Shown here piece after piece: positions 1 through 64,000 of a stretch of DNA of 64,000 nucleotides. Every line of letters starts with the position of its first letter. Positions within the stretch are counted from its first letter, which is position 1. The stretch comes from Gammaproteobacteria bacterium (GTDB taxonomy: Bacteria; Pseudomonadota; Gammaproteobacteria; Steroidobacterales; GCA-2729495). Under the pieces are notes generated by a model. It was not told where the DNA came from, ran no database searches, and worked only from the letters and a program-made list of their open reading frames with translations. The DNA lies in NCBI GenBank assembly GCA_016874095.1, contig VGVH01000001.1, forward strand, positions 186,001 to 250,000, read 5' to 3'. Made by a program: the position numbers and the translations under genes.

Positions 1-980
1 GAACCCGCCTGCGCCACGCGGCCGATATCGTTGCGGGCAAGGTCTACCAGCATGACGTGCTCCGCATTTTCCTTGGCATCGGCGCGCAGGCTCGCCTCAT
101 GGGCTGCGTCTGCCGCAGCATCCTCGCCGCGCGGCCTCGTCCCTGCGATGGGGCGCAGCGATGCCTTGCCGTTGCGCAGTTTCACCAGCGCCTCTGGCGA
201 GGAGCCGGCAACCTGCACGTCCCCCAGGTCGAGATAGAACATGTAAGGCGAGGGATTGAGCAGTCGCAGCGCGCGATAGGTTTCGAATGGCGACAGCGTA
301 TGCGCGCCGCTGAACCGGACGGAAAGCACGAGCTGGTACACGTCACCGAGAGAGATGTAGTGCTTCGCGCGGCCGACGGCTGCGAGGAACTCAGCTTCCG
401 AGAAACTCTGCGCCGTCGCGCCGACGGTCGGTGTCGCGGCAGCGGCCGGCAGCGGGCCACGCAGGAGGCGCACGACCTCCGCGCGCAACCGGCCGCGCTC
501 CTGCGCGCTGCCTGCGTGCAGCAACGCCATGCGTCGGGTGAGGTGGTCGAAGACCAGGAGCGATTCGGTAGCAACGTAGGCGGCATCGGGCACCACCGGA
601 TCGGCCACGGCGGCAGCGGGCACAGGCAGTTTCTCGAAGCGTCGGACGATGTCGTAACCTGCCACGCCGACGAGACCGCCCCCGAAGGGCAGCGTGTCGA
701 TCTGCGGTTCGAGCCGCGGCGCCCGCGCGAGCGCGGCCCGCAGTTCGGCCAGCAGTGCGGCGCCATCCGCCAGCATCGGCTTGCGTTGGCCATCCACACG
801 CAGGCCGCCGGCATCGAGGCGGAATTCACCAGCCGCGCCGAACCCGAGGAACGAATAACGCGCGAGCTGCAGGCCGCTCTCCACGCTCTCCAGCAGGTAC
901 CGCGGTTGTAGCGGTCTCAGCTTGAGGAACGTGGACACGGGCGTGTCCAGATCAGCCGCGATGTCGAATGGTCCCTGCAT
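1..980 (-). CDS. trpE: Anthranilate synthase component I (3' end outside window)
   Basis: TrpE catalyses the chorismate plus glutamine to anthranilate step that starts tryptophan synthesis, together with the TrpG amidotransferase. About 326 N-terminal residues are visible. The start is ATG at 980, preceded by GAGGA about 5 nt upstream. The opening (MQGPFDIAADLDTP) and the following YLLESVESG and RYSFLGF segments match the TrpE/PabB N-terminal domain. The last visible residues, MLVDLARNDIGRVAQAG, are the conserved chorismate-binding motif. PabB is the main alternative, but the Trp-codon attenuator immediately upstream (1012-1142) argues strongly for trpE. The C-terminal active site and any downstream trp genes lie outside the window. 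Confidence 0.93.
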   Translation of the reverse strand, partial: MQGPFDIAADLDTPVSTFLKLRPLQPRYLLESVESGLQLARYSFLGFGAAGEFRLDAGGLRVDGQRKPMLADGAALLAELRAALARAPRLEPQIDTLPFGGGLVGVAGYDIVRRFEKLPVPAAAVADPVVPDAAYVATESLLVFDHLTRRMALLHAGSAQERGRLRAEVVRLLRGPLPAAAATPTVGATAQSFSEAEFLAAVGRAKHYISLGDVYQLVLSVRFSGAHTLSPFETYRALRLLNPSPYMFYLDLGDVQVAGSSPEALVKLRNGKASLRPIAGTRPRGEDAAADAAHEASLRADAKENAEHVMLVDLARNDIGRVAQAG

Positions 981-1011
981 GTGTCCTCATGACGGGCGCT
1001 CGCTGTCGCCC

Positions 1012-1051
1012 AAAACAAAAAACCCACCGTCGCTCCCCGCGAAGGTGGGTT
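1012..1051 (-). terminator. trp attenuator terminator (segments 3:4)
   Basis: On the minus strand AACCCACC (1044-1051) pairs perfectly with GGTGGGTT (1021-1028) and is followed by a T-rich run (1012-1020). This is a Rho-independent terminator lying between the trpL stop and the trpE start, 32 nt before the trpE ATG. It is the stop structure of the attenuator. Confidence 0.88.
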
Positions 1052-1109
1052 TGTCGGCCGGATCCTGAAACGTGCGTTAGCCGAGAACCCCCTCCACGGA
1101 GAGGGCCCA
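1041..1109 (-). promoter_or_regulatory. trp attenuator pause and antiterminator segments
   Basis: Segment 1 (1098-1109, directly after the Trp codons, containing CCCTC) can pair with segment 2 (1086-1095, GGAGGGGGTT). Segment 2 can instead pair with segment 3 (1041-1051, AACCCACCTTC) over ten base pairs, including one G-U pair, with a single bulged A. That 2:3 pairing removes the 5' arm of the terminator. The arrangement is that of classical Trp attenuation: a ribosome stalled on the Trp codons covers segment 1, frees segment 2 and lets trpE be transcribed. Pairings were found by eye, without energy calculation. Confidence 0.8.
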
Positions 1110-1142
1110 CCACCAGCGCGCGTCGATCAGGGCCTTGTTCAT
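1077..1142 (-). CDS. trpL: trp operon leader peptide
   Basis: A 21-residue open frame, MNKALIDARWWWALSVEGVLG, carries three consecutive TGG codons at residues 10-12. It ends 97 nt before the trpE start and overlaps the pause hairpin. Its role is regulatory: ribosome speed over the Trp codons reports charged tRNA-Trp. There is no ribosome-binding site upstream, and the promoter -10 box ends 7 nt before the ATG, so the message probably starts at or within a base of the A of ATG (leaderless). Confidence 0.88.
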   Translation of the reverse strand: MNKALIDARWWWALSVEGVLG

Positions 1143-1148
1143 GCGGGC

Positions 1149-1177
1149 AGTATCCCGGCGGCTTCGCGACTCGTCAA
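1149..1177 (-). promoter_or_regulatory. Sigma70-like promoter of trpL-trpE
   Basis: On the minus strand TTGACG (1172-1177) and GATACT (1149-1154) are separated by exactly 17 nt. The predicted start of transcription falls at about 1142-1143, at the trpL ATG. I saw no palindrome resembling a TrpR operator over it. Confidence 0.7.
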
Positions 1178-1188
1178 GTGAGGCCGAC

Positions 1189-1276
1189 CGCATTCGTGGA
1201 TTGGTCGAGGATGACCCCGGAGCCGAGTTAAAGAGCCGAGGCGAAGGGGTCGATCCTCGGCCGGTCCACGAATGCG
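1189..1276. repeat. Long imperfect inverted repeat, 30-bp arms
   Basis: The left arm 1189-1218 pairs with the right arm 1246-1276 along its full length with one bulged base. The outer 12 bp are perfect and three pairs are G-U when read as plus-strand RNA. The 27-nt loop contains GAGCCGAG twice (1220-1227 and 1233-1240). It lies between the stop of the SLC13 transporter and the trp promoter, so it could act as a 3' end structure for the transporter mRNA or be a small mobile palindrome. There is no T tract that would make it an ordinary terminator. Confidence 0.8.
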
Positions 1277-1285
1277 ACCGCTGCC

Positions 1286-3121
1286 TCAAAACCGGAGCCA
1301 GGACACGTCGTATGCCAGTCCGTAGTACGCCGGCAGGATGATCGAGAACGCCGCCCACATGAGGATCGCCAGTGGCAGTCCGAAGCGGACGAAGTCGACG
1401 AAGCGGTAGCCGCCCGCCGTCATGATCATGACGTTCGTCGGGTGGCCGATCGGCGTCACGAAGGTCAGGTTCACTGCGAAGATCACGCCGACGACGAACG
1501 GCTCAGGCGCGACACCGAGCTGGTGCGCGATGCTGATCGAGATCGGCGTGCCGAGTGCGGCTGCAGGCTTCGCCGAGACCACCTGTGTCAATGCGGTGAC
1601 GACCGCCATCAGGATCGAGAGTACCGCTGCGGGCGAAAGGCCCGCAGTCGCGGCCGTCACGAGATTCGCGATGTACTCCGCGGCGCCGGTATCGAGCATT
1701 GCCGTGCCGAGCGCCAGGCTCGCGACCATGATCATGACCACGCCGGGATCGAGCGCTTCGCCGACATGGCGCCAGCGCAGGCAGCGCGTGCCGAGCATCA
1801 GTGCAACACCCAGCAGTCCCGCGATTGACATCGGCAGGATTTCGAATGCACCGAGCAGGACGACCAGCGTCATGATGGCGAGCGCGCCGCGGGCGCGTTC
1901 TGTGTCCGGCAGGTCGACGGTGCCGTCCAGCACGGGCGTCGTGCCGGCGGCACGCAGCCCGGTGATGGCGGCGCGAGTACCCTGCACGAGGATCACGTCG
2001 CCGGCACGCAGCCGCAGGTCATCCAGCGACAGCGAGCGCGCCGCGCGACCGCGGTGCACCGCGAGCGGCAGCAGGCCGTAGCGCTCCATGAGCTCCGTGC
2101 TGTCGAGAACCGTCTGGTAGAGCGGCGAAGCGCGCGTAACGACGATCTCAGCGAGCTGCTGCCCCGCGGTCGACAAGGGGTTGCGCTCGCTGACGGGCTG
2201 GCCGACGTCCTCCGGCCGGAACAGTGTCGCGCCCAGCAGTTGCTCGAACTCCTTCAGGCGATCCGGCGTGTCGCGGACCAGCAGCCGGTCGCCCGCGCGG
2301 ATGCGCACGGAGGGCAGCTTGGCGACTGTGAGGTCCTCGCCCCGCTGGATCTGGTCGATCCGCATACGGTTCTGGGTAAGGGCCAGCACTTCGGCGATCG
2401 ACTTGCCCTGCGCAGGGCTGCGCTCGTTCACGTGCAGGGCGGCATTGAAGACGCGCGGGGACGTGTCCTGCAGCGGCGGCTGCCGCTCGGGCAGCAGGAA
2501 CGGCCCGGCAATCAGGAGATACGCGACGCCGATGGCCGCTCCCATCAGGCCGGGTGCTGCAAAGTCGAAGATGCCGATATTGTCGACGCCGAGCTGCACC
2601 GCGATGCCGACCGCAAGCAGGTTGGTGGACGTGCCGATCGTCGTCCACATGCCAAGCGTATTGGCGAAATTCATCGGCATCAGCACCTGCGAGACCGGCG
2701 TGCCGACCTTGAGACAACAGGCGACCATGATCGGCATCAGCACGGCGACCATCGGCAGGTTGTTGATGAAGGCGCTCGAAATGGCACAGGTAACCAGCGT
2801 CGCCGCGAGCGCCAGCTGCGGGCGCGCAAGCCAGTAACGCGTGAGCAGGGCAGCGAGCGGCTGCAGGGCCCCGGTGATCTCGAGCCCCTGCCCCAGCACC
2901 AGCAGGGCAACGACCGTTACCAGCGCCTCGTTGCCGAAGTGCACGAGGAAGCTCTGCGGTTCGATCCCGCCGAACGGAAACACCTGGAAGAACCCGACGA
3001 GGAAGAGCAGCACCCCGAGGCTGGTCGCCTCGAGCGGGATACGGTCGCGGGTGAACAGCCAGAGAGCCACCAGCATCAGGCCGATGACCACCAGGGCGTG
3101 CATGCCGGGCAGCGCAGGCAT
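1286..3121 (-). CDS. SLC13-family permease with TrkA-C domains (downstream copy)
   Basis: A 611-residue inner-membrane transporter. The N-terminal half holds hydrophobic helices, including the family segment SSAFINNLPMVAVLMPI and the GTSTNLLAVG motif. The middle (about residues 210-370) contains two soluble TrkA-C/RCK-C type domains with repeated RAGDRLLVRDT and RAGDVILVQGT strands. The C-terminal half is a second membrane block with VSAKPAAALGTPISISIA and GHPTNVMIM. Members move dicarboxylates, sulfate or similar anions with Na+; the substrate cannot be read from sequence. It follows the paralogous gene at 3125-4945 with a 3-nt gap, so the two are likely co-transcribed. Confidence 0.85.
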   Translation of the reverse strand: MPALPGMHALVVIGLMLVALWLFTRDRIPLEATSLGVLLFLVGFFQVFPFGGIEPQSFLVHFGNEALVTVVALLVLGQGLEITGALQPLAALLTRYWLARPQLALAATLVTCAISSAFINNLPMVAVLMPIMVACCLKVGTPVSQVLMPMNFANTLGMWTTIGTSTNLLAVGIAVQLGVDNIGIFDFAAPGLMGAAIGVAYLLIAGPFLLPERQPPLQDTSPRVFNAALHVNERSPAQGKSIAEVLALTQNRMRIDQIQRGEDLTVAKLPSVRIRAGDRLLVRDTPDRLKEFEQLLGATLFRPEDVGQPVSERNPLSTAGQQLAEIVVTRASPLYQTVLDSTELMERYGLLPLAVHRGRAARSLSLDDLRLRAGDVILVQGTRAAITGLRAAGTTPVLDGTVDLPDTERARGALAIMTLVVLLGAFEILPMSIAGLLGVALMLGTRCLRWRHVGEALDPGVVMIMVASLALGTAMLDTGAAEYIANLVTAATAGLSPAAVLSILMAVVTALTQVVSAKPAAALGTPISISIAHQLGVAPEPFVVGVIFAVNLTFVTPIGHPTNVMIMTAGGYRFVDFVRFGLPLAILMWAAFSIILPAYYGLAYDVSWLRF

Positions 3122-3124
3122 GGA

Positions 3125-4945
3125 CTAGAAGAGCCCGTAGACGGTGCTGATGCCCAGCACCAGCGCCGGCAGCATGATCAGCGTGAGCGGGATGCCGAAG
3201 CGGGCGTAGTCGCGTTCTACGTACCCGCCGGCCGCCATGATCAGGGCATTCGTCTGGTAGCCCCATGACGTGGCGAACGGCATGTTCGCCGCGAATATCA
3301 CGCCAAGAACGAACGGTTCCGGCGATGCGCCCAGCGCGCCCGCGATGCCGACGGCCACCGGCATGGCGACTACAGCTGCTGCATTGTTGGTGACGAAGTT
3401 GGTCATCACGGTAACCACAGCCATCACCAGCGCGAGCGTCAGGGGCAGGGGCATGGCAGGCACGACCGCCACCCACAGTGCGGCAAGCCACCCGGCCGCC
3501 CCGGTCTTGATGAGCGCCGTCGCAAGGCAGAGGCTCGCGACCATCACCATGACCAGCGTGGTGTTGAGAGTTTCGGGGATGTGCCGCCACTCGATGCAGC
3601 GGGTAAGCAGCATGAGCGCGACGCCGATCAGCGCCGCGACCGATACGGCCATGAGCCCGAAGGCCACGCTCAGGATGACCGCGGCGAAGATGGCGAAGGC
3701 GGCGACCGCCCGATTGCTGCGCGGCAAATCGACGGTCCCGTCGAGCACCAGCATCGAGCCCGTGGCCTTCAATTCGCGGATGGCCTCGGCCGAACCCTGC
3801 ACTAGGATCACGTCGCCGGCACGCAGACGCTGGTCGGTGATCGCATCGGAGCCCACCTCCAATTCGCCACGATGCAGGGCCAGCGGCGCGAGGCGATAGC
3901 GGTAGACGAAGTCGGCGAGATCGAGGGCACGCTGGTACAGCGGCGACCCGCGGGTGATCACCACTTCAGCGAGCTGCTGCCCGGCGGGATCGAGCGGAAT
4001 GCGCTCGCTCACCGGGTGCTGCAGGTCGCCGGCATTGAAAAGAGTGGCACCCAGCAGTCGTTCGAACTGCTTCAGTTGATCGGCCGTGTCACGCAAGTGC
4101 AGCCGGTCTCCGGCAGCCAGGGCAAGACCGGGCGATTGCGCGACGGTGAGGTCGTCTCCGCGCTGGATGCGCTCGATGCGCATGCGCCCGTCGGTGCGCG
4201 CGAATACGGCGGCGAGCTGACGCCCGTCGGCGTAACCGCCGCGGTTAACGGACAGCACCGCCGAGTAGACCCGTCGCGCTGTCTCGCCCTGCCGCGGCCG
4301 CCGGTCGGGCAACAGCTGCGGACCGGCCAGCCAGATGTAGAGCAAACCGAGTACGGCGGCGCCCAGCATCGGCCGCGCAAAGTCGAATAGTGCGAAGCCG
4401 TCGATACCAAGATCCGCTGCGACACCCAGCGCCAGCAGGTTGGTCGAGGTGGCGACCGTCGTCGCCATGCCGCCGATGAGCACCGCGTAGTTGAGCGGCA
4501 GCAGCACCCGCGACGGTGCGACCGCCGACTGCGCCACGCTGGCGAGGACGACGGGGAACAGGATCGCCATGAGTGGCGTGTCGTTGATGAACGCGCTCGC
4601 GAGGGCGGACAGCAGCAGCGTGAACGGCAGTGCGTACACCGCGCCGCGCCGCCAGCTGCGGGAGAGATAGGTGGCGAGTGGCTCCAGAGCGCCGGTGACC
4701 TCCAGGCCCTTCACCAGCAGCAGCATCGTGCAGACGGTCACCAGCGCTTCGTCGCCGAAGTTGGCGAAGAAATCGACGGGATTTAGTCCCGGCAGCGGAA
4801 ACAGGTACGACCCGAGGACGAGGAGTATCAGGATCCCCATGCCGGCGGTCGGCAGCGTGAAGCGATCGCTCGCAAAAAGGTAAAGGCCGGCGACGACCAG
4901 CAGCAGGGCCGCGAGCGCGTGGAAGCTGGGCAGGTCTGGCAACAC
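3125..4945 (-). CDS. SLC13-family permease with TrkA-C domains (upstream copy)
   Basis: Paralogue of the gene at 1286-3121 with the same layout: membrane block with SAFINDTPLMAILFPV and ATSTNLLALG, two TrkA-C-like domains, then a second membrane block with NFVTNNAAAVVAMPVAVGIA. The frame is open to an ATG at 5050, but I chose GTG at 4945 because LPDLPSFHALAALLLV then aligns residue for residue with the start of its paralogue. The extra 35 residues of the longer form are Cys/Arg-rich and unlike a membrane-protein N-terminus. It probably arose by tandem duplication. The substrate is unknown. Confidence 0.8.
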   Translation of the reverse strand: MLPDLPSFHALAALLLVVAGLYLFASDRFTLPTAGMGILILLVLGSYLFPLPGLNPVDFFANFGDEALVTVCTMLLLVKGLEVTGALEPLATYLSRSWRRGAVYALPFTLLLSALASAFINDTPLMAILFPVVLASVAQSAVAPSRVLLPLNYAVLIGGMATTVATSTNLLALGVAADLGIDGFALFDFARPMLGAAVLGLLYIWLAGPQLLPDRRPRQGETARRVYSAVLSVNRGGYADGRQLAAVFARTDGRMRIERIQRGDDLTVAQSPGLALAAGDRLHLRDTADQLKQFERLLGATLFNAGDLQHPVSERIPLDPAGQQLAEVVITRGSPLYQRALDLADFVYRYRLAPLALHRGELEVGSDAITDQRLRAGDVILVQGSAEAIRELKATGSMLVLDGTVDLPRSNRAVAAFAIFAAVILSVAFGLMAVSVAALIGVALMLLTRCIEWRHIPETLNTTLVMVMVASLCLATALIKTGAAGWLAALWVAVVPAMPLPLTLALVMAVVTVMTNFVTNNAAAVVAMPVAVGIAGALGASPEPFVLGVIFAANMPFATSWGYQTNALIMAAGGYVERDYARFGIPLTLIMLPALVLGISTVYGLF

Positions 4946-5058
4946 GGGTTCCCGCTGGGCGGCGTCTGCTGCGCCCCGGCCACGGCATATTGCATCTGCC
5001 TCCCGGGACAGACAATCCGGCCCTGGTGATTGGCAAATTCCCCCGGGCAATATCGGGT

Positions 5059-6456
5059 TCAGGGCCGGTTGCGGGCAATCACCCAGGATTGATGGATCAG
5101 GCGCCGGAAAACCTGCGGCGGCAGCGCCCGGGCGACACCATCGCCATGCATGGCGATGGTGTCGGCAAGGCGGATCGCGGGCAGCAGATGCAGGTACGCC
5201 GCCTGCGGACGGCGCGGCGCGCTCCCGGGAAAAACGTCGTACGGCGAGAGGACGAGCAAATGGCGGTGGCGCAGACCCGCACGGCGCAGTGCCCGGCCGG
5301 CGCGCTCCTCGCCCAGCGTGCGCGTGAGCGAGCGGGTGAGCTGGCGCAGTTCCAGTCCGGGAAATGGCCCGCGCTCGCGCGCTAGCGCGTTGGACTCGCG
5401 CACGACGAGACGGCGCACGATGCCAAGCCAGCGCAGCAGCAACTCCACCGACGCGAAGTTGCCCGGATCGAGCGACCAGCGATCAGCCAGTGCACCGATG
5501 CCGGTCACGTGCAGCGCCAGCCGGCGATTGACGAGCGCATCCTGGCCGAGTTCCGGCGACGGCCAGTCGAGCTGGTCGACGAGGTTGTCGGCGAAGCGAA
5601 GCAATGCACAAAGCAGGTCGCGCAGCTCAGCCAGCGCGCCCGCCATGTCGCGTGCCGCGAGGCGATCGAGCTGCAGGCCAAAGGCGATCCAGGCAGTTTC
5701 CGTACGCGCCTCGAACAGGCTGCCCGGCAGCACCGCATCAGCCCGCTCGCCGCTCGCCAGCGTGCAGGCTGAGCGTGTGGTCTCCGGCAGCACGAGATGG
5801 ACGCCGGGCTCGCGCTGCGCGAGGGTCGTGAGTCCTTGCCAGCGACCAAGCGCATCGGTCGACGCCGCGCCAGACCGGGCCGTGCCGATCGCCTGGAACA
5901 ACCGGTCGGTGAGGCGCAGGACGATTCGCGGGCGCTCCGGCTGGCCGGCGGCACGCAGTCGGAGCAGCTCGCCGAGCCCCGGGTGATCCGCCTCGGCCGA
6001 GAGTACCAGCCGGCCGGCCGACACGCCGAAGCCTCCCAGCGCCGCGGGCAGTGCCTGTGCGAACCCGGCAACGACGTCGCGCATCTGGTCGCGGCGCGTG
6101 TCGGCACAGGCGTCGCCGCGCGACAACCGGGTCAGGTCGACCGCAACGGACGCGCCGCGTGCCAACAGCGGCGCGAGGCGGCGCGCCATCACGACCATGC
6201 TCCGCTGGCGCAGCCAGTCGCTGTCGCCGGAGACCTGCGGAAAGCGCAGCGCATACTGGCCGGCGATCCCCGCCTCCGCCAGGGGCGCCGATGCACCACT
6301 GCCTGGCGGCGCGACGATGGCCGGATGCTCCAGCAGCCGTGCGTAGCGCGATCGCCAGGCTCCTGGCTCGCGCTCGGCGCGCAGGGCAAGGGCCAGCAGG
6401 TGCGAGGCACCGTGGGTCAACCCCGCAACCGCATCCCGTTGACTGATGTATGCCAC
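5059..6456 (-). CDS. Degenerate class II ribonucleotide-reductase-like protein
   Basis: This 465-residue protein has the order of landmarks of the large subunit of B12-dependent RNR: a DHPGLGELLRL segment (cf. DHPDIEEFI), then RIVLRLTDRLFQAI (cf. NxSVxVTDxFM), LPGSLFEA (cf. NLGSINLA), RFADNLVDQ, RRLALHVTGIGALADRWSL (cf. RRIGLGVTGLGDAL) and ALARERGPFPG. HLLVLSPYDVFPG sits where RNRs have HLLxIAPTGTIS. The catalytic NPCGE and YGxCNLGS cysteine motifs are not recognisable; only three cysteines occur. GTG start at 6456. It is probably a catalytically dead derivative of unknown role. Homology was judged by eye and needs profile confirmation. Confidence 0.6.
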   Translation of the reverse strand: MAYISQRDAVAGLTHGASHLLALALRAEREPGAWRSRYARLLEHPAIVAPPGSGASAPLAEAGIAGQYALRFPQVSGDSDWLRQRSMVVMARRLAPLLARGASVAVDLTRLSRGDACADTRRDQMRDVVAGFAQALPAALGGFGVSAGRLVLSAEADHPGLGELLRLRAAGQPERPRIVLRLTDRLFQAIGTARSGAASTDALGRWQGLTTLAQREPGVHLVLPETTRSACTLASGERADAVLPGSLFEARTETAWIAFGLQLDRLAARDMAGALAELRDLLCALLRFADNLVDQLDWPSPELGQDALVNRRLALHVTGIGALADRWSLDPGNFASVELLLRWLGIVRRLVVRESNALARERGPFPGLELRQLTRSLTRTLGEERAGRALRRAGLRHRHLLVLSPYDVFPGSAPRRPQAAYLHLLPAIRLADTIAMHGDGVARALPPQVFRRLIHQSWVIARNRP

Positions 6457-6617
6457 CGACTCACCGCCCCGCTCCTGCGCAGGCGATCAATCTGCCAGAC
6501 CCGTGCGGCCACGACCCTCTGCATTTCGTGCGGCTTCGTGCTGATTTGCGCACGCAGTGCTAAGATTTTCGCCGGCATTTCCATAGCCCGACTGGGCACC
6601 GGCTGCCAGAGCGCCAC

Positions 6618-9383
6618 ATGTCCGCCACGCCGCCGAACGATCTCACCAGCTTGCACCCGACCGCGCTCCCGAGCGAGCGCCGAGAGGACATCGCCTTCGC
6701 AGAGAAGGACGCGCAGCTGCGCCGCGATGTACACGAGCTTGGCGTGGTCGTCGGCGAGTTGCTGCGCGAGCAATGCGGCGCGGATCTGTACGCGACAGTC
6801 GAGCGCGCCAGGCTGGCGGCGATCGGCCGGCGCGACGGCAACCTCGAGGCGAGCGCGGAGCTCGACACGATCATGCGCAGCTTCGGCGTGGACGCGGCAC
6901 GCGACTTCATCCGCGCGTTCTCGACCTACTTCCAGGTGGTGAACACGGCGGAGCAGGTGCACCGCATCCGCCGTCGCCGCGACTACCAGAAGGCGGCTTC
7001 GGTGCGCCAGCCGGGCAGCGCCGAGGAGGCTGTCTTCCGCCTGCGGGACTCGGGCCTGGACCTCGCCGCAACCCGCAAGTTGCTCGGCTCGCTGCGCATC
7101 GTGCCGGTGTTCAGCGCGCATCCGACGGCGCCGACGCGCCGCACCATCCTGCGCCGGCAGCAGTCGATCGTGCGCCGGCTGATCGACATGCAGAACCCGG
7201 TGCTCACGCCCGCCGAATGGGCCGCCGCACTGGACGCGATCCGCACGGAAGTCACCGCGATCTGGCAGACGGAGGAGACGCCGTCGGAGGCGCGCACCGT
7301 ATTCGACGAGCTCGAACACGCCCTCTTCTTCCTCACCGACGTCATCTACCGCGTCATTCCGGCTTTCTACGAGGGCATCGATCGCGCGCTGAAGGCTGCC
7401 TGGGGCAGCGGGCTGGACGATCCCCCGCCGACGATCCTCCGCTTCGCCTCCTGGATCGGCGGCGACATGGACGGCCACCCGGAGATCACCGCGCGCACGC
7501 TGCGCGACGTCCTTGCCCGCCAGCGCACACTGATACTGAATCTCTATCACTCCGAGTGTCGCGATCTCTCGAGCAAGCTTTCGCAGAGCACGGCCCGCGT
7601 AGTCGTGGACAGCGCCGTGCACGAACGCATCCACGCCTACTCCGGCCATTTCGGCAAGGACCTGGGCTCGGTGCCGTTGCGTCACCGTGACATGCCCTAC
7701 CGCGTGCTGCTGCGGCTGATGATGGCGCGCCTGCAGGCGACTCACGACGACGGCGGGTTCCCGTACGAGTCGGCGGGTGAGTTCCTCGCCGACGTGCGGC
7801 TCATTGCTGCCAGCCTGGCGAAGAACAAGGGCCAGAATGCCGGTCTCTTCGCCGTGCGCCGGCTGATGCGGCGAATCGAGACCTTCGGCTTCCACTTCGT
7901 GAGCCTGGACCTGAAGCAGAACGCGCTGACCATCCGCGCCGTCGTGGGCAGCTGCCTCGGCGACGACGCCTGGCTGGAACGCACGCCGGAGCAACGCGCC
8001 GAGCGCATCCGCGAAGCGTTGCGGCGGAACGAATCGCCGCGCGAGGATCTCGACAACGAGTCGAAGCGCGCGCTGTCCGTGTTCCAGGCTATCGCCTTCT
8101 GCCGGCGCAAGTACGGGCGCCGCGCGATCGGCCCCTTCATCGTGAGCATGAGCCACGGCGTGGACGATCTCCTGTCCGTCCTGCTGCTCGGCCGCTGGGG
8201 CGACCTGCGCGGGCCCGGCGGTGGCGTGCCGCTCGACATCACGCCACTGTTCGAGACGACCGAGGATCTCGCCAACGCGCACGGCACCATGCGCCAGCTC
8301 CTGCAGGATCCGATCTACTGGGAGCACCTCGGCAAGCGCGCCCGACGCCAGATCATCATGGTCGGTTACTCCGACAGCAACAAGGATGGCGGCCTTGCCG
8401 CAGCGCGCTGGCTGCTGAAGCAGACGCAGTCGGCGCTGATCCAGGTGCTGGACGACGCCGGCGTCGAATTCACGGTCTTCCACGGCCGCGGCGGCACGAT
8501 CAGCCGCGGCGGCGGCAAGACGCATGCGGCCGTGCTGGGGTCGCCGCCTGGCGCGGTGCGCGGGCGGCTGCGGGCCATCGAGCAGGGTGAGCTCGTGAGC
8601 ACGAAGTACGGCGTGCGCGGCATCGCCATGCGCACCCTGGAGCAGGCCATGGGATCGGTGGCGCTCGCGAGCATCCCCGAGGCGCAGAAACCCGAACGCG
8701 CGCAATGGCACGAGATCATGGAGGTGCTCACCCGCGCGAGCCGCGATCACTACAAGTCGCTGGTCTATGACTCGCCGGGCTTCTACGGCTACTTCCGCGC
8801 CACCACACCCGTCGACGTGATCGAGCGCATGCAGTCACGCCAGGGCCTGGAACTGCAGGCGCACGACACCATCGACAACCTGCGCGGCGTGCCCTGGGCA
8901 TCGGCCTGGACCCAGAGCCGCAACATCCTGCCCGGCTGGTACGGCTTCGGCACGGGCATGCGTGCGGTCGTGTCGCAGTTCGGCATGGAGGCCGTGCGAG
9001 AGATGGCGTACGAGTGGAATTTCTTCCGGGCCCTGCTCGGCGACGTGGAGCTCGTGCTCGGCAAGGCGGACATGGCGATCGCAGCGCGGTACTCCGTGCT
9101 GGCGGGCGACCTGCATGCCCGCTTCTTCGGCCAGATCCGTGACGAATTCACGTTGTGCATCCAGCAACTGCTCGGCGTGCGCAACCAGCAGGTACTGCAC
9201 CAGTTCAACGACACGCTGCGCCGCTCGATCCGTCTGCGCAACCCCTACGTCGATCCGATGAACCTGCTGCAGATCGAGCTGCTCGGGCGCTGGCGCCAGG
9301 GCGGCCACAACGACGAGGCGCTGTACCAGGCGCTGGTGGGCAGCATCCACGGCATTTCGCGCGCCCTGCAGGACGCGGGCTGA
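6618..9383 (+). CDS. ppc: Phosphoenolpyruvate carboxylase, divergent type
   Basis: PEPC adds bicarbonate to PEP to give oxaloacetate, refilling the TCA cycle. At 921 residues it has full family length. Visible motifs are VFSAHPTAPTRRT (catalytic His; most enzymes have TAHPTE), WIGGDMDGHPEIT, GYSDSNKDGG, the FHGRGGTISRGGGKTH loop and RNPYVDPMNLLQIELL near the C-terminus. The last residues are QDAG rather than the usual QNTG. ATG start at 6618. It is divergent from the RNR-like gene and its stop overlaps the start of the next gene by one base. Confidence 0.93.
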   Translation: MSATPPNDLTSLHPTALPSERREDIAFAEKDAQLRRDVHELGVVVGELLREQCGADLYATVERARLAAIGRRDGNLEASAELDTIMRSFGVDAARDFIRAFSTYFQVVNTAEQVHRIRRRRDYQKAASVRQPGSAEEAVFRLRDSGLDLAATRKLLGSLRIVPVFSAHPTAPTRRTILRRQQSIVRRLIDMQNPVLTPAEWAAALDAIRTEVTAIWQTEETPSEARTVFDELEHALFFLTDVIYRVIPAFYEGIDRALKAAWGSGLDDPPPTILRFASWIGGDMDGHPEITARTLRDVLARQRTLILNLYHSECRDLSSKLSQSTARVVVDSAVHERIHAYSGHFGKDLGSVPLRHRDMPYRVLLRLMMARLQATHDDGGFPYESAGEFLADVRLIAASLAKNKGQNAGLFAVRRLMRRIETFGFHFVSLDLKQNALTIRAVVGSCLGDDAWLERTPEQRAERIREALRRNESPREDLDNESKRALSVFQAIAFCRRKYGRRAIGPFIVSMSHGVDDLLSVLLLGRWGDLRGPGGGVPLDITPLFETTEDLANAHGTMRQLLQDPIYWEHLGKRARRQIIMVGYSDSNKDGGLAAARWLLKQTQSALIQVLDDAGVEFTVFHGRGGTISRGGGKTHAAVLGSPPGAVRGRLRAIEQGELVSTKYGVRGIAMRTLEQAMGSVALASIPEAQKPERAQWHEIMEVLTRASRDHYKSLVYDSPGFYGYFRATTPVDVIERMQSRQGLELQAHDTIDNLRGVPWASAWTQSRNILPGWYGFGTGMRAVVSQFGMEAVREMAYEWNFFRALLGDVELVLGKADMAIAARYSVLAGDLHARFFGQIRDEFTLCIQQLLGVRNQQVLHQFNDTLRRSIRLRNPYVDPMNLLQIELLGRWRQGGHNDEALYQALVGSIHGISRALQDAG

Positions 9384-10390
9384 TGTCCGGCTCGGCGCCG
9401 GCGGCGGTGTTCCTCGACTACGAGACCATCCACCCCGTCGATCTCGACGGCAGCGTTCTGACGCGACTGCTGCCGGACATGGTGGTCTACCCCGATACGC
9501 CGCATGAATTGCTCGTCGAGCGCATCGGCGACGCCGGGATCGTGTTGCTCAACAAGGTGGAGCTGACCCGGGAAATCATAGGAAAGTGCCCGCGGCTGCG
9601 GCTCATCTGCCTCGCCGCGACCGGCGTGGACAACGTGGACGTCGCGGCAGCGAAGGAGCGCGGCATCGGCGTCGTCAACATCCGCAACTACTGCGCGCCC
9701 TCGGTGGTGCAGCACGTGTTCGCGCTGCTGCTCGCGCTCAACCAGCGCCTGCGCGAGTACGACGAGCTGCTGGCCGGCGGCGCCTGGGAGCAGTCCACCG
9801 GCTTCTGCGTTGTCGACTACCCGTTCCGCGAGCTGCAGGGCCTGACACTCGGGATAGTGGGCCTCGGAAACCTGGGTCGCAGGGTGGCAGAAGTGGCGCA
9901 GGCATTCGGCATGCGTGTGATCGCGGGGCAGCGTCCCTATTCGCTCGAGAGCTCGGGTGCATGCACGACGGGCCCGGACGGGATCGAGCGTGCTCTCTTT
10001 GCGGATCTGCTCGCGCAATCCCATGTGATCAGCCTGCATTGTCCGCTGACGGCCGAGACCCGCGGGCTCATCAATGCAACGACGCTCAGCCTGATGCAGC
10101 CCGGCGCGCTTCTCATCAATACCGCCCGCGGCGCGCTGATCGTTCCGGACGCACTGATCGAGGCGCTTCGCTCAGGCCGTCTCGGCGGCGCCGGCATCGA
10201 CGTACTCGAGCGGGAACCGCCGGTCCATGGCCACCCTTTCCTCGACGTGTCGTTGCGCAATCTCATCGTGACGCCTCACATGGCATGGGCTGCCCGTGAA
10301 TCCAGGCAGCGCGCGCTGGACGAAATGGCCCTCAACGTCCGGGATTTCCTCGCCGGCGGTCAGCGCAACCGGGTAGACCTGGGAGTTTGA
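9383..10390 (+). CDS. D-2-hydroxyacid dehydrogenase (glycerate dehydrogenase-like)
   Basis: A 335-residue NAD(P)-dependent oxidoreductase. The Rossmann motif is LGIVGLGNLGRRVAEVAQAFG. Catalytic segments are NTARGALIVPDALIEAL (Arg), the IDVLEREPP Glu loop and the VTPHMAW His. The N-terminal half includes ATGVDNVDVAAAKERGIGVVNI and SVVQHVFALLLAL. It resembles HprA-type hydroxypyruvate/glycerate dehydrogenases, but the exact substrate is uncertain. The start ATG at 9383 uses the A of the ppc stop codon (TGATG), so the two are translationally coupled. Confidence 0.85.
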   Translation: MSGSAPAAVFLDYETIHPVDLDGSVLTRLLPDMVVYPDTPHELLVERIGDAGIVLLNKVELTREIIGKCPRLRLICLAATGVDNVDVAAAKERGIGVVNIRNYCAPSVVQHVFALLLALNQRLREYDELLAGGAWEQSTGFCVVDYPFRELQGLTLGIVGLGNLGRRVAEVAQAFGMRVIAGQRPYSLESSGACTTGPDGIERALFADLLAQSHVISLHCPLTAETRGLINATTLSLMQPGALLINTARGALIVPDALIEALRSGRLGGAGIDVLEREPPVHGHPFLDVSLRNLIVTPHMAWAARESRQRALDEMALNVRDFLAGGQRNRVDLGV

Positions 10391-10392
10391 AC

Positions 10393-11139
10393 ATGCTGTC
10401 TCTGCTGTTTCTGGCCTACGCCGTCATTCACATAGGCATCTGGATCTGGGGCTGGAAGCTCTGGAGCGAGACCGGGCGACCGGTGTCGCTGCTGCTGGTC
10501 CTGGTCGGCGGGACGCTACTCTTCTACGACAACCTGCGCATCGGCATGGGGCGCTTCATCGGCGAGGGCGACCTGCTGTACGCGCTGTCGACGCCGGCCT
10601 TCGCCTGGCACTGGTCGATGCTGCCGCTGCTCGTGATCGCGGCGGGCTCGGTAACACGCCAGGCGGACCTCGGCTGGGCAAGGAGCCGCTTCGCGATGGG
10701 CGCCTTCTGCCTAGTCGCGGTCGCGCTCAGCATCCACGACATCCCGAAGATCTTCTCGATGCAGCTCTACCCGGCCTGTCTCGCCGACACCCTGCGCTAC
10801 ACCACCGCCGTGTCGGAGTTCCAGGTCTGCCCGGGCGGCACGGTGATCGCGCAGACCGCGGGAGCGGAAGCGGCGCTGGTGGCGATCATCACCAACATCA
10901 TCGTTCTCGGCGTCGGCATCGCGCTGTGGATCCGGCGCCGCTGGCCGTGGATGGCTGGGGGCGCGGGTGTGATGTTCATCTGCGCCGGCGCATTCGCCGG
11001 TTCGCCCTGGTCGCTGCCGATCGCCAACTTCGGCGAGATCTGCATCACCCTCGGCCTCATCCTCACCTGCGCGCACTTCGCGAGGCTGGCGCAGGGACCG
11101 CGCAAGTCACCCGCGCAGGCGATGCGCCAGGCAGCGTGA
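10393..11139 (+). CDS. Multi-pass membrane protein of unknown function
   Basis: A 248-residue protein with about seven hydrophobic segments, starting with MLSLLFLAYAVIHIGIWIWG. It carries charged and aromatic residues in loops (FYDNLRIGMGRF) and a short loop with two cysteines (YPACLADTL, FQVCPGG). I do not recognise a family. An in-frame TTG at 10387 would overlap the preceding stop, but ATG at 10393 is preferred. Its end overlaps the chrA start in GTGA, so it is in the same transcription unit as chrA. Confidence 0.7.
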   Translation: MLSLLFLAYAVIHIGIWIWGWKLWSETGRPVSLLLVLVGGTLLFYDNLRIGMGRFIGEGDLLYALSTPAFAWHWSMLPLLVIAAGSVTRQADLGWARSRFAMGAFCLVAVALSIHDIPKIFSMQLYPACLADTLRYTTAVSEFQVCPGGTVIAQTAGAEAALVAIITNIIVLGVGIALWIRRRWPWMAGGAGVMFICAGAFAGSPWSLPIANFGEICITLGLILTCAHFARLAQGPRKSPAQAMRQAA

Positions 11140-12446
11140 TCCCGCGCCGCGAAGCGCTGGCATTCTGGTTCCGGCTCGGCTGCATCGGCTTCGGCGGGCC
11201 GGCCGGGCAGATCGCGATCCTGCACGACGAGCTGGTCGATCGGCGTCGCTGGATTTCGGAAGGGCGCTTCGCGCACGCGCTCAACTACTGCATGCTGCTG
11301 CCCGGACCCGAAGCGCAACAGCTGGCGACCTATCTCGGCTGGCTGATGCACGGCACCTGGGGCGGCGTCGCGGCGGGACTCCTGTTCATCCTGCCCGGCA
11401 TGGCGCTGATCGTCGGTCTCGCCTGGACCTATCTCATCTTCGCCGACACGGGGTGGATGGCCGCGGTCCTGAGCGGCGTAAAGCCCGCGGTGGTCGCGAT
11501 CGTCGCGGCAGCGGCCTGGCGTATCGGCTCGCGCGCGCTGCGTACGCCGCTGCTCGCGGCGATCGCCGCTGCCTCACTCGCCTGCGGCCTCGCAGGGGTG
11601 CCGTTCCCGATGGTAATCGCCGCAGCTGCGCTGCTCGGCTATGCCGCCGGACGCTGGTGGCCGGCGCAGGTCGGTGCCGGAGCCGGGCATGCCACTGCGG
11701 CCAGCGCAGGCCCACCGGCACTGATCGACGACGACACGCCCCTGCCCGCGCACGCGACTTCCCGGTCCGGCGGGCTCTGGCGAGTCACGGCCGTCGTGTT
11801 TTCCGTCTGGGTGATCGCGCTGGGCGCCTGCATCGCCTTGTCGACCGGCTTTGCGCAGATGGGCCTTTTCTTCACCCAGGCCGCGCTTCTCACCTTCGGC
11901 GGCGCCTACGCGGTGCTGCCCTACGTGTACGACGCGGCGGTCGAGCGCTTCCAGTGGCTCGGCGCGGGGCAGATGATGGACGGCCTCGCGCTCGGCGAGA
12001 CCACGCCGGGGCCGCTGATCCTCGTGGTGACCTTCGTCGGCTTCCTTGGCGGCTGGCAGCAGGCCATGCTCGGGCCGGGCAGCGAAGCGGCCGCCGCGCT
12101 TGTCGGCGCCATCGTCGCGACCTTCTTCACCTTCCTGCCGTCATTCCTGTTCATCCTGGCAGGCGCGCCATTCGTGGAGGCGACGCGCAGGCAGCCGGCC
12201 CTCGCCGCGCCGCTGGCGGCGATCACTGCCGCTGTCGTCGGCGTTATCGCGGATCTCGGCGTCAACTTCGCCCGCCATGCCTTCTGGCCGGATGGGGCGG
12301 CCGGAAACGCGAACGCCATCGCGGTGGCGATGGCGTTGGTCGCGTGGGTCGCGCTCGTCCGCTTTCGCGTGAGCGTGCCCTGGATCGTGCTGGCGGCTGG
12401 CCTCGTCGGCCTGGCGCTGTCAGCTGTCGTAGGCTGGAACCGGTAG
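11136..12446 (+). CDS. chrA: ChrA-family chromate transporter
   Basis: A 436-residue inner-membrane protein with two homologous CHR halves. The first opens FWFRLGCIGFGGPAGQIAILH with LNYCMLLPGPEAQQLATYLGW. The second has LFFTQAALLTFGGAYAVLPYV and GLALGETTPGPLILVVTFVGF. These FGGP/LPGPEA and FGGAYA/TPGPL pairs are the family signatures. Members export chromate, although many homologues have no proven role in resistance. The start is GTG at 11136, overlapping the preceding stop. The gene ends tail-to-tail against a broken pseudopilin gene, whose frame runs antisense through the chrA 3' end. Confidence 0.9.
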   Translation: MIPRREALAFWFRLGCIGFGGPAGQIAILHDELVDRRRWISEGRFAHALNYCMLLPGPEAQQLATYLGWLMHGTWGGVAAGLLFILPGMALIVGLAWTYLIFADTGWMAAVLSGVKPAVVAIVAAAAWRIGSRALRTPLLAAIAAASLACGLAGVPFPMVIAAAALLGYAAGRWWPAQVGAGAGHATAASAGPPALIDDDTPLPAHATSRSGGLWRVTAVVFSVWVIALGACIALSTGFAQMGLFFTQAALLTFGGAYAVLPYVYDAAVERFQWLGAGQMMDGLALGETTPGPLILVVTFVGFLGGWQQAMLGPGSEAAAALVGAIVATFFTFLPSFLFILAGAPFVEATRRQPALAAPLAAITAAVVGVIADLGVNFARHAFWPDGAAGNANAIAVAMALVAWVALVRFRVSVPWIVLAAGLVGLALSAVVGWNR

Positions 12447-12929
12447 GCGATGTCGCCGGTGACCGCGCCGAAGACGACGACGTGGCCGCTGATGCCGTAG
12501 AGGCCCTGCTCGAAGCCCACCAGGCCGCCGAAGGCATGCGCCGGCTGCTGGTAGCTCCCGGCCGTGGCGTCGACCGGGCCCTTGATGAAGCCCGCGCCGC
12601 GCAGGTGCTTCCAGACCTTGCGCGATTCCTGCGTGTTGTTGGTGCTGTTCCAGCCACCCTGGACCGTGCCGTTGCCGTTGCCGTTGTCGGCGGCCGTCCA
12701 GGTGCCGGGGAAGCGGGTCGAGGCGGCGGGGTCGTCGCCCGGCAACACGCCGTAGCGGTCCTGGTAGGAGAGGATCGCGGCGGAGATCCCCTTGAAGTCG
12801 TTCTCCACCTTGCTGATCCTGGCGTTGGTGATCATTTCCTGACCCTTCAACACCCAGCCGATCAGCAGGCCGATGATGACCAGCACGATCGCGATTTCGA
12901 CCAGCGTAAAACTTTTTTTGATTACGCAT
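12430..12929 (-). pseudogene. Type IV pilin-like/pseudopilin gene, frameshifted and 3'-truncated
   Basis: The protein has a prepilin N-methylation segment, KKSFTLVEIAIVLVIIGLLIG, followed by VLKGQEMITNARISKVENDF and a globular part with DRYGVLPGDDPAA and NGNGNGTVQGGW. The natural start ATG at 12929 reads MRNQ and then enters the wrong frame at an A7 tract (12913-12919). With six A the product would be MRNQKSFTLVEIAIV, a textbook prepilin. At the other end, homology stops near YRFQP where the chrA stop lies, and the frame runs on about 500 nt antisense to chrA. Both defects suggest a dead gene; slippage at A7 is an alternative for the first. Confidence 0.75.
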
Positions 12930-13172
12930 GACGCCCGACCCCATTCCGCGGAAATTTCGTTCCTGCAGTCTGCGTGACGGCTGGCGGCCGTTTTGTAAAA
13001 CCGGTCACACCTTGACAAGTGTGCTGCGAAGCGCTTTGCGGTCATGGAAGCCTGGTTTCGTCAGCTTCGTCACTCGCGTCCGATTGGCGCGGGTCATCTG
13101 TCACTCCGGAGAGTGGCTGAGTTCACAGTTCCGGACTTATGCAAAGCGCTCATCGCCGCTACAGTAAGCAGC

Positions 13173-13862
13173 ATGATGATCGCCTTCGGCCGCTTCCTGG
13201 AGCTGAGCCTGCCTGCGGCCAACGTGCTCGAGTCGCTCGGCTTCTACCGCAGTCTCGGTTTCGCCGAGTGCGCGACAGGCGACATCCGCCGCTGGCACTA
13301 CGCGGTGGTGACCGATGGCCAGGTGTGCATCGGGCTGCATGGCGCGGGCGTGGAGGAGCCGACGCTGTCATTCGTGCGACCGGGGCTGGCGCCGCATGTC
13401 GCGGAACTGGCACAGCGCGGCCACGACATCGAATGGCAGCAGCTGGGCCCTGACGATTTCCACGAAGCCGCGCTGCGCGCGCCCGACGGCCATCTCATCC
13501 GCATGATGGAGGCGCGTACCTTCTCCCCCGGCGAGCCGCCGGCGACCGGCCCGCTCGGCGCGATGGGCACCGAGGTCGCCATCCACTGCCGCGACTTCTC
13601 CACAGCAGCCGGCTACTACGAGTCGGCAGGCTTTCTGCCACTGGAGCCGGGCGCTGCGCTTTCCCGACGCCTGCAGGCGCCGGGCCTGGTCATCGCCCTC
13701 AGCGAGGGAGCAGGGCCCGCCGGCTGCGCACTGCGCTTTCGCTGCAGGGATCCGGACAGGACTGCTCAGGACCTTAAGTCACGGGATTTCCTGGTCAGAT
13801 CTGGACCTGGTGGATTCGAGCTGCGTGCACCGGAAGGGACACGTCTCCTGCTCGAAGGCTGA
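13173..13862 (+). CDS. VOC (glyoxalase/bleomycin-resistance fold) protein
   Basis: A 229-residue protein made of two VOC-like modules. The first opens FGRFLELSLPAANVLESLGFYRSLGF with RAPDGHLIRMMEA at its end. The second opens GTEVAIHCRDFSTAAGYYESAGF and ends ELRAPEGTRLLLEG. The fold is used for small-molecule dioxygenation, isomerisation or sequestration, and the metal ligands are not convincing, so the function is open. ATG at 13173 is preferred; a second ATG follows directly. It is divergent from the pseudopilin remnant and convergent with the NmrA-like gene. Confidence 0.8.
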   Translation: MMIAFGRFLELSLPAANVLESLGFYRSLGFAECATGDIRRWHYAVVTDGQVCIGLHGAGVEEPTLSFVRPGLAPHVAELAQRGHDIEWQQLGPDDFHEAALRAPDGHLIRMMEARTFSPGEPPATGPLGAMGTEVAIHCRDFSTAAGYYESAGFLPLEPGAALSRRLQAPGLVIALSEGAGPAGCALRFRCRDPDRTAQDLKSRDFLVRSGPGGFELRAPEGTRLLLEG

Positions 13863-13888
13863 TCGGCGCGGCCTGCGCCTGACGCCGT

Positions 13889-14761
13889 TCAGCGCCGGCG
13901 CGCCCGGCAGTCCTCCAGCATCGCCCGCAGCGATTTCGGCGGGCGGCCCGCTGCGGCCTCGAAGTGCGAAGGCAGGTCGAAGTGCCCTTTCCGCATCGCC
14001 TGGAAGCAGCCGGTGAGCATGCGGGCGACATCCATGCCGCGGTGGGGCATCAGTCGCATGAAGCGCTCGATGCTGGCCTCATCGCTCATCGGCTCGTAGC
14101 GCACGGCGAAACCGAACACTTCGTTCGCCTGCCGCACGAGTTCCGCCTGTGAGACGCAGTCGCCGGTGAGGTTGTAGGTCTTTCCCTCGTGTCCACCGGT
14201 CACCGCCACCTTCGCCGTGGCGTAGGCCAGCTCGTCGATCGTGAGATAGGACGCGCGCCCGTCGCCGCCCGGATTCGAGTACACGGCGCCCTCGGCGCCG
14301 GCCGCGAAGATGTGGACGATGTCGAGGTCGAGATACAGGGCATTGCGCAGCACCGTCCAGGCGAGGCCGGATGAGCGCAGCACCGCTTCAGTGTCACGGT
14401 TGATCTGCTGGGTCGGGAAATACAGCGTGCTCTCGTCGGACTCGCTCGCGATGCTGGAGAACACCAGCCGTGACACGCCAGCCTCACGCGCAGCGGCCAT
14501 CACGTTGCGATGGAGCGCGACCCGATCGGTACCGCTCACGACCGGCGCGGAGATCATGACGACGGTATGCACGCCGCGCAGTGCCACCGTCATGTCGGCG
14601 ACGGAGGCGTAGTCGGCGCGGCGCACGTCCACGCCCGTTGTCCTCAGGCGTGCGGGATCGCGCACGACTGCAACGGTGTCGGCCGGCGGATGCAGCCCCC
14701 CTAAGTGCGCGAGCACGGCATGGCCCAGCCGCCCGGAGGCGGCGGTCACGGCGATGGACAC
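13889..14761 (-). CDS. NmrA-like NAD(P)H-dependent reductase (QorB-like)
   Basis: A 290-residue atypical short-chain dehydrogenase. The N-terminal nucleotide-binding segment is SIAVTAASGRLGHAVLAHLGG, followed by VAVVRDPARL, VVMISAP, LVFSSIASESDES and a C-terminal substrate part with YNLTGDCVSQAELVRQANEVFG. This matches the QorB/NmrA group of quinone reductases or redox sensors. The start is GTG at 14761, 13 nt downstream of the acs stop, with AGGGA upstream. The frame stays open into acs, but that is antisense-like sequence. It is probably co-transcribed with acs. Confidence 0.82.
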   Translation of the reverse strand: MSIAVTAASGRLGHAVLAHLGGLHPPADTVAVVRDPARLRTTGVDVRRADYASVADMTVALRGVHTVVMISAPVVSGTDRVALHRNVMAAAREAGVSRLVFSSIASESDESTLYFPTQQINRDTEAVLRSSGLAWTVLRNALYLDLDIVHIFAAGAEGAVYSNPGGDGRASYLTIDELAYATAKVAVTGGHEGKTYNLTGDCVSQAELVRQANEVFGFAVRYEPMSDEASIERFMRLMPHRGMDVARMLTGCFQAMRKGHFDLPSHFEAAAGRPPKSLRAMLEDCRARRR

Positions 14762-14774
14762 GTGAAGTCCCTTT

Positions 14775-16751
<1,977 letters not shown>

Positions 16752-16844
16752 GGCGACATCCCGCGATGATCAGTGGGCCATGATTGGGGAGCGGGGGGTG
16801 GGATGTAAAGAAGTCAGTCCCGGCTCCACTGGGCATGAGTGGGT

Positions 16845-16872
16845 CGGGTCGCGGCTTGCGCCGCTCCTACGG
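16845..16872. repeat. REP-like palindrome
   Basis: GGTCGCGGCTTGCGCCGCTCCTAC, with a GCGGC/GCCGC stem (16851-16855 and 16860-16864), resembles extragenic REP elements common in pseudomonads and xanthomonads (GGTCGCGGC...GCCGCTCCTAC). It sits between the divergent start of acs and the 3' end of the exonuclease gene. I see no gene in the surrounding 142 nt. Confidence 0.5.
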
Positions 16873-16893
16873 AAGCGTCAGTGAATTTCGGGG

Positions 16894-17781
16894 TCAGGCG
16901 ACTGCGGAAATTCTTCGAGCCTGCCGCCTGAGTCCCTCGCCGAAGCCGGCGCTGTCATAAAGTGTCCCGAGACTGTCCAGGTCGGGCGGGCGGCGGCGCA
17001 GTTCGGGTTCGCCGTGCGCGACCGGGGCGTCGTAGCGTACGCGGGTCAGCTGCTGGGCGACGTCGACCTCGCCGCGATACTCGATGAGCTTGTCAGGCAG
17101 CGTCGCGGCCGCGCGGATGCCGAGCTTCTTCACGCCGTCCAGGTTCGCGTAGATGTCGGCGACCGTCGGGTAGTGCCTCAGCAGGGTCGAAGCCGTCTTG
17201 GGCCCCACGCCACGGACGCCCTTGATGTTGTCGACCGCGTCGCCGGTGAGCGCGAGGAAGTCGGCAATCTGCTCGGCGTTTACGCCGTAGACCTCCGGCA
17301 CCTGCTCATAGGTCACGCGGCGGCCCGTCGGGTAGTCCCAGAGCGCATCACCCTTTTTCAGAACCTGGGCGAGATCCTTGTCGCGGGTCAGTATCGTGAC
17401 CATATGCCCGTGGGAGCGCATGCGCGCGGCGAGTGTCGCGATCAGATCGTCGGCCTCGAAAGCGATATCGGCGCAGTCGGCTAGCCCCAGTGCCCGCGTC
17501 ACCGCCCGGCACCGCTCGAACTGGAGCTTGAGCTCCGGCGGCGCGGACTCGCGGTTCGCTTTGTACGCGGGGTAGATCGCCGTGCGCACACAGTGCTCAC
17601 CGCGGTTCTCGTCGAACGCAACCGCGACGTACTCGGGCTTCAGCTCCTCGAGGAAGTCCCCGAGGAAGCGGCAAAACCCGTAGAGCGCATTCACGGGATT
17701 GCGGTCGGGATCGACCATGTCGTCCGGGATCGAATACCACGCCCGGAAGACGAATACGCTGGCGTCGATCAGGTAGACCAA
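16894..17781 (-). CDS. 5'-3' exonuclease (PolA N-terminal/Xni-like FEN)
   Basis: A 295-residue flap-endonuclease-type protein resembling the N-terminal domain of DNA polymerase I without the polymerase. Acidic metal-binding motifs are visible: VYLIDASVFVFRAW, YVAVAFDE, AFEADDLIATLA, TRDKDLAQVL and LTGDAVDNIKGVRGVGPKTA (helix-hairpin-helix). It likely removes RNA primers or flaps. The only start that keeps VYLIDAS is TTG at 17781, which lies inside an arm of a palindromic element. This suggests that the element replaced the original 5' end. Confidence 0.85.
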   Translation of the reverse strand: MVYLIDASVFVFRAWYSIPDDMVDPDRNPVNALYGFCRFLGDFLEELKPEYVAVAFDENRGEHCVRTAIYPAYKANRESAPPELKLQFERCRAVTRALGLADCADIAFEADDLIATLAARMRSHGHMVTILTRDKDLAQVLKKGDALWDYPTGRRVTYEQVPEVYGVNAEQIADFLALTGDAVDNIKGVRGVGPKTASTLLRHYPTVADIYANLDGVKKLGIRAAATLPDKLIEYRGEVDVAQQLTRVRYDAPVAHGEPELRRRPPDLDSLGTLYDSAGFGEGLRRQARRISAVA

Positions 17782-17858
17782 GGGACGCTAACCTTCGGAG
17801 TGATGATAAGGCTACCGAGCCATCAGTCTCGCCGTTACTCCGAAGGTTAGCGTCCCTT
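17780..17858. repeat. Palindromic insertion-like element with perfect 22-bp arms
   Basis: The left arm 17780-17801 (beginning AAGGGACGCTAACCTTCGGA) and right arm 17837-17858 are perfect inverted copies around a 35-nt loop. A pyrimidine-rich tract with T runs (17855-17873) follows on the plus side. The HNH nuclease frame terminates inside the loop and the exonuclease start codon lies in the left arm. The element is non-coding and has no transposase, like a miniature or REP-type mobile palindrome; it may also form a strong RNA hairpin. Confidence 0.85.
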
Positions 17859-18477
17859 TTTCCCCCTTTTTTCCTAGCGATGTGCTCAACCTGGCGTGCA
17901 GCGGGCTCGAGCGCGGGATGTGCGCCAGCAGGAACTCCATCTGGTCGGCGAGCACGCGCCGGCCTTTCAGATAGATGTACTCGGCGTAGGTCGGCGTAAA
18001 GGGCACGGCGATGAGCTGCATGCCGGCGCCCTCGGGGATGCGACCACCCTTGTGGTTGTTGCAACGCCGGCAGGCCGTGACCACGTTAGTCCAGCTGTCG
18101 CGACCGCCCTTGCTGAGCGGCGTCACGTGGTCGCGAGTGAGGTCCCGCGACATGAAGCGGACCCCGCAGTACAGGCACAGGTTGGCGTCGCGTCGAAAGA
18201 GCGTCTTGTTGTTGAGAGGCGGGCAGTAATCCTCGCGCAAGGCGGCGACACCCGGCGTGCGACCGATCGTCGCGATGATCGAGTTCACCTCGACCACGCT
18301 GCGCAGACCCGTCTTCGCGCTGTAGCCGCCGCGCACCTCGAACAGCAGCGAGCCGCAGGCATAGGCGATCTGTGCCTGGGTGTAGAGGCGCACCGTCTCG
18401 CGGAAGTCGATCCACTCGAGCGGCATGCCCGAGGCGTCCGTGCGCAGCACCTGCTGGTTGAGATCGAAGAACGTCAC
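17812..18477 (-). CDS. HNH endonuclease family protein
   Basis: A 221-residue protein with a central HNH module at about residues 100-145: CLYCGVRF, then LTRDHVTPLSKGGRDSW, then CRRCNNHKG. The two CxxC pairs bind zinc and the DHV/N/H residues form the beta-beta-alpha-metal active site. Such small HNH proteins are widespread and may act in DNA repair or restriction; the role is not known here. ATG start at 18477. The last residues (from about GTLTFGV) are encoded by the palindromic element, so the original C-terminus has been replaced. Confidence 0.82.
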   Translation of the reverse strand: MTFFDLNQQVLRTDASGMPLEWIDFRETVRLYTQAQIAYACGSLLFEVRGGYSAKTGLRSVVEVNSIIATIGRTPGVAALREDYCPPLNNKTLFRRDANLCLYCGVRFMSRDLTRDHVTPLSKGGRDSWTNVVTACRRCNNHKGGRIPEGAGMQLIAVPFTPTYAEYIYLKGRRVLADQMEFLLAHIPRSSPLHARLSTSLGKKGEKGTLTFGVTARLMAR

Positions 18478-18593
18478 GCTCCGAATGTTTCAAATCCAGG
18501 GGGAAAAATCAATGATCTGCGCGGCAGGACAGCCGTCCGGGGGCATTTGCTAGACTACGAACCCCCACAGACACCCAGGGACCGAGGCCGGTG

Positions 18594-19487
18594 ATGAGCC
18601 AGTTAGAAGCACAGAAAGCCAAGTTCCGCAGCCAGACCGGCTTCATCGCCGCGCTCGATCAGAGCGGCGGCAGCACACCGAAAGCCCTGCGCCTCTACGG
18701 CATACAGGAGTCGGAATACTCCGGTGACGCGCAGATGATGGATCTCATCCACCGGATGCGCACCCGCATCATCACGACGCCCGCCTTCAGCGGCAACCGT
18801 ATCCTCGGCGCGATCCTGTTCGAGAACACGATGGACCGCGAGATCCTCGGAAAACCGACCGCCGACTACCTCTGGAACGTCAAGCAGGTCGTACCGATCC
18901 TCAAGGTCGACAAGGGCCTTGCCGACGAAGCGAACGGCGTGCAGGTCATGAAGCCCATGCCGGACCTCGACAAGCTCCTGGCCAGGGCGAAGGCCAAGGG
19001 CATCTTCGGCACCAAGATGCGCTCCGTCATCAAGCAGGCGGACGCCGGCGGCATCAAGGCCGTGGTCGACCAGCAGTTCGCCGTTGCAAAGCAGATCATC
19101 GCTGCAGGCCTCGTCCCGATCGTGGAGCCGGAAGTCGACATCAAGTGCCCGGACAAGGCGGGAGCGGAGAACCTGCTGAAGGCCGAGATCCGCTCCCACC
19201 TCGACGCGCTGGCCGAGGGCCAGTTCGTGATGCTGAAGCTCACGCTCCCGGAGAAGGACGACCTGTACGCCGACTTCGTGAAACACCCGCGCGTGCTCAA
19301 GGTGGTCGCGCTCTCTGGCGGCTACTCGCGCGATGAAGCCAACAAGCGCCTGGCACGCCAGCACGGGGTGGTTGCAAGCTTCTCGCGGGCACTGACCGAG
19401 GGTCTCACGGCACAGCAGTCGGACAAGGAATTCGACGCGGCCATCGATCGGGCGATCGAAAGCATCTACCAGGCGTCCAAGACCTGA
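18594..19487 (+). CDS. fda: Fructose-bisphosphate aldolase class I
   Basis: Cleaves fructose-1,6-bisphosphate to triose phosphates using a Schiff-base lysine. The 297-residue sequence closely follows the short bacterial class I type: FIAALDQSGGSTPKAL, FENTMDREILGKPTADYL, FLKVDKGLA-like ILKVDKGLADEANGVQ, IFGTKMRSVI, LVPIVEPEVDIK, FVMLKLTLP and LSGGYSRDEANK. ATG at 18594 is preferred over the GTG directly before it. The stop codon overlaps the putative CTG start of the DUF1838 gene, so the two may be coupled. Confidence 0.92.
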   Translation: MSQLEAQKAKFRSQTGFIAALDQSGGSTPKALRLYGIQESEYSGDAQMMDLIHRMRTRIITTPAFSGNRILGAILFENTMDREILGKPTADYLWNVKQVVPILKVDKGLADEANGVQVMKPMPDLDKLLARAKAKGIFGTKMRSVIKQADAGGIKAVVDQQFAVAKQIIAAGLVPIVEPEVDIKCPDKAGAENLLKAEIRSHLDALAEGQFVMLKLTLPEKDDLYADFVKHPRVLKVVALSGGYSRDEANKRLARQHGVVASFSRALTEGLTAQQSDKEFDAAIDRAIESIYQASKT

Positions 19488-20494
19488 CCACGCGCCGCAT
19501 CTTCCTCGCAGCCCTCGCAGCGGCTGGCGTCGCCAGCCGCTCTGCGCCAGCCGGGGCCGCGACCGAAAGGAAGAGTGCTGCGGGCAAGTTCATGAACCCG
19601 CTGCCCGCCGGATTCAACGCGGGACCGCTCGATCTCACCAGGCCACTCGACAACCAGGTGGCCCTGCTCAAGCTCCAGGCCGATCTCAGCGGCGCACCCG
19701 TCATCGGCATCTTCCCGGGCAAGGCCTGGCTGTGGATACCGGGCGAGGCCAACTACCCGGCATTCGACACCTACGGCGTCGGCGCGAGCCGCCTCGAGTT
19801 CAGCGAGGCCGAGGGTGGCTGGCGGTTCTATCACCGCGAGGCACTGCTGTTCACCGACCCGGCGTCGGGCGAAGTGCTGCAGACCTGGAAGAATCCGGTC
19901 ACGGGGATGGAAGTCGAAGTGATGCACGTGGTGAACGACCCGGTGCAGCGCTTCTACCCGCTGAGCGGTGGCCCCTTCGCGCCACCCTACCCCCACATAG
20001 TCAACGGCGACTACCTCGTCTATCAGCTCGACGTGCTTCGCCCGCCAGCGCCGGGCGCGAACCCGTTGAACCGCAGGGAGTACCCCCTGCATGCGCAGCA
20101 GGATCTCTACCAGACCGGCGAGTTCTGGGCGGTTTCGGGCAGCCTGTCTGCCGTCAACGACCCGATGCGCACGCACGTGCCCAGCCACACCGCCTGGAGC
20201 CGCGTGTCGATGTGGGATCCGTTCATGGAGATGGGCAACCGCCCGGGCCTGGCGATTTACCACAGCCAGGCATTCACCGCGACGAATGGCATCGACGACA
20301 TCCCGCCGAGAATCCGCCGCTGGCTGGAAAAACACCAGCCGCAGTTGCTCGTTGCGCCTTACGCACCGGTGGACTGGGCAGGCGGTCGGCAGGAGAACCG
20401 CTGGACGGCCGCTAAGCGCGTCATCGACCAGCGGCGCAAGGAAGGACGCGCAGTCGGCGAAAGCGTGTTCGGCGTGTTTCCCCCGCGAGAGTAA
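19484..20494 (+). CDS. DUF1838 family protein, probably Tat-exported
   Basis: A DUF1838-type protein of unknown biochemical role; WLWIPGEANYPAFDTYGVG and MWDPFMEMGNRPGLAIYHSQ are recognisable family segments. The first ATG in frame is at 19592, but the frame continues upstream without a stop and encodes TTRRIFLAALAAAGVASRSA, a good twin-arginine signal peptide with an AGAA cleavage region. The only plausible start for it is CTG at 19484, whose TG is part of the aldolase TGA stop (CTGA overlap). The result is a 336-residue periplasmic precursor. The start assignment is inferred. Confidence 0.7.
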   Translation: MTTRRIFLAALAAAGVASRSAPAGAATERKSAAGKFMNPLPAGFNAGPLDLTRPLDNQVALLKLQADLSGAPVIGIFPGKAWLWIPGEANYPAFDTYGVGASRLEFSEAEGGWRFYHREALLFTDPASGEVLQTWKNPVTGMEVEVMHVVNDPVQRFYPLSGGPFAPPYPHIVNGDYLVYQLDVLRPPAPGANPLNRREYPLHAQQDLYQTGEFWAVSGSLSAVNDPMRTHVPSHTAWSRVSMWDPFMEMGNRPGLAIYHSQAFTATNGIDDIPPRIRRWLEKHQPQLLVAPYAPVDWAGGRQENRWTAAKRVIDQRRKEGRAVGESVFGVFPPRE

Positions 20495-20498
20495 TCGC

Positions 20499-21605
20499 TC
20501 AGGGAATGTAGAGATCGCAGGCCCGGCTCATCATCGCCGCGCCGGCAGGGGACTCGCTCCCGGCCACGACCTTCGGCATCCGCCACTGCGCCTCATCGCC
20601 TTCCTGGCACTGGAACACGCAGGTGCCGCCGACCTCGCCGGCATCGTCACGTGCGCTGCAGGTCAGGTCGCTGAACACACCGCCCGATCCCTCGTAGCGG
20701 TTGGCGGCAGCTCGCAGCGCGTCCGATGAAGCGTGGCGCCTGCCGCATTCTTCGGTCGCGCTGTCGATGGTCCAGCCCGAACCCGAATAGTCCTGGCAGA
20801 CCATGGCCTGCGCCGGCGCGAACCAGAAGCGGCAGCTGCCGGCGCGCGACGTCGAACTCGACGGCGCCGCGCATGCCACTTTGGCGCGCGGAAACAGCTC
20901 CTTGTCGCCGCGCTCCGCGCCCGTGATCATCCAGCGGCGCATGGCGGCGAGCGTCACCAGCTTGCAGTGCTGCGTTCCCTGGAAGAAATTCCGCTCGTCG
21001 CGGTTCCAGGCGACGCGAACGGACGGCGCGGTCACGACCAGATCAGGGCCATCGGCACGGATGTAGTCGTCGATGGCGAGCGGCAGCCACTCGCCGCCTG
21101 ACGCCGCGACGTAGTCCGGCGCAAAGCGCAGCGTACGCCCGGCGGCCTGGTAGCGCCGGCGCTCGCCGGGTGTGAGGCTGGCAAGGGCTTCCCGATAGGT
21201 AAGCGCATTGACGTCACCGCAGCTGCGAACGGCGCCATCGAGTTCAAGATCCAGCGTGTCGTTGACGCGGTCGCGATCGACCATCTTGCAGGCGACGTGC
21301 GTGGTGAGTGTCGATTCACCCGCCCGTACTGCGGGGCTGCTGGCGGCGATCACCACCGTGCGCGTCGCCGGCTCGATGCTCATCTGGATGGTGTGGAACC
21401 CGTTGCCCTCGCCGCGCTGGACGCGGACGGCGAATCCGTCGGCAGGCGAAAGGGTCTCCGCATTCACCACGTAGCGCTGCGCGCGCTCGCACAGTGACGC
21501 GTCGTAGGCAGCGACGTCAGCCATTGCTTGCGCGGCAAGCAGTGCTGCGATCAGGCCTATGCCCAAATAATCGATTCCGGTGATCACCGTGATCCGAAAA
21601 TGCAT
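20499..21605 (-). CDS. Secreted Cys-rich protein of unknown function
   Basis: A 368-residue protein with a hydrophobic N-terminus (IDYLGIGLIAALLAAQAMA) consistent with a signal peptide. It contains about 12 cysteines in the exported part, suggesting disulfides in the periplasm. No enzyme motif is recognised. The frame is open to 21647, but MHFRITVITG at 21605 is preferred as a shorter lead to the signal helix. It is convergent with the DUF1838 gene, the two stops being 4 nt apart. Confidence 0.6.
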   Translation of the reverse strand: MHFRITVITGIDYLGIGLIAALLAAQAMADVAAYDASLCERAQRYVVNAETLSPADGFAVRVQRGEGNGFHTIQMSIEPATRTVVIAASSPAVRAGESTLTTHVACKMVDRDRVNDTLDLELDGAVRSCGDVNALTYREALASLTPGERRRYQAAGRTLRFAPDYVAASGGEWLPLAIDDYIRADGPDLVVTAPSVRVAWNRDERNFFQGTQHCKLVTLAAMRRWMITGAERGDKELFPRAKVACAAPSSSTSRAGSCRFWFAPAQAMVCQDYSGSGWTIDSATEECGRRHASSDALRAAANRYEGSGGVFSDLTCSARDDAGEVGGTCVFQCQEGDEAQWRMPKVVAGSESPAGAAMMSRACDLYIP

Positions 21606-21721
21606 TCCTGGAAAACAATCCACGGGTAGGATCGCCGCTAAAGTCACTCTTGTCGACTGGAAAGCGGCGGCCCCCTTTTGTCGCCGTTTTCTCCTGGCGG
21701 TTCCGTGGATAATTCCATCCC

Positions 21722-22981
21722 ATGACCGACCGAGCCGCCGGCTACGTCACCGACATCGGGTATACGCGTGCGTACCACCGGGAGCTGAACCCGCTCGCGA
21801 CGCGCCTCGCCTTCCTGCAGGCCGGCCTCGAGCCGCCGCGGATCGGCACGGCCTGCGAGCTTGGCTTCGGCCAGGGGGTGAGTCTCGCCATCCATGCGGC
21901 AGCGACGCCGATCCGCTGGTGGGGCTGCGACCTCAACGCCGGGCACGTCCGCTTCGCGCGGTCGCTCGACAACGCTTCCGGCGCGGCCTCGACGCTCGTC
22001 GAGGCCACGTTCGGGGAATTCGCCGCGCGCGATGACCTGCCGCTGTTCGATTTCATCGGCCTGCAGGGCGTGCTGAGCTGGGTCTCGGCGGAGAACCGCG
22101 CCGTGATCGCGCGCTTCATCGCCGACCGGCTGGCGCCCGGCGGCGTCGTCTACACCAGCAGCAATACGCTCGCCGTCTGGGCCGACATGCTGCCGCTGCG
22201 GGAACTGATGGCGGACATCGCCCTGAGCGGCTCGACCGGCGGGACAGCCGAGCGCATCGGGGAGGCGCTGGCGCTGACGAGCCGCATCATCGACACGCAC
22301 CCGCTGCCGGCACGAACCCTGCCCGGGCTCGCCGCCCGCCATGCACGGCTGCTCGACGCCGATCGGCGCTACCTCGCCCACGAGTACTTCAACCGCGACT
22401 GGCATCCCTTCGCGTGGCCGGAACTCCGGGATCTGTTAGCGTCAGCCGGCCTGCGACACGCCTGCCCGGCGCAACTGAGCGATCAGCTCGATGTGCTCAA
22501 CCTCACGGCGGCGCAGCGGCTGCTGCTCGCGGAACTCACCGGCACCGGCCTGCGCGAGACGGTGCGCGAGTTCCTGGCGGCGCCCTCCGTGCGGCGGGAC
22601 TACTGGGTACGTTCAGAAAATCCACTGTCGGGCGCTGCTTCGCGAGCTGCCTGGGAGGAGACGCGAATCGTGCTGACAACCAGGCGCGACGACCTGCCCG
22701 AGGTCGTGAGCGGTCGCTGCGGCGAGCTGCGGCTGACCAGCGAGGCGCACGCGATGCTGGTGGACGCGCTCGCCGATGGCCGGTCGCGGGTGCTCGGCGA
22801 CCTGTCCGCAGCGGCTGCATTCGATCTCGCCGCCGCCGGCCATCTGGCCATCGCGCAGAGCGACGAAGCCATCGAGCGCTGCTCGGCGCGCGCCGACCGA
22901 CTCAACAAGGCGCTCGACGCGCTGGATGATGAGAATGCGGTCATGGCGCGCGCGAATGCCGTTACCGGCGGCGCGGCGTAG
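21722..22981 (+). CDS. Class I SAM methyltransferase with methyltransferase regulatory domain
   Basis: A 419-residue protein. The N-terminal half is a Rossmann methyltransferase: GYTRAYHRELNPLATRLAFL, then ACELGFGQGVSLAIHAAA (SAM-binding glycine motif), WWGCDLNAGHVRFAR and FDFIGLQGVLSWVSAENR. The C-terminal half (about 220-400), with HEYFNRDWHPFAW and AQLSDQLDVLNLT, resembles the methyltransferase regulatory domain found in a bacterial family of unknown substrate. ATG start at 21722, divergent from the Cys-rich secreted protein. Confidence 0.8.
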   Translation: MTDRAAGYVTDIGYTRAYHRELNPLATRLAFLQAGLEPPRIGTACELGFGQGVSLAIHAAATPIRWWGCDLNAGHVRFARSLDNASGAASTLVEATFGEFAARDDLPLFDFIGLQGVLSWVSAENRAVIARFIADRLAPGGVVYTSSNTLAVWADMLPLRELMADIALSGSTGGTAERIGEALALTSRIIDTHPLPARTLPGLAARHARLLDADRRYLAHEYFNRDWHPFAWPELRDLLASAGLRHACPAQLSDQLDVLNLTAAQRLLLAELTGTGLRETVREFLAAPSVRRDYWVRSENPLSGAASRAAWEETRIVLTTRRDDLPEVVSGRCGELRLTSEAHAMLVDALADGRSRVLGDLSAAAAFDLAAAGHLAIAQSDEAIERCSARADRLNKALDALDDENAVMARANAVTGGAA

Positions 22982-23013
22982 AATCGCATCCGGCACCACG
23001 CGATGGGACTGTC

Positions 23014-23907
23014 ATGAACCAGCAACGATCCATCCGGAACATCCTGATAGCGCTGGTCATCTGCGCTGCGATCGCGGGCCTGTCCGGCGGCTGCAGCAGC
23101 GACGAGCCTGAGGCGGGGTCTTCGATCAACGTCGGGAAGAAGGATGCGCAGTCCGAGCAGGGCGATGCAACGACCGCAGCCGACCCGGGCGCGGCAGTCG
23201 CGCTCAACAACATCGATCTCGGCGCCTGCCTGCGCGCCATGCAGGGCGAGGAAACCGGTGTCGAATGCCCCGGATTCATTGCCAGCGGCCTGCCTGACCT
23301 GGACAAGAAGTGCAGTGAGGCTGGCGGTACGCTTGAGCCCCGCCGGGAACCCGTCGGTTGGACGATCGAACTAGATGGCAGCGGCGAGCGCGAGGCACTG
23401 ATCGATCTCGCCGAGAATTTCTACTGCAGCGGCGCACCGGCGGTGTTCTCCTGTGGTAGCCAGGGATGTCCCTTGCCGATCTACGCCAAGCTCGGCGAAG
23501 ATTGGTTTTTGCTCGGCGCGGTGAACCCCGGCGACGCGCTGAACATCGAAGTCCTGCCTGCTGTGCAAGGCCAGCCCTACCGCGAACTGCGCGGCGGCTG
23601 CAACGGCCAGCGGCCGTGTGACGAGCTCACGCACTACAGCTGGCAGGGCGGCTACTACGACCGCAGGGCGATAGAAGTCCGTGGCCACTGGGTCGAAGTG
23701 ATGCCCGGCGGAATGAGATTGCTCGCGGCCGACACCGCGTTGCGCGCCGCGCCGGCAGAGGACGCCGCAACGGTGGACCAGTATCCTGCGGGCCTTCCCA
23801 TGGCTGTCGTCGGCAAGGCGCGCGACGCCGACTACTTCTATGTGTCGCCCTGCACCGCCTGCGCGAGCGGCTTTGTCGCAGCCGCGGGGCTGCAGCCCGA
23901 GGAGTGA
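23014..23907 (+). CDS. Putative lipoprotein with SH3-like C-terminus
   Basis: A 297-residue precursor with a lipobox (LSGGCSSDEP, Cys27), so probably lipid-anchored. The body contains paired cysteines (CSEAGG, YCSGAPAVFSCGSQGCPL, GGCNGQRPC, CTACAS). The last 80 residues have an SH3-like pattern (MRLLAADTALRAAPAEDAATVD ... VVGKARDADYFYVSP) like bacterial SH3_3 domains. No enzyme function is apparent. It follows the methyltransferase gene by 32 nt and may be co-transcribed. Confidence 0.65.
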   Translation: MNQQRSIRNILIALVICAAIAGLSGGCSSDEPEAGSSINVGKKDAQSEQGDATTAADPGAAVALNNIDLGACLRAMQGEETGVECPGFIASGLPDLDKKCSEAGGTLEPRREPVGWTIELDGSGEREALIDLAENFYCSGAPAVFSCGSQGCPLPIYAKLGEDWFLLGAVNPGDALNIEVLPAVQGQPYRELRGGCNGQRPCDELTHYSWQGGYYDRRAIEVRGHWVEVMPGGMRLLAADTALRAAPAEDAATVDQYPAGLPMAVVGKARDADYFYVSPCTACASGFVAAAGLQPEE

Positions 23908-23911
23908 AGCG

Positions 23912-24391
23912 TCAGCGCTGAAAAAAGCGCTGCAGCCCGAACCAACGCCCGGAATCCCACTTCATCATCATGAACGCGAGCAGGAAGAACGGGATCAGCG
24001 AAGCGTCGTAGTACCCGCCGATGGCCAGGTTGACGAGGATGAAGAACGCCACGCCGGCAGCCCAGCGTGTCGTGAACCCCAGCAGCAGCGCGATCCCGAC
24101 GTACAACTCGCCAGCCGTCATGACGAGCGCGACCGGCTTGTAGAGCGGGATCGCGAATTTCTGCAGGTACATAACCGCGAAACTGTCGGGGTGCATTTCC
24201 GTCAGCCGGTCGCGGAAGATGCGCTCGAGCATGTCGCTCGTGAGCCAGTCCTTGCGGATCTTGTTGGTCCCGGCCGCGAGCCAGAACAGGCCGAACAGCG
24301 TGCGCAGCAGGAGATGCAGCACGATGCCGGCGAACCTGAGCGGCTGCTCGCGCAGGAACGACCAGCGCCAGACCTCCGGCATGCCGCTCAT
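23912..24391 (-). CDS. DoxX-like integral membrane protein
   Basis: A 159-residue protein with about four membrane helices. LHLLLRTLFGLFWLAAGTNKIRKDW near the N-terminus and VMTAGELYVGIALLLGFTTRWAA in the middle are DoxX-family features. The family is linked to redox or membrane stress functions; the specific role is unknown. Its ATG overlaps the stop of the upstream secreted protein (ATGA), so the two form a two-gene operon. Confidence 0.75.
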   Translation of the reverse strand: MSGMPEVWRWSFLREQPLRFAGIVLHLLLRTLFGLFWLAAGTNKIRKDWLTSDMLERIFRDRLTEMHPDSFAVMYLQKFAIPLYKPVALVMTAGELYVGIALLLGFTTRWAAGVAFFILVNLAIGGYYDASLIPFFLLAFMMMKWDSGRWFGLQRFFQR

Positions 24392-24942
24392 GGACCCGCC
24401 CCCTTCGGCGCGCGGGCCGCGATGACGTCGAGCGTGTCCCAGAGCGCCAGCCGCGAACAGTAGCCGAGCGACTCGCCCGTTTCAGCGCGTCGCCAGCGAC
24501 GATTTACGCGATCGATCTCGCGACCGTCGTCGAAGGATAAGAGCCCCGGATCGAGCGACAACCGCAGCATCCGCTCCTGCCCCGCCGGCCAGTTCCCGCC
24601 GCTGACGTCGTATACCGACACGGGCCGCTCATGACCGCCCACCAGCGGCGCGTCGGTGAAGTGGGTGATGAACCATTCCCAGATCGTCGACACCTGCGAC
24701 CAGAAGGTGCGCGTATGCATGAGGTACAGCGTGAAGTCGCCCGACGCCGGCACGGCATCCTCCGCGGGCGGCGACTCGCCCGCCTGGCAGACGACGGCGA
24801 TCTCGCACATGGTGCAGACCTCGCCGAACTGGCCGACGAGAAAGTAGTCCTTGAAGCGGGGGTCGTTGACCTGGGCATATGCCGGCGGGGCCAGCAACAG
24901 CAGGATCAACGCAAAGCGCCGCGGCATATCGTTGCGCAACAT
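24388..24942 (-). CDS. Secreted protein of unknown function
   Basis: A 184-residue precursor with a signal peptide (RRFALILLLLAPPAYA, cleavage after AYA). The mature part has CTMCEIAVVCQAG near its N-terminus and aromatic segments (FWSQVSTIWEWFITHFTD). I do not recognise a family. ATG at 24942 or at 24927 (MPRRFA) could start it. It is coupled by overlap to the DoxX gene and divergent from the first peptide-binding protein. Confidence 0.6.
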   Translation of the reverse strand: MLRNDMPRRFALILLLLAPPAYAQVNDPRFKDYFLVGQFGEVCTMCEIAVVCQAGESPPAEDAVPASGDFTLYLMHTRTFWSQVSTIWEWFITHFTDAPLVGGHERPVSVYDVSGGNWPAGQERMLRLSLDPGLLSFDDGREIDRVNRRWRRAETGESLGYCSRLALWDTLDVIAARAPKGAGP

Positions 24943-25081
24943 GACGCAACTATAACTCGGCCGACTGCGGCAGGTTGTCGCAACCGGCGGCTTTATTCGC
25001 GCTTTGGCGGTCAGGGGTATACCCGCGGCCCGCGCAACCGACGAGAATCCACCCTCGTCCCCAGGCAAGCATCGGGCGCGT

Positions 25082-26668
25082 ATGACAACCCTGCATCGAC
25101 TGGCAGCCATCGTCTCGATGGCCACATTGTTGCTTCCGCTGGGCGGCACTGCCGCGCCGAACGCCATTCACCGCACGGCGATGGCCGAACCGCCGTCGCT
25201 CGATCCCACGCTGGGGTCGGCTGGACCGGCGGCGCCGGTCCTGTCGGACCTGGTCGAGGGCCTGCTCGCGCGCACCAGCGCGATCAAGCCGGCAGCCGCG
25301 TCGGCGGAGCGCTGGGAGGCCAGCGCCGATAACCGCACCTGGACGTTCCGGCTGCGCAACGGGTTGAAGTGGTCGGACGGTACGCCGCTCACGGCCGAGG
25401 ACTTCGTCTACTCGTACCGGCGGCTGCTCACGCCGGCCACGGGGGCGCAGTCGGCAGGACTCTTCTTCGTGATCCGCAATGCCCGCGCCGTTGCGACGGG
25501 CGCGGCGCAGCCCGACACGCTGGGTGTGTCCGCACCCGATCCACGCACCGTCGTGTTCGAGCTCGAGTTTCCTGCACCCTACTTCGCCCAGCTCGTTGCC
25601 AACACACAGGCGGCGCCGGTGCCGCGCCACGTGATAGAAAAGCTGGGCCGTGACTGGGCCCGTCCGGGCACGCTGGTCACCAATGGTCCCTACCAGCTCG
25701 CCGAGCGCGTGCCGCAGAGCCACATCAAGCTGGTGCGCAACCCGCACTACCATGCGGCTGCCGACGTGAAGATCGACGAGGTGTGGTGGTACCCGACGCA
25801 GGACCTCACCACCGCGTTTCGCCGCTTCCGGGCCGGTGAACTCGACGTGGTGCTCAACGTGGCGCCGGACGACGTGAAGTGGATCCGCGCCAATCGCCCT
25901 GAGGCGCTGCACACGGGGCCGATCCACGCCACCTACACGGTGCTGTTCAACACGCAGCGCCCGCCGTTCGACGACGAGCGCGTGCGGCGCGCCTTGTCGC
26001 TCGCCGTGGATCGCGAGGGCATGGCGGACAAGCTGCTCGCCACGGGCGTACGGCCGGCGCTGTCCTGGGTGAGCCCAGGCATCGGCGGCTACCCGGGCGC
26101 ACCCAACCCTGCGCTCAAGGCCCCGCTCAGGAAGCGCCAGGCCGAAGCGCGCAAGCTGCTGGCCGAGGCGGGCTTTGGTCCGGGCAAGCCGCTCGTGTTC
26201 TCCTACCTGTTCGATTCGCAGGAAGAGAACCGCAAGATCGCGGTGGCACTGCAGTCGATGTGGAAGGCGGTCGGTGCCCAGGTCGAACTCGTCAACGCCG
26301 ATTTCGGCGCCGTGATCGGCAAGCTGCGGGCACGGGACTTCTCGGTCGCGCGCTCCTCGACGTTCTCGCTCTACGACGACCCCTTCGCCTACCTGAACCA
26401 GCTCTCCGCCCGCTCGCCCACCAACTGGACCGGCTGGTCGAACCCGCGCTACGACCAGTTGCTCATCGCGGCCAATGCCGCAGCCGATGAAGCCGCGCGA
26501 TTCGAAAGGTTCCAGGAAGCCGAACGGCTCCTGCACCTGGACGAACCCCTGATACCGATCTACTACTACCAGTCGAAACTGCTGCTCGGGCCGCGCGTGG
26601 AGGGCTGGTGGGACGGCGCCATCGGCACGCCGCCGTCGCGTTACCTGTCGATCCGGAGCGCGCCGTGA
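25082..26668 (+). CDS. Peptide ABC transporter substrate-binding protein (OppA/DppA type), copy 1
   Basis: A 528-residue SBP_bac_5 family protein: signal peptide (LAAIVSMATLLLPLGGTAA), the EPPSLDPTLGS opening, NGLKWSDGTPLTAEDFVYSYRRL, GPYQLAERVP and FDDERVRRALSLAVDREGM. It would capture oligopeptides in the periplasm and deliver them to the Opp-like permease encoded on the opposite strand downstream. ATG start at 25082. Its stop overlaps the GTG start of a paralogue, so the two binding proteins are made from one message. Confidence 0.9.
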   Translation: MTTLHRLAAIVSMATLLLPLGGTAAPNAIHRTAMAEPPSLDPTLGSAGPAAPVLSDLVEGLLARTSAIKPAAASAERWEASADNRTWTFRLRNGLKWSDGTPLTAEDFVYSYRRLLTPATGAQSAGLFFVIRNARAVATGAAQPDTLGVSAPDPRTVVFELEFPAPYFAQLVANTQAAPVPRHVIEKLGRDWARPGTLVTNGPYQLAERVPQSHIKLVRNPHYHAAADVKIDEVWWYPTQDLTTAFRRFRAGELDVVLNVAPDDVKWIRANRPEALHTGPIHATYTVLFNTQRPPFDDERVRRALSLAVDREGMADKLLATGVRPALSWVSPGIGGYPGAPNPALKAPLRKRQAEARKLLAEAGFGPGKPLVFSYLFDSQEENRKIAVALQSMWKAVGAQVELVNADFGAVIGKLRARDFSVARSSTFSLYDDPFAYLNQLSARSPTNWTGWSNPRYDQLLIAANAAADEAARFERFQEAERLLHLDEPLIPIYYYQSKLLLGPRVEGWWDGAIGTPPSRYLSIRSAP

Positions 26669-28227
26669 AGCGGTTGCTGCCTGCACTGTTGCTCGCCGCA
26701 TGCCTGGCGGCAGCGGTCGACGCCGCGACCTTTCGCCGCGGCAGCGCAGCCGAGCCGAACACGCTGGACCCGCACCTGGCTACGGGCAACACGGCGGGCG
26801 TGATCATCACCGACATCACGCTGGGGCTCACGGCGCTCGACCGCCGCGGCAAGGTGGCCCCGGGCGCGGCGGAGTCGTGGACCATCAGCGCCGACCAGCT
26901 CACCTACACCTTCCGCCTGCGACCGAACCTCAAGTGGTCGGACGGTTCGCCGCTCACCAGCGAGGACTTCCTCTGGTCGGCCCGCCGGCTGGTGACGCCG
27001 GCGACGGCCTCGCGCTTCGTCTCTTTTGTATACCCGGTGAAGAACGCGCGGGCCATCGTGCGCGGCAAGCTGCCGCCGACCGAACTCGGCATCGCCGCGC
27101 CGGATCTGCGCACGGTGGTGTACACGCTGGAGTATCCCGCGCCCTACTTCCTCGAGAACCTCTCCGCCGGCGTCGCCGCACCGGTTCCGCGCAGGCAGAT
27201 CGAGCAGTTCGGCCGCCAGTGGACCAAGCCGGGGCAGATGCTGAGCAATGGCGCGTATCGCCTGGTCGAGGTCGTGCCGCAGTCCTATGTCGCCGTCGAG
27301 AAGAATCCGCATTTTTTTGATGCGGCCAACGTGCAGGTCGAGCGTGTCGAGTACCACCCGACGCAGAATCTCGAGACGAGCCTGCGCCGCTACCGCGCCG
27401 GCGAGCTCGACCTGATCCTGAATTTCCCGAGCAATGAACTGGCGCGCCTGAAGCGCGAGGTGCCGAAGGAACTGCGCATCACGCCGGCACTCGCCACGGT
27501 CTACCTGGCCATGAACCTGACGAAGCCGCCGTTCAACGACGCGCGCGTCCGTCGCGCGCTGTCGCTCGCGCTGGACCGCGAGGGTCTCGTCGACAAGTTC
27601 CTCGGCGAGGGCTATCGCCCGGCGTGGACGCTGGTACCGCACAGCATCAGCGGCTACCGCCCGCCTGTCTCGCCCGACCGCAGGCGCCCGGCTGCCGAGC
27701 GGCTCGCCGAAGCCCGCAAGCTCCTGCAGGCCGCGGGCTACGGCCCGTCGAAGCCGCTCCAGTTCCAGCTGAGCTACGAGAGTCTTGAGGACAACCGCCG
27801 CCAGGTCGTGGCGATGGCAGCCATGTGGAAAGCCATCGGCGTGGAAGCGAAGCCGCTCGCCACCGACCTGAACGGCCTCAACCGCGACGTGCGCACCGGC
27901 CGCTTCGAGATGCTGCGCTACAACTGGTGGGCACCGAACGACGATCCCTACAGCTTCCTCGGGCTGGTCGAGACCGGCAACTCCGGCAACAACGTCAACT
28001 ACAGCAACCCGGACTACGACCAGGCGCTGGCGACGGCGAACGCGACGCTCGACAACGCGCGGCGCCTGCAGCTCCTGAGCGCCGCAGAGGCCATGCTCCT
28101 GCCGGAAGAGCCCGTGATCCCGCTGTTCTACTGGGGACGCCGCCTGCTGCTGAAGCCCTATGTCCAGGGCTTCGAGGACAGCCCGCGGGGCGTCAATCCC
28201 TCTCGCTACGTGTCGATCAGGAAGTGA
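26665..28227 (+). CDS. Peptide ABC transporter substrate-binding protein, copy 2
   Basis: A 520-residue paralogue of the preceding gene with the same landmarks: signal peptide (RLLPALLLAACLAAAVDA), EPNTLDPHLATGN, NLKWSDGSPLTSEDFLWSARRL, FNDARVRRALSLALDREGL and EPVIPLFYWGRRLL. The start is GTG at 26665, overlapping the upstream stop. It is convergent with the ATPase gene oppF-like, overlapping it tail-to-tail by 11 bp. Two binding proteins for one permease suggest different peptide preferences, which is an inference. Confidence 0.9.
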   Translation: MKRLLPALLLAACLAAAVDAATFRRGSAAEPNTLDPHLATGNTAGVIITDITLGLTALDRRGKVAPGAAESWTISADQLTYTFRLRPNLKWSDGSPLTSEDFLWSARRLVTPATASRFVSFVYPVKNARAIVRGKLPPTELGIAAPDLRTVVYTLEYPAPYFLENLSAGVAAPVPRRQIEQFGRQWTKPGQMLSNGAYRLVEVVPQSYVAVEKNPHFFDAANVQVERVEYHPTQNLETSLRRYRAGELDLILNFPSNELARLKREVPKELRITPALATVYLAMNLTKPPFNDARVRRALSLALDREGLVDKFLGEGYRPAWTLVPHSISGYRPPVSPDRRRPAAERLAEARKLLQAAGYGPSKPLQFQLSYESLEDNRRQVVAMAAMWKAIGVEAKPLATDLNGLNRDVRTGRFEMLRYNWWAPNDDPYSFLGLVETGNSGNNVNYSNPDYDQALATANATLDNARRLQLLSAAEAMLLPEEPVIPLFYWGRRLLLKPYVQGFEDSPRGVNPSRYVSIRK

Positions 28228-29209
28228 CGGCGTCGCGCCAGCGGTGACAGCCGACGCTGTGGCCGTCGGCGTCGACTTCCGCTGGCGGCGACCGCGTGAT
28301 GCAGACCGGAACGGCCAGCGGGCAGCGGGTGCGGAACACGCAACCGCCGGGCGGGTCGAGCGGTGACGGCAGCTCACCGTCAAGCGATGCCGTATGCGAC
28401 AACGACGCCGCGTCCGGATCCGGTTCCGGCACCGCCGAGATCAGCGCGCGTGTATAGGGATGACGCGGCGCGCTGAACAGCGACCCGCGCGGCCCCGCCT
28501 CCATCACCCGCCCGAGGTAGAGCACCATGACGCGATGACTCATGTAGCGCACTATCGAAAGGTCGTGGCTGATGAAGAGCAGAGCGATGCCCGTTTCGCG
28601 CTGCAGGTCGCGCAGCAGGTTGCAGATCTGCGCCTGGATCGACACGTCGAGCGAGCTCACCGGCTCGTCGCACACGATGAGCTTCGGCCCCGCGATCATC
28701 GCCCGCGCGATGCTGATGCGCTGGCACTGGCCGCCGCTGAACTCGTGCGGGTAGCGCCGCGCCATTTCAGACCTGAGTCCGACCCGTTCGAGCATCGCAT
28801 CGACCCGGCGCGCGCGCTCGAGCGCAGTCAGCAGCGGCTCATGCACACGGAGCGGCTCGCCGACGATCTCGCCGATCGTCTGCCGCGGGTCGAGGCTGGA
28901 CAGCGGGTCCTGGAACACGATCTGCAGGTCACGACGGCTGGCCTTGAGTTCTGCAGCGCTCAAGCCCGCGAGGTCGCGCCCCTGCCAGAGCACCCTGCCC
29001 GCGGCCGGCTTCACCAGCTGCAGCACGGCCTTGCCGAGCGAAGACTTGCCGCAACCGGTCTCGCCCACGATGCCGAGCGTCTCGCCCGCCGCAAGATCGA
29101 AGCTGACCTTGTCCACGGCATGCAGCAGGCGATCGCGGCTGAACAACCCAGGCTCGCGCACCGGGTAGCGTACGCAGAGCTCTTCGACGCGCAGTAGCGG
29201 CGCGTTCAT
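28217..29209 (-). CDS. Oligopeptide ABC transporter ATPase (OppF/DppF type)
   Basis: A 330-residue ABC ATPase, last gene of the permease operon. Walker A is GETGCGKSSLGKAVL, the Q-loop is IVFQDPLSSLDPRQT, the signature is FSGGQCQRISIARAM and Walker B is LIVCDEPVSSLD. The C-terminal oligopeptide extension with cysteines (CVFRTRCPLAVPVCI) is typical and may hold an iron-sulfur cluster. ATG at 29209 overlaps the OppD-type stop. It energises peptide import as a heterodimer with the OppD-type subunit. Confidence 0.92.
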   Translation of the reverse strand: MNAPLLRVEELCVRYPVREPGLFSRDRLLHAVDKVSFDLAAGETLGIVGETGCGKSSLGKAVLQLVKPAAGRVLWQGRDLAGLSAAELKASRRDLQIVFQDPLSSLDPRQTIGEIVGEPLRVHEPLLTALERARRVDAMLERVGLRSEMARRYPHEFSGGQCQRISIARAMIAGPKLIVCDEPVSSLDVSIQAQICNLLRDLQRETGIALLFISHDLSIVRYMSHRVMVLYLGRVMEAGPRGSLFSAPRHPYTRALISAVPEPDPDAASLSHTASLDGELPSPLDPPGGCVFRTRCPLAVPVCITRSPPAEVDADGHSVGCHRWRDAVTS

Positions 29210-30174
29210 TGCACCCGCCCGAGATGGCAGGCCGAGCGGTGGTCCGCGGCTGCCACCTGCAGCGCCGGTCGCTCGGCCTGGCAGGGCGCGAAGCGCTCCG
29301 TGCAACGCGGCGCAAAGGCGCAACCCGGGGGCAGGTTCTCGAGATCCGGCGGCTGTCCCGGAATCACCGGCAGGTCGACCGCCGGATCGGCCCCGAGCGA
29401 GGGCATCGAGCGCAGCAGCGCGCGGGTGTAGGGGTGTGCGGGCTCGCGGAAGATCCGTCGCACGGGACCGATCTCGACCGCACGCCCGCCGTACATGATG
29501 AGTACCCGATCGCACAGCCCGGCGACCACGCCCAGGTCGTGCGTGATCAGGACGATGGCCGTGCCGGCCTTGCGCTTCATGCCGTCGAGTAGCCTGAGCA
29601 CCTGCGCCTGCACGGTGACATCGAGCGCGGTGGTGCACTCGTCGGCGACCAGCACCTCGGGCCGGCAGAGGCTCGCCATCGCGATCATCACCCGCTGGCG
29701 CATGCCGCCCGACAGCTCGAACGGATACGCCTCGTAGCGACGCGCAGCATCGGGTAGGCGGACGATCTCGAGCGCTTCGATCGCGCGCGCTCGGGCATCC
29801 GCGCGGGACAGCCCCTGGTGGCGCACCAGCACCTCCGCCAGCTGTTCACCGACGCGCATGGTGGGCGTGAGGCCCGACAGCGCATCCTGGAACACCATCG
29901 CGAGGCGATTGCCGCGCAGCTCGTCGAGCACGGCGCGCGGCGCATTGAGGATTTCCGTGCCGCGGTACTTCACGCTGCCGGTGGCCGTGCCGTTGGCGGC
30001 GAGCAGGCCGAACATCGCGAGGAAGGTCTGGCTCTTGCCGGAGCCGGACTCGCCCACGATCCCCAGGCACTCGCCGGGCGCAAGGTCGAAGTCGAGGCCG
30101 CTCACCGCCGCAACGGTGCCGGTGTCGGTGCTGAAGCGCACGTCGAGACCGCGGCATTCGAGCAGTGCGGCCAT
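29206..30174 (-). CDS. Oligopeptide ABC transporter ATPase (OppD/DppD type)
   Basis: A 322-residue ABC ATPase: Walker A GESGSGKSQTFLAMFGLL, Q-loop MVFQDALSGLTP, signature LSGGMRQRVMIAMASL, Walker B VLVADECTTALDVTVQAQVL and the C-terminal oligopeptide domain with PPGCAFAPRC. The Walker B glutamate is conserved after Asp. It follows the permease gene at 30179 by 4 nt and overlaps the next ATPase gene, giving a compact four-gene operon. Confidence 0.92.
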   Translation of the reverse strand: MAALLECRGLDVRFSTDTGTVAAVSGLDFDLAPGECLGIVGESGSGKSQTFLAMFGLLAANGTATGSVKYRGTEILNAPRAVLDELRGNRLAMVFQDALSGLTPTMRVGEQLAEVLVRHQGLSRADARARAIEALEIVRLPDAARRYEAYPFELSGGMRQRVMIAMASLCRPEVLVADECTTALDVTVQAQVLRLLDGMKRKAGTAIVLITHDLGVVAGLCDRVLIMYGGRAVEIGPVRRIFREPAHPYTRALLRSMPSLGADPAVDLPVIPGQPPDLENLPPGCAFAPRCTERFAPCQAERPALQVAAADHRSACHLGRVQ

Positions 30175-30178
30175 GGCG

Positions 30179-31042
30179 TCAGCGGTCCCGCGGGTCGAGC
30201 GCGTCGCGCAGACCGTCGCCGATGAAGTTGAAGCAGAACATGGTCACGGCCAGGAACGCCGCGGGGAACGCGAGCAGCCACGGCGCCTGCTCGAGCTGCC
30301 CTGCTCCCTGCGAAATCAGCAGGCCCCAGCTGGTGAGCGGCTCCTGGACGCCGAGACCGAGGAAGGAAAGATAACTCTCGACGATGATGTTGGTGGGGAT
30401 GAGCAGCGTCACGTACACGATCACCGGCCCGAGCACGTTGGGCACGACATGCCGCGCCAGGATCGCGCCGCGCGACACGCCGATGGCAACCGCCGCGTCC
30501 ACGAACTCTCGCGTCTTCACGCTGAGCGTCTGGCCGCGGACGATGCGCGACATGGTCAGCCACTCGACCGCGCCGATGCCGACGAACACGAGGAAGATGT
30601 TGCGACCGAACACGGTGACGAGAATGATGATGAAGAAGATGAGCGGCAGCGAGTAGAGCACGTCGACGAAGCGCATCATGAGCCCGTCGACGCGGCCACC
30701 GGTGAAACCAGCCACCGCGCCCCAGGTGACGCCGATGGCCAGCGCGACGATCGTCGTCAGCACCCCTATGGCCAGTGAGATGCGGCCGCCGTAGAGCGTG
30801 CGCACGAACAGGTCGCGGCCGTTGGCGTCGGTCCCGAACCAGTGCCCGTCGGCCAGGCTCGGCGGCGTGAGGATGGACTCCCAGGAGGCATCCTCGATGC
30901 CGAAGTGCCAGGTGATCGGCACGATGATGGAGGCGAGCGTGATCAGCGCCAGCACGACGACGCTCGCCATCGCCGCCCGGTTGCGCGCGAAGCGCCGACC
31001 GGCCTTGCGCCAGAGCGAAGCGCTGCCCGCCGTTGCCGTCAC
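30179..31042 (-). CDS. Oligopeptide ABC transporter permease (OppC/DppC type)
   Basis: A 287-residue inner-membrane permease. After an N-terminal helix (RNRAAMASVVVLALITLASII) comes HWFGTDANGRDLFVRTLYGGRISL, characteristic of OppC/DppC. The EAA coupling loop is EFVDAAVAIGVSRGAILARHVVPNV. The start is GTG at 31042, overlapping the OppB-type stop (GTGA). Confidence 0.92.
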   Translation of the reverse strand: MTATAGSASLWRKAGRRFARNRAAMASVVVLALITLASIIVPITWHFGIEDASWESILTPPSLADGHWFGTDANGRDLFVRTLYGGRISLAIGVLTTIVALAIGVTWGAVAGFTGGRVDGLMMRFVDVLYSLPLIFFIIILVTVFGRNIFLVFVGIGAVEWLTMSRIVRGQTLSVKTREFVDAAVAIGVSRGAILARHVVPNVLGPVIVYVTLLIPTNIIVESYLSFLGLGVQEPLTSWGLLISQGAGQLEQAPWLLAFPAAFLAVTMFCFNFIGDGLRDALDPRDR

Positions 31043-31971
31043 GACTCGAGCCCCTTGCGCACCCGCGGGTCGAGCAGCGCGTAGACGAGGTCCGCCAGCA
31101 GGTTGAAGAGCAGGATGAACGAGGCGTAGATGATCACGATGCCCATCACCAGCGGATAGTCGCGGTTGAGCGCCCCCTGCACGAAGTAGCGGCCCACGCC
31201 CGGCAGGTTGAAAATCACCTCGACCACCAGCGAGCCGGTCATCACCGCCGCCAGCGCCGGTCCCAGGTAGCCGACCAGCGGCACGACGGCGGACGGCAGC
31301 ACATGGCGCCACACGATCGTGCGTTCGCGCAGGCCGCGCGAGCGCGCAGTGCGCACGAAGTTCGAGCGCAGCACCTCCAGCATCCCGCCGCGCATCAGCC
31401 GCGCGATGACGGCGACCTGTGGCAGGGCCAGCGCGACAACCGGCAGGACCAGGTTCGCCAGCGCGCCGTCGTTCCAGCCCGCGACGGGCAGCCACTGGAG
31501 CCAGAGCCCGAATATGAGGGCGAGCACGGGTGCCGTGACGAACGCCGGCAGCGCGATGCCCGTCATCGCGACCGCCATCACCGTGTGATCGACCAACGTG
31601 TTCTGGCGCAGGGCCGCGACGATGCCGGCAAGCCCCCCGAGCAACAGCGCGAGCAGCTTCGCGGCAAGGCCCAGCGTGATGCTCACCGGCAGCCCGATGG
31701 CGATCAGCTCGGTGACGGAGAAATCCTTGTAGACCAGCGACGGCCCGAAGTCACCGCGGAACGCGCGACCCAGAAAATTCCGGTACTGCTCGACGGGCGG
31801 CAGGTCGAGCTCATAGGCCGCGCGGATGTTGGCCAGCACCTCGGGCTCGAGATCCGCCTCGGCGTCGAACGGGCCGCCCGGCGCCGCGCGCATGAGAAAG
31901 AACGCCGCCGTCACGATGATGAACAGCGTCGGCACCGCGATGGCGAGGCGACGGAGGGTGTAGCTGAGCAT
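31039..31971 (-). CDS. Oligopeptide ABC transporter permease (OppB/DppB type)
   Basis: A 310-residue permease, first gene of the operon. Features are the MLSYTLRRLAIAVPTLFII opening helix, RAAPGGPFDAE, YRNFLGRAFRGDFGPSL and the EAA loop FVRTARSRGLRERTIVWRHVLPSA. ATG start at 31971, with a 91-nt gap to the upstream gene. It pairs with the OppC-type subunit to form the channel served by the two ATPases. Confidence 0.92.
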   Translation of the reverse strand: MLSYTLRRLAIAVPTLFIIVTAAFFLMRAAPGGPFDAEADLEPEVLANIRAAYELDLPPVEQYRNFLGRAFRGDFGPSLVYKDFSVTELIAIGLPVSITLGLAAKLLALLLGGLAGIVAALRQNTLVDHTVMAVAMTGIALPAFVTAPVLALIFGLWLQWLPVAGWNDGALANLVLPVVALALPQVAVIARLMRGGMLEVLRSNFVRTARSRGLRERTIVWRHVLPSAVVPLVGYLGPALAAVMTGSLVVEVIFNLPGVGRYFVQGALNRDYPLVMGIVIIYASFILLFNLLADLVYALLDPRVRKGLES

Positions 31972-32062
31972 GGGCCTCTACGCTGTTCCGCAAGGGCTCA
32001 GCGCCCGTCGAAGCAGGCGCCAGACCGGCGCACGGCGAGAGTATACGCCGGCAGTTGGCGCA

Positions 32063-32629
32063 CTAGGCCTCACGCGGTCGCGTGAAGTACGCCATCACCA
32101 TCGCCATGAGTATGAAACTCACGCCGTCGGAGAAAATCATCATCAGCGTGTAGCCCGGCGGGTAGTCGGAGAACACGATGTCCGCGACCCGCGGATACAC
32201 CGTGTACGCCATGGCGACGCTGCCGACGATCGCCACGTGCGCCCAGTACTTCGTGGTGTAGCGATTCAGGAGCAGCATCGCAATGCCGAGCCACGCGCCG
32301 ATGGCGAGACCCTGCAGGGTGCCGAGCAGGTTCTTCACGCCCTGGGAGAGCGGCGGCCCGTTCGCCTCCAGGAAGACATGGGCCACCGGGCCCTCACGAC
32401 GCAGCAGCTGGCCCTCTTCGCGGGTCGCCGAGCGGCCCGGCAGGATGTAGGTGCCGCTCTCCGGGAAGTATTCGCGCAGCGACCGGGCGGCGGCGACCGG
32501 GTCCTCGGGCTGTTGAACGGCGTAGTACGGCAGCGGGCTCACGACGTAGAAGAGCACGCTCCAGATCCACGAGGTGAGCGTGACGGCCAGGAGGCCGATG
32601 GCGAAACGAGCGGGAGTTACGCGGGGCAT
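32063..32629 (-). CDS. Small membrane protein of unknown function
   Basis: A 188-residue protein with an N-terminal membrane helix (FAIGLLAVTLTSWIWSVLFYVV), a hydrophilic loop and three further hydrophobic segments near the C-terminus (LGIAMLLLNRY, AHVAIVGSVAMAYTV, FILMAMVMAYF). No family recognised. It lies between pntB and the Opp-type permease operon on the same strand. The 160-nt gap upstream (32630-32789) holds only a weak hairpin (32687-32716) and no gene that I can see. Confidence 0.6.
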   Translation of the reverse strand: MPRVTPARFAIGLLAVTLTSWIWSVLFYVVSPLPYYAVQQPEDPVAAARSLREYFPESGTYILPGRSATREEGQLLRREGPVAHVFLEANGPPLSQGVKNLLGTLQGLAIGAWLGIAMLLLNRYTTKYWAHVAIVGSVAMAYTVYPRVADIVFSDYPPGYTLMMIFSDGVSFILMAMVMAYFTRPREA

Positions 32630-32789
32630 CGGTGCAAGGTCGCTATCCGCTGGAACCGCCTTGCAGCATCAACCTCATGCAGGATTCCGTCAACCCGAAT
32701 CCGGTTAAATTGACGGCATTCGAAACTGGCGCATCACGTCGGCCCGGTCGAGGCCGGGATTGCTAAGCGGGCGGCTTACCGGTGAACCC

Positions 32790-34199
<1,410 letters not shown>

Positions 34200-34209
34200 A
34201 TCGGCGGTC

Positions 34210-35796
34210 CTACTTCCGGAACATCGCCAGCATGCGCCGCGTCACCGCGAAGCCGCCGAACATGTTGACGGCGGTGAACGTGAGCGCGATCACGGCAAGG
34301 GCGAGGATCAGCCCGTCCGACCGGCCTGCGACGTCGCCGCCGAGCGGCGGCCTCACCTGGATCAGCGCGCCGACCGCGATGATGCTCGAGATCGCGTTGG
34401 TCACGCTCATGAGCGGGGTGTGCAGCGACGGCGTCACGTTCCAGATCACCATGTAGCCGACGAAGCAGGACAGCACGAACACGGTGAAGTGCCCGAGGAA
34501 CGAGGCCGGCGCGAACGCGCCGATCAGGCCGAACAGCACCGCGCCGCCGGCGAATATCGCCGCGAGCGACTTGCCGGACATCGGTGCGCCTGCCTCGTGC
34601 CCCACCTTCTTCACGGGCGCCTGCTTGGCGGCGCCCGGCTTCCCCTGCGGCGGCGCGGCCGAAAGCTTCGGCGCGGGCGGCGGCCAGGTGACTTCGCCGT
34701 TCTTTATCACTGTCGCGCCGCGGATCATCTCGTCGTCGAAATTCACGTCGAGCGTGCCGTCCTTGGCCTTGCAGAGGTCCTCGGTGAGCCGCAGCAGGTT
34801 GGTGGCGTAGAGCGTCGAGGACTGCTTCGCCACCCGGCTCGGCAGGTCGGTGTAACCGATGATCGTGACGCCGTGGCGCACGACCACCTCGCCCGGTACC
34901 GTCAGCTCGCAGTTGCCGCCCTGCTCGGCGGCGAGGTCGACGATCACGCTGCCGGCGCGCATCGACTTGACCATGTCGGTGGTGATCAGCTTCGGCGCGG
35001 GCTTGCCCGGAATCAGCGCCGTGGTGACGATGATGTCCACTTCGGCCGCCTGCTTCGCGAAGGTCGCAAGCTGCGCCTTCTGGAAGCCTTCGCTCATCAC
35101 CTTCGCGTAACCGCCGACGCCCGTGCCTTCCTCTACGTAGTCGACGGGCACGAACTCCCCACCCATCGACTTCACCTGTTCGGCGACTTCGGGCCGCGTG
35201 TCGTTGGCGCGCACGATCGCACCGAGCCCGGCGGCCGTGCCGATGGCCGACAGGCCCGCGACGCCGGCGCCGATCACGAACACCTTCGCGGGCGGTACCT
35301 TGCCCGCTGCGGTGATCTGCCCGGTGAAGAAGCGCCCGAAGTGATGGGCTGCCTCGATGACAGCGCGATAGCCGGCGATGTTGGCCATCGACGACAGCGC
35401 ATCGTTCTTCTGTGCGCGGGAGATGCGCGGGATGCTGTCCATCGCGAGGACCGTCAGGCAGCGCCCGGCGAGCTGCTGCATCAGCTCGGGGTTCTGCGCC
35501 GGCCAGATGAAACTGACGAGCGTCGTGCCGGGTTTGATCTGCGCGATCTCCTCCGGCGTCGGCGCTCGGACCTTATATATGACGTCGGCGACGGCAAAAA
35601 GCCAGGCAGCGTCCGGGACCACCGTGGCGCCCGCCGCACGATAGGCGTCGTCGTCGAAGTTCGCGCCGATCCCGGCCCCGCTCTCGACGGTCACCGCAAA
35701 GCCGAGCTTGATGAGCTTGCCGACGACCTCGGGCACCGTCGCGACGCGCTTCTCGCCCGCGAAGACTTCGCGGGGCACTCCGACCACCAGCGGCAT
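34210..35796 (-). CDS. pntA: NAD(P) transhydrogenase subunit alpha
   Basis: A 528-residue alpha subunit of the fused type, as in enterobacteria. The N-terminal AlaDH/PNT domain starts [20 protein letters not shown]. The NAD-binding glycine motif is [21 protein letters not shown], followed by [12 protein letters not shown] and [16 protein letters not shown] Pro/Lys-rich linker (about 375-405) leads to the four C-terminal helices ([20 protein letters not shown] and the [19 protein letters not shown] region). ATG start at 35796. It forms an operon with pntB. Confidence 0.96.
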
Positions 35797-35899
35797 ACAG
35801 ACCCCCGGACAGGTTCAGTTTTCTGGGTTTTCCGCCGTTTCGGCTCGACCAGCCGGCCGGGCGTCGGGCGCCATGATACTCAAAGCCGGGGCCGGGTCA

Positions 35900-36757
35900 T
35901 CAGCCGACCCTGGCCGCGACGAACAGGCCGGTCGCGGCCCAGTCCCTGAACCAGCCCGACAGCAGCGCCGGCAGGCGGTCTGCCGACACGCGCAGGTCAC
36001 GGCAGCTGCGGGCGATCGCCCGCCCGATCGGCACACCGCGCCCGAGCAGGCGCAGGAGTGCGTACTGCTCGCGGGTCAGCGAGGTACGCAGCACGCGCAG
36101 GCCGTGTCGATGGACGAGAACCCAGGCAGGGCGCGGTCGCGGCCTGGAAGCACTGCGGCGGGAACGCAATGCCGTCATATGGGAATTGGCATCGCAATCG
36201 AGGGCAAGCAGCCGCATCGCGGGCGTCAGCTCGAGGCGCATCCTGCCCCAGGCAGCGGCTGGCAGGGCCGCCATCGCCGCGGGCGAGAGCAGTTCACCGG
36301 CCGGCGCATCGAATACGTCTTCCATAGCGCGCTCGATCCGCGCCAGGGAGACCGCGAGTGCGGCGCCGCGCTTGCCGCGCAGGCGCCGGGCGAGGAAGTC
36401 GGGAAACTTCGCGCTGAGACCCAGCAGCAGCCGCTCGGTCGAGGGGTGGCGCGCGAGATAGGCGCGGCAGGCGGCATCGAACGCGCGCTCGCCCATCGCG
36501 TCGCGCGTGGTCGGGTATTCGTTGGCCATGACTTCGACGAGGCGCAGCCAGTAGGCCTCCGCGTAGATATCGAGCCGCTCGATCGCCGAGAGCCTGCTCG
36601 ACCGCGTCACGACCCGCTCGATGTCACCCACCGCGACGTCGATCTGGCGACGGGCGCGTGCATGGCGCAGACCGCGCGCACTGCCGCCTGCATGGGTCAC
36701 GACCGCCAGCATCCAGCGCTCGAGCCGGTCGAGGCCGGCGCTGCCCGCGTCAGCCAT
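35900..36757 (-). CDS. bufC: DUF2063-type RiPP partner protein (BufC-like)
   Basis: A 285-residue protein with the DUF2063 N-terminal segment: LDRLERWMLAVV, RLSAIERLDIYAEAYWLRLVEVM and EYPTTRDAMGERAFDAACRAYLARHPS. In MNIO clusters this protein is thought to bring the precursor to the modifying enzyme. ATG at 36757 overlaps the 3' end of the DUF692 gene by 8 nt, so the two are translationally coupled. The C-terminal part is Arg/Leu-rich and less conserved. The assignment rests on the domain and on the genes beside it. Confidence 0.8.
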   Translation of the reverse strand: MADAGSAGLDRLERWMLAVVTHAGGSARGLRHARARRQIDVAVGDIERVVTRSSRLSAIERLDIYAEAYWLRLVEVMANEYPTTRDAMGERAFDAACRAYLARHPSTERLLLGLSAKFPDFLARRLRGKRGAALAVSLARIERAMEDVFDAPAGELLSPAAMAALPAAAWGRMRLELTPAMRLLALDCDANSHMTALRSRRSASRPRPRPAWVLVHRHGLRVLRTSLTREQYALLRLLGRGVPIGRAIARSCRDLRVSADRLPALLSGWFRDWAATGLFVAARVG

Positions 36758-37604
36758 TGGCGGCCTTGCGCGCGTCGCGGAAACGCACGGCCCGGGCAAC
36801 TTCCCGCTGCAGGACCTGGAACTTCGGGATATCGGCATCCCACTCGAGCAGCGTGGCCGTGTTGCCGCGGCGACGCTGGGCTTCTGCGTACAGCTCCCAC
36901 ACGGGATCGATGACGCGCCCGTTGTGCGTGTCGATGCAGTGCGTGCCGTGGTCGGTGTGGCCGGCGAGATGGATCTGCACGACCCTGTCCCAGGGAACCG
37001 ATGCGAGCCACTCCAGTGGATCGAGATCGTGGTTGCGGCAGGTGACGTAGACGTTGTTGACGTCGAGGAGCAGCGCGCAATCGGCCTCCTCGGCCAGGCG
37101 CGCGATGAACTCCTCCTCGGGCATGGTCGAAGCGCGAAACCTGAGATAGGTCGAAGGATTCTCGAGCACCAGCGGCCGCTCGAGGAAATCCTGGGCAGCG
37201 CGCACGCGCGCCACCATGTGGCGCAGGCTCTGCTCCGTGTAGGGCATCGGATACAGGTCGTGGCCGTTCACGCCAGCGACACCGGTCCAGCAGACATGAT
37301 CACCGAGCCAGGCGGCACGCACTCGCGTCGCGAGCGCCTTGATCTTGCCGAGAAATTCGAAGTCGAGCGGATCGGTGCTGCCGAGCGACATCGACACGCC
37401 GTGCATCGCGATGGGATAGCGCTCGGCGATGCGATCGAGGTAATGCAGCGGCGGCCCGACTGTGTCGATGAAGTTCTCCGACACGATCTCGAACCAGTCC
37501 ATGCCAGGCCAGTTTTCGACGACGTGGCGGAAATGCGCGGGGCGCAGCCCGACGCCCAGGCCGAGGTCCGGAAGACCCCAGCGGTTGCCTGCAGCGGAAC
37601 TCAT
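36750..37604 (-). CDS. bufB: DUF692/MNIO multinuclear iron RiPP-modifying enzyme (BufB-like)
   Basis: A 284-residue TIM-barrel oxidase of the MNIO (DUF692) family. These enzymes use two or three irons to rebuild cysteines in a precursor peptide, for example into thiooxazole rings. Visible metal-ligand segments are MHGVSMSLGSTDPLD, WLGDHVCWTG, VLENPSTYLRF, LLLDVNNVYVTCRNH, IHLAGHTDHG and TLLEWDADIP. GTG at 37613 is possible, but ATG at 37604 has AAGGGGGG 9 nt upstream and is preferred. That Shine-Dalgarno lies in the 3' arm of a hairpin (37614-37641), which may restrain translation relative to the precursor. Confidence 0.88.
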   Translation of the reverse strand: MSSAAGNRWGLPDLGLGVGLRPAHFRHVVENWPGMDWFEIVSENFIDTVGPPLHYLDRIAERYPIAMHGVSMSLGSTDPLDFEFLGKIKALATRVRAAWLGDHVCWTGVAGVNGHDLYPMPYTEQSLRHMVARVRAAQDFLERPLVLENPSTYLRFRASTMPEEEFIARLAEEADCALLLDVNNVYVTCRNHDLDPLEWLASVPWDRVVQIHLAGHTDHGTHCIDTHNGRVIDPVWELYAEAQRRRGNTATLLEWDADIPKFQVLQREVARAVRFRDARKAANG

Positions 37605-37613
37605 CGAAGGCAC

Positions 37614-37641
37614 CCCCCTTACTCCGGACGGAGTGAGGGGG
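37614..37641 (-). promoter_or_regulatory. Hairpin sequestering the bufB ribosome-binding site
   Basis: Between the precursor stop and the bufB start the minus-strand RNA can form a stem of about 12 bp (CCCCCTCACTCC against GGAGTAAGGGGG, one mismatch) with a small loop. The 3' arm is the bufB Shine-Dalgarno. There is no T tract, so it is more likely a translational or mRNA-stability device than a terminator. It may keep enzyme levels below precursor levels. Confidence 0.65.
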
Positions 37642-37658
37642 ACATCGTCAACGAAAGA

Positions 37659-38012
37659 TCAGTGCTTGACGGGCGATTCGCAGCCGCCCTTGCCCTTGCA
37701 GGAGTTCTTGCCGGCGCAGCCGCCGTCGCCGGACTTGCAGCCGCCCTGGCCCTTGCACTGGTTCTTGCCCTTGCAGGAGTGCTTGGCCGAGGCGCAGCCG
37801 CCCTTGCCCTTGCAGGAGTTCTTGCCGGCGCAGCCGCCGTCGCCGCTGCTGCAGCCGCCCTGGCCCTTGCACTGGTTCTGGCCCTTGCAGGAGTGCTTGT
37901 CGCCGCCCTCGTGTCCGCCCGCCATCGCCGTCTGGCCGAGCTGCGCCCCCGCGACCAGGCCTGCCGCGACACCGAGCAATGCCTTGTTGAACTTGCGTCG
38001 ATTGAAAGCCAT
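37659..38012 (-). CDS. bufA: Cys-rich bufferin-type RiPP precursor (BufA-like)
   Basis: A 117-residue precursor. Residues 1-31 form a signal peptide with a twin-arginine-like NRRKFNKALLG start and AMA cleavage region. The mature part is two 38-residue tandem repeats (39-76 and 77-114) of the pattern SCKGxNQCKGQGGC...CAGKNSCKGKGGC with six Cys each, 12 in all, rich in Gly and Lys. Such proteins with DUF692 and DUF2063 partners are periplasmic copper-binding bufferins in which Cys residues are modified. A good AGGGAGAACGAC ribosome site precedes ATG 38012. Which cysteines are modified cannot be read from the DNA. Confidence 0.82.
   Translation of the reverse strand: MAFNRRKFNKALLGVAAGLVAGAQLGQTAMAGGHEGGDKHSCKGQNQCKGQGGCSSGDGGCAGKNSCKGKGGCASAKHSCKGKNQCKGQGGCKSGDGGCAGKNSCKGKGGCESPVKH
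37681..37908 (-). repeat. 114-bp tandem duplication inside bufA
   Basis: The 114-nt unit at 37681-37794 is repeated at 37795-37908 with few differences, giving two in-frame 38-residue units. Within each unit, shorter CCCTTGCA-type blocks encode the CKG motifs. Near identity suggests a recent duplication of the metal-binding module. Confidence 0.85.
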
Positions 38013-38193
38013 GTCGTTCTCCCTGTGGTTGTCGGTTCGACCCGCGTCCGCAGTCTTGCCGCCGTATCATAGCCGCGGCCGTGACGAAGCCGATGCTCAC
38101 CGTGGGGAGTTCGCCGGACGGGAAACGGGCGCAGTAGCGCGGATCGGCACGGTGGGCTACCAGAACCGGCCGAACGTTGGCACTATCGCCCGA

Positions 38194-40170
38194 ATGACCC
38201 GCTCGCCGATTACGGCTGCATTGCTGGTGCTGCTCGCCGCAGGCCCTGCGATGGGCGACGGCTGGGCTTACTACGGCGGCGACCCCGGCGCGGGCCGTTT
38301 CTCGCCACTCCAGCAGATCGACCGCGGCAACGTCGGTGAGCTGCGCGAGGCCTGGCAATGGCGCCACGGCGACCTCGACCGCCACCCCGACCGCCGTGGC
38401 TTCGCCGGCTTCCAGGCGACGCCGATCCTGCTGCCCGACGCTGCCGGCGGGCACCTGGTGGTCTGCACGCCGTTCAACCGCATAGTCGCGCTCGACCCGG
38501 CGACCGGCCGCGAGCGCTGGAGTTACGACCCGAAGGTCACCCTCAGCAAGATCCCCACGCGCTTGAAGTGCCTGGGCGTGGCCTACTGGCACGACAGCCA
38601 GGCGACCGCCGGCAGCCACTGCGCGCACCGCCTCTACTCCGGCACGACCGACCGCCGACTGCTCGCCATCGACGCCGGCGACGGCCAACCCTGCGCCGGC
38701 TTCGGCACGAACGGCGCGGTGGACGTGAACGGGATCATCCAGGCGACTACCCCATCCCACCCGGACCCCTGGGGAACGCTGTTCTCGGCACCGCCCGTGG
38801 TCGTAAACGGCGTGGTGGTGATCGGCAACATCAACAACATGAAGAACCAGTTCGTCGAGGCGCCGAGCGGGGCGGTGCGCGCCTTCGACGGCCGCAGCGG
38901 CGCGCTGCGCTGGTCGTTCGACCCGGTGCCGCGCAACGAGCAGGACCCGCAAAGACTCGCTGCGCTGGGCTGGACGCGCGAGAGCGTGGATCGCACGGGC
39001 GGGGCGAACGTCTGGTCGCTGATGTCGGTGGACGAAGCCCGCGACCTGGTGTTCCTGCCGACGGCGAGCGCTGCACCGAACTTCTTCGGCGGCACGCGCC
39101 CCGGCGACAACCGCTACGCGAATTCGGTGGTGGCGCTGCGCGGCGCAACAGGCGAAGTGGTGTGGCACTTCCAGACGATCCACCACGACGTCTGGGACTG
39201 GGACGTACCAACACACCCGATCCTGGTGGACGTGCCGATCGACGGCACACCGAAACCGGCCGTCGTGCAGCTGACGAAGCAGGGCCTGGTGTTCGTGCTG
39301 GACCGCGAGACGGGCGTGCCGCTGATCCCGGTGGAGGAGCGCCCGGTGCCGACGGACGGCGTGCCGGGCGAACAACTGTCACCGACGCAGCCGTTCCCGG
39401 TGCGCCCGCCTTCACTGGTGAGAAGCGGGATCACTCCGGACGATGCCTGGGGCGTGACGCCCTGGGACCGCAACTCCTGCAAGAAATGGATCGCGAGCGC
39501 CCGCACCGGCCCGATCTACACGCCACCCTCGACCGACGGCTGGATCATGTACCCCGGCACCGCCGGCGGCATGAACTGGGGCGGCGGGGCCTACGACCCG
39601 AGGCGCAACATCCTCGTCACCAGCACCTCGCAAGTCGGCATGTGGCTGCGCCTCTTCAAGAACGACGACGTGGCGCTCGAGAAAGACTTCGACGCGTCCG
39701 CCGGCGCGCCGCAGGGCCGCCCCGCCGTGATCCGCGGCACGCCCTACGCGCTGGAACAGAAAATCCTGATGAGCCCGTCGTTCATGCCCTGCACCGCCCC
39801 GCCCTGGTCGACGCTCGTCGCCGTGGACCTCGCGAAGGGCACGATCGCCTGGAACGTCCCCCTCGGCACGATCGAAGGCCTCTCCCCGCTGCCCATCCCG
39901 CTCGAGTGGGGCTCCCCGACCGCCGGCGGCGCGATCGCCACCGCAGGCGGCCTCGTCTTCATCGGCGCCACCGCAGATCGGCGCATCCGCGCGTTCGACA
40001 TCGACACCGGCAAGGTCGTCTGGAGCCAGCGCACCCCCGTCGCCTCGCACGCCACCCCGATGACCTACGAGTACCGCGGCAAGCAGTACGTAGTGATTGC
40101 TTCGGGCGGGCACATGTTTATCAATGCGGCGGATATCAACGACTACTTGATTGCGTATGCGTTGCCTTAA
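38194..40170 (+). CDS. PQQ-dependent dehydrogenase (quinoprotein glucose dehydrogenase type)
   Basis: A 658-residue periplasmic beta-propeller dehydrogenase: signal peptide (ITAALLVLLAAGPAMG), then DGWAYYGGDPGAGRFSPLQQI, the first blade motif (PFNRIVALDPATGRERWSYDP), HFQTIHHDVWDWDVPTHPIL (PQQ-site W-docking segment), KQGLVFVLDRETG and GGLVFIGATADRRIRAFD. There are no N-terminal membrane helices like those of E. coli Gcd, so it is likely soluble; the electron acceptor is unknown. ATG at 38194 is chosen because upstream frame sequence is antisense to the buf genes. It is divergent from bufA, with 181 nt between them. Confidence 0.88.
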   Translation: MTRSPITAALLVLLAAGPAMGDGWAYYGGDPGAGRFSPLQQIDRGNVGELREAWQWRHGDLDRHPDRRGFAGFQATPILLPDAAGGHLVVCTPFNRIVALDPATGRERWSYDPKVTLSKIPTRLKCLGVAYWHDSQATAGSHCAHRLYSGTTDRRLLAIDAGDGQPCAGFGTNGAVDVNGIIQATTPSHPDPWGTLFSAPPVVVNGVVVIGNINNMKNQFVEAPSGAVRAFDGRSGALRWSFDPVPRNEQDPQRLAALGWTRESVDRTGGANVWSLMSVDEARDLVFLPTASAAPNFFGGTRPGDNRYANSVVALRGATGEVVWHFQTIHHDVWDWDVPTHPILVDVPIDGTPKPAVVQLTKQGLVFVLDRETGVPLIPVEERPVPTDGVPGEQLSPTQPFPVRPPSLVRSGITPDDAWGVTPWDRNSCKKWIASARTGPIYTPPSTDGWIMYPGTAGGMNWGGGAYDPRRNILVTSTSQVGMWLRLFKNDDVALEKDFDASAGAPQGRPAVIRGTPYALEQKILMSPSFMPCTAPPWSTLVAVDLAKGTIAWNVPLGTIEGLSPLPIPLEWGSPTAGGAIATAGGLVFIGATADRRIRAFDIDTGKVVWSQRTPVASHATPMTYEYRGKQYVVIASGGHMFINAADINDYLIAYALP

Positions 40171-40385
40171 GGGGCCGTAGCCTTTGCCGGCTATCGCTGG
40201 TCTTGATGGGCTGCGCCAGCAGAGGTCGTCCTAACGGCACGATCAAATGGGATCGGATCTGGAGGGCCTTAGTCGGTTCTCGGCCAGCACTGACGGGGGG
40301 GCAGACAGGCACCGGTTTCGCCTGATCGCGATACCGCTCCGGCCTATCATGGCGGTATCCACTTCGCCCCGGGACGGTTCCGGCC

Positions 40386-41111
40386 ATGACCACCCTCGTC
40401 CACTACAGCCTCGCCGACGGCATCGCCACCCTTACGCTCGACGACGGCAAGCGCAACGCCCTGTCGCCGGCGATGTTCAGGGACATCTACGCCGCCCTCG
40501 ATCGGGCCGAGGCCGATCGCGCCATCGTCATCCTCACCGGGCGGGAGCAGGTGTTCTCCGCCGGCTTCGATCTCAAGGTCATGAAGGCCGGTGGCCTCGA
40601 CACCCTGCGCATGCTCAGGGCCGGGTACTCGCTCACCGCGCGGGTCCTGGCTTATCCGTACCCGGTCATCACCGCCTGCAACGGCCATGTGCTCGCGATG
40701 GGCGTGTTCCTGATGCTCTCGACCGATTACGCGATCGGCACCCGCGGCGACTTCCGCGTGGCCGCCAACGAGGTCGCCATCGGCATGACCATGCCGCGCG
40801 TCGCCGCGGCGATGCTGCGGCATCGGCTCGCCCCCGCGGACTACCAGGCCGCCGTGACCCTGTCGCAGTACTTCCCGGTCGAGGAGGCCCTGCGTGCCGG
40901 GTTCTTCCATGAGCTGACCGAGGCCCCGCAGCTCATGCAACGCGCGCGCGAGCTCGCCGCCGGTTTCGCCAAGCTCGATAGGGCGTCGCACACCGCGTCG
41001 AAGCGGCGCATCCGCGGGCCGCTGATCCGTTATATCCGTCGCAGCGTGCCGCTCGATCTGGTGGACGCGGCCTGGGCGGCCATCTGGGCGGCGCGGCGGG
41101 GCAAGGGCTGA
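40386..41111 (+). CDS. Enoyl-CoA hydratase/isomerase (crotonase) family protein
   Basis: A 241-residue crotonase-fold protein. LTLDDGKRNALSPAMF, then GREQVFSAGFDLKVM (oxyanion-hole segment), VITACNGHVLAMGVFLMLSTDYAIG (second oxyanion segment) and EVAIGMTMPRV are visible. The second catalytic Glu of classical hydratases is not evident in GMTMPRVAAAM, so isomerase or another thioester chemistry is possible. ATG start at 40386. The 215-nt gap before it (40171-40385) shows no gene. Confidence 0.85.
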   Translation: MTTLVHYSLADGIATLTLDDGKRNALSPAMFRDIYAALDRAEADRAIVILTGREQVFSAGFDLKVMKAGGLDTLRMLRAGYSLTARVLAYPYPVITACNGHVLAMGVFLMLSTDYAIGTRGDFRVAANEVAIGMTMPRVAAAMLRHRLAPADYQAAVTLSQYFPVEEALRAGFFHELTEAPQLMQRARELAAGFAKLDRASHTASKRRIRGPLIRYIRRSVPLDLVDAAWAAIWAARRGKG

Positions 41112-41279
41112 AAACTCATTGAAGACAATAGGCTAAAGTTTTCACTGCCAATTAATACTGATAACTGTCAATAAGCCCCGGACCGCCCCGCGACCAGCCA
41201 GCCTGCCGCCCGCGACGCCCGGTGCCCACTGCGCTATATAGAGTCGTTTCCGGCACCCGCAGATACCAAGGTCACGCCC

Positions 41280-42044
41280 ATGATTACTCCAGCACTCCGC
41301 ATCACCGCCTGCTTCCTCCTCGGCTTCACGGCACTCGGCGCCGCCGCCGAGGACCAGCCCGTCCCCCGCCACCCCAAGGCACCGCCGCCGCCCGACCAGT
41401 TCTACACGCACAGCGGCTTCGAGGGTCGCGAGGCCGAACTCGGCAACGCCGTCATGGAGGCGATCCGCAAGGCCGGGCCCGAGCGCGGGGTCGCCACGCA
41501 GTTCAACGCCGAGCAGCAGGCGGACGTCGGCCTCGCGGTGGCGCGCGCGATCCAGGTGATCAGCGTCACCGAGCCCTACCAGCACGAGTTGAACGATGCC
41601 CTCGTCAAGGCCCAGCTCACGGCGCTGCAGTTCGCCAAGAACAACAGGATGATCGCCAAGTACGTCGACCACGAGGCCCTCACCCAGACGCCGATGCTCC
41701 TGCGCGTCGGCAAGCTGATGTCCCAGGGCGGCAGCCCCGAGCTCGGGATCATCGCCATAACCGAGCGCACCGCCTGCTTCTACCAGCTGGTGCTCGACTA
41801 CCAGCGCGACGGCATGACCATGCGCTGGAAGTCGCCCTACGGCGTCGTCCTCGCCGCCGGCACGCCCATCGGCCAGTTCAACATGACCGAGCAGGAAGTC
41901 CACGAGATTTTCACCATCCCGGCCATGCAGAAGCGCGCCGCGGTGATGGGCATGGAACTTGAGTTCTCGCCCTGGCAGGCCGACGGCTGGATCACGATGA
42001 CGGCGCGGATGGCGAAGACGGTCGCCGCTGCTGCCGCCCGCTAG
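41280..42044 (+). CDS. Secreted protein of unknown function
   Basis: A 254-residue precursor with a signal peptide (LRITACFLLGFTALGAAA). The mature part is mostly helical with HSGFEGREAELGNAVMEAIRKAG and a central helix-rich part. No family recognised. ATG start at 41280. It is preceded by a short AT-rich stretch (about 41110-41175) with a GAAAACT/AGTTTTC inverted repeat (41110-41116 and 41137-41143) and ACTG repeats. It is convergent with the DUF3106 gene, overlapping it by 4 bp. Confidence 0.6.
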   Translation: MITPALRITACFLLGFTALGAAAEDQPVPRHPKAPPPPDQFYTHSGFEGREAELGNAVMEAIRKAGPERGVATQFNAEQQADVGLAVARAIQVISVTEPYQHELNDALVKAQLTALQFAKNNRMIAKYVDHEALTQTPMLLRVGKLMSQGGSPELGIIAITERTACFYQLVLDYQRDGMTMRWKSPYGVVLAAGTPIGQFNMTEQEVHEIFTIPAMQKRAAVMGMELEFSPWQADGWITMTARMAKTVAAAAAR

Positions 42045-42532
42045 TCGGCCGGCCTCCGCTGCGGGGCGTCCCGCAACCGCGGTGGCGGCGGCGGCCGGTC
42101 GCCGTGGCGCCTGCGCCATTCCTCGCGCAGCCGCGCCCGCTCCTCGGGTTCGAGCTGGCGGAAGCGCTCGAAGCTGCGCCGCAGGCGGGCCCGCTCGAGC
42201 GGCGTCAGCTCCTGGAAGCGCTGGTAGTGGCGGCGCAGGCGCTCTTTCTGCCAGGGCTTCAGCTCCTGCCACATCCCGAAGCGCGCGTTGGCGGCGCGGC
42301 GCTGGTCCGGGCTCATGCCTTGCCAGCGCAACGAGCCGGCGGCGAGGCGCTGCTGGCGCTCGGCCGCCATCGTGCTCCACTGCGACTCCAGCGGCGCGAG
42401 CAACTGCCGCTGCTCCTCGCTCAACGCCGACCACTCGATGCCCGGCGCGGCCGGTGGCTCGTCGGCCCGAACCGCGAAAGCCGGCGCCAGCAGCAATAGA
42501 ACCGTGATCGCGACAGCGCGCAGGTTATTCAT
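42041..42532 (-). CDS. DUF3106 family secreted protein
   Basis: A 163-residue precursor with a signal peptide (VAITVLLLLAPAFAVRA). It then has repeated Arg/Glu/Trp-rich helices of the DUF3106 type: WSALSEEQRQLLAPLESQW, RWQGMSPDQRRAANARFGMW, LKPWQKERLRRHYQRFQEL and RFRQLEPEERARLREEWRR. The function is unknown; the repeats look like CpxP/Spy-style helical modules. ATG at 42532 overlaps the preceding small gene. It is the last gene of the sigma-factor operon. Confidence 0.78.
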   Translation of the reverse strand: MNNLRAVAITVLLLLAPAFAVRADEPPAAPGIEWSALSEEQRQLLAPLESQWSTMAAERQQRLAAGSLRWQGMSPDQRRAANARFGMWQELKPWQKERLRRHYQRFQELTPLERARLRRSFERFRQLEPEERARLREEWRRRHGDRPPPPPRLRDAPQRRPAD

Positions 42533-42767
42533 CGTTGTTGCCCTCCGCATCCCCGATCCTTGCATCGCCGTCGCCTTTTCCGTCGTTCCTCAGCACCAGG
42601 TCGAGCAGGCCGATCCAGTCCTCGCCGCTTTCCTCGCCAACCCAGTCGCCGAGAAACTCGAGCAGCTCCGGGCTGGGAGCGATCTCCGCGTCCTCCGCGA
42701 GCGCCGCGGCAGCGGCGAGCGCGAGGACGAACAGGGCGGTCTTGCGTTGCGGGACATGACCGGTCAT
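42525..42767 (-). CDS. Small acidic exported protein
   Basis: An 80-residue precursor: signal peptide (TALFVLALAAAAALA) followed by a strongly acidic mature part (LLEFLGDWVGEESGEDW, ending in Asp/Glu/Asn-rich residues). The sequence is anti-sigma-operon-specific in position but has no domain I recognise. It overlaps the DUF3106 start by 8 nt and begins 4 nt after the anti-sigma-like gene. Confidence 0.6.
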   Translation of the reverse strand: MTGHVPQRKTALFVLALAAAAALAEDAEIAPSPELLEFLGDWVGEESGEDWIGLLDLVLRNDGKGDGDARIGDAEGNNDE

Positions 42768-42771
42768 GCGC

Positions 42772-43170
42772 TCAGCCCGCGCGCTCCGGGCCGCCCTGCA
42801 GCTGCGGCTGGCTGTCCAGCCATTTGTAGAACTCCAGCTCCTCGAGCATTTCCAGGCTGTCTTCTGCCAGCAGCAGCTCCAGTTCCAGCGCCGGATCCGC
42901 CCCGTCGATCGACGGCGCGACCGGCGACAGCGGCCCGCCGCGGCCGGGCCACAGCGCGATGGCGAGCGCGGCGAGGGCGGCGGCGCCCAATGCCGGTTGC
43001 CAGCCGGAACCGAGCCCGGCCGGCCGGTGCCCGGCGTGATCGAGCTCGGCGAGCACCTGCTGGCGGGCGCGATTCAGTCGCGAGCGGGTCGGCCCGTCGA
43101 TGGCGTCGGCCTGCTCGCGCAGCGCGTCGCGCAGCCGGGTTTCAAATCGGTCTTCCTTGTCGTCGGTCAT
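42772..43170 (-). CDS. Anti-sigma-factor-like single-pass membrane protein
   Basis: A 132-residue protein with an N-terminal cytosolic segment (FETRLRDALREQADAIDGPTR), one membrane helix (PALGAAALAALAIALW) and a C-terminal exported acidic part (LELELLLAEDSLEMLEELEF). It resembles DUF3619-type proteins found beside ECF sigma genes. It probably binds the sigma factor encoded just upstream; the start ATG at 43170 overlaps that gene's stop. The role is inferred from position. Confidence 0.65.
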   Translation of the reverse strand: MTDDKEDRFETRLRDALREQADAIDGPTRSRLNRARQQVLAELDHAGHRPAGLGSGWQPALGAAALAALAIALWPGRGGPLSPVAPSIDGADPALELELLLAEDSLEMLEELEFYKWLDSQPQLQGGPERAG

Positions 43171-43784
43171 GACCAGTGGTCCCCCATTTTTTCGCGCAGC
43201 GCGTGCACCGCGCGGGAGTAATGCGTCTTTACGCTGCCCTCCGAGCACCCCATCGCCGTCGCCGTTTCCGCCACGTCCAGACCCTCCAGAGAGCGCAGCA
43301 GGAAGGCCTGCTGCTGGCGCGCGGGGAGCCCGGACACGGCTGCTTCGAGCGCCGCCATCGCGTCGGCGGCACCGACCCGGGCGTCCGGCCGGTCGGACTC
43401 CGGTGCCGGCGCGGCGAGCAGCGGATCCTCGGCGTCTTCATCGTTCGCGCGCGGCGTGAAGAACGCGAGCACCCGCCGGCGGACAGTGCCGCGGCGCTGG
43501 TGATCGAGGATACGATTCTGCAGGATGCGGAAGAACAGCAGCGGCCATTCCGCCTCCGGCGCCTGCGCATAGCGGCGGACCAGCCGCAGCATGGTGTCCT
43601 GCACGATGTCGAGCGCGTCGTCGGTGTCACGCACGGCGTAGCGGGCCATCCGGAAAGCGCGCCGCTCGACGCCGGCGAGAAACCGTTCCATGGCGGCGCG
43701 ATCCGGCAGAGACGCCTCCTTCGCTGGCGCGCCCGCGAACGTCGGCGCGACAGTCATCACGAGCATCGATCGGGTCGCAGGCAT
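43167..43784 (-). CDS. ECF-type RNA polymerase sigma factor
   Basis: A 205-residue sigma70-family factor. Region 2 is FRMARYAVRDTDDALDIVQDTMLRLVRRY with FRILQNRILDHQRR. Region 4 is LPARQQQAFLLRSLEGLDVAETATAMGCSEGSVKTHYSRAVHALRE. It would direct RNA polymerase to a small stress regulon including its own operon. Starts at 43784, 43766 or 43757 are all possible. First gene of the four-gene operon. Confidence 0.88.
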   Translation of the reverse strand: MPATRSMLVMTVAPTFAGAPAKEASLPDRAAMERFLAGVERRAFRMARYAVRDTDDALDIVQDTMLRLVRRYAQAPEAEWPLLFFRILQNRILDHQRRGTVRRRVLAFFTPRANDEDAEDPLLAAPAPESDRPDARVGAADAMAALEAAVSGLPARQQQAFLLRSLEGLDVAETATAMGCSEGSVKTHYSRAVHALREKMGDHWS

Positions 43785-43980
43785 AGCATAGACCGCTCGT
43801 CGTTGTCGCCCGCCAGCACCGCCGGCCGGGTGTATTCGACGGTTCACCAGTGGGTTACAACGCAGCAGGGAAGGAACGGTTGACTGGACGCCGGCGCGCC
43901 GGGGTCGGTCTTTTTGTTCACCAGCGCAACGCCGCTGGCAGCTTAGGCGGGCATGCGCCGCTGAAGCCGAAGGAATGGCG

Positions 43981-44118
43981 TTCAAGTTACTGTTTTAAAA
44001 AAAGAATGTTGATTCGATCAAAAATTGCCCAGCTTGCCATAACTGCTGATTTTCGGGGCCTTGGGGGGCGCCGCCAGTCATCATCCACAGTGTTATCCAC
44101 AGTTTTTGTGGACAAATG
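43981..44118. promoter_or_regulatory. AT-rich stretch and three DnaA-box-like 9-mers upstream of priA
   Basis: The 384-nt gap between the divergent sigma and priA genes carries an AT-rich stretch (43981-44026) that is unusual in this GC-rich window. About 55 nt further come TCATCCACA (44081-44089), TTATCCACA (44093-44101, perfect DnaA-box consensus) and, on the minus strand, TTGTCCACA (44107-44115). This is DnaA-binding architecture: either control of priA or part of an origin-like region. No ORF in the gap looks real. Confidence 0.6.
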
Positions 44119-44168
44119 ATGCGCCGCGCCAAATCAACGCCTTACACGCGCCAGCGGGAGCTCGCGCG

Positions 44169-46352
44169 ATGATTCTGCGCGTCGCCATCGATGCACCGCT
44201 GCTGCAGCTGTTCGATTATCTGCCACCGGCGAGCGGCGACGCACGGCCGGGTTGCCGCGTGCGCGTGCCCTTCGGTCGCGGCCAGCGTGTCGGCCTGGTC
44301 GTGGCAATCGCCGCGGAGTCGACCCTGCCTTCCGGAAAATTGCGCCGGGCGTTCGCGCTGCTCGACGCGGCGCCGTTGCTCGACGCTGAAATGCTGGCGC
44401 TGCTCGAATGGGCTGCCGGTTACTACCAGCATCCGCCCGGAGAGGTGTACGCGACCGCGCTGCCCGTCCTGTTGCGCGCGGGTCGGACGACCGACGCCGG
44501 TGCACTGATCTGGCGCATCACGACCGACGGCCGCGAGGCGCTGCTGGCGGGCGAGCCGCGCCGCGCACCTGCGCAACGGCGGGTCCTCGAATCGCTGGGA
44601 GCCGCCGCGGCGGGCCTCGGCAGCGCTGCACTGGCTCGACTGAGCGCAACCTGGCCGGCCGCAGTCCGCGCGCTCGAGGGTCGCGGCTGGGTGCGCCGCG
44701 AACGGGAGGACGGCTGGGTCAGCGAGCCGGTCGCCGCGGACCGGCCACCGGCGCTGAACCCGGCGCAGGCGGCGGCGGTGCAGGACATCGCTGCCGCGCG
44801 CGGCTTCCAGCCCTTCCTTGTGCAGGGGATCACCGGCAGCGGCAAGACCGAGGTGTACCTCCATGCGATTGCCGCAGCGCTGGCCGCAGGTAGGCAGAGC
44901 CTCGTGCTCGTGCCGGAGATCGGGCTCACGCCGCAGCTGGTCGCGCGATTCCGCCGGCGCTTCCCCGACACCGGCATCGTGGTGCTCCACTCGGGCCTGA
45001 CCGACACCGAGCGCCTGACGGCCTGGCTGCGGGCGCGCGACGGCCGCGCCGGCATCGTCATCGGCACACGCTCCGCGATCTTCACCCCGCTGCAGCAGGC
45101 CGGACTCATCGTCGTGGACGAGGAACACGATGGTTCCTTCAAGCAGCAGGAGGGCTTCCGCTACTCCGCCCGCGACCTGGCGGTCTGGCGGGCGCGCCAG
45201 CTCGGCGTGCCGATCCTGCTCGGCTCGGCCACGCCGTCGCTCGAGAGCCTGGCGAACGCCGAGGCAGGCCGATACCGCCGACTGCGGCTGCCGGAGCGCG
45301 CCGGCAGCGCGAAGCCGCCGGCAGTCCAGCTCGTGGACCTGCGCCGCCAGATCGCCACCGACGGCCTGTCGCCGCCGCTGGTCGCAGCGATCGGCCGCCA
45401 CCTGGACGCCGGCGGGCAGGTGCTGCTGTACCTGAACCGCCGCGGCTTTGCACCGACGCTGCTCTGCACGGACTGCGGCAAGTGCCTGGAGTGCACGCGC
45501 TGCGACGCGCGGCTCGTCCTGCACCTGCGCGAGCGGCGCCTCACTTGCCACCACTGCGACGCCATGCGCCCGATCCCCGATCACTGTCCGCACTGCCAGG
45601 GGCCGTTGTATCCGGTCGGCCAGGGCACGGAAAGACTCGAGTCCGCGCTCGCGGCGCTGTTCCCGAACCACCCGCTCCTGCGGATAGACCGCGACACCAC
45701 CCGTGCGCGTGGCGAAATCGAGCGGCGCCTGGCGGCAGTGGCCGCGGGCGAGGCCCGCATCCTGCTCGGCACGCAGATGCTGACCAAGGGCCACGATTTC
45801 CCGCTGGTGACCCTGGTCGGGATCGTCGATGCGGACCAGGGCCTCTTCGGCGCAGACTTCCGCGCGAGCGAGCGGCTCGCGCAGACCTTCGTGCAGGTCG
45901 CCGGCCGCGCCGGTCGCAGTGAACGTGCCGGCGAAGTGGTGCTCCAGACCCTGTTCCCGGATCACCCGCTGCTCAGGCTCCTGGTGAGCGAAGGCTACGA
46001 GCGCTTCGCGGCCGCGGCGCTGGCGGAGCGGCGCGCCGCCGGCTGGCCACCCTACAGCCACCTGGCGCTGCTGCGGGCCGATGCCACGACGCGCAACGGT
46101 GCGCTCGACTTCCTGGCCGCGGCGCGCACGCTCGCCGAGTCCCTGGAGTCGATGGGCGTGCGGCTGCTCGGCCCTGCGCCGGCACCCATGGAGAAACGCG
46201 GCGGCCGCTACCGGGCACAGCTGGTCGCCGAATCATCGGATCGCGCAAGGCTGCAGCAGTTCATCGGCCGCTGGCGCCCGGCGCTGGAACAGCTGGCGGG
46301 CGCCCGGCGCAATCGCTGGTCGCTCGACGTGGATCCGGTGGAACTGTATTGA
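44169..46352 (+). CDS. priA: Primosomal replication restart helicase PriA
   Basis: PriA reloads the replisome at stalled forks. At 727 residues it has normal length. Visible are the N-terminal DNA-binding part (ILRVAIDAPLLQLFDYLPP), Walker A GITGSGKTEVYLHAIAAAL, motif II VDEEHDGSFKQQEGFRYSARDLA, GSATPSLESL, the zinc-binding cysteines CTDCGKCLECTRCDARL/CHHCDA/CPHC, GTQMLTKGHDFPLVTLVGI and QVAGRAGRSERAGEV. ATG start at 44169. Confidence 0.96.
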   Translation: MILRVAIDAPLLQLFDYLPPASGDARPGCRVRVPFGRGQRVGLVVAIAAESTLPSGKLRRAFALLDAAPLLDAEMLALLEWAAGYYQHPPGEVYATALPVLLRAGRTTDAGALIWRITTDGREALLAGEPRRAPAQRRVLESLGAAAAGLGSAALARLSATWPAAVRALEGRGWVRREREDGWVSEPVAADRPPALNPAQAAAVQDIAAARGFQPFLVQGITGSGKTEVYLHAIAAALAAGRQSLVLVPEIGLTPQLVARFRRRFPDTGIVVLHSGLTDTERLTAWLRARDGRAGIVIGTRSAIFTPLQQAGLIVVDEEHDGSFKQQEGFRYSARDLAVWRARQLGVPILLGSATPSLESLANAEAGRYRRLRLPERAGSAKPPAVQLVDLRRQIATDGLSPPLVAAIGRHLDAGGQVLLYLNRRGFAPTLLCTDCGKCLECTRCDARLVLHLRERRLTCHHCDAMRPIPDHCPHCQGPLYPVGQGTERLESALAALFPNHPLLRIDRDTTRARGEIERRLAAVAAGEARILLGTQMLTKGHDFPLVTLVGIVDADQGLFGADFRASERLAQTFVQVAGRAGRSERAGEVVLQTLFPDHPLLRLLVSEGYERFAAAALAERRAAGWPPYSHLALLRADATTRNGALDFLAAARTLAESLESMGVRLLGPAPAPMEKRGGRYRAQLVAESSDRARLQQFIGRWRPALEQLAGARRNRWSLDVDPVELY

Positions 46353-46368
46353 GCCGTATAATTTCCGG

Positions 46369-48117
46369 ATGTCCCTGACCACACCGATTGCGCAGGCGCT
46401 CTGCGCAGCACTCGAGCTTGGCCCCGGGCAGGCAGGCGAGATCGAGCGCCTGCTCTCGACACCGCCGAATCTCGCTCTGGGTGACTTCGCCTTCCCCTGC
46501 TTCCAGCTGGCCAGGCAGCTGCGCAGCGCGCCGCCGAAGATCGCGGCGGAACTCGCCGCGAAGATCCCGACCGGCGGGCTGATCAGCCGGGCGACGGCAG
46601 CGGGACCGTACGTCAACTTCTTCCTCAATCGCACTGCCGCCACGCGCCAGGTGATCGGGGCCGTGCGCACGGCGGCCGACCGCTACGGCGCGAGCGATGA
46701 CGGCGCCGGACGCACGATGGTGGTGGAATTCTCCTCGCCCAACATCGCGAAGCCGTTCCACTTCGGCCACCTGCGCTCAACCAACATCGGCGCCAACCTC
46801 GCGCGGCTCTTCGAATTCGCCGGCTGGCAGGTCGTCAGGCGCAATTATCTCGGCGACTGGGGCACGCAGTTCGGCTTCGTGATCTACGCCTGGCGGCGCT
46901 GGGGCGACGAGGCTGCGCTCGCCGCGCGGGCTATCGACTACCTGGTCGAACTCTACGTGCGCGCCTATCGCGAGAGCGAGCAGGACCCTTCGATCCGGGA
47001 CCAGGCGCGCGAGCTGTTCCGCCGGCTGGAGCAGGGCGATGCCGAAATCGTGCCGCTGTGGCAGAAGTTCCGCGAGTTGTCGCTCGCCGGTTTCGTGCGG
47101 ACCTACACCAGGCTCGCCATCGGCTTCGACAATTTCGACGGCGAGGCGGCTGCGAGCAGGAACATGGACGCCGTCATCCGTCGTTTCGTGACCGCAGGCG
47201 TCGCGGTGGAGTCCGAGGGCGCACTCGTCGTTCCCGTCGCCGACGTCATCGGCCGGGACATCGCGCCGCTGATGCTGCGCAAGTCGGACGGCGCCTCGAC
47301 GTATGCGGCGCGCGACTGCGCCGAGGCGATCGAGCGTTACTCCCGCTATCGCTTCGACGGCAACATCTACGTCGTCTCGCGACAGGAGGATTACTTCGCG
47401 CAGCTGTTCGTGGCGCTGTCGAAACTCGGCAAGGCCGAGGGCTGGCCGGTGGACTGGCCGGCGCTGTGCCAGAACGTGAGCTTCGGCTTCGTGCGCGGCA
47501 TGTCGACCCGCAAAGGCGAAGCCGTGTGGCTCGAGGACGTGCTCGACGAGGCGCGCGATCGCGCCCGCCGGGTGCGTGAGGAAAAATCGGCCGCGAACCC
47601 GCGTTCCTTTCCCGTTCTGCCGACCGCCGAGCTCGATGCGATCGGAGAGGGCGTCGGCCAGGCGGCGCTGCTGTATTTCGACGTGTCCTCGCGCCGGTTG
47701 TCGGACGTCAGCTTCGACTGGGATACGGTGCTGCAGTTCGAGGGCAACACTGGCCCGTACCTGCAATACGCCCATGCGCGGATGTGCGGCATCTTCCGTC
47801 GCGCCGGCGAGCAGGGGCTGGCTGCCGGCGACGCTCCGGCCGCTGCCGTCGCGGACGAGGAGTGGGCACTGGTGCTCTGCATCCGCGAGTTTCCATCGGC
47901 CGTGCAGCGTGCCTGCGTGGGCCGGGAGCCGCACGAGATCTCGCGCTACCTGGGATCGCTGGCGAGCGCCTTCAACGGCTTCTACAACAACCACATGGTC
48001 CTCGACCCGGCCGACCCGGGGACGAGTGCGGGCCGGCTGGCGCTGGTCGGCGCGAGCCGCACGGTGCTGGCGAACGGACTGCGGCTGCTCGGCATCCGGC
48101 CGCTGGAGGTCATGTGA
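46369..48117 (+). CDS. argS: Arginyl-tRNA synthetase
   Basis: A 582-residue class I synthetase charging tRNA-Arg. The HIGH-type motif is HFGHLRSTNIGANLARL; the KMSK-region counterpart is GMSTRKGEAVWLEDVLDEA, as usual for ArgRS. The C-terminal DALR anticodon domain ends with FYNNHMVL and RLALVGASRTVLANGLRLLGI. ATG start at 46369. A TATAAT (46357-46362) ends 6 nt before it, but I see no convincing -35. The next gene overlaps the stop. Confidence 0.96.
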   Translation: MSLTTPIAQALCAALELGPGQAGEIERLLSTPPNLALGDFAFPCFQLARQLRSAPPKIAAELAAKIPTGGLISRATAAGPYVNFFLNRTAATRQVIGAVRTAADRYGASDDGAGRTMVVEFSSPNIAKPFHFGHLRSTNIGANLARLFEFAGWQVVRRNYLGDWGTQFGFVIYAWRRWGDEAALAARAIDYLVELYVRAYRESEQDPSIRDQARELFRRLEQGDAEIVPLWQKFRELSLAGFVRTYTRLAIGFDNFDGEAAASRNMDAVIRRFVTAGVAVESEGALVVPVADVIGRDIAPLMLRKSDGASTYAARDCAEAIERYSRYRFDGNIYVVSRQEDYFAQLFVALSKLGKAEGWPVDWPALCQNVSFGFVRGMSTRKGEAVWLEDVLDEARDRARRVREEKSAANPRSFPVLPTAELDAIGEGVGQAALLYFDVSSRRLSDVSFDWDTVLQFEGNTGPYLQYAHARMCGIFRRAGEQGLAAGDAPAAAVADEEWALVLCIREFPSAVQRACVGREPHEISRYLGSLASAFNGFYNNHMVLDPADPGTSAGRLALVGASRTVLANGLRLLGIRPLEVM

Positions 48118-48665
48118 GGGGAGCCCGGCGCCGTCGCGAACCCTTGCCGCTCACCGCGCTGCTCCTCGCAGTTCTCGCCGTTGGCGCCATCGCCTACGCC
48201 CTGTTCGACTTCGCGCGCGCGGAGTACACCGAACGCCAGGCGGCGAAGGCCGAAGCGGCGGTCGCAGCCGCGCTCCGGGCGGCGCAGCCGAAACCGCGGG
48301 TGGCGGCCAGCACTGCCCCTCCTGAGAAACGCTTCGGGTTCTACGACATGTTGCCGCAGCTCGAGGTCGTCGTTCCGGAAGTCGATGGCGACGTGAGAGC
48401 CGACAAGACGGCAGCGCCGGTCACGGCGCCGGGCGTCTATGTGCTGCAGGCAGGCTCCTATGCGAGCCAGGCGGAAGCGGCAAAGGTGCAGGCGAGACTG
48501 ACGTCGCTTGGCATCAGCTCGCAGATCCAGAAGATCGCCGTGGACGACCGGCAGGTCCACCGGGTGCGGATCGGCCCGGTCGAGCAGCTGCCGCGGCTGA
48601 ACCAGATCCGCCAGCGGCTGCGAAACGCGCGCATCGACGCGCTGTTGATCCGGGTCGGCGAGTAG
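48114..48665 (+). CDS. SPOR-domain cell-division-type protein
   Basis: A 183-residue bitopic protein: basic N-terminus (RGARRRREPLP), one membrane helix (LTALLLAVLAVGAIAYALF), an Ala-rich linker and a C-terminal SPOR domain (about 105-183; GVYVLQAGSYASQAEAAKVQARL and VHRVRIGPVEQLPRLNQI) that binds denuded septal peptidoglycan. The start is GTG at 48114, within the argS stop. argS followed by a SPOR protein is a conserved gammaproteobacterial order. Confidence 0.85.
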   Translation: MRGARRRREPLPLTALLLAVLAVGAIAYALFDFARAEYTERQAAKAEAAVAAALRAAQPKPRVAASTAPPEKRFGFYDMLPQLEVVVPEVDGDVRADKTAAPVTAPGVYVLQAGSYASQAEAAKVQARLTSLGISSQIQKIAVDDRQVHRVRIGPVEQLPRLNQIRQRLRNARIDALLIRVGE

Positions 48666-48672
48666 GACGGAC

Positions 48673-49746
48673 ATGGGCGACAACGGACTCGGCCGTCATT
48701 ACCCGTTGCTCGCGGAGCGGCTGCCCTGCATCACGCTCGGGGAGTGGCCGACGCCGCTTGATGACGCAGCCGGCCTCGCTCGCGCGCTTGGACTCGAGTC
48801 GCTGCACGTCAAGCGGGACGACCGCAGCTCGCCTTTCTACGGCGGCAACAAGGTACGCAAGCTCGAGTACCTGCTGGCCGACGCGCTCGAGCGGGGCTGC
48901 GATACCGCCGTGACCTATGGATCGGTCGGCTCGAACCACGCACTCGCCACGGCAACGTTCGCGACGAGGCTGGGCCTGGACATGCATGCCGGGCTGGTCG
49001 ATCAGCCTGCCTCGGCGGTCGTCACGAAAAAGCTGCGGCTCCTGTTGCGGCTCGGCGCGCGCGTGCACCACATCGCGAACTTCGCCCAGAGCCGGCAGGT
49101 CTGCGAGCGGTTGCGCGAATCGCACCCGGGCGGCGCCGGACGGGTTGCCGACATCCCCTGGGGCGGTTCGAACTGGCTGGGCGCGACTGGATTCGTGGCC
49201 GCCGCATTCGAGCTGCTGGGCCAGCTCGACACGGCGCCGGACTATATATATGTGTCGGGCGGGACGATGGGTACCGCCACCGGGCTCACACTGGGCCTGC
49301 GCGCCGCGGGCACGGCGACGCGCCTCGTGGCGCCGCGCGCCGTGCCGGCCGGCGGCGGCGACGGTGGCCGGACCTTGCAGGTGCTCGAGGACACCAGCCG
49401 CGAGCTGCACGCTCGCGATTCGTCCTTCCCGCAATTCAGCGATCCGGAAGCACTGCTCGAGTCGCGTCCCGAGTTCTACGGCACGGGCTACGCGGTGCCC
49501 ACGCCTGCATCGACGGAAGCGCTCGAGCTCGCGCGGCGGGAACTCGGCATACGGCTGGAGGACACCTACACCGCCAAGGCCTTCGCCGGACTCATTGCCG
49601 ACGCCCGCAGCGGCCGCCTCGCGGGCAAGCGCGTCGTGTTCTGGCATACCTACAGCTCGGCCCCCTACCCTGAGGACCTCGACAGCGTCGACACCGCGGC
49701 GTTGCCGGAGTCGCTGCGTCATTACCTGGAGACCCCTGCCACATGA
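48673..49746 (+). CDS. PLP-dependent D-cysteine desulfhydrase/ACC deaminase family enzyme
   Basis: A 357-residue fold-type II PLP enzyme. The PLP lysine is in GGNKVRKLEYLLADAL, followed by VTYGSVGSNHALATATFATRLGL, WGGSNWLGATGFVAAAFEL and the phosphate loop VSGGTMGTATGLTLGLRA. Close relatives release H2S, pyruvate and ammonia from D-cysteine or deaminate ACC; I cannot separate these here. ATG start at 48673. The stop overlaps the next gene in ATGA. Confidence 0.82.
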   Translation: MGDNGLGRHYPLLAERLPCITLGEWPTPLDDAAGLARALGLESLHVKRDDRSSPFYGGNKVRKLEYLLADALERGCDTAVTYGSVGSNHALATATFATRLGLDMHAGLVDQPASAVVTKKLRLLLRLGARVHHIANFAQSRQVCERLRESHPGGAGRVADIPWGGSNWLGATGFVAAAFELLGQLDTAPDYIYVSGGTMGTATGLTLGLRAAGTATRLVAPRAVPAGGGDGGRTLQVLEDTSRELHARDSSFPQFSDPEALLESRPEFYGTGYAVPTPASTEALELARRELGIRLEDTYTAKAFAGLIADARSGRLAGKRVVFWHTYSSAPYPEDLDSVDTAALPESLRHYLETPAT

Positions 49747-50369
49747 AACTCGCCATCTTCGGCGCTGCCGGCAAGACCGGCCGGTTGCTGGTCGGGCAGG
49801 CGCTGGCTGCCGGCCACGTGGTCCGTGGACTCGCGCGTGACCCGGCAAAAGTCGGCATCCAGCACGAGAACCTCAGCATCGTCACGGGCAATGCGCTGGA
49901 TCCGGCCGCGGTTGCCGAAACCATCCGTGGCAGCGAGGTGGTGTTGTCGGCGCTCGGCATCGGCGCCGGCAATCCGCCGGACGCCATCACACGCGCGGTG
50001 AAGAACATCGTCGCCGCCATGCAGTCGCAGGGCCAGCGGCGCCTGATCGCGATCTCCTCGATCGGGATCGGCGACAGCTACCACCAGGTGCCGTTGCGCT
50101 TCAAGATCGTGATGAAGACGATCCCGATCCTGCGCACCACCATGGCCGACATCGGCCATATGGAGCAATTCATCCGCACGACCGCGCTCGACTGGATCAT
50201 CGTGCGCCCCGGTGGCCTGGAGGATGGCACCGCTCGCGGCCGCTGGTCGGTCAGCACGCCGGCCGACAAGCTGTCCGCCGGCAACCTGCCGCGCGCGGAT
50301 GTCGCGGCGTTCATGCTCGCCCAGCTGACGGCGGACACCTGGCTCGGGAAAACGCCAGGCATCACCTAG
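49743..50369 (+). CDS. NAD(P)-binding SDR-like oxidoreductase (NAD(P)H-binding family)
   Basis: A 208-residue Rossmann protein: KLAIFGAAGKTGRLLVGQALAAGH (GxxGxxG), VRGLARDP, VVLSALGIGAG, LIAISSIGIGD and LDWIIVRPGGLEDG. It belongs to the atypical SDR group of biliverdin-reductase-like or flavin-reductase-like proteins; the substrate is unknown. ATG at 49743 overlaps the upstream stop. It is convergent with the NtrX-like gene. Confidence 0.82.
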   Translation: MKLAIFGAAGKTGRLLVGQALAAGHVVRGLARDPAKVGIQHENLSIVTGNALDPAAVAETIRGSEVVLSALGIGAGNPPDAITRAVKNIVAAMQSQGQRRLIAISSIGIGDSYHQVPLRFKIVMKTIPILRTTMADIGHMEQFIRTTALDWIIVRPGGLEDGTARGRWSVSTPADKLSAGNLPRADVAAFMLAQLTADTWLGKTPGIT

Positions 50370-50377
50370 CGGCGCGC

Positions 50378-51745
50378 TTACTCCTCGCCGAGCCCGCCCC
50401 TGAACTCGACGCCGAGCGAGCGCAGCTTGCGGTAGAGGTGCGTGCGCTCCATGCCCACTCGCTTGGCGAGCATGCCGACCTTGCCACTGCACAGTGCCAG
50501 CTGTTCGGTGAGGTAGGCACGCTCGAACTGCTCCCGGGCTTCACGCAGCGGCAACGCCAGCAGATCCTGCTGTACCAGCGCCTGCTTGCTGCCGGCAACC
50601 GGCATGAGGTGCTTCTCCACCTCGGCGAGGCTGATCTCCTCCGCACCGCCCGCCTCCGCCAGTCGCTCGACCAGCGCGGTCAGCTCGCGCAGGTTGCCCG
50701 GCCAGGGATAATGTCGCAGGCGGTTCTGTGCAGCGATGCCAAAGCGCCGGAACTGCAGTTGCTGCCGCTCGGTCAGCTCCTCCGCCGTATAGCGGAGCAG
50801 CTCCGACACATCCTCGGCGTATTCGCGCACCGACGGCACCACGATATGCGAGGCCGCGATCCGGTCGATCAGCTCCTTGCGGACAGCGCTCGTATGCGCC
50901 TCGGCGAGCGTGCCGGAACGCACGGACGCGATGAGGCGCATCCCAGCAGATTGCATCGCAGCCTGCCCGAGGCGCGCGTAGCTGCCGGTCTCGACGATAC
51001 CCAGCAGGAGCGCCTGGGCTTGCGGGCTGGCGTCCTCGATGTTGCTCACGAACAGCGTGCCGCCCCCTGCGCGCTCGACGGCGCCGGGTTCCGGACCCCG
51101 CGGCGTGTCGGCGCCCAGCAGGAGCTGCGCTGAGTTCTCGGCGACGAGACTCGCGCCGGCGATCTTCACGAAGGGACGCTCCCGATGCGGACCGCTTTCG
51201 TGGATGAAGCTGGCGAACGCGCCGCGCCCGGTGCCTGGCTCGCCGCTGATCAGCACCGGCCGGCTTCCGGTGGCCAGGGCTTCGGCCTGTTCGCGCAGCT
51301 CGCGCACGCGCTTGCTGCGTCCGAGCGCAGCCAGGACCGGGAGGATCACGCCGCGTGCACCGCGCCGCGTCGGCCGCCGTGCCTCGAGCGCGCGCGTCAC
51401 GGTGCGCAACAGTTTGTTGATCGACAGCGGCTTCTCGATGAAATCGGCTGCGCCGAGCCGCGTCGCCTCGATCGCGGTCTCCACGGTACCGTGGCCCGAC
51501 AGCATCACGACCGGGCAGCGGAGCCGGCCTTCTTCCTGCCACTCCCGCAGGAGCGAGATACCGTCCGTATCCGGCATCCAGATGTCGAGCAGCACGAGCT
51601 GCGGGGGATGATGGCGGACTGCGAGACGCGCCTCCCGGACATCGGCCGCGACCATCACCTCGTAGCCCTCCTCGGCGAGGATCTCCTGGATGTTGCTGCG
51701 GATGTCTGCTTCGTCGTCGACGACGAGTATCTGCGATCCCTTCAT
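50378..51745 (-). CDS. ntrX: NtrX-like response regulator with degenerate AAA+ domain
   Basis: A 455-residue regulator with an intact receiver (ILVVDDEADIRS, phospho-acceptor Asp54 in LVLLDIWMPD, Lys in DFIEKPL). It also has a Fis-type HTH C-terminus (KVGMLAKRVGMERTHLYRKLRSLG). The central AAA+ region is altered: Walker A reads GEPGTGRGAF (Lys to Arg), the sigma54 GAFTGA loop is absent, Walker B reads TLFVSNIED instead of LFLDEI, and the arginine-finger region is VRKELIDRI. It probably acts without ATP hydrolysis or sigma54. The cognate kinase gene is 4 nt upstream. Confidence 0.82.
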   Translation of the reverse strand: MKGSQILVVDDEADIRSNIQEILAEEGYEVMVAADVREARLAVRHHPPQLVLLDIWMPDTDGISLLREWQEEGRLRCPVVMLSGHGTVETAIEATRLGAADFIEKPLSINKLLRTVTRALEARRPTRRGARGVILPVLAALGRSKRVRELREQAEALATGSRPVLISGEPGTGRGAFASFIHESGPHRERPFVKIAGASLVAENSAQLLLGADTPRGPEPGAVERAGGGTLFVSNIEDASPQAQALLLGIVETGSYARLGQAAMQSAGMRLIASVRSGTLAEAHTSAVRKELIDRIAASHIVVPSVREYAEDVSELLRYTAEELTERQQLQFRRFGIAAQNRLRHYPWPGNLRELTALVERLAEAGGAEEISLAEVEKHLMPVAGSKQALVQQDLLALPLREAREQFERAYLTEQLALCSGKVGMLAKRVGMERTHLYRKLRSLGVEFRGGLGEE

Positions 51746-51749
51746 GGGA

Positions 51750-53975
51750 CTACCTCCGTTCCGCCGCGCGACGCGGGCGGTTGTCGTTATTGGACTCGCG
51801 ATAGCGCTGCGTCAGCGGCAGCGTAACGCGCAGGCTGGCGCCACCCCCAGCCAGGTTGGCGGCGGCGACCGTGCCGCCGTGCTCCTCGACCAGGCGCCGC
51901 ACGATGGCGAGCCCGAGCCCCGTACCGCGCGACTTGCTCGTTACATAAGGATCGAAGATCCGCGGCAGCAGCTCGGGGTCTATGCCCGCGCCATTGTCGT
52001 CGATGCGGATCTCGACGGCGGCGACCGTGCCCATCAGGCAGCGGTGGGTCGTGACGGTCACGCGCGCATCGGTGTGTTCCTCGATGGCATCGCAGGCGTT
52101 GCGCAGCAGGTTGTGCAGCAACTGCCGCAGCCGGCCGGCATCGGCCTCGACGTGGCCGAGCGCCGGATCGGCGTCGACGTGCATGGCGGGCAGTTGCGGC
52201 CCGTGGTACAGCTCGACGACCTCCCGCACCAGGCGGTTCACGTCGATGGACTCGAACCGCACTTCAGGCGCGCGGGCGTAGTCGCTGAACGCGTTGACCA
52301 TATCGCGCATGGCCGCGACCTGCTGCACGATCGTGTGGGTGGCGCGATCAAGAAGATCGGTGTCGTCGGCCGGCACTCCTGCGAGATAACGACGGCGGAT
52401 GCGTTCGGCAGACAGCTGTATGGGCGTCAGCGGGTTCTTGATCTCATGGGCGAGTCTGCGCGCGACTTCGCCCCAGGCCGCATCGCGCTGCGCTTTGAGC
52501 ACGCCGGTGATGTCGTCGAACACCAGCACGAACCCCGCCTGCAACCCCTGGACGTCGGGCAGCGGCGCCGCGGCGCACATCAGCGTGCGTCGCGAGCCGG
52601 CGTCGATGGCGAGCGGCATCTGCTCGCGCCAGCCATCGGGCGATTCGTCGTTCCGGGCCTCGCAGGCGGCAAGAAACTCGCGCAGCTGCGGATGGCGTAT
52701 CGCAACGTCCTCGAGCGGTTCGCCGGCCGCCGCTCGCAGTTCGGCTTGCAGGATCACCTCGGCGGCCTCGTTCGCCATCCGGATGCAGCGCTGCGAATCC
52801 ACCGCGATGACACCGCTCGAGAGGCGCCCGAGGATGGCTGCGAGGCTGGCCCGCCCGCGCTCGATTTCCTCGGCGCTGCTGCGGGACTCCGCGTCGGCGG
52901 CAGACAACCTTGCTGCCATGTCATTGAAGGACTCGACCAGCGCACCGAGGTCGTCACGGCTCTTCACCGCCAGGCGTGTATCGAGCCGCCCGGCCGCGAT
53001 CGCCTGCGTACCGTCGACCAGATCCCTGATCGGTTCGGCGAGGCGGCGCGCAAACAGGAACGCGCCGTACAGTGCGGCGAACAGTGCCAGCATCACAGCG
53101 ACGGTAAGCGACAGCGTGAAGCTGGTCTCGAGGGGCTCGCGCAGATAGACCAGCTCGCCGTAGCGGGCGTATGTGCCCCGCACTGACTTGGCCAGCGATC
53201 CAAGCTGATCGCTCACCGGGTAGAGCGCCTGCAGCGTCAGCACGGAGTCCTGGATGGCCAAGTTGCTGCCGAAGATCACGGCGGCGCGGATGCGCAGCTG
53301 ATCTGCGCCTACAGGCTCGACGGCGACATAGCGGCCGTTGCGCGGGAGCTGCAACAAGGCGTCCTCGGAGAGCAGTTCGGGCAATGCACCGAACGGGTTT
53401 TCGGCGCTGGTCGCCACGAAGCGGTAGTTGCGGCCGAAGACGCTCATCTCGGTCGCGCCGACGGCGCGCCTCAGGCCCGGCAGCGCGGAGACGATTTTAC
53501 CCTCGGGCAACCGTTCGATCTGCCCAGCCACTTCCTGTGTCTTGGCGAGATTCTCGCCCAGCTCGGCGTCGAGTGCGGCACGCGACAGCTCGAGCGAACG
53601 TTCCAGGCCGCGCGCCACGCGGTCATCCGACCAGGTCTCTATGCCACGGTTCAGGAATTGCAGCGACAGCAGGAACACCGCGAGCACTGGCAGGACAGCG
53701 ACGGCGGCGAAGGGGCCGAGCAGCCGCAGCCGCAGGGCCGCGCCGGGCTCGCCACGCCGACGCGCCGCCAGCAACTGCGCAACACTCGTGCAGAGCACTG
53801 CGACCAGGGCGAGCGCTCCGAGCGCGTTGCCGATGAGTACCGCCTCGTGCCAACGACCGAACAGCGTGGAGTTCTGGACCGTCTGCGAGAGCAGCGCGAG
53901 ACCCACGACGCCCCCGATGCAGAGCACCACGAGAAGGAGCGTCGCGCGTCGGGCGCTTACGGTGACAGGGTCCAT
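51750..53975 (-). CDS. ntrY: NtrY-like membrane sensor histidine kinase
   Basis: A 741-residue kinase. The N-terminus has several helices (LLLVVLCIGGVVGLALL, GALALVAVLCTSVAQLL, LLGPFAAVAVLPVLAVFLLSL), then a periplasmic stretch, another helix and HAMP (RRLAEPIRDLVDGTQAIAAG). A PAS domain follows. HisKA is RRLAHEIKNPLTPIQLSAERI (phospho-His) and the HATPase motifs are NLLRNACDAIEEH, DDNGAGIDPELLPRIF and SRGTGLGLAIVRRLVEEHGG. It likely phosphorylates the NtrX-like regulator. Its start lies within the 3' end of the DUF4390 gene (19-nt overlap). Confidence 0.9.
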   Translation of the reverse strand: MDPVTVSARRATLLLVVLCIGGVVGLALLSQTVQNSTLFGRWHEAVLIGNALGALALVAVLCTSVAQLLAARRRGEPGAALRLRLLGPFAAVAVLPVLAVFLLSLQFLNRGIETWSDDRVARGLERSLELSRAALDAELGENLAKTQEVAGQIERLPEGKIVSALPGLRRAVGATEMSVFGRNYRFVATSAENPFGALPELLSEDALLQLPRNGRYVAVEPVGADQLRIRAAVIFGSNLAIQDSVLTLQALYPVSDQLGSLAKSVRGTYARYGELVYLREPLETSFTLSLTVAVMLALFAALYGAFLFARRLAEPIRDLVDGTQAIAAGRLDTRLAVKSRDDLGALVESFNDMAARLSAADAESRSSAEEIERGRASLAAILGRLSSGVIAVDSQRCIRMANEAAEVILQAELRAAAGEPLEDVAIRHPQLREFLAACEARNDESPDGWREQMPLAIDAGSRRTLMCAAAPLPDVQGLQAGFVLVFDDITGVLKAQRDAAWGEVARRLAHEIKNPLTPIQLSAERIRRRYLAGVPADDTDLLDRATHTIVQQVAAMRDMVNAFSDYARAPEVRFESIDVNRLVREVVELYHGPQLPAMHVDADPALGHVEADAGRLRQLLHNLLRNACDAIEEHTDARVTVTTHRCLMGTVAAVEIRIDDNGAGIDPELLPRIFDPYVTSKSRGTGLGLAIVRRLVEEHGGTVAAANLAGGGASLRVTLPLTQRYRESNNDNRPRRAAERR

Positions 53976-54523
53976 TCGTACCAGTCGCTCTCGAGGCTGA
54001 AGCCATCGTCCCAGAAGGCGATGATCTGCAACGGGCCAGGCAGCGTGCCCTCATCCAGCACGGCGCGCACCGCGACGTCGTAACGCTGATCCGCGGCGAT
54101 GCTGTCGCGCTCGGCCACCGGCAATTCCTGTACGCGGCCGATGGCGTTCAGGGCGCCGAACAGGGTGGCGTGCGAGGTCTGCTCGCGGCCATCCGGGTAG
54201 CCGACGCGGTAACGCTCCGTGAGCGCGTCCCAGGCGAGCTGCCAGCTGCGGCTGGTTTCGATCACTTCCGGGTCGAGCCAGAAACGGCGTTGTCGGCTGG
54301 CCGTAATTTCCACGCGGAAGGTGAGCTGGACGCCGTTCTCCAGTGCCTGCATGGCCTCGCGCGTCAGCTGGTAGTCGATTCGCGCCGTCAGCGCCCAGGC
54401 TTCGCCCGTATCACGCAGGTTGGCGGTGCGGACATCGACGTTGGCGGCCACCGCCTGTCGGGTGTAAAGCAACAGTAGGCTGAGGGCGACAAGGCCGAAA
54501 ATACGGCTGGAGTAAACGTGCAT
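53957..54523 (-). CDS. DUF4390 family secreted protein
   Basis: A 188-residue precursor with a signal peptide (IFGLVALSLLLLYTRQAVA). It then has a beta-rich part typical of DUF4390: VRTANLRDTGEAWALTARIDYQLT, AMQALENGVQLTFRVEI and a C-terminal FWDDGFSLESDWYEWTL. The function is unknown; it is regularly found between rsmB and ntrY-like genes in gammaproteobacteria. ATG start at 54523. Confidence 0.82.
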   Translation of the reverse strand: MHVYSSRIFGLVALSLLLLYTRQAVAANVDVRTANLRDTGEAWALTARIDYQLTREAMQALENGVQLTFRVEITASRQRRFWLDPEVIETSRSWQLAWDALTERYRVGYPDGREQTSHATLFGALNAIGRVQELPVAERDSIAADQRYDVAVRAVLDEGTLPGPLQIIAFWDDGFSLESDWYEWTLSP

Positions 54524-54565
54524 AGGAACTACGCACCTCCGCCCTGTTGTTATTCGGCAACGAAT

Positions 54566-55895
54566 TCAGGCTGGTGCGGGTGTTATTAAAGCATAGTAGA
54601 GGCCGTCCGTATCGGCTGGACCCGGCAGGACCTGCCACCCCCCCCCGGGCCGACGGCCGAAGGACGGGCGGCGGAGCTGCCGGCGCGAGGCGCACCCCGG
54701 GGGTCCGCGCGACAAACCGGCTGACCACCCCGTCGTTTTCCTCCCGCAGGATCGAACAGGTGGCGTAGAGCAGGCAGCCGCCTGGCGCCAGGAGCGGCCA
54801 CAGCGCGCCGAGCAATTCGAGCTGACGGATCGCGAAACCGGCCATGTCGGTCGGGCGGCGCAACAGCTTGATGTCCGGGTGACGGCGGATGACTCCCGTC
54901 CCCGAGCAGGGCGCATCGATCAGGATGCGATCGAAGCGCCGACTGTCCCACCAGGACGCCGTGTCGCGCGCATCAGCGGCAAGCAGGCGGGCGCGGTACC
55001 CGCCGCGGGCGAGATTGGACGCCACGCGGGCAAGTCGCGTGGCGTCGATGTCGAGAGCCACCAGGTCGATGTCGCCCTGCGCGCACTCGAGCAGGTGCAT
55101 GGTCTTGCCGCCCGGCGCAGCACAGGCGTCGAGCACGCGCATGCCCGATGCGACAGCGAGCAGCGGCGCAGCGAGCTGGGAAGCAGCGTCCTGCACCGAA
55201 ACCAGCCCCTCGGCGAAGCCCGGGATCGCCTCCACGGCAACCGCGTTGGCGAGCCGGATCGATCCGCCGATGTCACCGGCCATTGCCGCCATGCCCGCCG
55301 ATTCGAAGCGCCGGAGCATGTCCGCCACCGAAGTGCGGGCGAGGTTCACGCGCAGCCACAGCGGCGGCGGCAATTGCGCAGCGGCGCAGACATCGCGCCA
55401 CTCGACCGGCCAGTCCGCCGCGAGTTTTCCCGTCATCCACTGCGGGTGCGACACTGCCGCATCCAGCGAGAGCGCGCCGAGCAATGTGGCCTGCTCTCTT
55501 TGCAGGCGGCGCAGGCTCGCGTTCACCAGCCCGGCAGCGTGACGGCGCCCGAGCAGCCTTGCCGCCTCGACCGTCGCGGACACCGCAGCGTAGTCCGGTT
55601 GCGATTCGTCGAGCAGCTGGAACATGCCGACCGAGAGCAGCGCTTCGAGCAGCGTCTCGCGCCGCGGCAGCGGTCGGTCGAGCAGCTGCGCCAGCAGCGC
55701 GCGGTGGCGGTGGTGCCAACGCAGCGCGCCGTAGGCAAGCGCCCGAACCTGGGCGCGGTCGCCGGGATGCAGGGAATCCGTGTCACTGCTGCCTTCGAGC
55801 GCGGCGTCGAGGGTGCGCCCGGCCGCGATCACCTGCTCGACGACCCGCGCAGCCGCGGCACGAGTGGCCGCGCCGGGCGTCGAGCGGGCGCTCAT
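54566..55895 (-). CDS. rsmB: 16S rRNA m5C967 methyltransferase RsmB (frameshifted near 3' end)
   Basis: RsmB methylates C967 of 16S rRNA. The N-terminal NusB-like domain ([17 protein letters not shown] ... [17 protein letters not shown]) is followed by the methyltransferase: [50 protein letters not shown] and [14 protein letters not shown] (both catalytic Cys regions). After SAR the frame enters a G9 tract (54638-54646) and leaves the family. Dropping one G restores [18 protein letters not shown] and a normal stop, giving 442 residues. Read as is, it runs out of family to 54411, over the DUF4390 signal region. ATG at 55895 overlaps the fmt stop. Confidence 0.85.
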
Positions 55896-56833
55896 CGTCC
55901 GAGAACCTCACCAACCAGCTGCCGGCCGCGGGCGAAGTCTGCTGCAGGCTGGCGTTGCCGGCCCGCCGCCTGCACCTCGTGCAGGCGCAGGAGGCCCGTG
56001 CCCGCCTGGACATCGATGCCGGCATCGCCGGCGCGCAGGACAGTGCCGGGCGGCGGCGCCGCCGAACCGGCGGGCAGCGCCTCTGCGCGCCAGCAGCGCA
56101 GTTGCGCGCCGGCCAGCGTGGTTTCGGCAACCGGGCGGGGATTGAACGCGCGTACCCGCCGCTCGATCACCTGCGCCGGCTGCAGCCAGTCGATGCGCGC
56201 GTCGGACTTGGCGAGCTTCGGCGCGTAGGAGGCCCCGACGGCAGGTTGCGGCACGGCTTGCACACTGCCGAGAAGAATCCGGTCGAGCCAGCTGCTGAGC
56301 AGATCGGCGCCCAGGGTCGCGAGTCGATCGTGCAGCCCGGCTGCCGTTTCGAGCCGCCCGATGGCGGTGCGCGCCGTGGCAAAGACCGGCCCGGTATCGA
56401 GACCTTCTTCGAGTTGCATCAGCGCGACGCCCGTCTCGGCATCGCCCGCGAGGATCGCCGCCTGGATCGGCCCCGCGCCGCGCCACCGCGGCAGGAGCGA
56501 GGCGTGGATATTCAGGCAACCGCGCGGGGGCAGATCCAGCACCGCGCGCGGCAGGATCAGGCCGTAGGCCACGACGACGATGAGATCGGGCTTCAATCGC
56601 GCGAGCATGTCGACTGCGGACCTGTCTTTGCGGAGACTTTCGGGCTGCAGCACCGGCAGGCCCTGCGCGAGCGCGAACTGCTTGACCGGGCTCGCCGTGA
56701 GCTGGCGCCCGCGGCCGGCCGGCCGGTCGGGCTGGGTGAGCACGGCGACGACCTCATGCGTTGATCGCACAAGACCCGCCAACGCCGGCACGGCGAACTC
56801 CGGCGAGCCGGCGAAGATGAGGCGTGCCGCCAG
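55892..56833 (-). CDS. fmt: Methionyl-tRNA formyltransferase
   Basis: Formylates initiator Met-tRNA. The protein begins [18 protein letters not shown] and contains [55 protein letters not shown] (catalytic region), [17 protein letters not shown] and the C-terminal OB-type domain. No ATG, GTG or TTG lies between the def stop (56842) and the conserved start. CTG at 56833 gives [13 protein letters not shown] and is used here, about 313 residues, the family length. A start error in the sequence is an alternative. Confidence 0.88.
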
Positions 56834-56841
56834 TGGCGTTC

Positions 56842-57378
56842 CTAGATGACCGGCGCGCGACGTGCGGCGGGTTTCTCCGCCTCGCGCCTGGCGGTCTTTT
56901 CGAGCTTCTTGCGGATGCGCTGCCGCTTGAGCTCGGAGAGGTGGTCGATGAAGAGCTTGCCTTCGAGGTGATCGAGTTCGTGCTGCACGCAGACCGCCAG
57001 CAGTCCGTCGGCGTCGAACTCGAACGGTTTGCCCTGGTCGTTCAACGCCCGGACGCGGATGCGCGCCGCGCGCTCGACGCTCTCGGTGTAGCCGGGCACC
57101 GAGAGGCAACCCTCCTCGCCCGCCTCGAGGCCGTCACGGGACAGGATCTCCGGGTTGATCAGCACCAGCGGCGCGCTGCGGTCATCCGACACGTCCATTA
57201 CGATCAGCCGCTCATGGACGTCGACCTGGGTGGCGGCAAGACCTACCCCCGGGGCCGCGTACATGGTCTCGAGCATGTCCCGGGCGAGCTGCCGCAGCCG
57301 GTCATCGACGACAGCAACCGGCCGGGCGCGGGACCGCAGCCGGGGATCGGGATATTCCAAAATCTTCAATAGCGCCAT
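56842..57378 (-). CDS. def: Peptide deformylase
   Basis: Removes the formyl group from nascent proteins. A 178-residue metalloenzyme with all three motifs: [15 protein letters not shown] (motif 1), [13 protein letters not shown] (motif 2, metal-binding Cys) and [16 protein letters not shown] (HExxH-type HELDH). ATG start at 57378; fmt follows directly. The 244 nt between it and the divergent LysM gene (57379-57622) should contain both promoters; I see no other feature in them. Confidence 0.96.
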
Positions 57379-57622
57379 GGGGATTCCCTCACAGTTTCGT
57401 GTCTATCGCTATGAGGGCTCAATAATTTTATGATATACCGCGTCCGTTTCGCCCCGCGACCGGACGCCTTGCGCGACCCGGTCGGGGCTAAGTGGTTGCT
57501 GCCACAGGTCATAGCCAGTGATAACCCGGCAAGTGCGGCCGGGATTATAGCAACGGCAGTATTGCCTGCCGGTGAGCGTTGACCAGAGGCAGTTGTTGCC
57601 TCTGATCGGGGATGCAGCGTTC

Positions 57623-58747
57623 ATGAAAGTCTCTCACCCACGCCGCCGTTCGCTCGTGCTGGTCATGTCAACCGCCGCTCTCGCGCTCGGCTCGTCCACA
57701 GTGCTCGCCACGGGCACCGCTGTCACCATCGGCGGCCAGGAAGCAGCGGCTGGTACCGTCCAGCTGGCGCTGAATCCTTCCCACCCGGACACCTACGTGG
57801 TCAAACGGGGTGACACGCTGTGGGACATCTCGGCGATGTTCCTGCGCGATCCCTGGTTCTGGCCCGAGATCTGGTACGCGAACCCGCAGGTCGCGAACCC
57901 ACACCTTATTTATCCGGGCGACATGCTGAACCTGGTGTACGTCGACGGCCAGCCGCGCCTGCAGCTGACGCGGGGCGCTGGCGGCACGCAGAGCGGTGGA
58001 ACACAACGGCTTTCGGCGGCCATCCGCGAAATGAGCCTCGAAGATGCGATCCCGGCGATTCCGCTGGAAGTCATTGGCGCGTTCCTCGGCCGCGGCTCGC
58101 TGCTGCAGAAGGACGACTTCGAGGCGGCTCCTTACGTGGTCGCTATCCGTGACGAGCGCCTGATCGGCTCGGCGGGCAACGACCTGTATGTGCGTGGCGA
58201 CGTCGGTGGCATGAATAACAGCTACAACGTCGTGCACCCTGGCAGGGAACTGGTCGATCCGGATGACGGCGACTTCCTCGGCTACGAGGGCATCCATGTC
58301 GGTGCCGGGACGATCCGCCGCAATGGCGATCCGGCGACCATGTTCCTCTCGGAATCCTCCCGCGAAGCGCTGGAGGGTGACCGGCTCATCGCGCAGCAGG
58401 TGACGCAACCGGCCTCGTTCATGCCAAAGGCGCCGTCGCGCCCGGTCGAGGGATCGATCGTGGCGGTGGTGGACGGCGTCACGCAGGTCGGCCAGTACCA
58501 GATCATCATGATCAATCGGGGCAGCAGGCATGGCCTGGAGCCGGGCAATGTGCTGCGTGTGTGGCAGGCGGGCGAAGAAGTGACCGATCATCGCAAACCC
58601 GGGCGAATTTCCAGGAAAGTACGCTTGCCCGCGGAGCCTGCCGGCCTTTCAATGGTGTTCCGCACCTATGACCGCGCCAGCTTCGCGCTGGTGCTCGAGG
58701 CAACGAGCGCAATTCATGTCGAGGACGTCGTCAAGAATCCGGACTGA
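57623..58747 (+). CDS. LysM peptidoglycan-binding secreted protein
   Basis: A 374-residue precursor with a signal peptide (SLVLVMSTAALALGSSTVLA). It has one LysM domain (about residues 53-110: DTYVVKRGDTLWDISAMFLRD, WYANPQVANPHLIYPGDMLNL) and a long C-terminal part typical of the LysM protein next to dprA. It likely binds the cell wall. ATG at 57623 is preferred over upstream in-frame codons, which lack a signal helix. Confidence 0.85.
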   Translation: MKVSHPRRRSLVLVMSTAALALGSSTVLATGTAVTIGGQEAAAGTVQLALNPSHPDTYVVKRGDTLWDISAMFLRDPWFWPEIWYANPQVANPHLIYPGDMLNLVYVDGQPRLQLTRGAGGTQSGGTQRLSAAIREMSLEDAIPAIPLEVIGAFLGRGSLLQKDDFEAAPYVVAIRDERLIGSAGNDLYVRGDVGGMNNSYNVVHPGRELVDPDDGDFLGYEGIHVGAGTIRRNGDPATMFLSESSREALEGDRLIAQQVTQPASFMPKAPSRPVEGSIVAVVDGVTQVGQYQIIMINRGSRHGLEPGNVLRVWQAGEEVTDHRKPGRISRKVRLPAEPAGLSMVFRTYDRASFALVLEATSAIHVEDVVKNPD

Positions 58748-58775
58748 TACCCCCGACACTGCTGCAGTTCGCGTG

Positions 58776-58806
58776 ACGGCCCGCATTCCGGCGGGCCGTT
58801 GCTTTT
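58776..58806 (+). terminator. Rho-independent terminator after the LysM gene
   Basis: ACGGCCCGC (58776-58784) and GCGGGCCGT (58791-58799) form a perfect 9-bp stem with a 6-nt loop, followed by TTGCTTTT. It lies 28 nt after the stop and just before dprA. Confidence 0.8.
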
Positions 58807-58821
58807 CCGGGCACTGCCATC

Positions 58822-59949
58822 GTGGCCGTTGAGGGCTCGCAGCAGGCGACCCGCGCGTGGATCGCGCTCGCCGATGCGCCAGGCCTCACCGGCGACCAGT
58901 TGGGGCCGCTGCTCGCGCACCACGGTGATGCAAGCTCGCTCGCCGCCGCCATGGCCGCCCCGGACCCAGCGCGCATGGCGGCGGCGCTGGCGTGGCTCGA
59001 AGGCGGCAATGATCGCCACCTCATCAGTATCACGGACCCTCGCTACCCGCGGCTGCTCGCCGCGACGCAGACCGCACCGGTCGCGCTGTTCGTACGCGGC
59101 GACCCGGACTGCCTGTCGTTGCCGCAGCTCGGGATCGTCGGCAGCCGCAAGGCCACCGCCGCGGGCATGGAAAACGCCGAGGCCTTCGCCGCACATCTCG
59201 CGGGCTGCGGCCTGGTGGTCACCAGCGGTCTGGCGCTGGGCATCGATACCGCGGCGCACGGCGGCGCCCTGGCCGCGAAGGGTCGGACTATCGCCGTACT
59301 CGGCACCGGGCCCGAGCGGATCTACCCGCGCACGAACGAAGCGCTCGCTGCACGCATCGCCACGGAAGGCGGCGCGCTCGTCAGCGAGTTCCTGCCCGGC
59401 GTACCGGCGCTCAAGGAGAACTTCCCCCGTCGCAATCGCATCATCAGCGGACTGTCGCTCGGCACGCTGGTCGTGGAAGCCGGCATCCAGTCGGGCGCAC
59501 TGATCACCGCGAGACGCGCGATCGAGCAGGGCCGCGAAGTCTTTGCCATCCCGGGCTCGATACATAATCCGCTCGCAAAAGGCTGTCACCGCTTGATTCG
59601 CGAAGGCGCGAAACTTGTCGAGTCGGCCGAGCACATTCTCGAAGAACTCGGCCCCTTGCTCTCGTTGACGCAGGCATCGCTGCGCGCGGGCGACGATCAC
59701 CCGACGAGGAGTTCGAAATCCGACGAGGCGGTTGATCGTCGCCTGCGCGCAGCGATGCCGGAAACCCGCGAGCGAGACATCGATTACGGCAAACTGCTCG
59801 ACGCACTCGGCTGGGATCCAGCGACAGTCGATATGCTGGTGCTGCGCAGCGGATTGACGGCTGGGGAGGTTTCCTCCATGCTACTTATTCTCGAACTCGA
59901 CGGCACGGTGCAGCCGCTTGCGGGCGGCAGATACCAGCGAACGAGGTAG
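58822..59949 (+). CDS. dprA: DNA-processing protein DprA/Smf
   Basis: DprA binds incoming single-stranded DNA and loads RecA during transformation. A 375-residue protein with an N-terminal helical region and the Rossmann-like core: LGIVGSRKATAAGMENAEAFAAHL, VTSGLALGIDTAAHGGAL, TIAVLGTGPERIYPRTN, FPRRNRIISGLSLGTLVVEA and EVFAIPGSIHNPLAKG. A C-terminal winged-helix part follows (about 310-370). GTG start at 58822. Confidence 0.94.
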   Translation: MAVEGSQQATRAWIALADAPGLTGDQLGPLLAHHGDASSLAAAMAAPDPARMAAALAWLEGGNDRHLISITDPRYPRLLAATQTAPVALFVRGDPDCLSLPQLGIVGSRKATAAGMENAEAFAAHLAGCGLVVTSGLALGIDTAAHGGALAAKGRTIAVLGTGPERIYPRTNEALAARIATEGGALVSEFLPGVPALKENFPRRNRIISGLSLGTLVVEAGIQSGALITARRAIEQGREVFAIPGSIHNPLAKGCHRLIREGAKLVESAEHILEELGPLLSLTQASLRAGDDHPTRSSKSDEAVDRRLRAAMPETRERDIDYGKLLDALGWDPATVDMLVLRSGLTAGEVSSMLLILELDGTVQPLAGGRYQRTR

Positions 59950-59966
59950 CGGCGGTTCTGAAAGCG

Positions 59967-60443
59967 ATGACACACAGCGTTCTCGACGTCCTCATGTACC
60001 TGTTTGAGGCGATGTCCGAACAGGGACAGGACGAGGCCACCGATCACGCTGTCCTGCGCCAGGAGCTGCTCCGCGCCGGTTTCGGCGAACCTGAAGTCGA
60101 CCGCGCGCTCGATTGGCTCGAGGATCTCCACGACGACCCGGACCGGCCCTTTCCCGAGGCGCCCGGTCCCCTGTCGTTCCGCCTGTACGGCCCGATCGAA
60201 ATGTCGCGGCTGGACACTGCCTGCCGGGGGTATCTGCTTTATCTCGAGGAGGCTGGCATACTCGCGCCCGCCGCCCGGGAGATCGTGATCGACCGGCTGA
60301 TGGCACTCGGTGCGGCTGAGATCGATGTCGAGCAGGTGAAGTGGGTCACGCTGATGGTGCTCTACAGCCAGGGCGGCCAGAAACAGGCGTTTACCCGCAT
60401 GGAAGACCTGGTCTTCGAGGAGCACGACGGGCCGGTCAACTGA
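59967..60443 (+). CDS. smg: Smg/DUF494 family protein
   Basis: A 158-residue protein of the Smg (DUF494) family: SVLDVLMYLFEAM, the LLRAGFGEPEVDRALDWLEDL helix pair and a C-terminal LGAAEIDVEQVKWVTLMVLYSQGGQ. The function is unclear; the gene is conserved next to dprA and topA. ATG start at 59967, 17 nt after dprA. The weak hairpin after it (60471-60489, ACCGCGG/CCGCGGT) may end the transcript. Confidence 0.9.
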   Translation: MTHSVLDVLMYLFEAMSEQGQDEATDHAVLRQELLRAGFGEPEVDRALDWLEDLHDDPDRPFPEAPGPLSFRLYGPIEMSRLDTACRGYLLYLEEAGILAPAAREIVIDRLMALGAAEIDVEQVKWVTLMVLYSQGGQKQAFTRMEDLVFEEHDGPVN

Positions 60444-60514
60444 GCCGAAATCGAGGCTGATTGTTAAGCGACCGCGGCACTGCCGCGGTTTGTCGTCTAT
60501 GGATTCCGCAAACA

Positions 60515-62953
60515 ATGGCTAGCAATGTCGTCATCGTCGAATCGCCCGCAAAAGCCAAGACGATCGGCAAATACCTCGGCAAGGACTACACGATCCTCGC
60601 CTCCTACGGCCATGTCCGCGACCTGGTGCCGAAGGAAGGCGCGGTCGATCCGGACAACGGCTATGCGATGCGCTACGGACTGATCGAGCGCAACGAAAAG
60701 CACGTCGAAACCATCGCGAAAGCGGTCAGGAAAGCCAAGGCCGTCTACCTCGCCACGGACCCTGACCGCGAGGGCGAAGCCATCAGCTGGCACCTCGCCG
60801 AAATCCTCAAGGAGCGCGGCGCGCTCGAGGGTCGTTCGCTGCATCGGGTCGTCTTCTACGAGATCACCGATCGCGAGGTCCGCGAGGCCATGAAAGAGCC
60901 GCGCGAAGTGTCCGGCGATCTCGTCAATGCGCAGCAGGCGCGTCGGGCACTCGACTATCTCGTCGGCTTCAACCTGTCGCCGCTGCTGTGGAAGAAAGTC
61001 CAGCCGAAGCTCTCGGCCGGCCGGGTGCAGAGCCCTGCGCTGCGGCTCATCTGCGAACGCGAGGATGAGATCGAAGCGTTCAAGCCGCAGGAGTACTGGA
61101 TGATCGAGGCCGACCTCGCCGCGCGCGGCGCGGCGTTCACTGCCCGGCTTGCCGAATTCCGCGGCGAAAAGGTCGAGCAGTTCTCCTTCGGCAATTCGCA
61201 GTCCGCCAACGGCGCCCGCGATGCCGTGCTCACCGCGGCCAACGGCCGGGTGCGCGTCGCGACGATCGAAAAGAAGCAGCGCCGACGCAACCCGGCGCCG
61301 CCGTTCACGACTTCGACCCTGCAGCAGGAAGCCTCGCGCAAGCTCGGCTTCAACGCGCGGCGCACGATGATGACGGCGCAGCGACTTTACGAAGGCATCG
61401 AGACCGGCGATGGCGTGGTGGGACTCATCACCTACATGCGCACCGACTCCGTGAATCTCGCAGCGGTCGCGCTGGAGGAAATCCGCGGCTTCATCGCTGA
61501 GCGCTACGGGCGCGACAACCTGCCCCTGGAACCGCGCCTGTACAAGACGAACGCGCGCAACGCCCAGGAAGCACACGAGGGCGTACGCCCGACCAGCGTG
61601 AGCCGCACCCCCGACAGCCTGAAGCAGTACCTGAGCGAAGAGCAATTCCGGCTCTACGACCTGATCTGGAAGCGCACCGTCGCCTGCCAGATGATCCCCG
61701 CCGTCTACGACATGGTGACCGTGGACATGAATCCGGCCGCGGACGCCAGCGTCGCGCGCCTGCGTTCCACGGGCTCGACACTCGTCGTGCCGGGCTTCAT
61801 CGCGGTCTACCAGGAGGGCCAGGACGATACCGCCGATGACGACGGCGATCGCATCCTGCCGCCACTCGCCGAAGGCGACGTGGTGGACCTCGCCGACCTG
61901 CGCGCCGACCAGCATTTCACCGAGCCGCCGCCGCGGTTTAACGACGCGACCCTGGTCAAGGCGCTCGAGGAGTTCGGCATCGGCCGGCCATCGACCTACG
62001 CCTCGATCATCTCGACCCTGCAGGAGCGCGGCTACGTCGAGATGGACGGCAAGCGCTTCAGGCCGAAGGACATCGGCCGCATCGTCAACAAGTTCCTCAC
62101 CGATCATTTCACCCGCTACGTCGACTACGGATTTACCGCGCACATGGAAGACGAGCTCGACGAGGTGTCGCGCGGCGAGCGGCCGTGGACCACGGTACTC
62201 GACGAGTTCTGGCAGCCGTTCCTCGCGCTGGTGAAGGACAAGGAAATTAGCGTCAGTCGCGAGCAGGTGGCGCAGGCGCGCGATCTCGGCATCGATCCGG
62301 CATCCGGCAAGCCGATCTCCGTGCGCATGGGCCGGTTCGGGCCGTTCGCCCAGATCGGCACCAAGGACGACGAGGAGAAGCCGCGCTTTGCCGGGCTGCG
62401 TCCGGGCCAGAAGATGAACACGATCACGCTGGCCGACGCGCTGGAGCTGTTCAAGCTGCCGCGCAAGCTCGGCGCGACCGCGGAAGGCGAGCCGGTTCAA
62501 GCCAGCGTCGGACGATTCGGCCCCTACGTCCAGTACGGCAAGCAGTACGTTTCCCTCAAGACTGACGACCCGTACACCATCACGCTCGAGCGCGCGCTCG
62601 AAATCATCGCCGAGAAGAAGATCGCCGATGCCAACCGGTTGATCCTCGATTTCCCGGATCGGGGCATTCAGGTGCTGAACGGCCGCTACGGTCCATACAT
62701 CACTGACAAGAAGAAGAACGCGCGCATCCCGAAGGGCGAGGATCCGAAGTCCCTCACGCTCGCGCAGTGCCAGGAACTGCTGGCGGCCGCGCCGGAACGC
62801 GGCCGTGGCCGGTTCGGGCGGCGCGCTGCGGCAAAGAAGGACGCTGCGCCAGCCCCGGCCGAGGTAGCCCCGAAGGCCGCAGCCAAGCCGCGGAAGGCTG
62901 TCGCCAGGAAGCCCCGCGGCACGAAGAAAAAGGCCACCGCCGACGCTGGCTGA
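60515..62953 (+). CDS. topA: DNA topoisomerase I
   Basis: Relaxes negative supercoils. Toprim starts VVIVESPAKAKTIGKYLG, with ATDPDREGEAISWHL. The active-site Tyr307 is in LITYMRTDSVNL, followed by EAHEGVRPTSVSRTP, GIGRPSTYASIISTLQERGY and the C-terminal repeats (RMGRFGPFAQIG, VGRFGPYVQYG, NGRYGPYITD). Unlike E. coli TopA there are no zinc-finger Cys clusters. The last 50 residues are an Ala/Lys/Pro-rich basic tail. 812 residues; ATG start at 60515. Confidence 0.95.
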   Translation: MASNVVIVESPAKAKTIGKYLGKDYTILASYGHVRDLVPKEGAVDPDNGYAMRYGLIERNEKHVETIAKAVRKAKAVYLATDPDREGEAISWHLAEILKERGALEGRSLHRVVFYEITDREVREAMKEPREVSGDLVNAQQARRALDYLVGFNLSPLLWKKVQPKLSAGRVQSPALRLICEREDEIEAFKPQEYWMIEADLAARGAAFTARLAEFRGEKVEQFSFGNSQSANGARDAVLTAANGRVRVATIEKKQRRRNPAPPFTTSTLQQEASRKLGFNARRTMMTAQRLYEGIETGDGVVGLITYMRTDSVNLAAVALEEIRGFIAERYGRDNLPLEPRLYKTNARNAQEAHEGVRPTSVSRTPDSLKQYLSEEQFRLYDLIWKRTVACQMIPAVYDMVTVDMNPAADASVARLRSTGSTLVVPGFIAVYQEGQDDTADDDGDRILPPLAEGDVVDLADLRADQHFTEPPPRFNDATLVKALEEFGIGRPSTYASIISTLQERGYVEMDGKRFRPKDIGRIVNKFLTDHFTRYVDYGFTAHMEDELDEVSRGERPWTTVLDEFWQPFLALVKDKEISVSREQVAQARDLGIDPASGKPISVRMGRFGPFAQIGTKDDEEKPRFAGLRPGQKMNTITLADALELFKLPRKLGATAEGEPVQASVGRFGPYVQYGKQYVSLKTDDPYTITLERALEIIAEKKIADANRLILDFPDRGIQVLNGRYGPYITDKKKNARIPKGEDPKSLTLAQCQELLAAAPERGRGRFGRRAAAKKDAAPAPAEVAPKAAAKPRKAVARKPRGTKKKATADAG

Positions 62954-62976
62954 CGAGCCTGCCGCAGACGCTCCCG

Positions 62977-64000
62977 ATGCGAACAGCCCGCTATTGCCTG
63001 TTTTTCGCGAGCGCCCTCCTGCTGGCGGCGACCGCGGGCGCCGAGACGCGTGCGCTCGAGGAGGTGCCGCGCGTCTACCTGGTCCAGTTGCGGGAGCCGG
63101 CGGCACTACCGGCACTGAAAGCCCAGCGCAGTACCGCTCGACTCACCCGCCGTGGCCGGCTCGATGTGCGCTCGGCCGCGGTGCGCAGCTACGCAGCACG
63201 ACTCGGCGAGACGCAGGACAGCGTGCTGGCCAGCATCGGTGCCGTGGATGCGAAGATCTACAGCTACCGCCTCGCGTTCAACGGCTTCGCTGCGCGCCTG
63301 ACACCGGCGCAGGCTGCGAAGCTCGCGGGCCATCGCAGCGTCGGGCGTGTGTGGGCCGACGAGGTCCGGCAGCTGAAATCCAACGCGAGTGCCAGCTACA
63401 TGGGACTCCTCGACCGCGGCAGCGGTCTGCGAGGCAACCTCGGGCTGCGCGGCGAGGACGTCGTCATCGGCGTGATCGACAGCGGCATCACGCCCGGGCA
63501 CCTCAGCTTCTCCGACCATGTGGAAAAGAAAAAGCCGCGCATCTGCAGAACGAGTTTCGGCGAGAGTTCGTTGCTGTTTCGCTGGCTCTGTCGCCGTTAC
63601 GACACTCCCCGCTACGCGCAGGCCTTCGAGCCGCTGGAGGGCTGGCAGGGCGACTGCGAGACAGGGGTCGGTTTCGCAGCCAGCGACTGCAACAACAAGC
63701 TGATCGGCGCTCGCTGGTACTACGCAGGATTCAGCGATCTGTACTCGCTCGATCCGAACGAATTCCTGTCGCCCAAGGACGCCGACGGGCACGGCACCCA
63801 CATCGCATCGGTCGCTGCCGGCAATCCTGTCCGCGCCGAGATAGGCAACACCGAAGTCGCCGGTGTATCCGGCATCGCGCCGCGCGCGCGACTCGCCATC
63901 TACAAGGCATGCTGGCTGGCGGTGACGACCGACAATCTCCGGCCCATCCGCGCGAGCTGCGCGATGTCCGACCTGCAGAGCGCCATCGAGGACGCGATCG
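62977..64000 (+). CDS. Secreted subtilisin-like serine protease (3' end outside window)
   Basis: About 341 residues are visible. A signal peptide (LFFASALLLAATAGA) is followed by an inhibitor-I9-type propeptide (RVYLVQLREPAALPAL ... YRLAFNGFAARLTPAQAAKL). The S8 catalytic domain starts about residue 160 with the Asp motif VVIGVIDSGITPGHLSF and the His motif DADGHGTHIASVAAGN. The catalytic Ser lies beyond the window. An internal Cys-containing insertion (ICRTSFGES ... WQGDCETG ... CNNKLIGARWYYAG) is like subtilases with PA inserts. ATG start at 62977, 24 nt after topA. Confidence 0.9.
   Translation, partial: MRTARYCLFFASALLLAATAGAETRALEEVPRVYLVQLREPAALPALKAQRSTARLTRRGRLDVRSAAVRSYAARLGETQDSVLASIGAVDAKIYSYRLAFNGFAARLTPAQAAKLAGHRSVGRVWADEVRQLKSNASASYMGLLDRGSGLRGNLGLRGEDVVIGVIDSGITPGHLSFSDHVEKKKPRICRTSFGESSLLFRWLCRRYDTPRYAQAFEPLEGWQGDCETGVGFAASDCNNKLIGARWYYAGFSDLYSLDPNEFLSPKDADGHGTHIASVAAGNPVRAEIGNTEVAGVSGIAPRARLAIYKACWLAVTTDNLRPIRASCAMSDLQSAIEDAI

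Follow-up and report, generated by a model that had tools for sequence, protein, structure and literature searches.

A minimal three-gene bufABC operon was identified in the window (the whole stretch of 64,000 nucleotides analysed), whose product is most probably a Buf2-like, MNIO-modified peptide that would carry thiooxazoles, be exported by the Tat system after modification and buffer copper in the periplasm (estimated probability about 0.72). The genes, their order and families, the four three-Cys units of the precursor, its leader motif and a hairpin were all read from the DNA, and the function is drawn from characterised relatives.

The operon, its enzyme and its partner

The precursor, MNIO enzyme and DUF2063 partner had been described as lying in order on one strand, which direct reading of the sequence bore out: bufA, bufB and bufC are consecutive on the minus strand, with a gap of 54 nt between the first two genes and an overlap between the last two. 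As the ATG of bufC overlaps the stop codon of bufB, the start of bufC at 36838 in the list of open reading frames is probably too long. The features are as follows.

bufA, 37659..38012, minus strand: precursor of 117 aa made up of a leader and four 19-residue half-modules, with 12 Cys
bufA leader region, 37908..38012, minus strand: approximately residues 1-35, NRRKFNK at residues 4-10 plus a hydrophobic stretch
bufA module 1, 37785..37898, minus strand: 114 nt, 38 aa, 6 Cys
bufA module 2, 37671..37784, minus strand: 114 nt, 38 aa, 6 Cys, 93% identity with module 1
bufA-bufB gap with hairpin, 37605..37658, minus strand: predicted fold
bufB, 36750..37604, minus strand: MNIO (formerly DUF692) bufferin maturase, 284 aa, in-frame ATG, EWDADIP motif
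bufC, 35900..36757, minus strand: DUF2063 partner protein, 285 aa
pntA, 34210-35796, downstream of bufC: Pfam profile match
PQQ-dependent dehydrogenase, 38194-40170, divergent, upstream of bufA

The locus as read holds no genes besides bufABC between pntA and the PQQ dehydrogenase, both of which are ordinary genes, and a promoter scan upstream of bufA gave no match. The absence of an exporter or sigma factor alongside, pointed out in the preliminary description, is correct yet expected, because the peptide is made with a signal peptide of its own and sigma factors are reported to be missing from Buf2 clusters (Antoine et al. 2025; PMC12452194). A profile search of the neighbouring proteins located a sigma factor at 43167-43985, 5 kb from bufABC. 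It belongs to a minus-strand row (42041-43985) of an ECF sigma factor, a DUF3619-like protein (below cut-off) and a DUF3106 protein, which is likely a regulatory operon without relation to bufABC.

The identification as a bufferin-type RiPP cluster is upheld by the bufABC order, the score of the enzyme and the fold of the partner. BufB matches the Pfam family MbnB_TglH_ChrH at 344 bits and exceeds the NCBIfam BufB cut-off (NF050167; 343.2 bits versus 310). BufC belongs to DUF2063 (PF09836; 65.1 bits versus a cut-off of 27.2), and the NCBIfam HvfC model gave it 30.4 bits against a cut-off of 142. A PDB sequence search with BufC returned no match, whereas its AlphaFold model (pLDDT 90) had PDB matches with E ≤0.001 only to 8hi7_A and 8hci_A (TglHI) and to 3dee (NGO1945), aligning over 301 columns with 8hi7_A and over 223 columns with 3dee (TM by target length 0.71). 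Chain A of TglHI is read, from its length, as the partner TglI, and NGO1945 is treated as the typical partner protein by Antoine et al. (PMC12452194). The gene directly downstream of bufB hence encodes a DUF2063 protein that, on the predicted structure, appears to be a DUF2063 plus RRE-type partner (PME-type 1).

Relatives were sought by scanning a genome collection with six bufB peptide patterns, which reaches close relatives only. Among the 45 related loci found, 20 are titled Planctomycetota. According to the upstream precursor, 15 loci belong to the clade of the window (the RR clade, see below), 15 to sister lineages and nine to canonical Buf2, while three have large proteins and no precursor was found upstream in three (L035, L057 and L074). 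The partner gene bufC occurs in 44 of the 45, including a weak match at a contig end in L036; the exception, L056, ends inside bufB. Other than bufA, bufB, bufC and open reading frames resembling their antisense shadows, no cluster of neighbours spans more than seven of 46 stretches. The locus with the closest bufB relative (L035:1-6700) contains bufC and no Cys-rich precursor within 6.7 kb, which is read as a precursor either lost or encoded elsewhere. In Bacteroidota, long proteins with bufferin-like Cys stretches lie upstream of bufB relatives (L067:1723-2922 and L068:2354-2950) and are possibly protein-sized MNIO substrates; a similar Cys-rich protein is encoded on the opposite strand in L066.

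The enzymes of these groups differ at a short motif. The closest solved relative of BufB by sequence, the H. somni MNIO 3bww, has ERDFNFP where the window has EWDADIP; EWD is present in all 35 clade and sister enzymes read (window included) and ERD in all 34 canonical Buf2 enzymes read. The next residue is Ala in the window, Phe in 3bww, and mostly Asp, also Ala or Gly, in canonical Buf2 enzymes. At one position, Phe characterises Lys-Cys enzymes and Asp characterises Cys-Lys enzymes, according to Gadgil et al. (PMC13097082). The Ala of the window appears to occupy the position of FonB Phe250, and would then fit an enzyme that is not of the Lys-Cys kind, yet depart from the Asp rule for Cys-Lys MNIOs.

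Taken with a few bases on either side, the gap between bufA and bufB is predicted to fold at -27.7 kcal/mol, compared with -19.5 (sd 3.1) for shuffles, and its stem length was reached in none of 100 mononucleotide shuffles. The same test (≤5/100 shuffles) was passed by 20 of 30 clade and sister gaps, counting the window and leaving aside L056 with its 275-nt gap, and stems of at least 10 pairs were present in 21/30 gaps versus 7/30 same-length stretches upstream of bufA. The ten failing gaps include five (L038-L040, L046 and L052) in which RNAfold predicts bulged hairpins. Canonical gaps, of which 19 of 39 were tested, passed in 13 cases. The hairpin sequences differ, and the structure is thus one that recurs in bufferin operons rather than a peculiarity of the clade of the window. 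Its role is probably that of an mRNA stabiliser or attenuator, which would keep bufA mRNA above bufBC and peptide output above enzyme output.

A twin-arginine motif in the leader

The leader of the window's precursor contains RRKFNK at residues 5-10, then a hydrophobic stretch, and, by eye, AMA-GG, a likely signal peptidase I site. RR-x-F-x-K/R plus a mildly hydrophobic, Gly-rich stretch fits the Tat consensus. The suggestion of a Tat-like leader therefore stands as far as the motif is concerned, and the motif is a clade trait. It occurs near the start of every one of the 18 precursors in the bufB clade to which the window belongs (that of the window, those of 15 loci and the second precursors of L037 and L045), with R5, R6 and F8 invariant, compared with one of 15 sister loci (L053) and none of the canonical Buf2 precursors, 39 in number (30 from loci chosen by BufA2 score and nine from the 45 related loci). 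When the residues of each leader were shuffled, the motif arose in 0.015-0.7% of draws. On the careful bufB tree (52 rows) the trait maps as one change. The branch of the 16 RR rows without L053 has 94/74, not a starred value; with L053 included it has 55/87, and a single change was obtained in 54% of 200 bootstrap trees. The support for the branch uniting the RR rows is thus not strong, and a quick 77-row tree gave a 17-row set (the 16 RR rows and the precursor-less L035) with SH-aLRT 99.

A lipobox is also present in the clade precursors of L044, L048 and L079 and in the second ones of L037 and L045, which together with the motif would make them Tat lipoproteins. Tandem precursors precede one bufB in L037:2244-2890 and L045:1160-2047, both with the twin-arginine motif, and the sister precursor L053:2643-2912 combines KDGCxx repeats at a 6-residue period with this motif and a lipobox, beside the same kind of enzyme.

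The same operon could also carry an ordinary Sec signal whose Arg and Phe residues are conserved for recognition by BufC instead of for Tat export, a reading judged somewhat unlikely. It has to set aside the fit to the Tat consensus and the rarity of the motif in shuffled leaders, and the lack of the motif in 39/39 canonical Buf2 leaders, which are served by a homologous BufC, argues against a recognition role. The curated Tat models lend it weight: TIGR01409 matches one of the 18 clade members (E 0.089), TIGR02811 two of them (best 0.0056) and one of 15 sister precursors (E 0.076), PF10399 one (E 0.097), and none of the three matches the precursor of the window itself, so that these few and weak matches, one also in a sister, speak against a strong Tat claim. 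Moreover, published bufferins are described as exported by Sec, and the signal peptide as part of the BufBC recognition sequence on preliminary evidence (PMC12452194). TatC is encoded in the genome of the window (236.2 bits in a profile search), and Tat export, put at about even odds, remains the preferred reading of the leader. On that reading, a branch of MNIO-modified peptides found in both Planctomycetota and gammaproteobacteria would have switched from Sec to Tat export.

Within the literature searched, a twin-arginine leader of bufferin-type precursors was not found described. The words Tat and twin-arginine are absent from the main text of Antoine et al., as far as it was accessible (PMC12452194); precursors with Sec signals were first collected there by use of SignalP 6, and Tat-class precursors could thereby have been set aside. 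Neither Tat nor twin occurs in the accessible part of a preprint on lipidated RiPPs (PMC12636315). Searching publications from 2018 on for MNIO and twin-arginine together gave as sole match a paper on a moss mitochondrial genome, and wider searches had no Tat-exported MNIO peptide among the matches listed.

The modular precursor and its likely metal

The description of 12 Cys in two near-identical six-Cys modules proved accurate, with a finer period beneath it. The two 114-nt copies are 93% identical, over an underlying 57-nt period of 68%, and the Cys spacing is 5,5,6,5,5,6,5,5,6,5,5; the true unit is therefore 19 residues with three Cys, present four times. The precursor shows the CK motifs of Buf2 (6 or 12 conserved Cys) with its 12 Cys in two modules. 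Against the NCBIfam BufA2 model (NF050166) it scored 52.6 bits over three stretches (E 3.9e-14), below the cut-off of 60. The same model matches 17/18 RR-clade precursors (best E 3e-19) and 14/15 sister precursors (best E 7.6e-22), and that of L042 passes with 65.2 bits; the miss is narrow, and at least one relative is over the cut-off. A DUF7640 match in Pfam (E 0.0032, below cut-off; 12/18 RR-clade members, best E 0.00017) was rejected as probably due to the similarity of Cys- and Gly-rich sequences.

The variant lies in the sixth Cys, which in both modules of the window follows the fifth by five residues and closes CKGxGGC. In the canonical Buf2 precursors read (16 of 30 loci), five Cys agree with the first five of the window's module, and the sixth lies in a distal segment, for example TQAQCDAA. 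All 55 intact six-Cys modules of clade and sister precursors, which were picked by this same Cys spacing, have the sixth Cys closing GGC; most have the full pattern (K in 51/55 and G in 53/55), and Asn 5 and 24 and Gly 11, 30 and 31 are invariant. This shift explains the patchy match to the BufA2 model. Among 23 two-module precursors, the modules of the window are the most alike (95% at the nucleotide level over the Cys-to-Cys core; 70-90% in the others), which suggests that a duplication or homogenisation took place recently inside bufA.

Homologues with one to several modules, which the preliminary description had proposed to look for, occur among the relatives. In the 30 loci of the clade and its sisters where a short precursor precedes bufB, intact modules number two in 22 loci, three in one and one in five (L045, with a degenerate second as well, L058, L061, L062 and L064); L037 and L053 carry other Cys repeats and no intact module. 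The three-module precursor (L044:2427-2915, Planctomycetota) contains 18 module Cys, the twin-arginine motif and a lipobox. In five Pseudoalteromonas loci (L071, L072, L073, L075 and L077) the canonical Buf2 module is duplicated, with a lipobox; because these sit in the canonical bufB clade, two-module precursors had at least two origins, provided that the tree is correct. The expectation of an unusually high capacity from 12 Cys was not sustained. Buf2 precursors (earlier Buf_6/12Cys) span 51-367 residues, 90% of them with six Cys and the others with twelve; one 12-Cys member was modelled as duplicated six-Cys domains, and a related EGKCG protein has 58 Cys (PMC12452194).

Copper as the metal of the peptide is suggested by analogy with the family: the characterised members with DUF2063 partners bind copper (PMC12452194 and PMC13097082). 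A role of the modified peptide with gold, mercury, zinc, cadmium or oxidative stress is unlikely on that ground; in its favour, a response to gold is known for gig operons, bufferins fused to MerC occur (PMC12452194), and no copper protein was found among the neighbouring proteins scanned by profile. That the peptide is an unmodified metallothionein-like protein, with an adjoining MNIO that acts elsewhere or not at all, is scarcely credible, since its many Cys and lack of a predicted fold are outweighed by a short Cys-rich precursor ahead of bufB in 39/45 related loci, by the genome search, which counted a single MNIO, adjoining bufA, and by Cys that have Lys and Gly as neighbours, like those of modified relatives.

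Origin, proposed mechanism and comparison with known families

BufB of the window is 78% and 76% identical to those of L035 and L036, both gammaproteobacterial bins, and 61-73% to those of Planctomycetota loci, but shares 42-45% identity with the MNIOs of nine congeners. On the 52-row tree it joins those of L035 and L036 at 100/98, within a set of mixed phyla. In eight of the nine congeners a Buf1-type (DUF2282-like) precursor lies upstream of the MNIO (it is not visible for L111), and the two of these scanned matched PF10048 at 78.5 and 82.5 bits; a profile search of the window's genome gave no DUF2282 match. The pntA gene of the window shares 77-83% identity with its counterparts in eight congeners (the ninth genome, 73% complete, gave a distant match only), and with a contig of 417,744 bases this makes a binning error unlikely. 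The 2.1-5.7 kb that precede pntA in eight congeners (L117-L124) gave no match to any of the three buf genes or to the PQQ dehydrogenase. The operon is missing from these stretches, but the genes around pntA are different as well, so that an insertion site could not be cleanly delimited. The simplest reading of these sequences, in which bufB nests among Planctomycetota and gammaproteobacteria, is that bufABC was probably acquired horizontally by the species of the window.

By analogy with characterised relatives, BufC would bind the leader in the cytoplasm and present the peptide to BufB, which would turn Cys into 5-thiooxazole, each conversion removing 4 Da. The modified peptide would then be exported, most likely by Tat instead of Sec, be processed by signal peptidase and chelate periplasmic copper, thereby buffering an excess of the metal. 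With a Sec signal, premature export has to be avoided until Cys modification is done, a problem raised by Antoine et al. (PMC12452194); a Tat signal could solve it, because Tat exports folded proteins. The AlphaFold2 model of the unmodified peptide (25 aligned precursors) shows no fold (mean pLDDT 44.4), and thus lends no support to a folded Tat substrate; for a beta-helix, which has been published for one EGKCG protein, the model speaks neither for nor against. With Tat export, modification would act as a gate. It is decidedly improbable that folding around cytoplasmic copper gates export as well; if true, the peptide would carry copper in one direction, from the cell interior outwards, besides acting as a sponge in the periplasm. 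The RR clade and its non-RR sisters with related enzymes offer a natural pair for the ordering of modification and export, a question that concerns the largest group of MNIO-made metallophores, and the 19-residue unit with its natural one-, two- and three-module forms lends itself to relating copper capacity to module number.

Compared with known systems, the operon is closest to Buf2 (NF050166, BufA2), with which it shares Cys-Lys motifs, the bufABC order, a DUF2063 partner, the lack of a sigma factor and 12-Cys duplicates (PMC12452194). It differs by the sixth Cys in CKGxGGC, a strict 19-residue period, a score below the BufA2 cut-off and the twin-arginine leader. The 12-Cys precursors of Pseudoalteromonas also have two six-Cys modules ahead of bufB and bufC, but the precursors have a lipobox and their modules are canonical, with the sixth Cys distal; their bufB belongs to the canonical clade, so the duplication is a separate one. 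The EGKCG captophorins (oxazolin HvfA and fontiphorin) similarly have repeated short Cys motifs, a related MNIO and a DUF2063 partner. Three EGKCG peptides carry 5-thiooxazoles and copper binding has been reported (Gadgil et al. 2026; PMC13097082), properties that would extend to the peptide of the window by analogy, whereas they are set apart by their Lys-Cys 5-mer, their 17-residue repeats and the Phe of their enzymes, at what appears to be the place of the window's Ala after EWD. Buf1 bufferins (DUF2282) follow the same bufABC plan, but have four conserved Cys, the DUF2282 domain and, in some clusters, a sigma factor (PMC12452194). The operon is thus mostly of a known kind: doubled precursors have already been published, and what sets it apart is the variant module with its 19-residue period and the twin-arginine leader shared across its clade.
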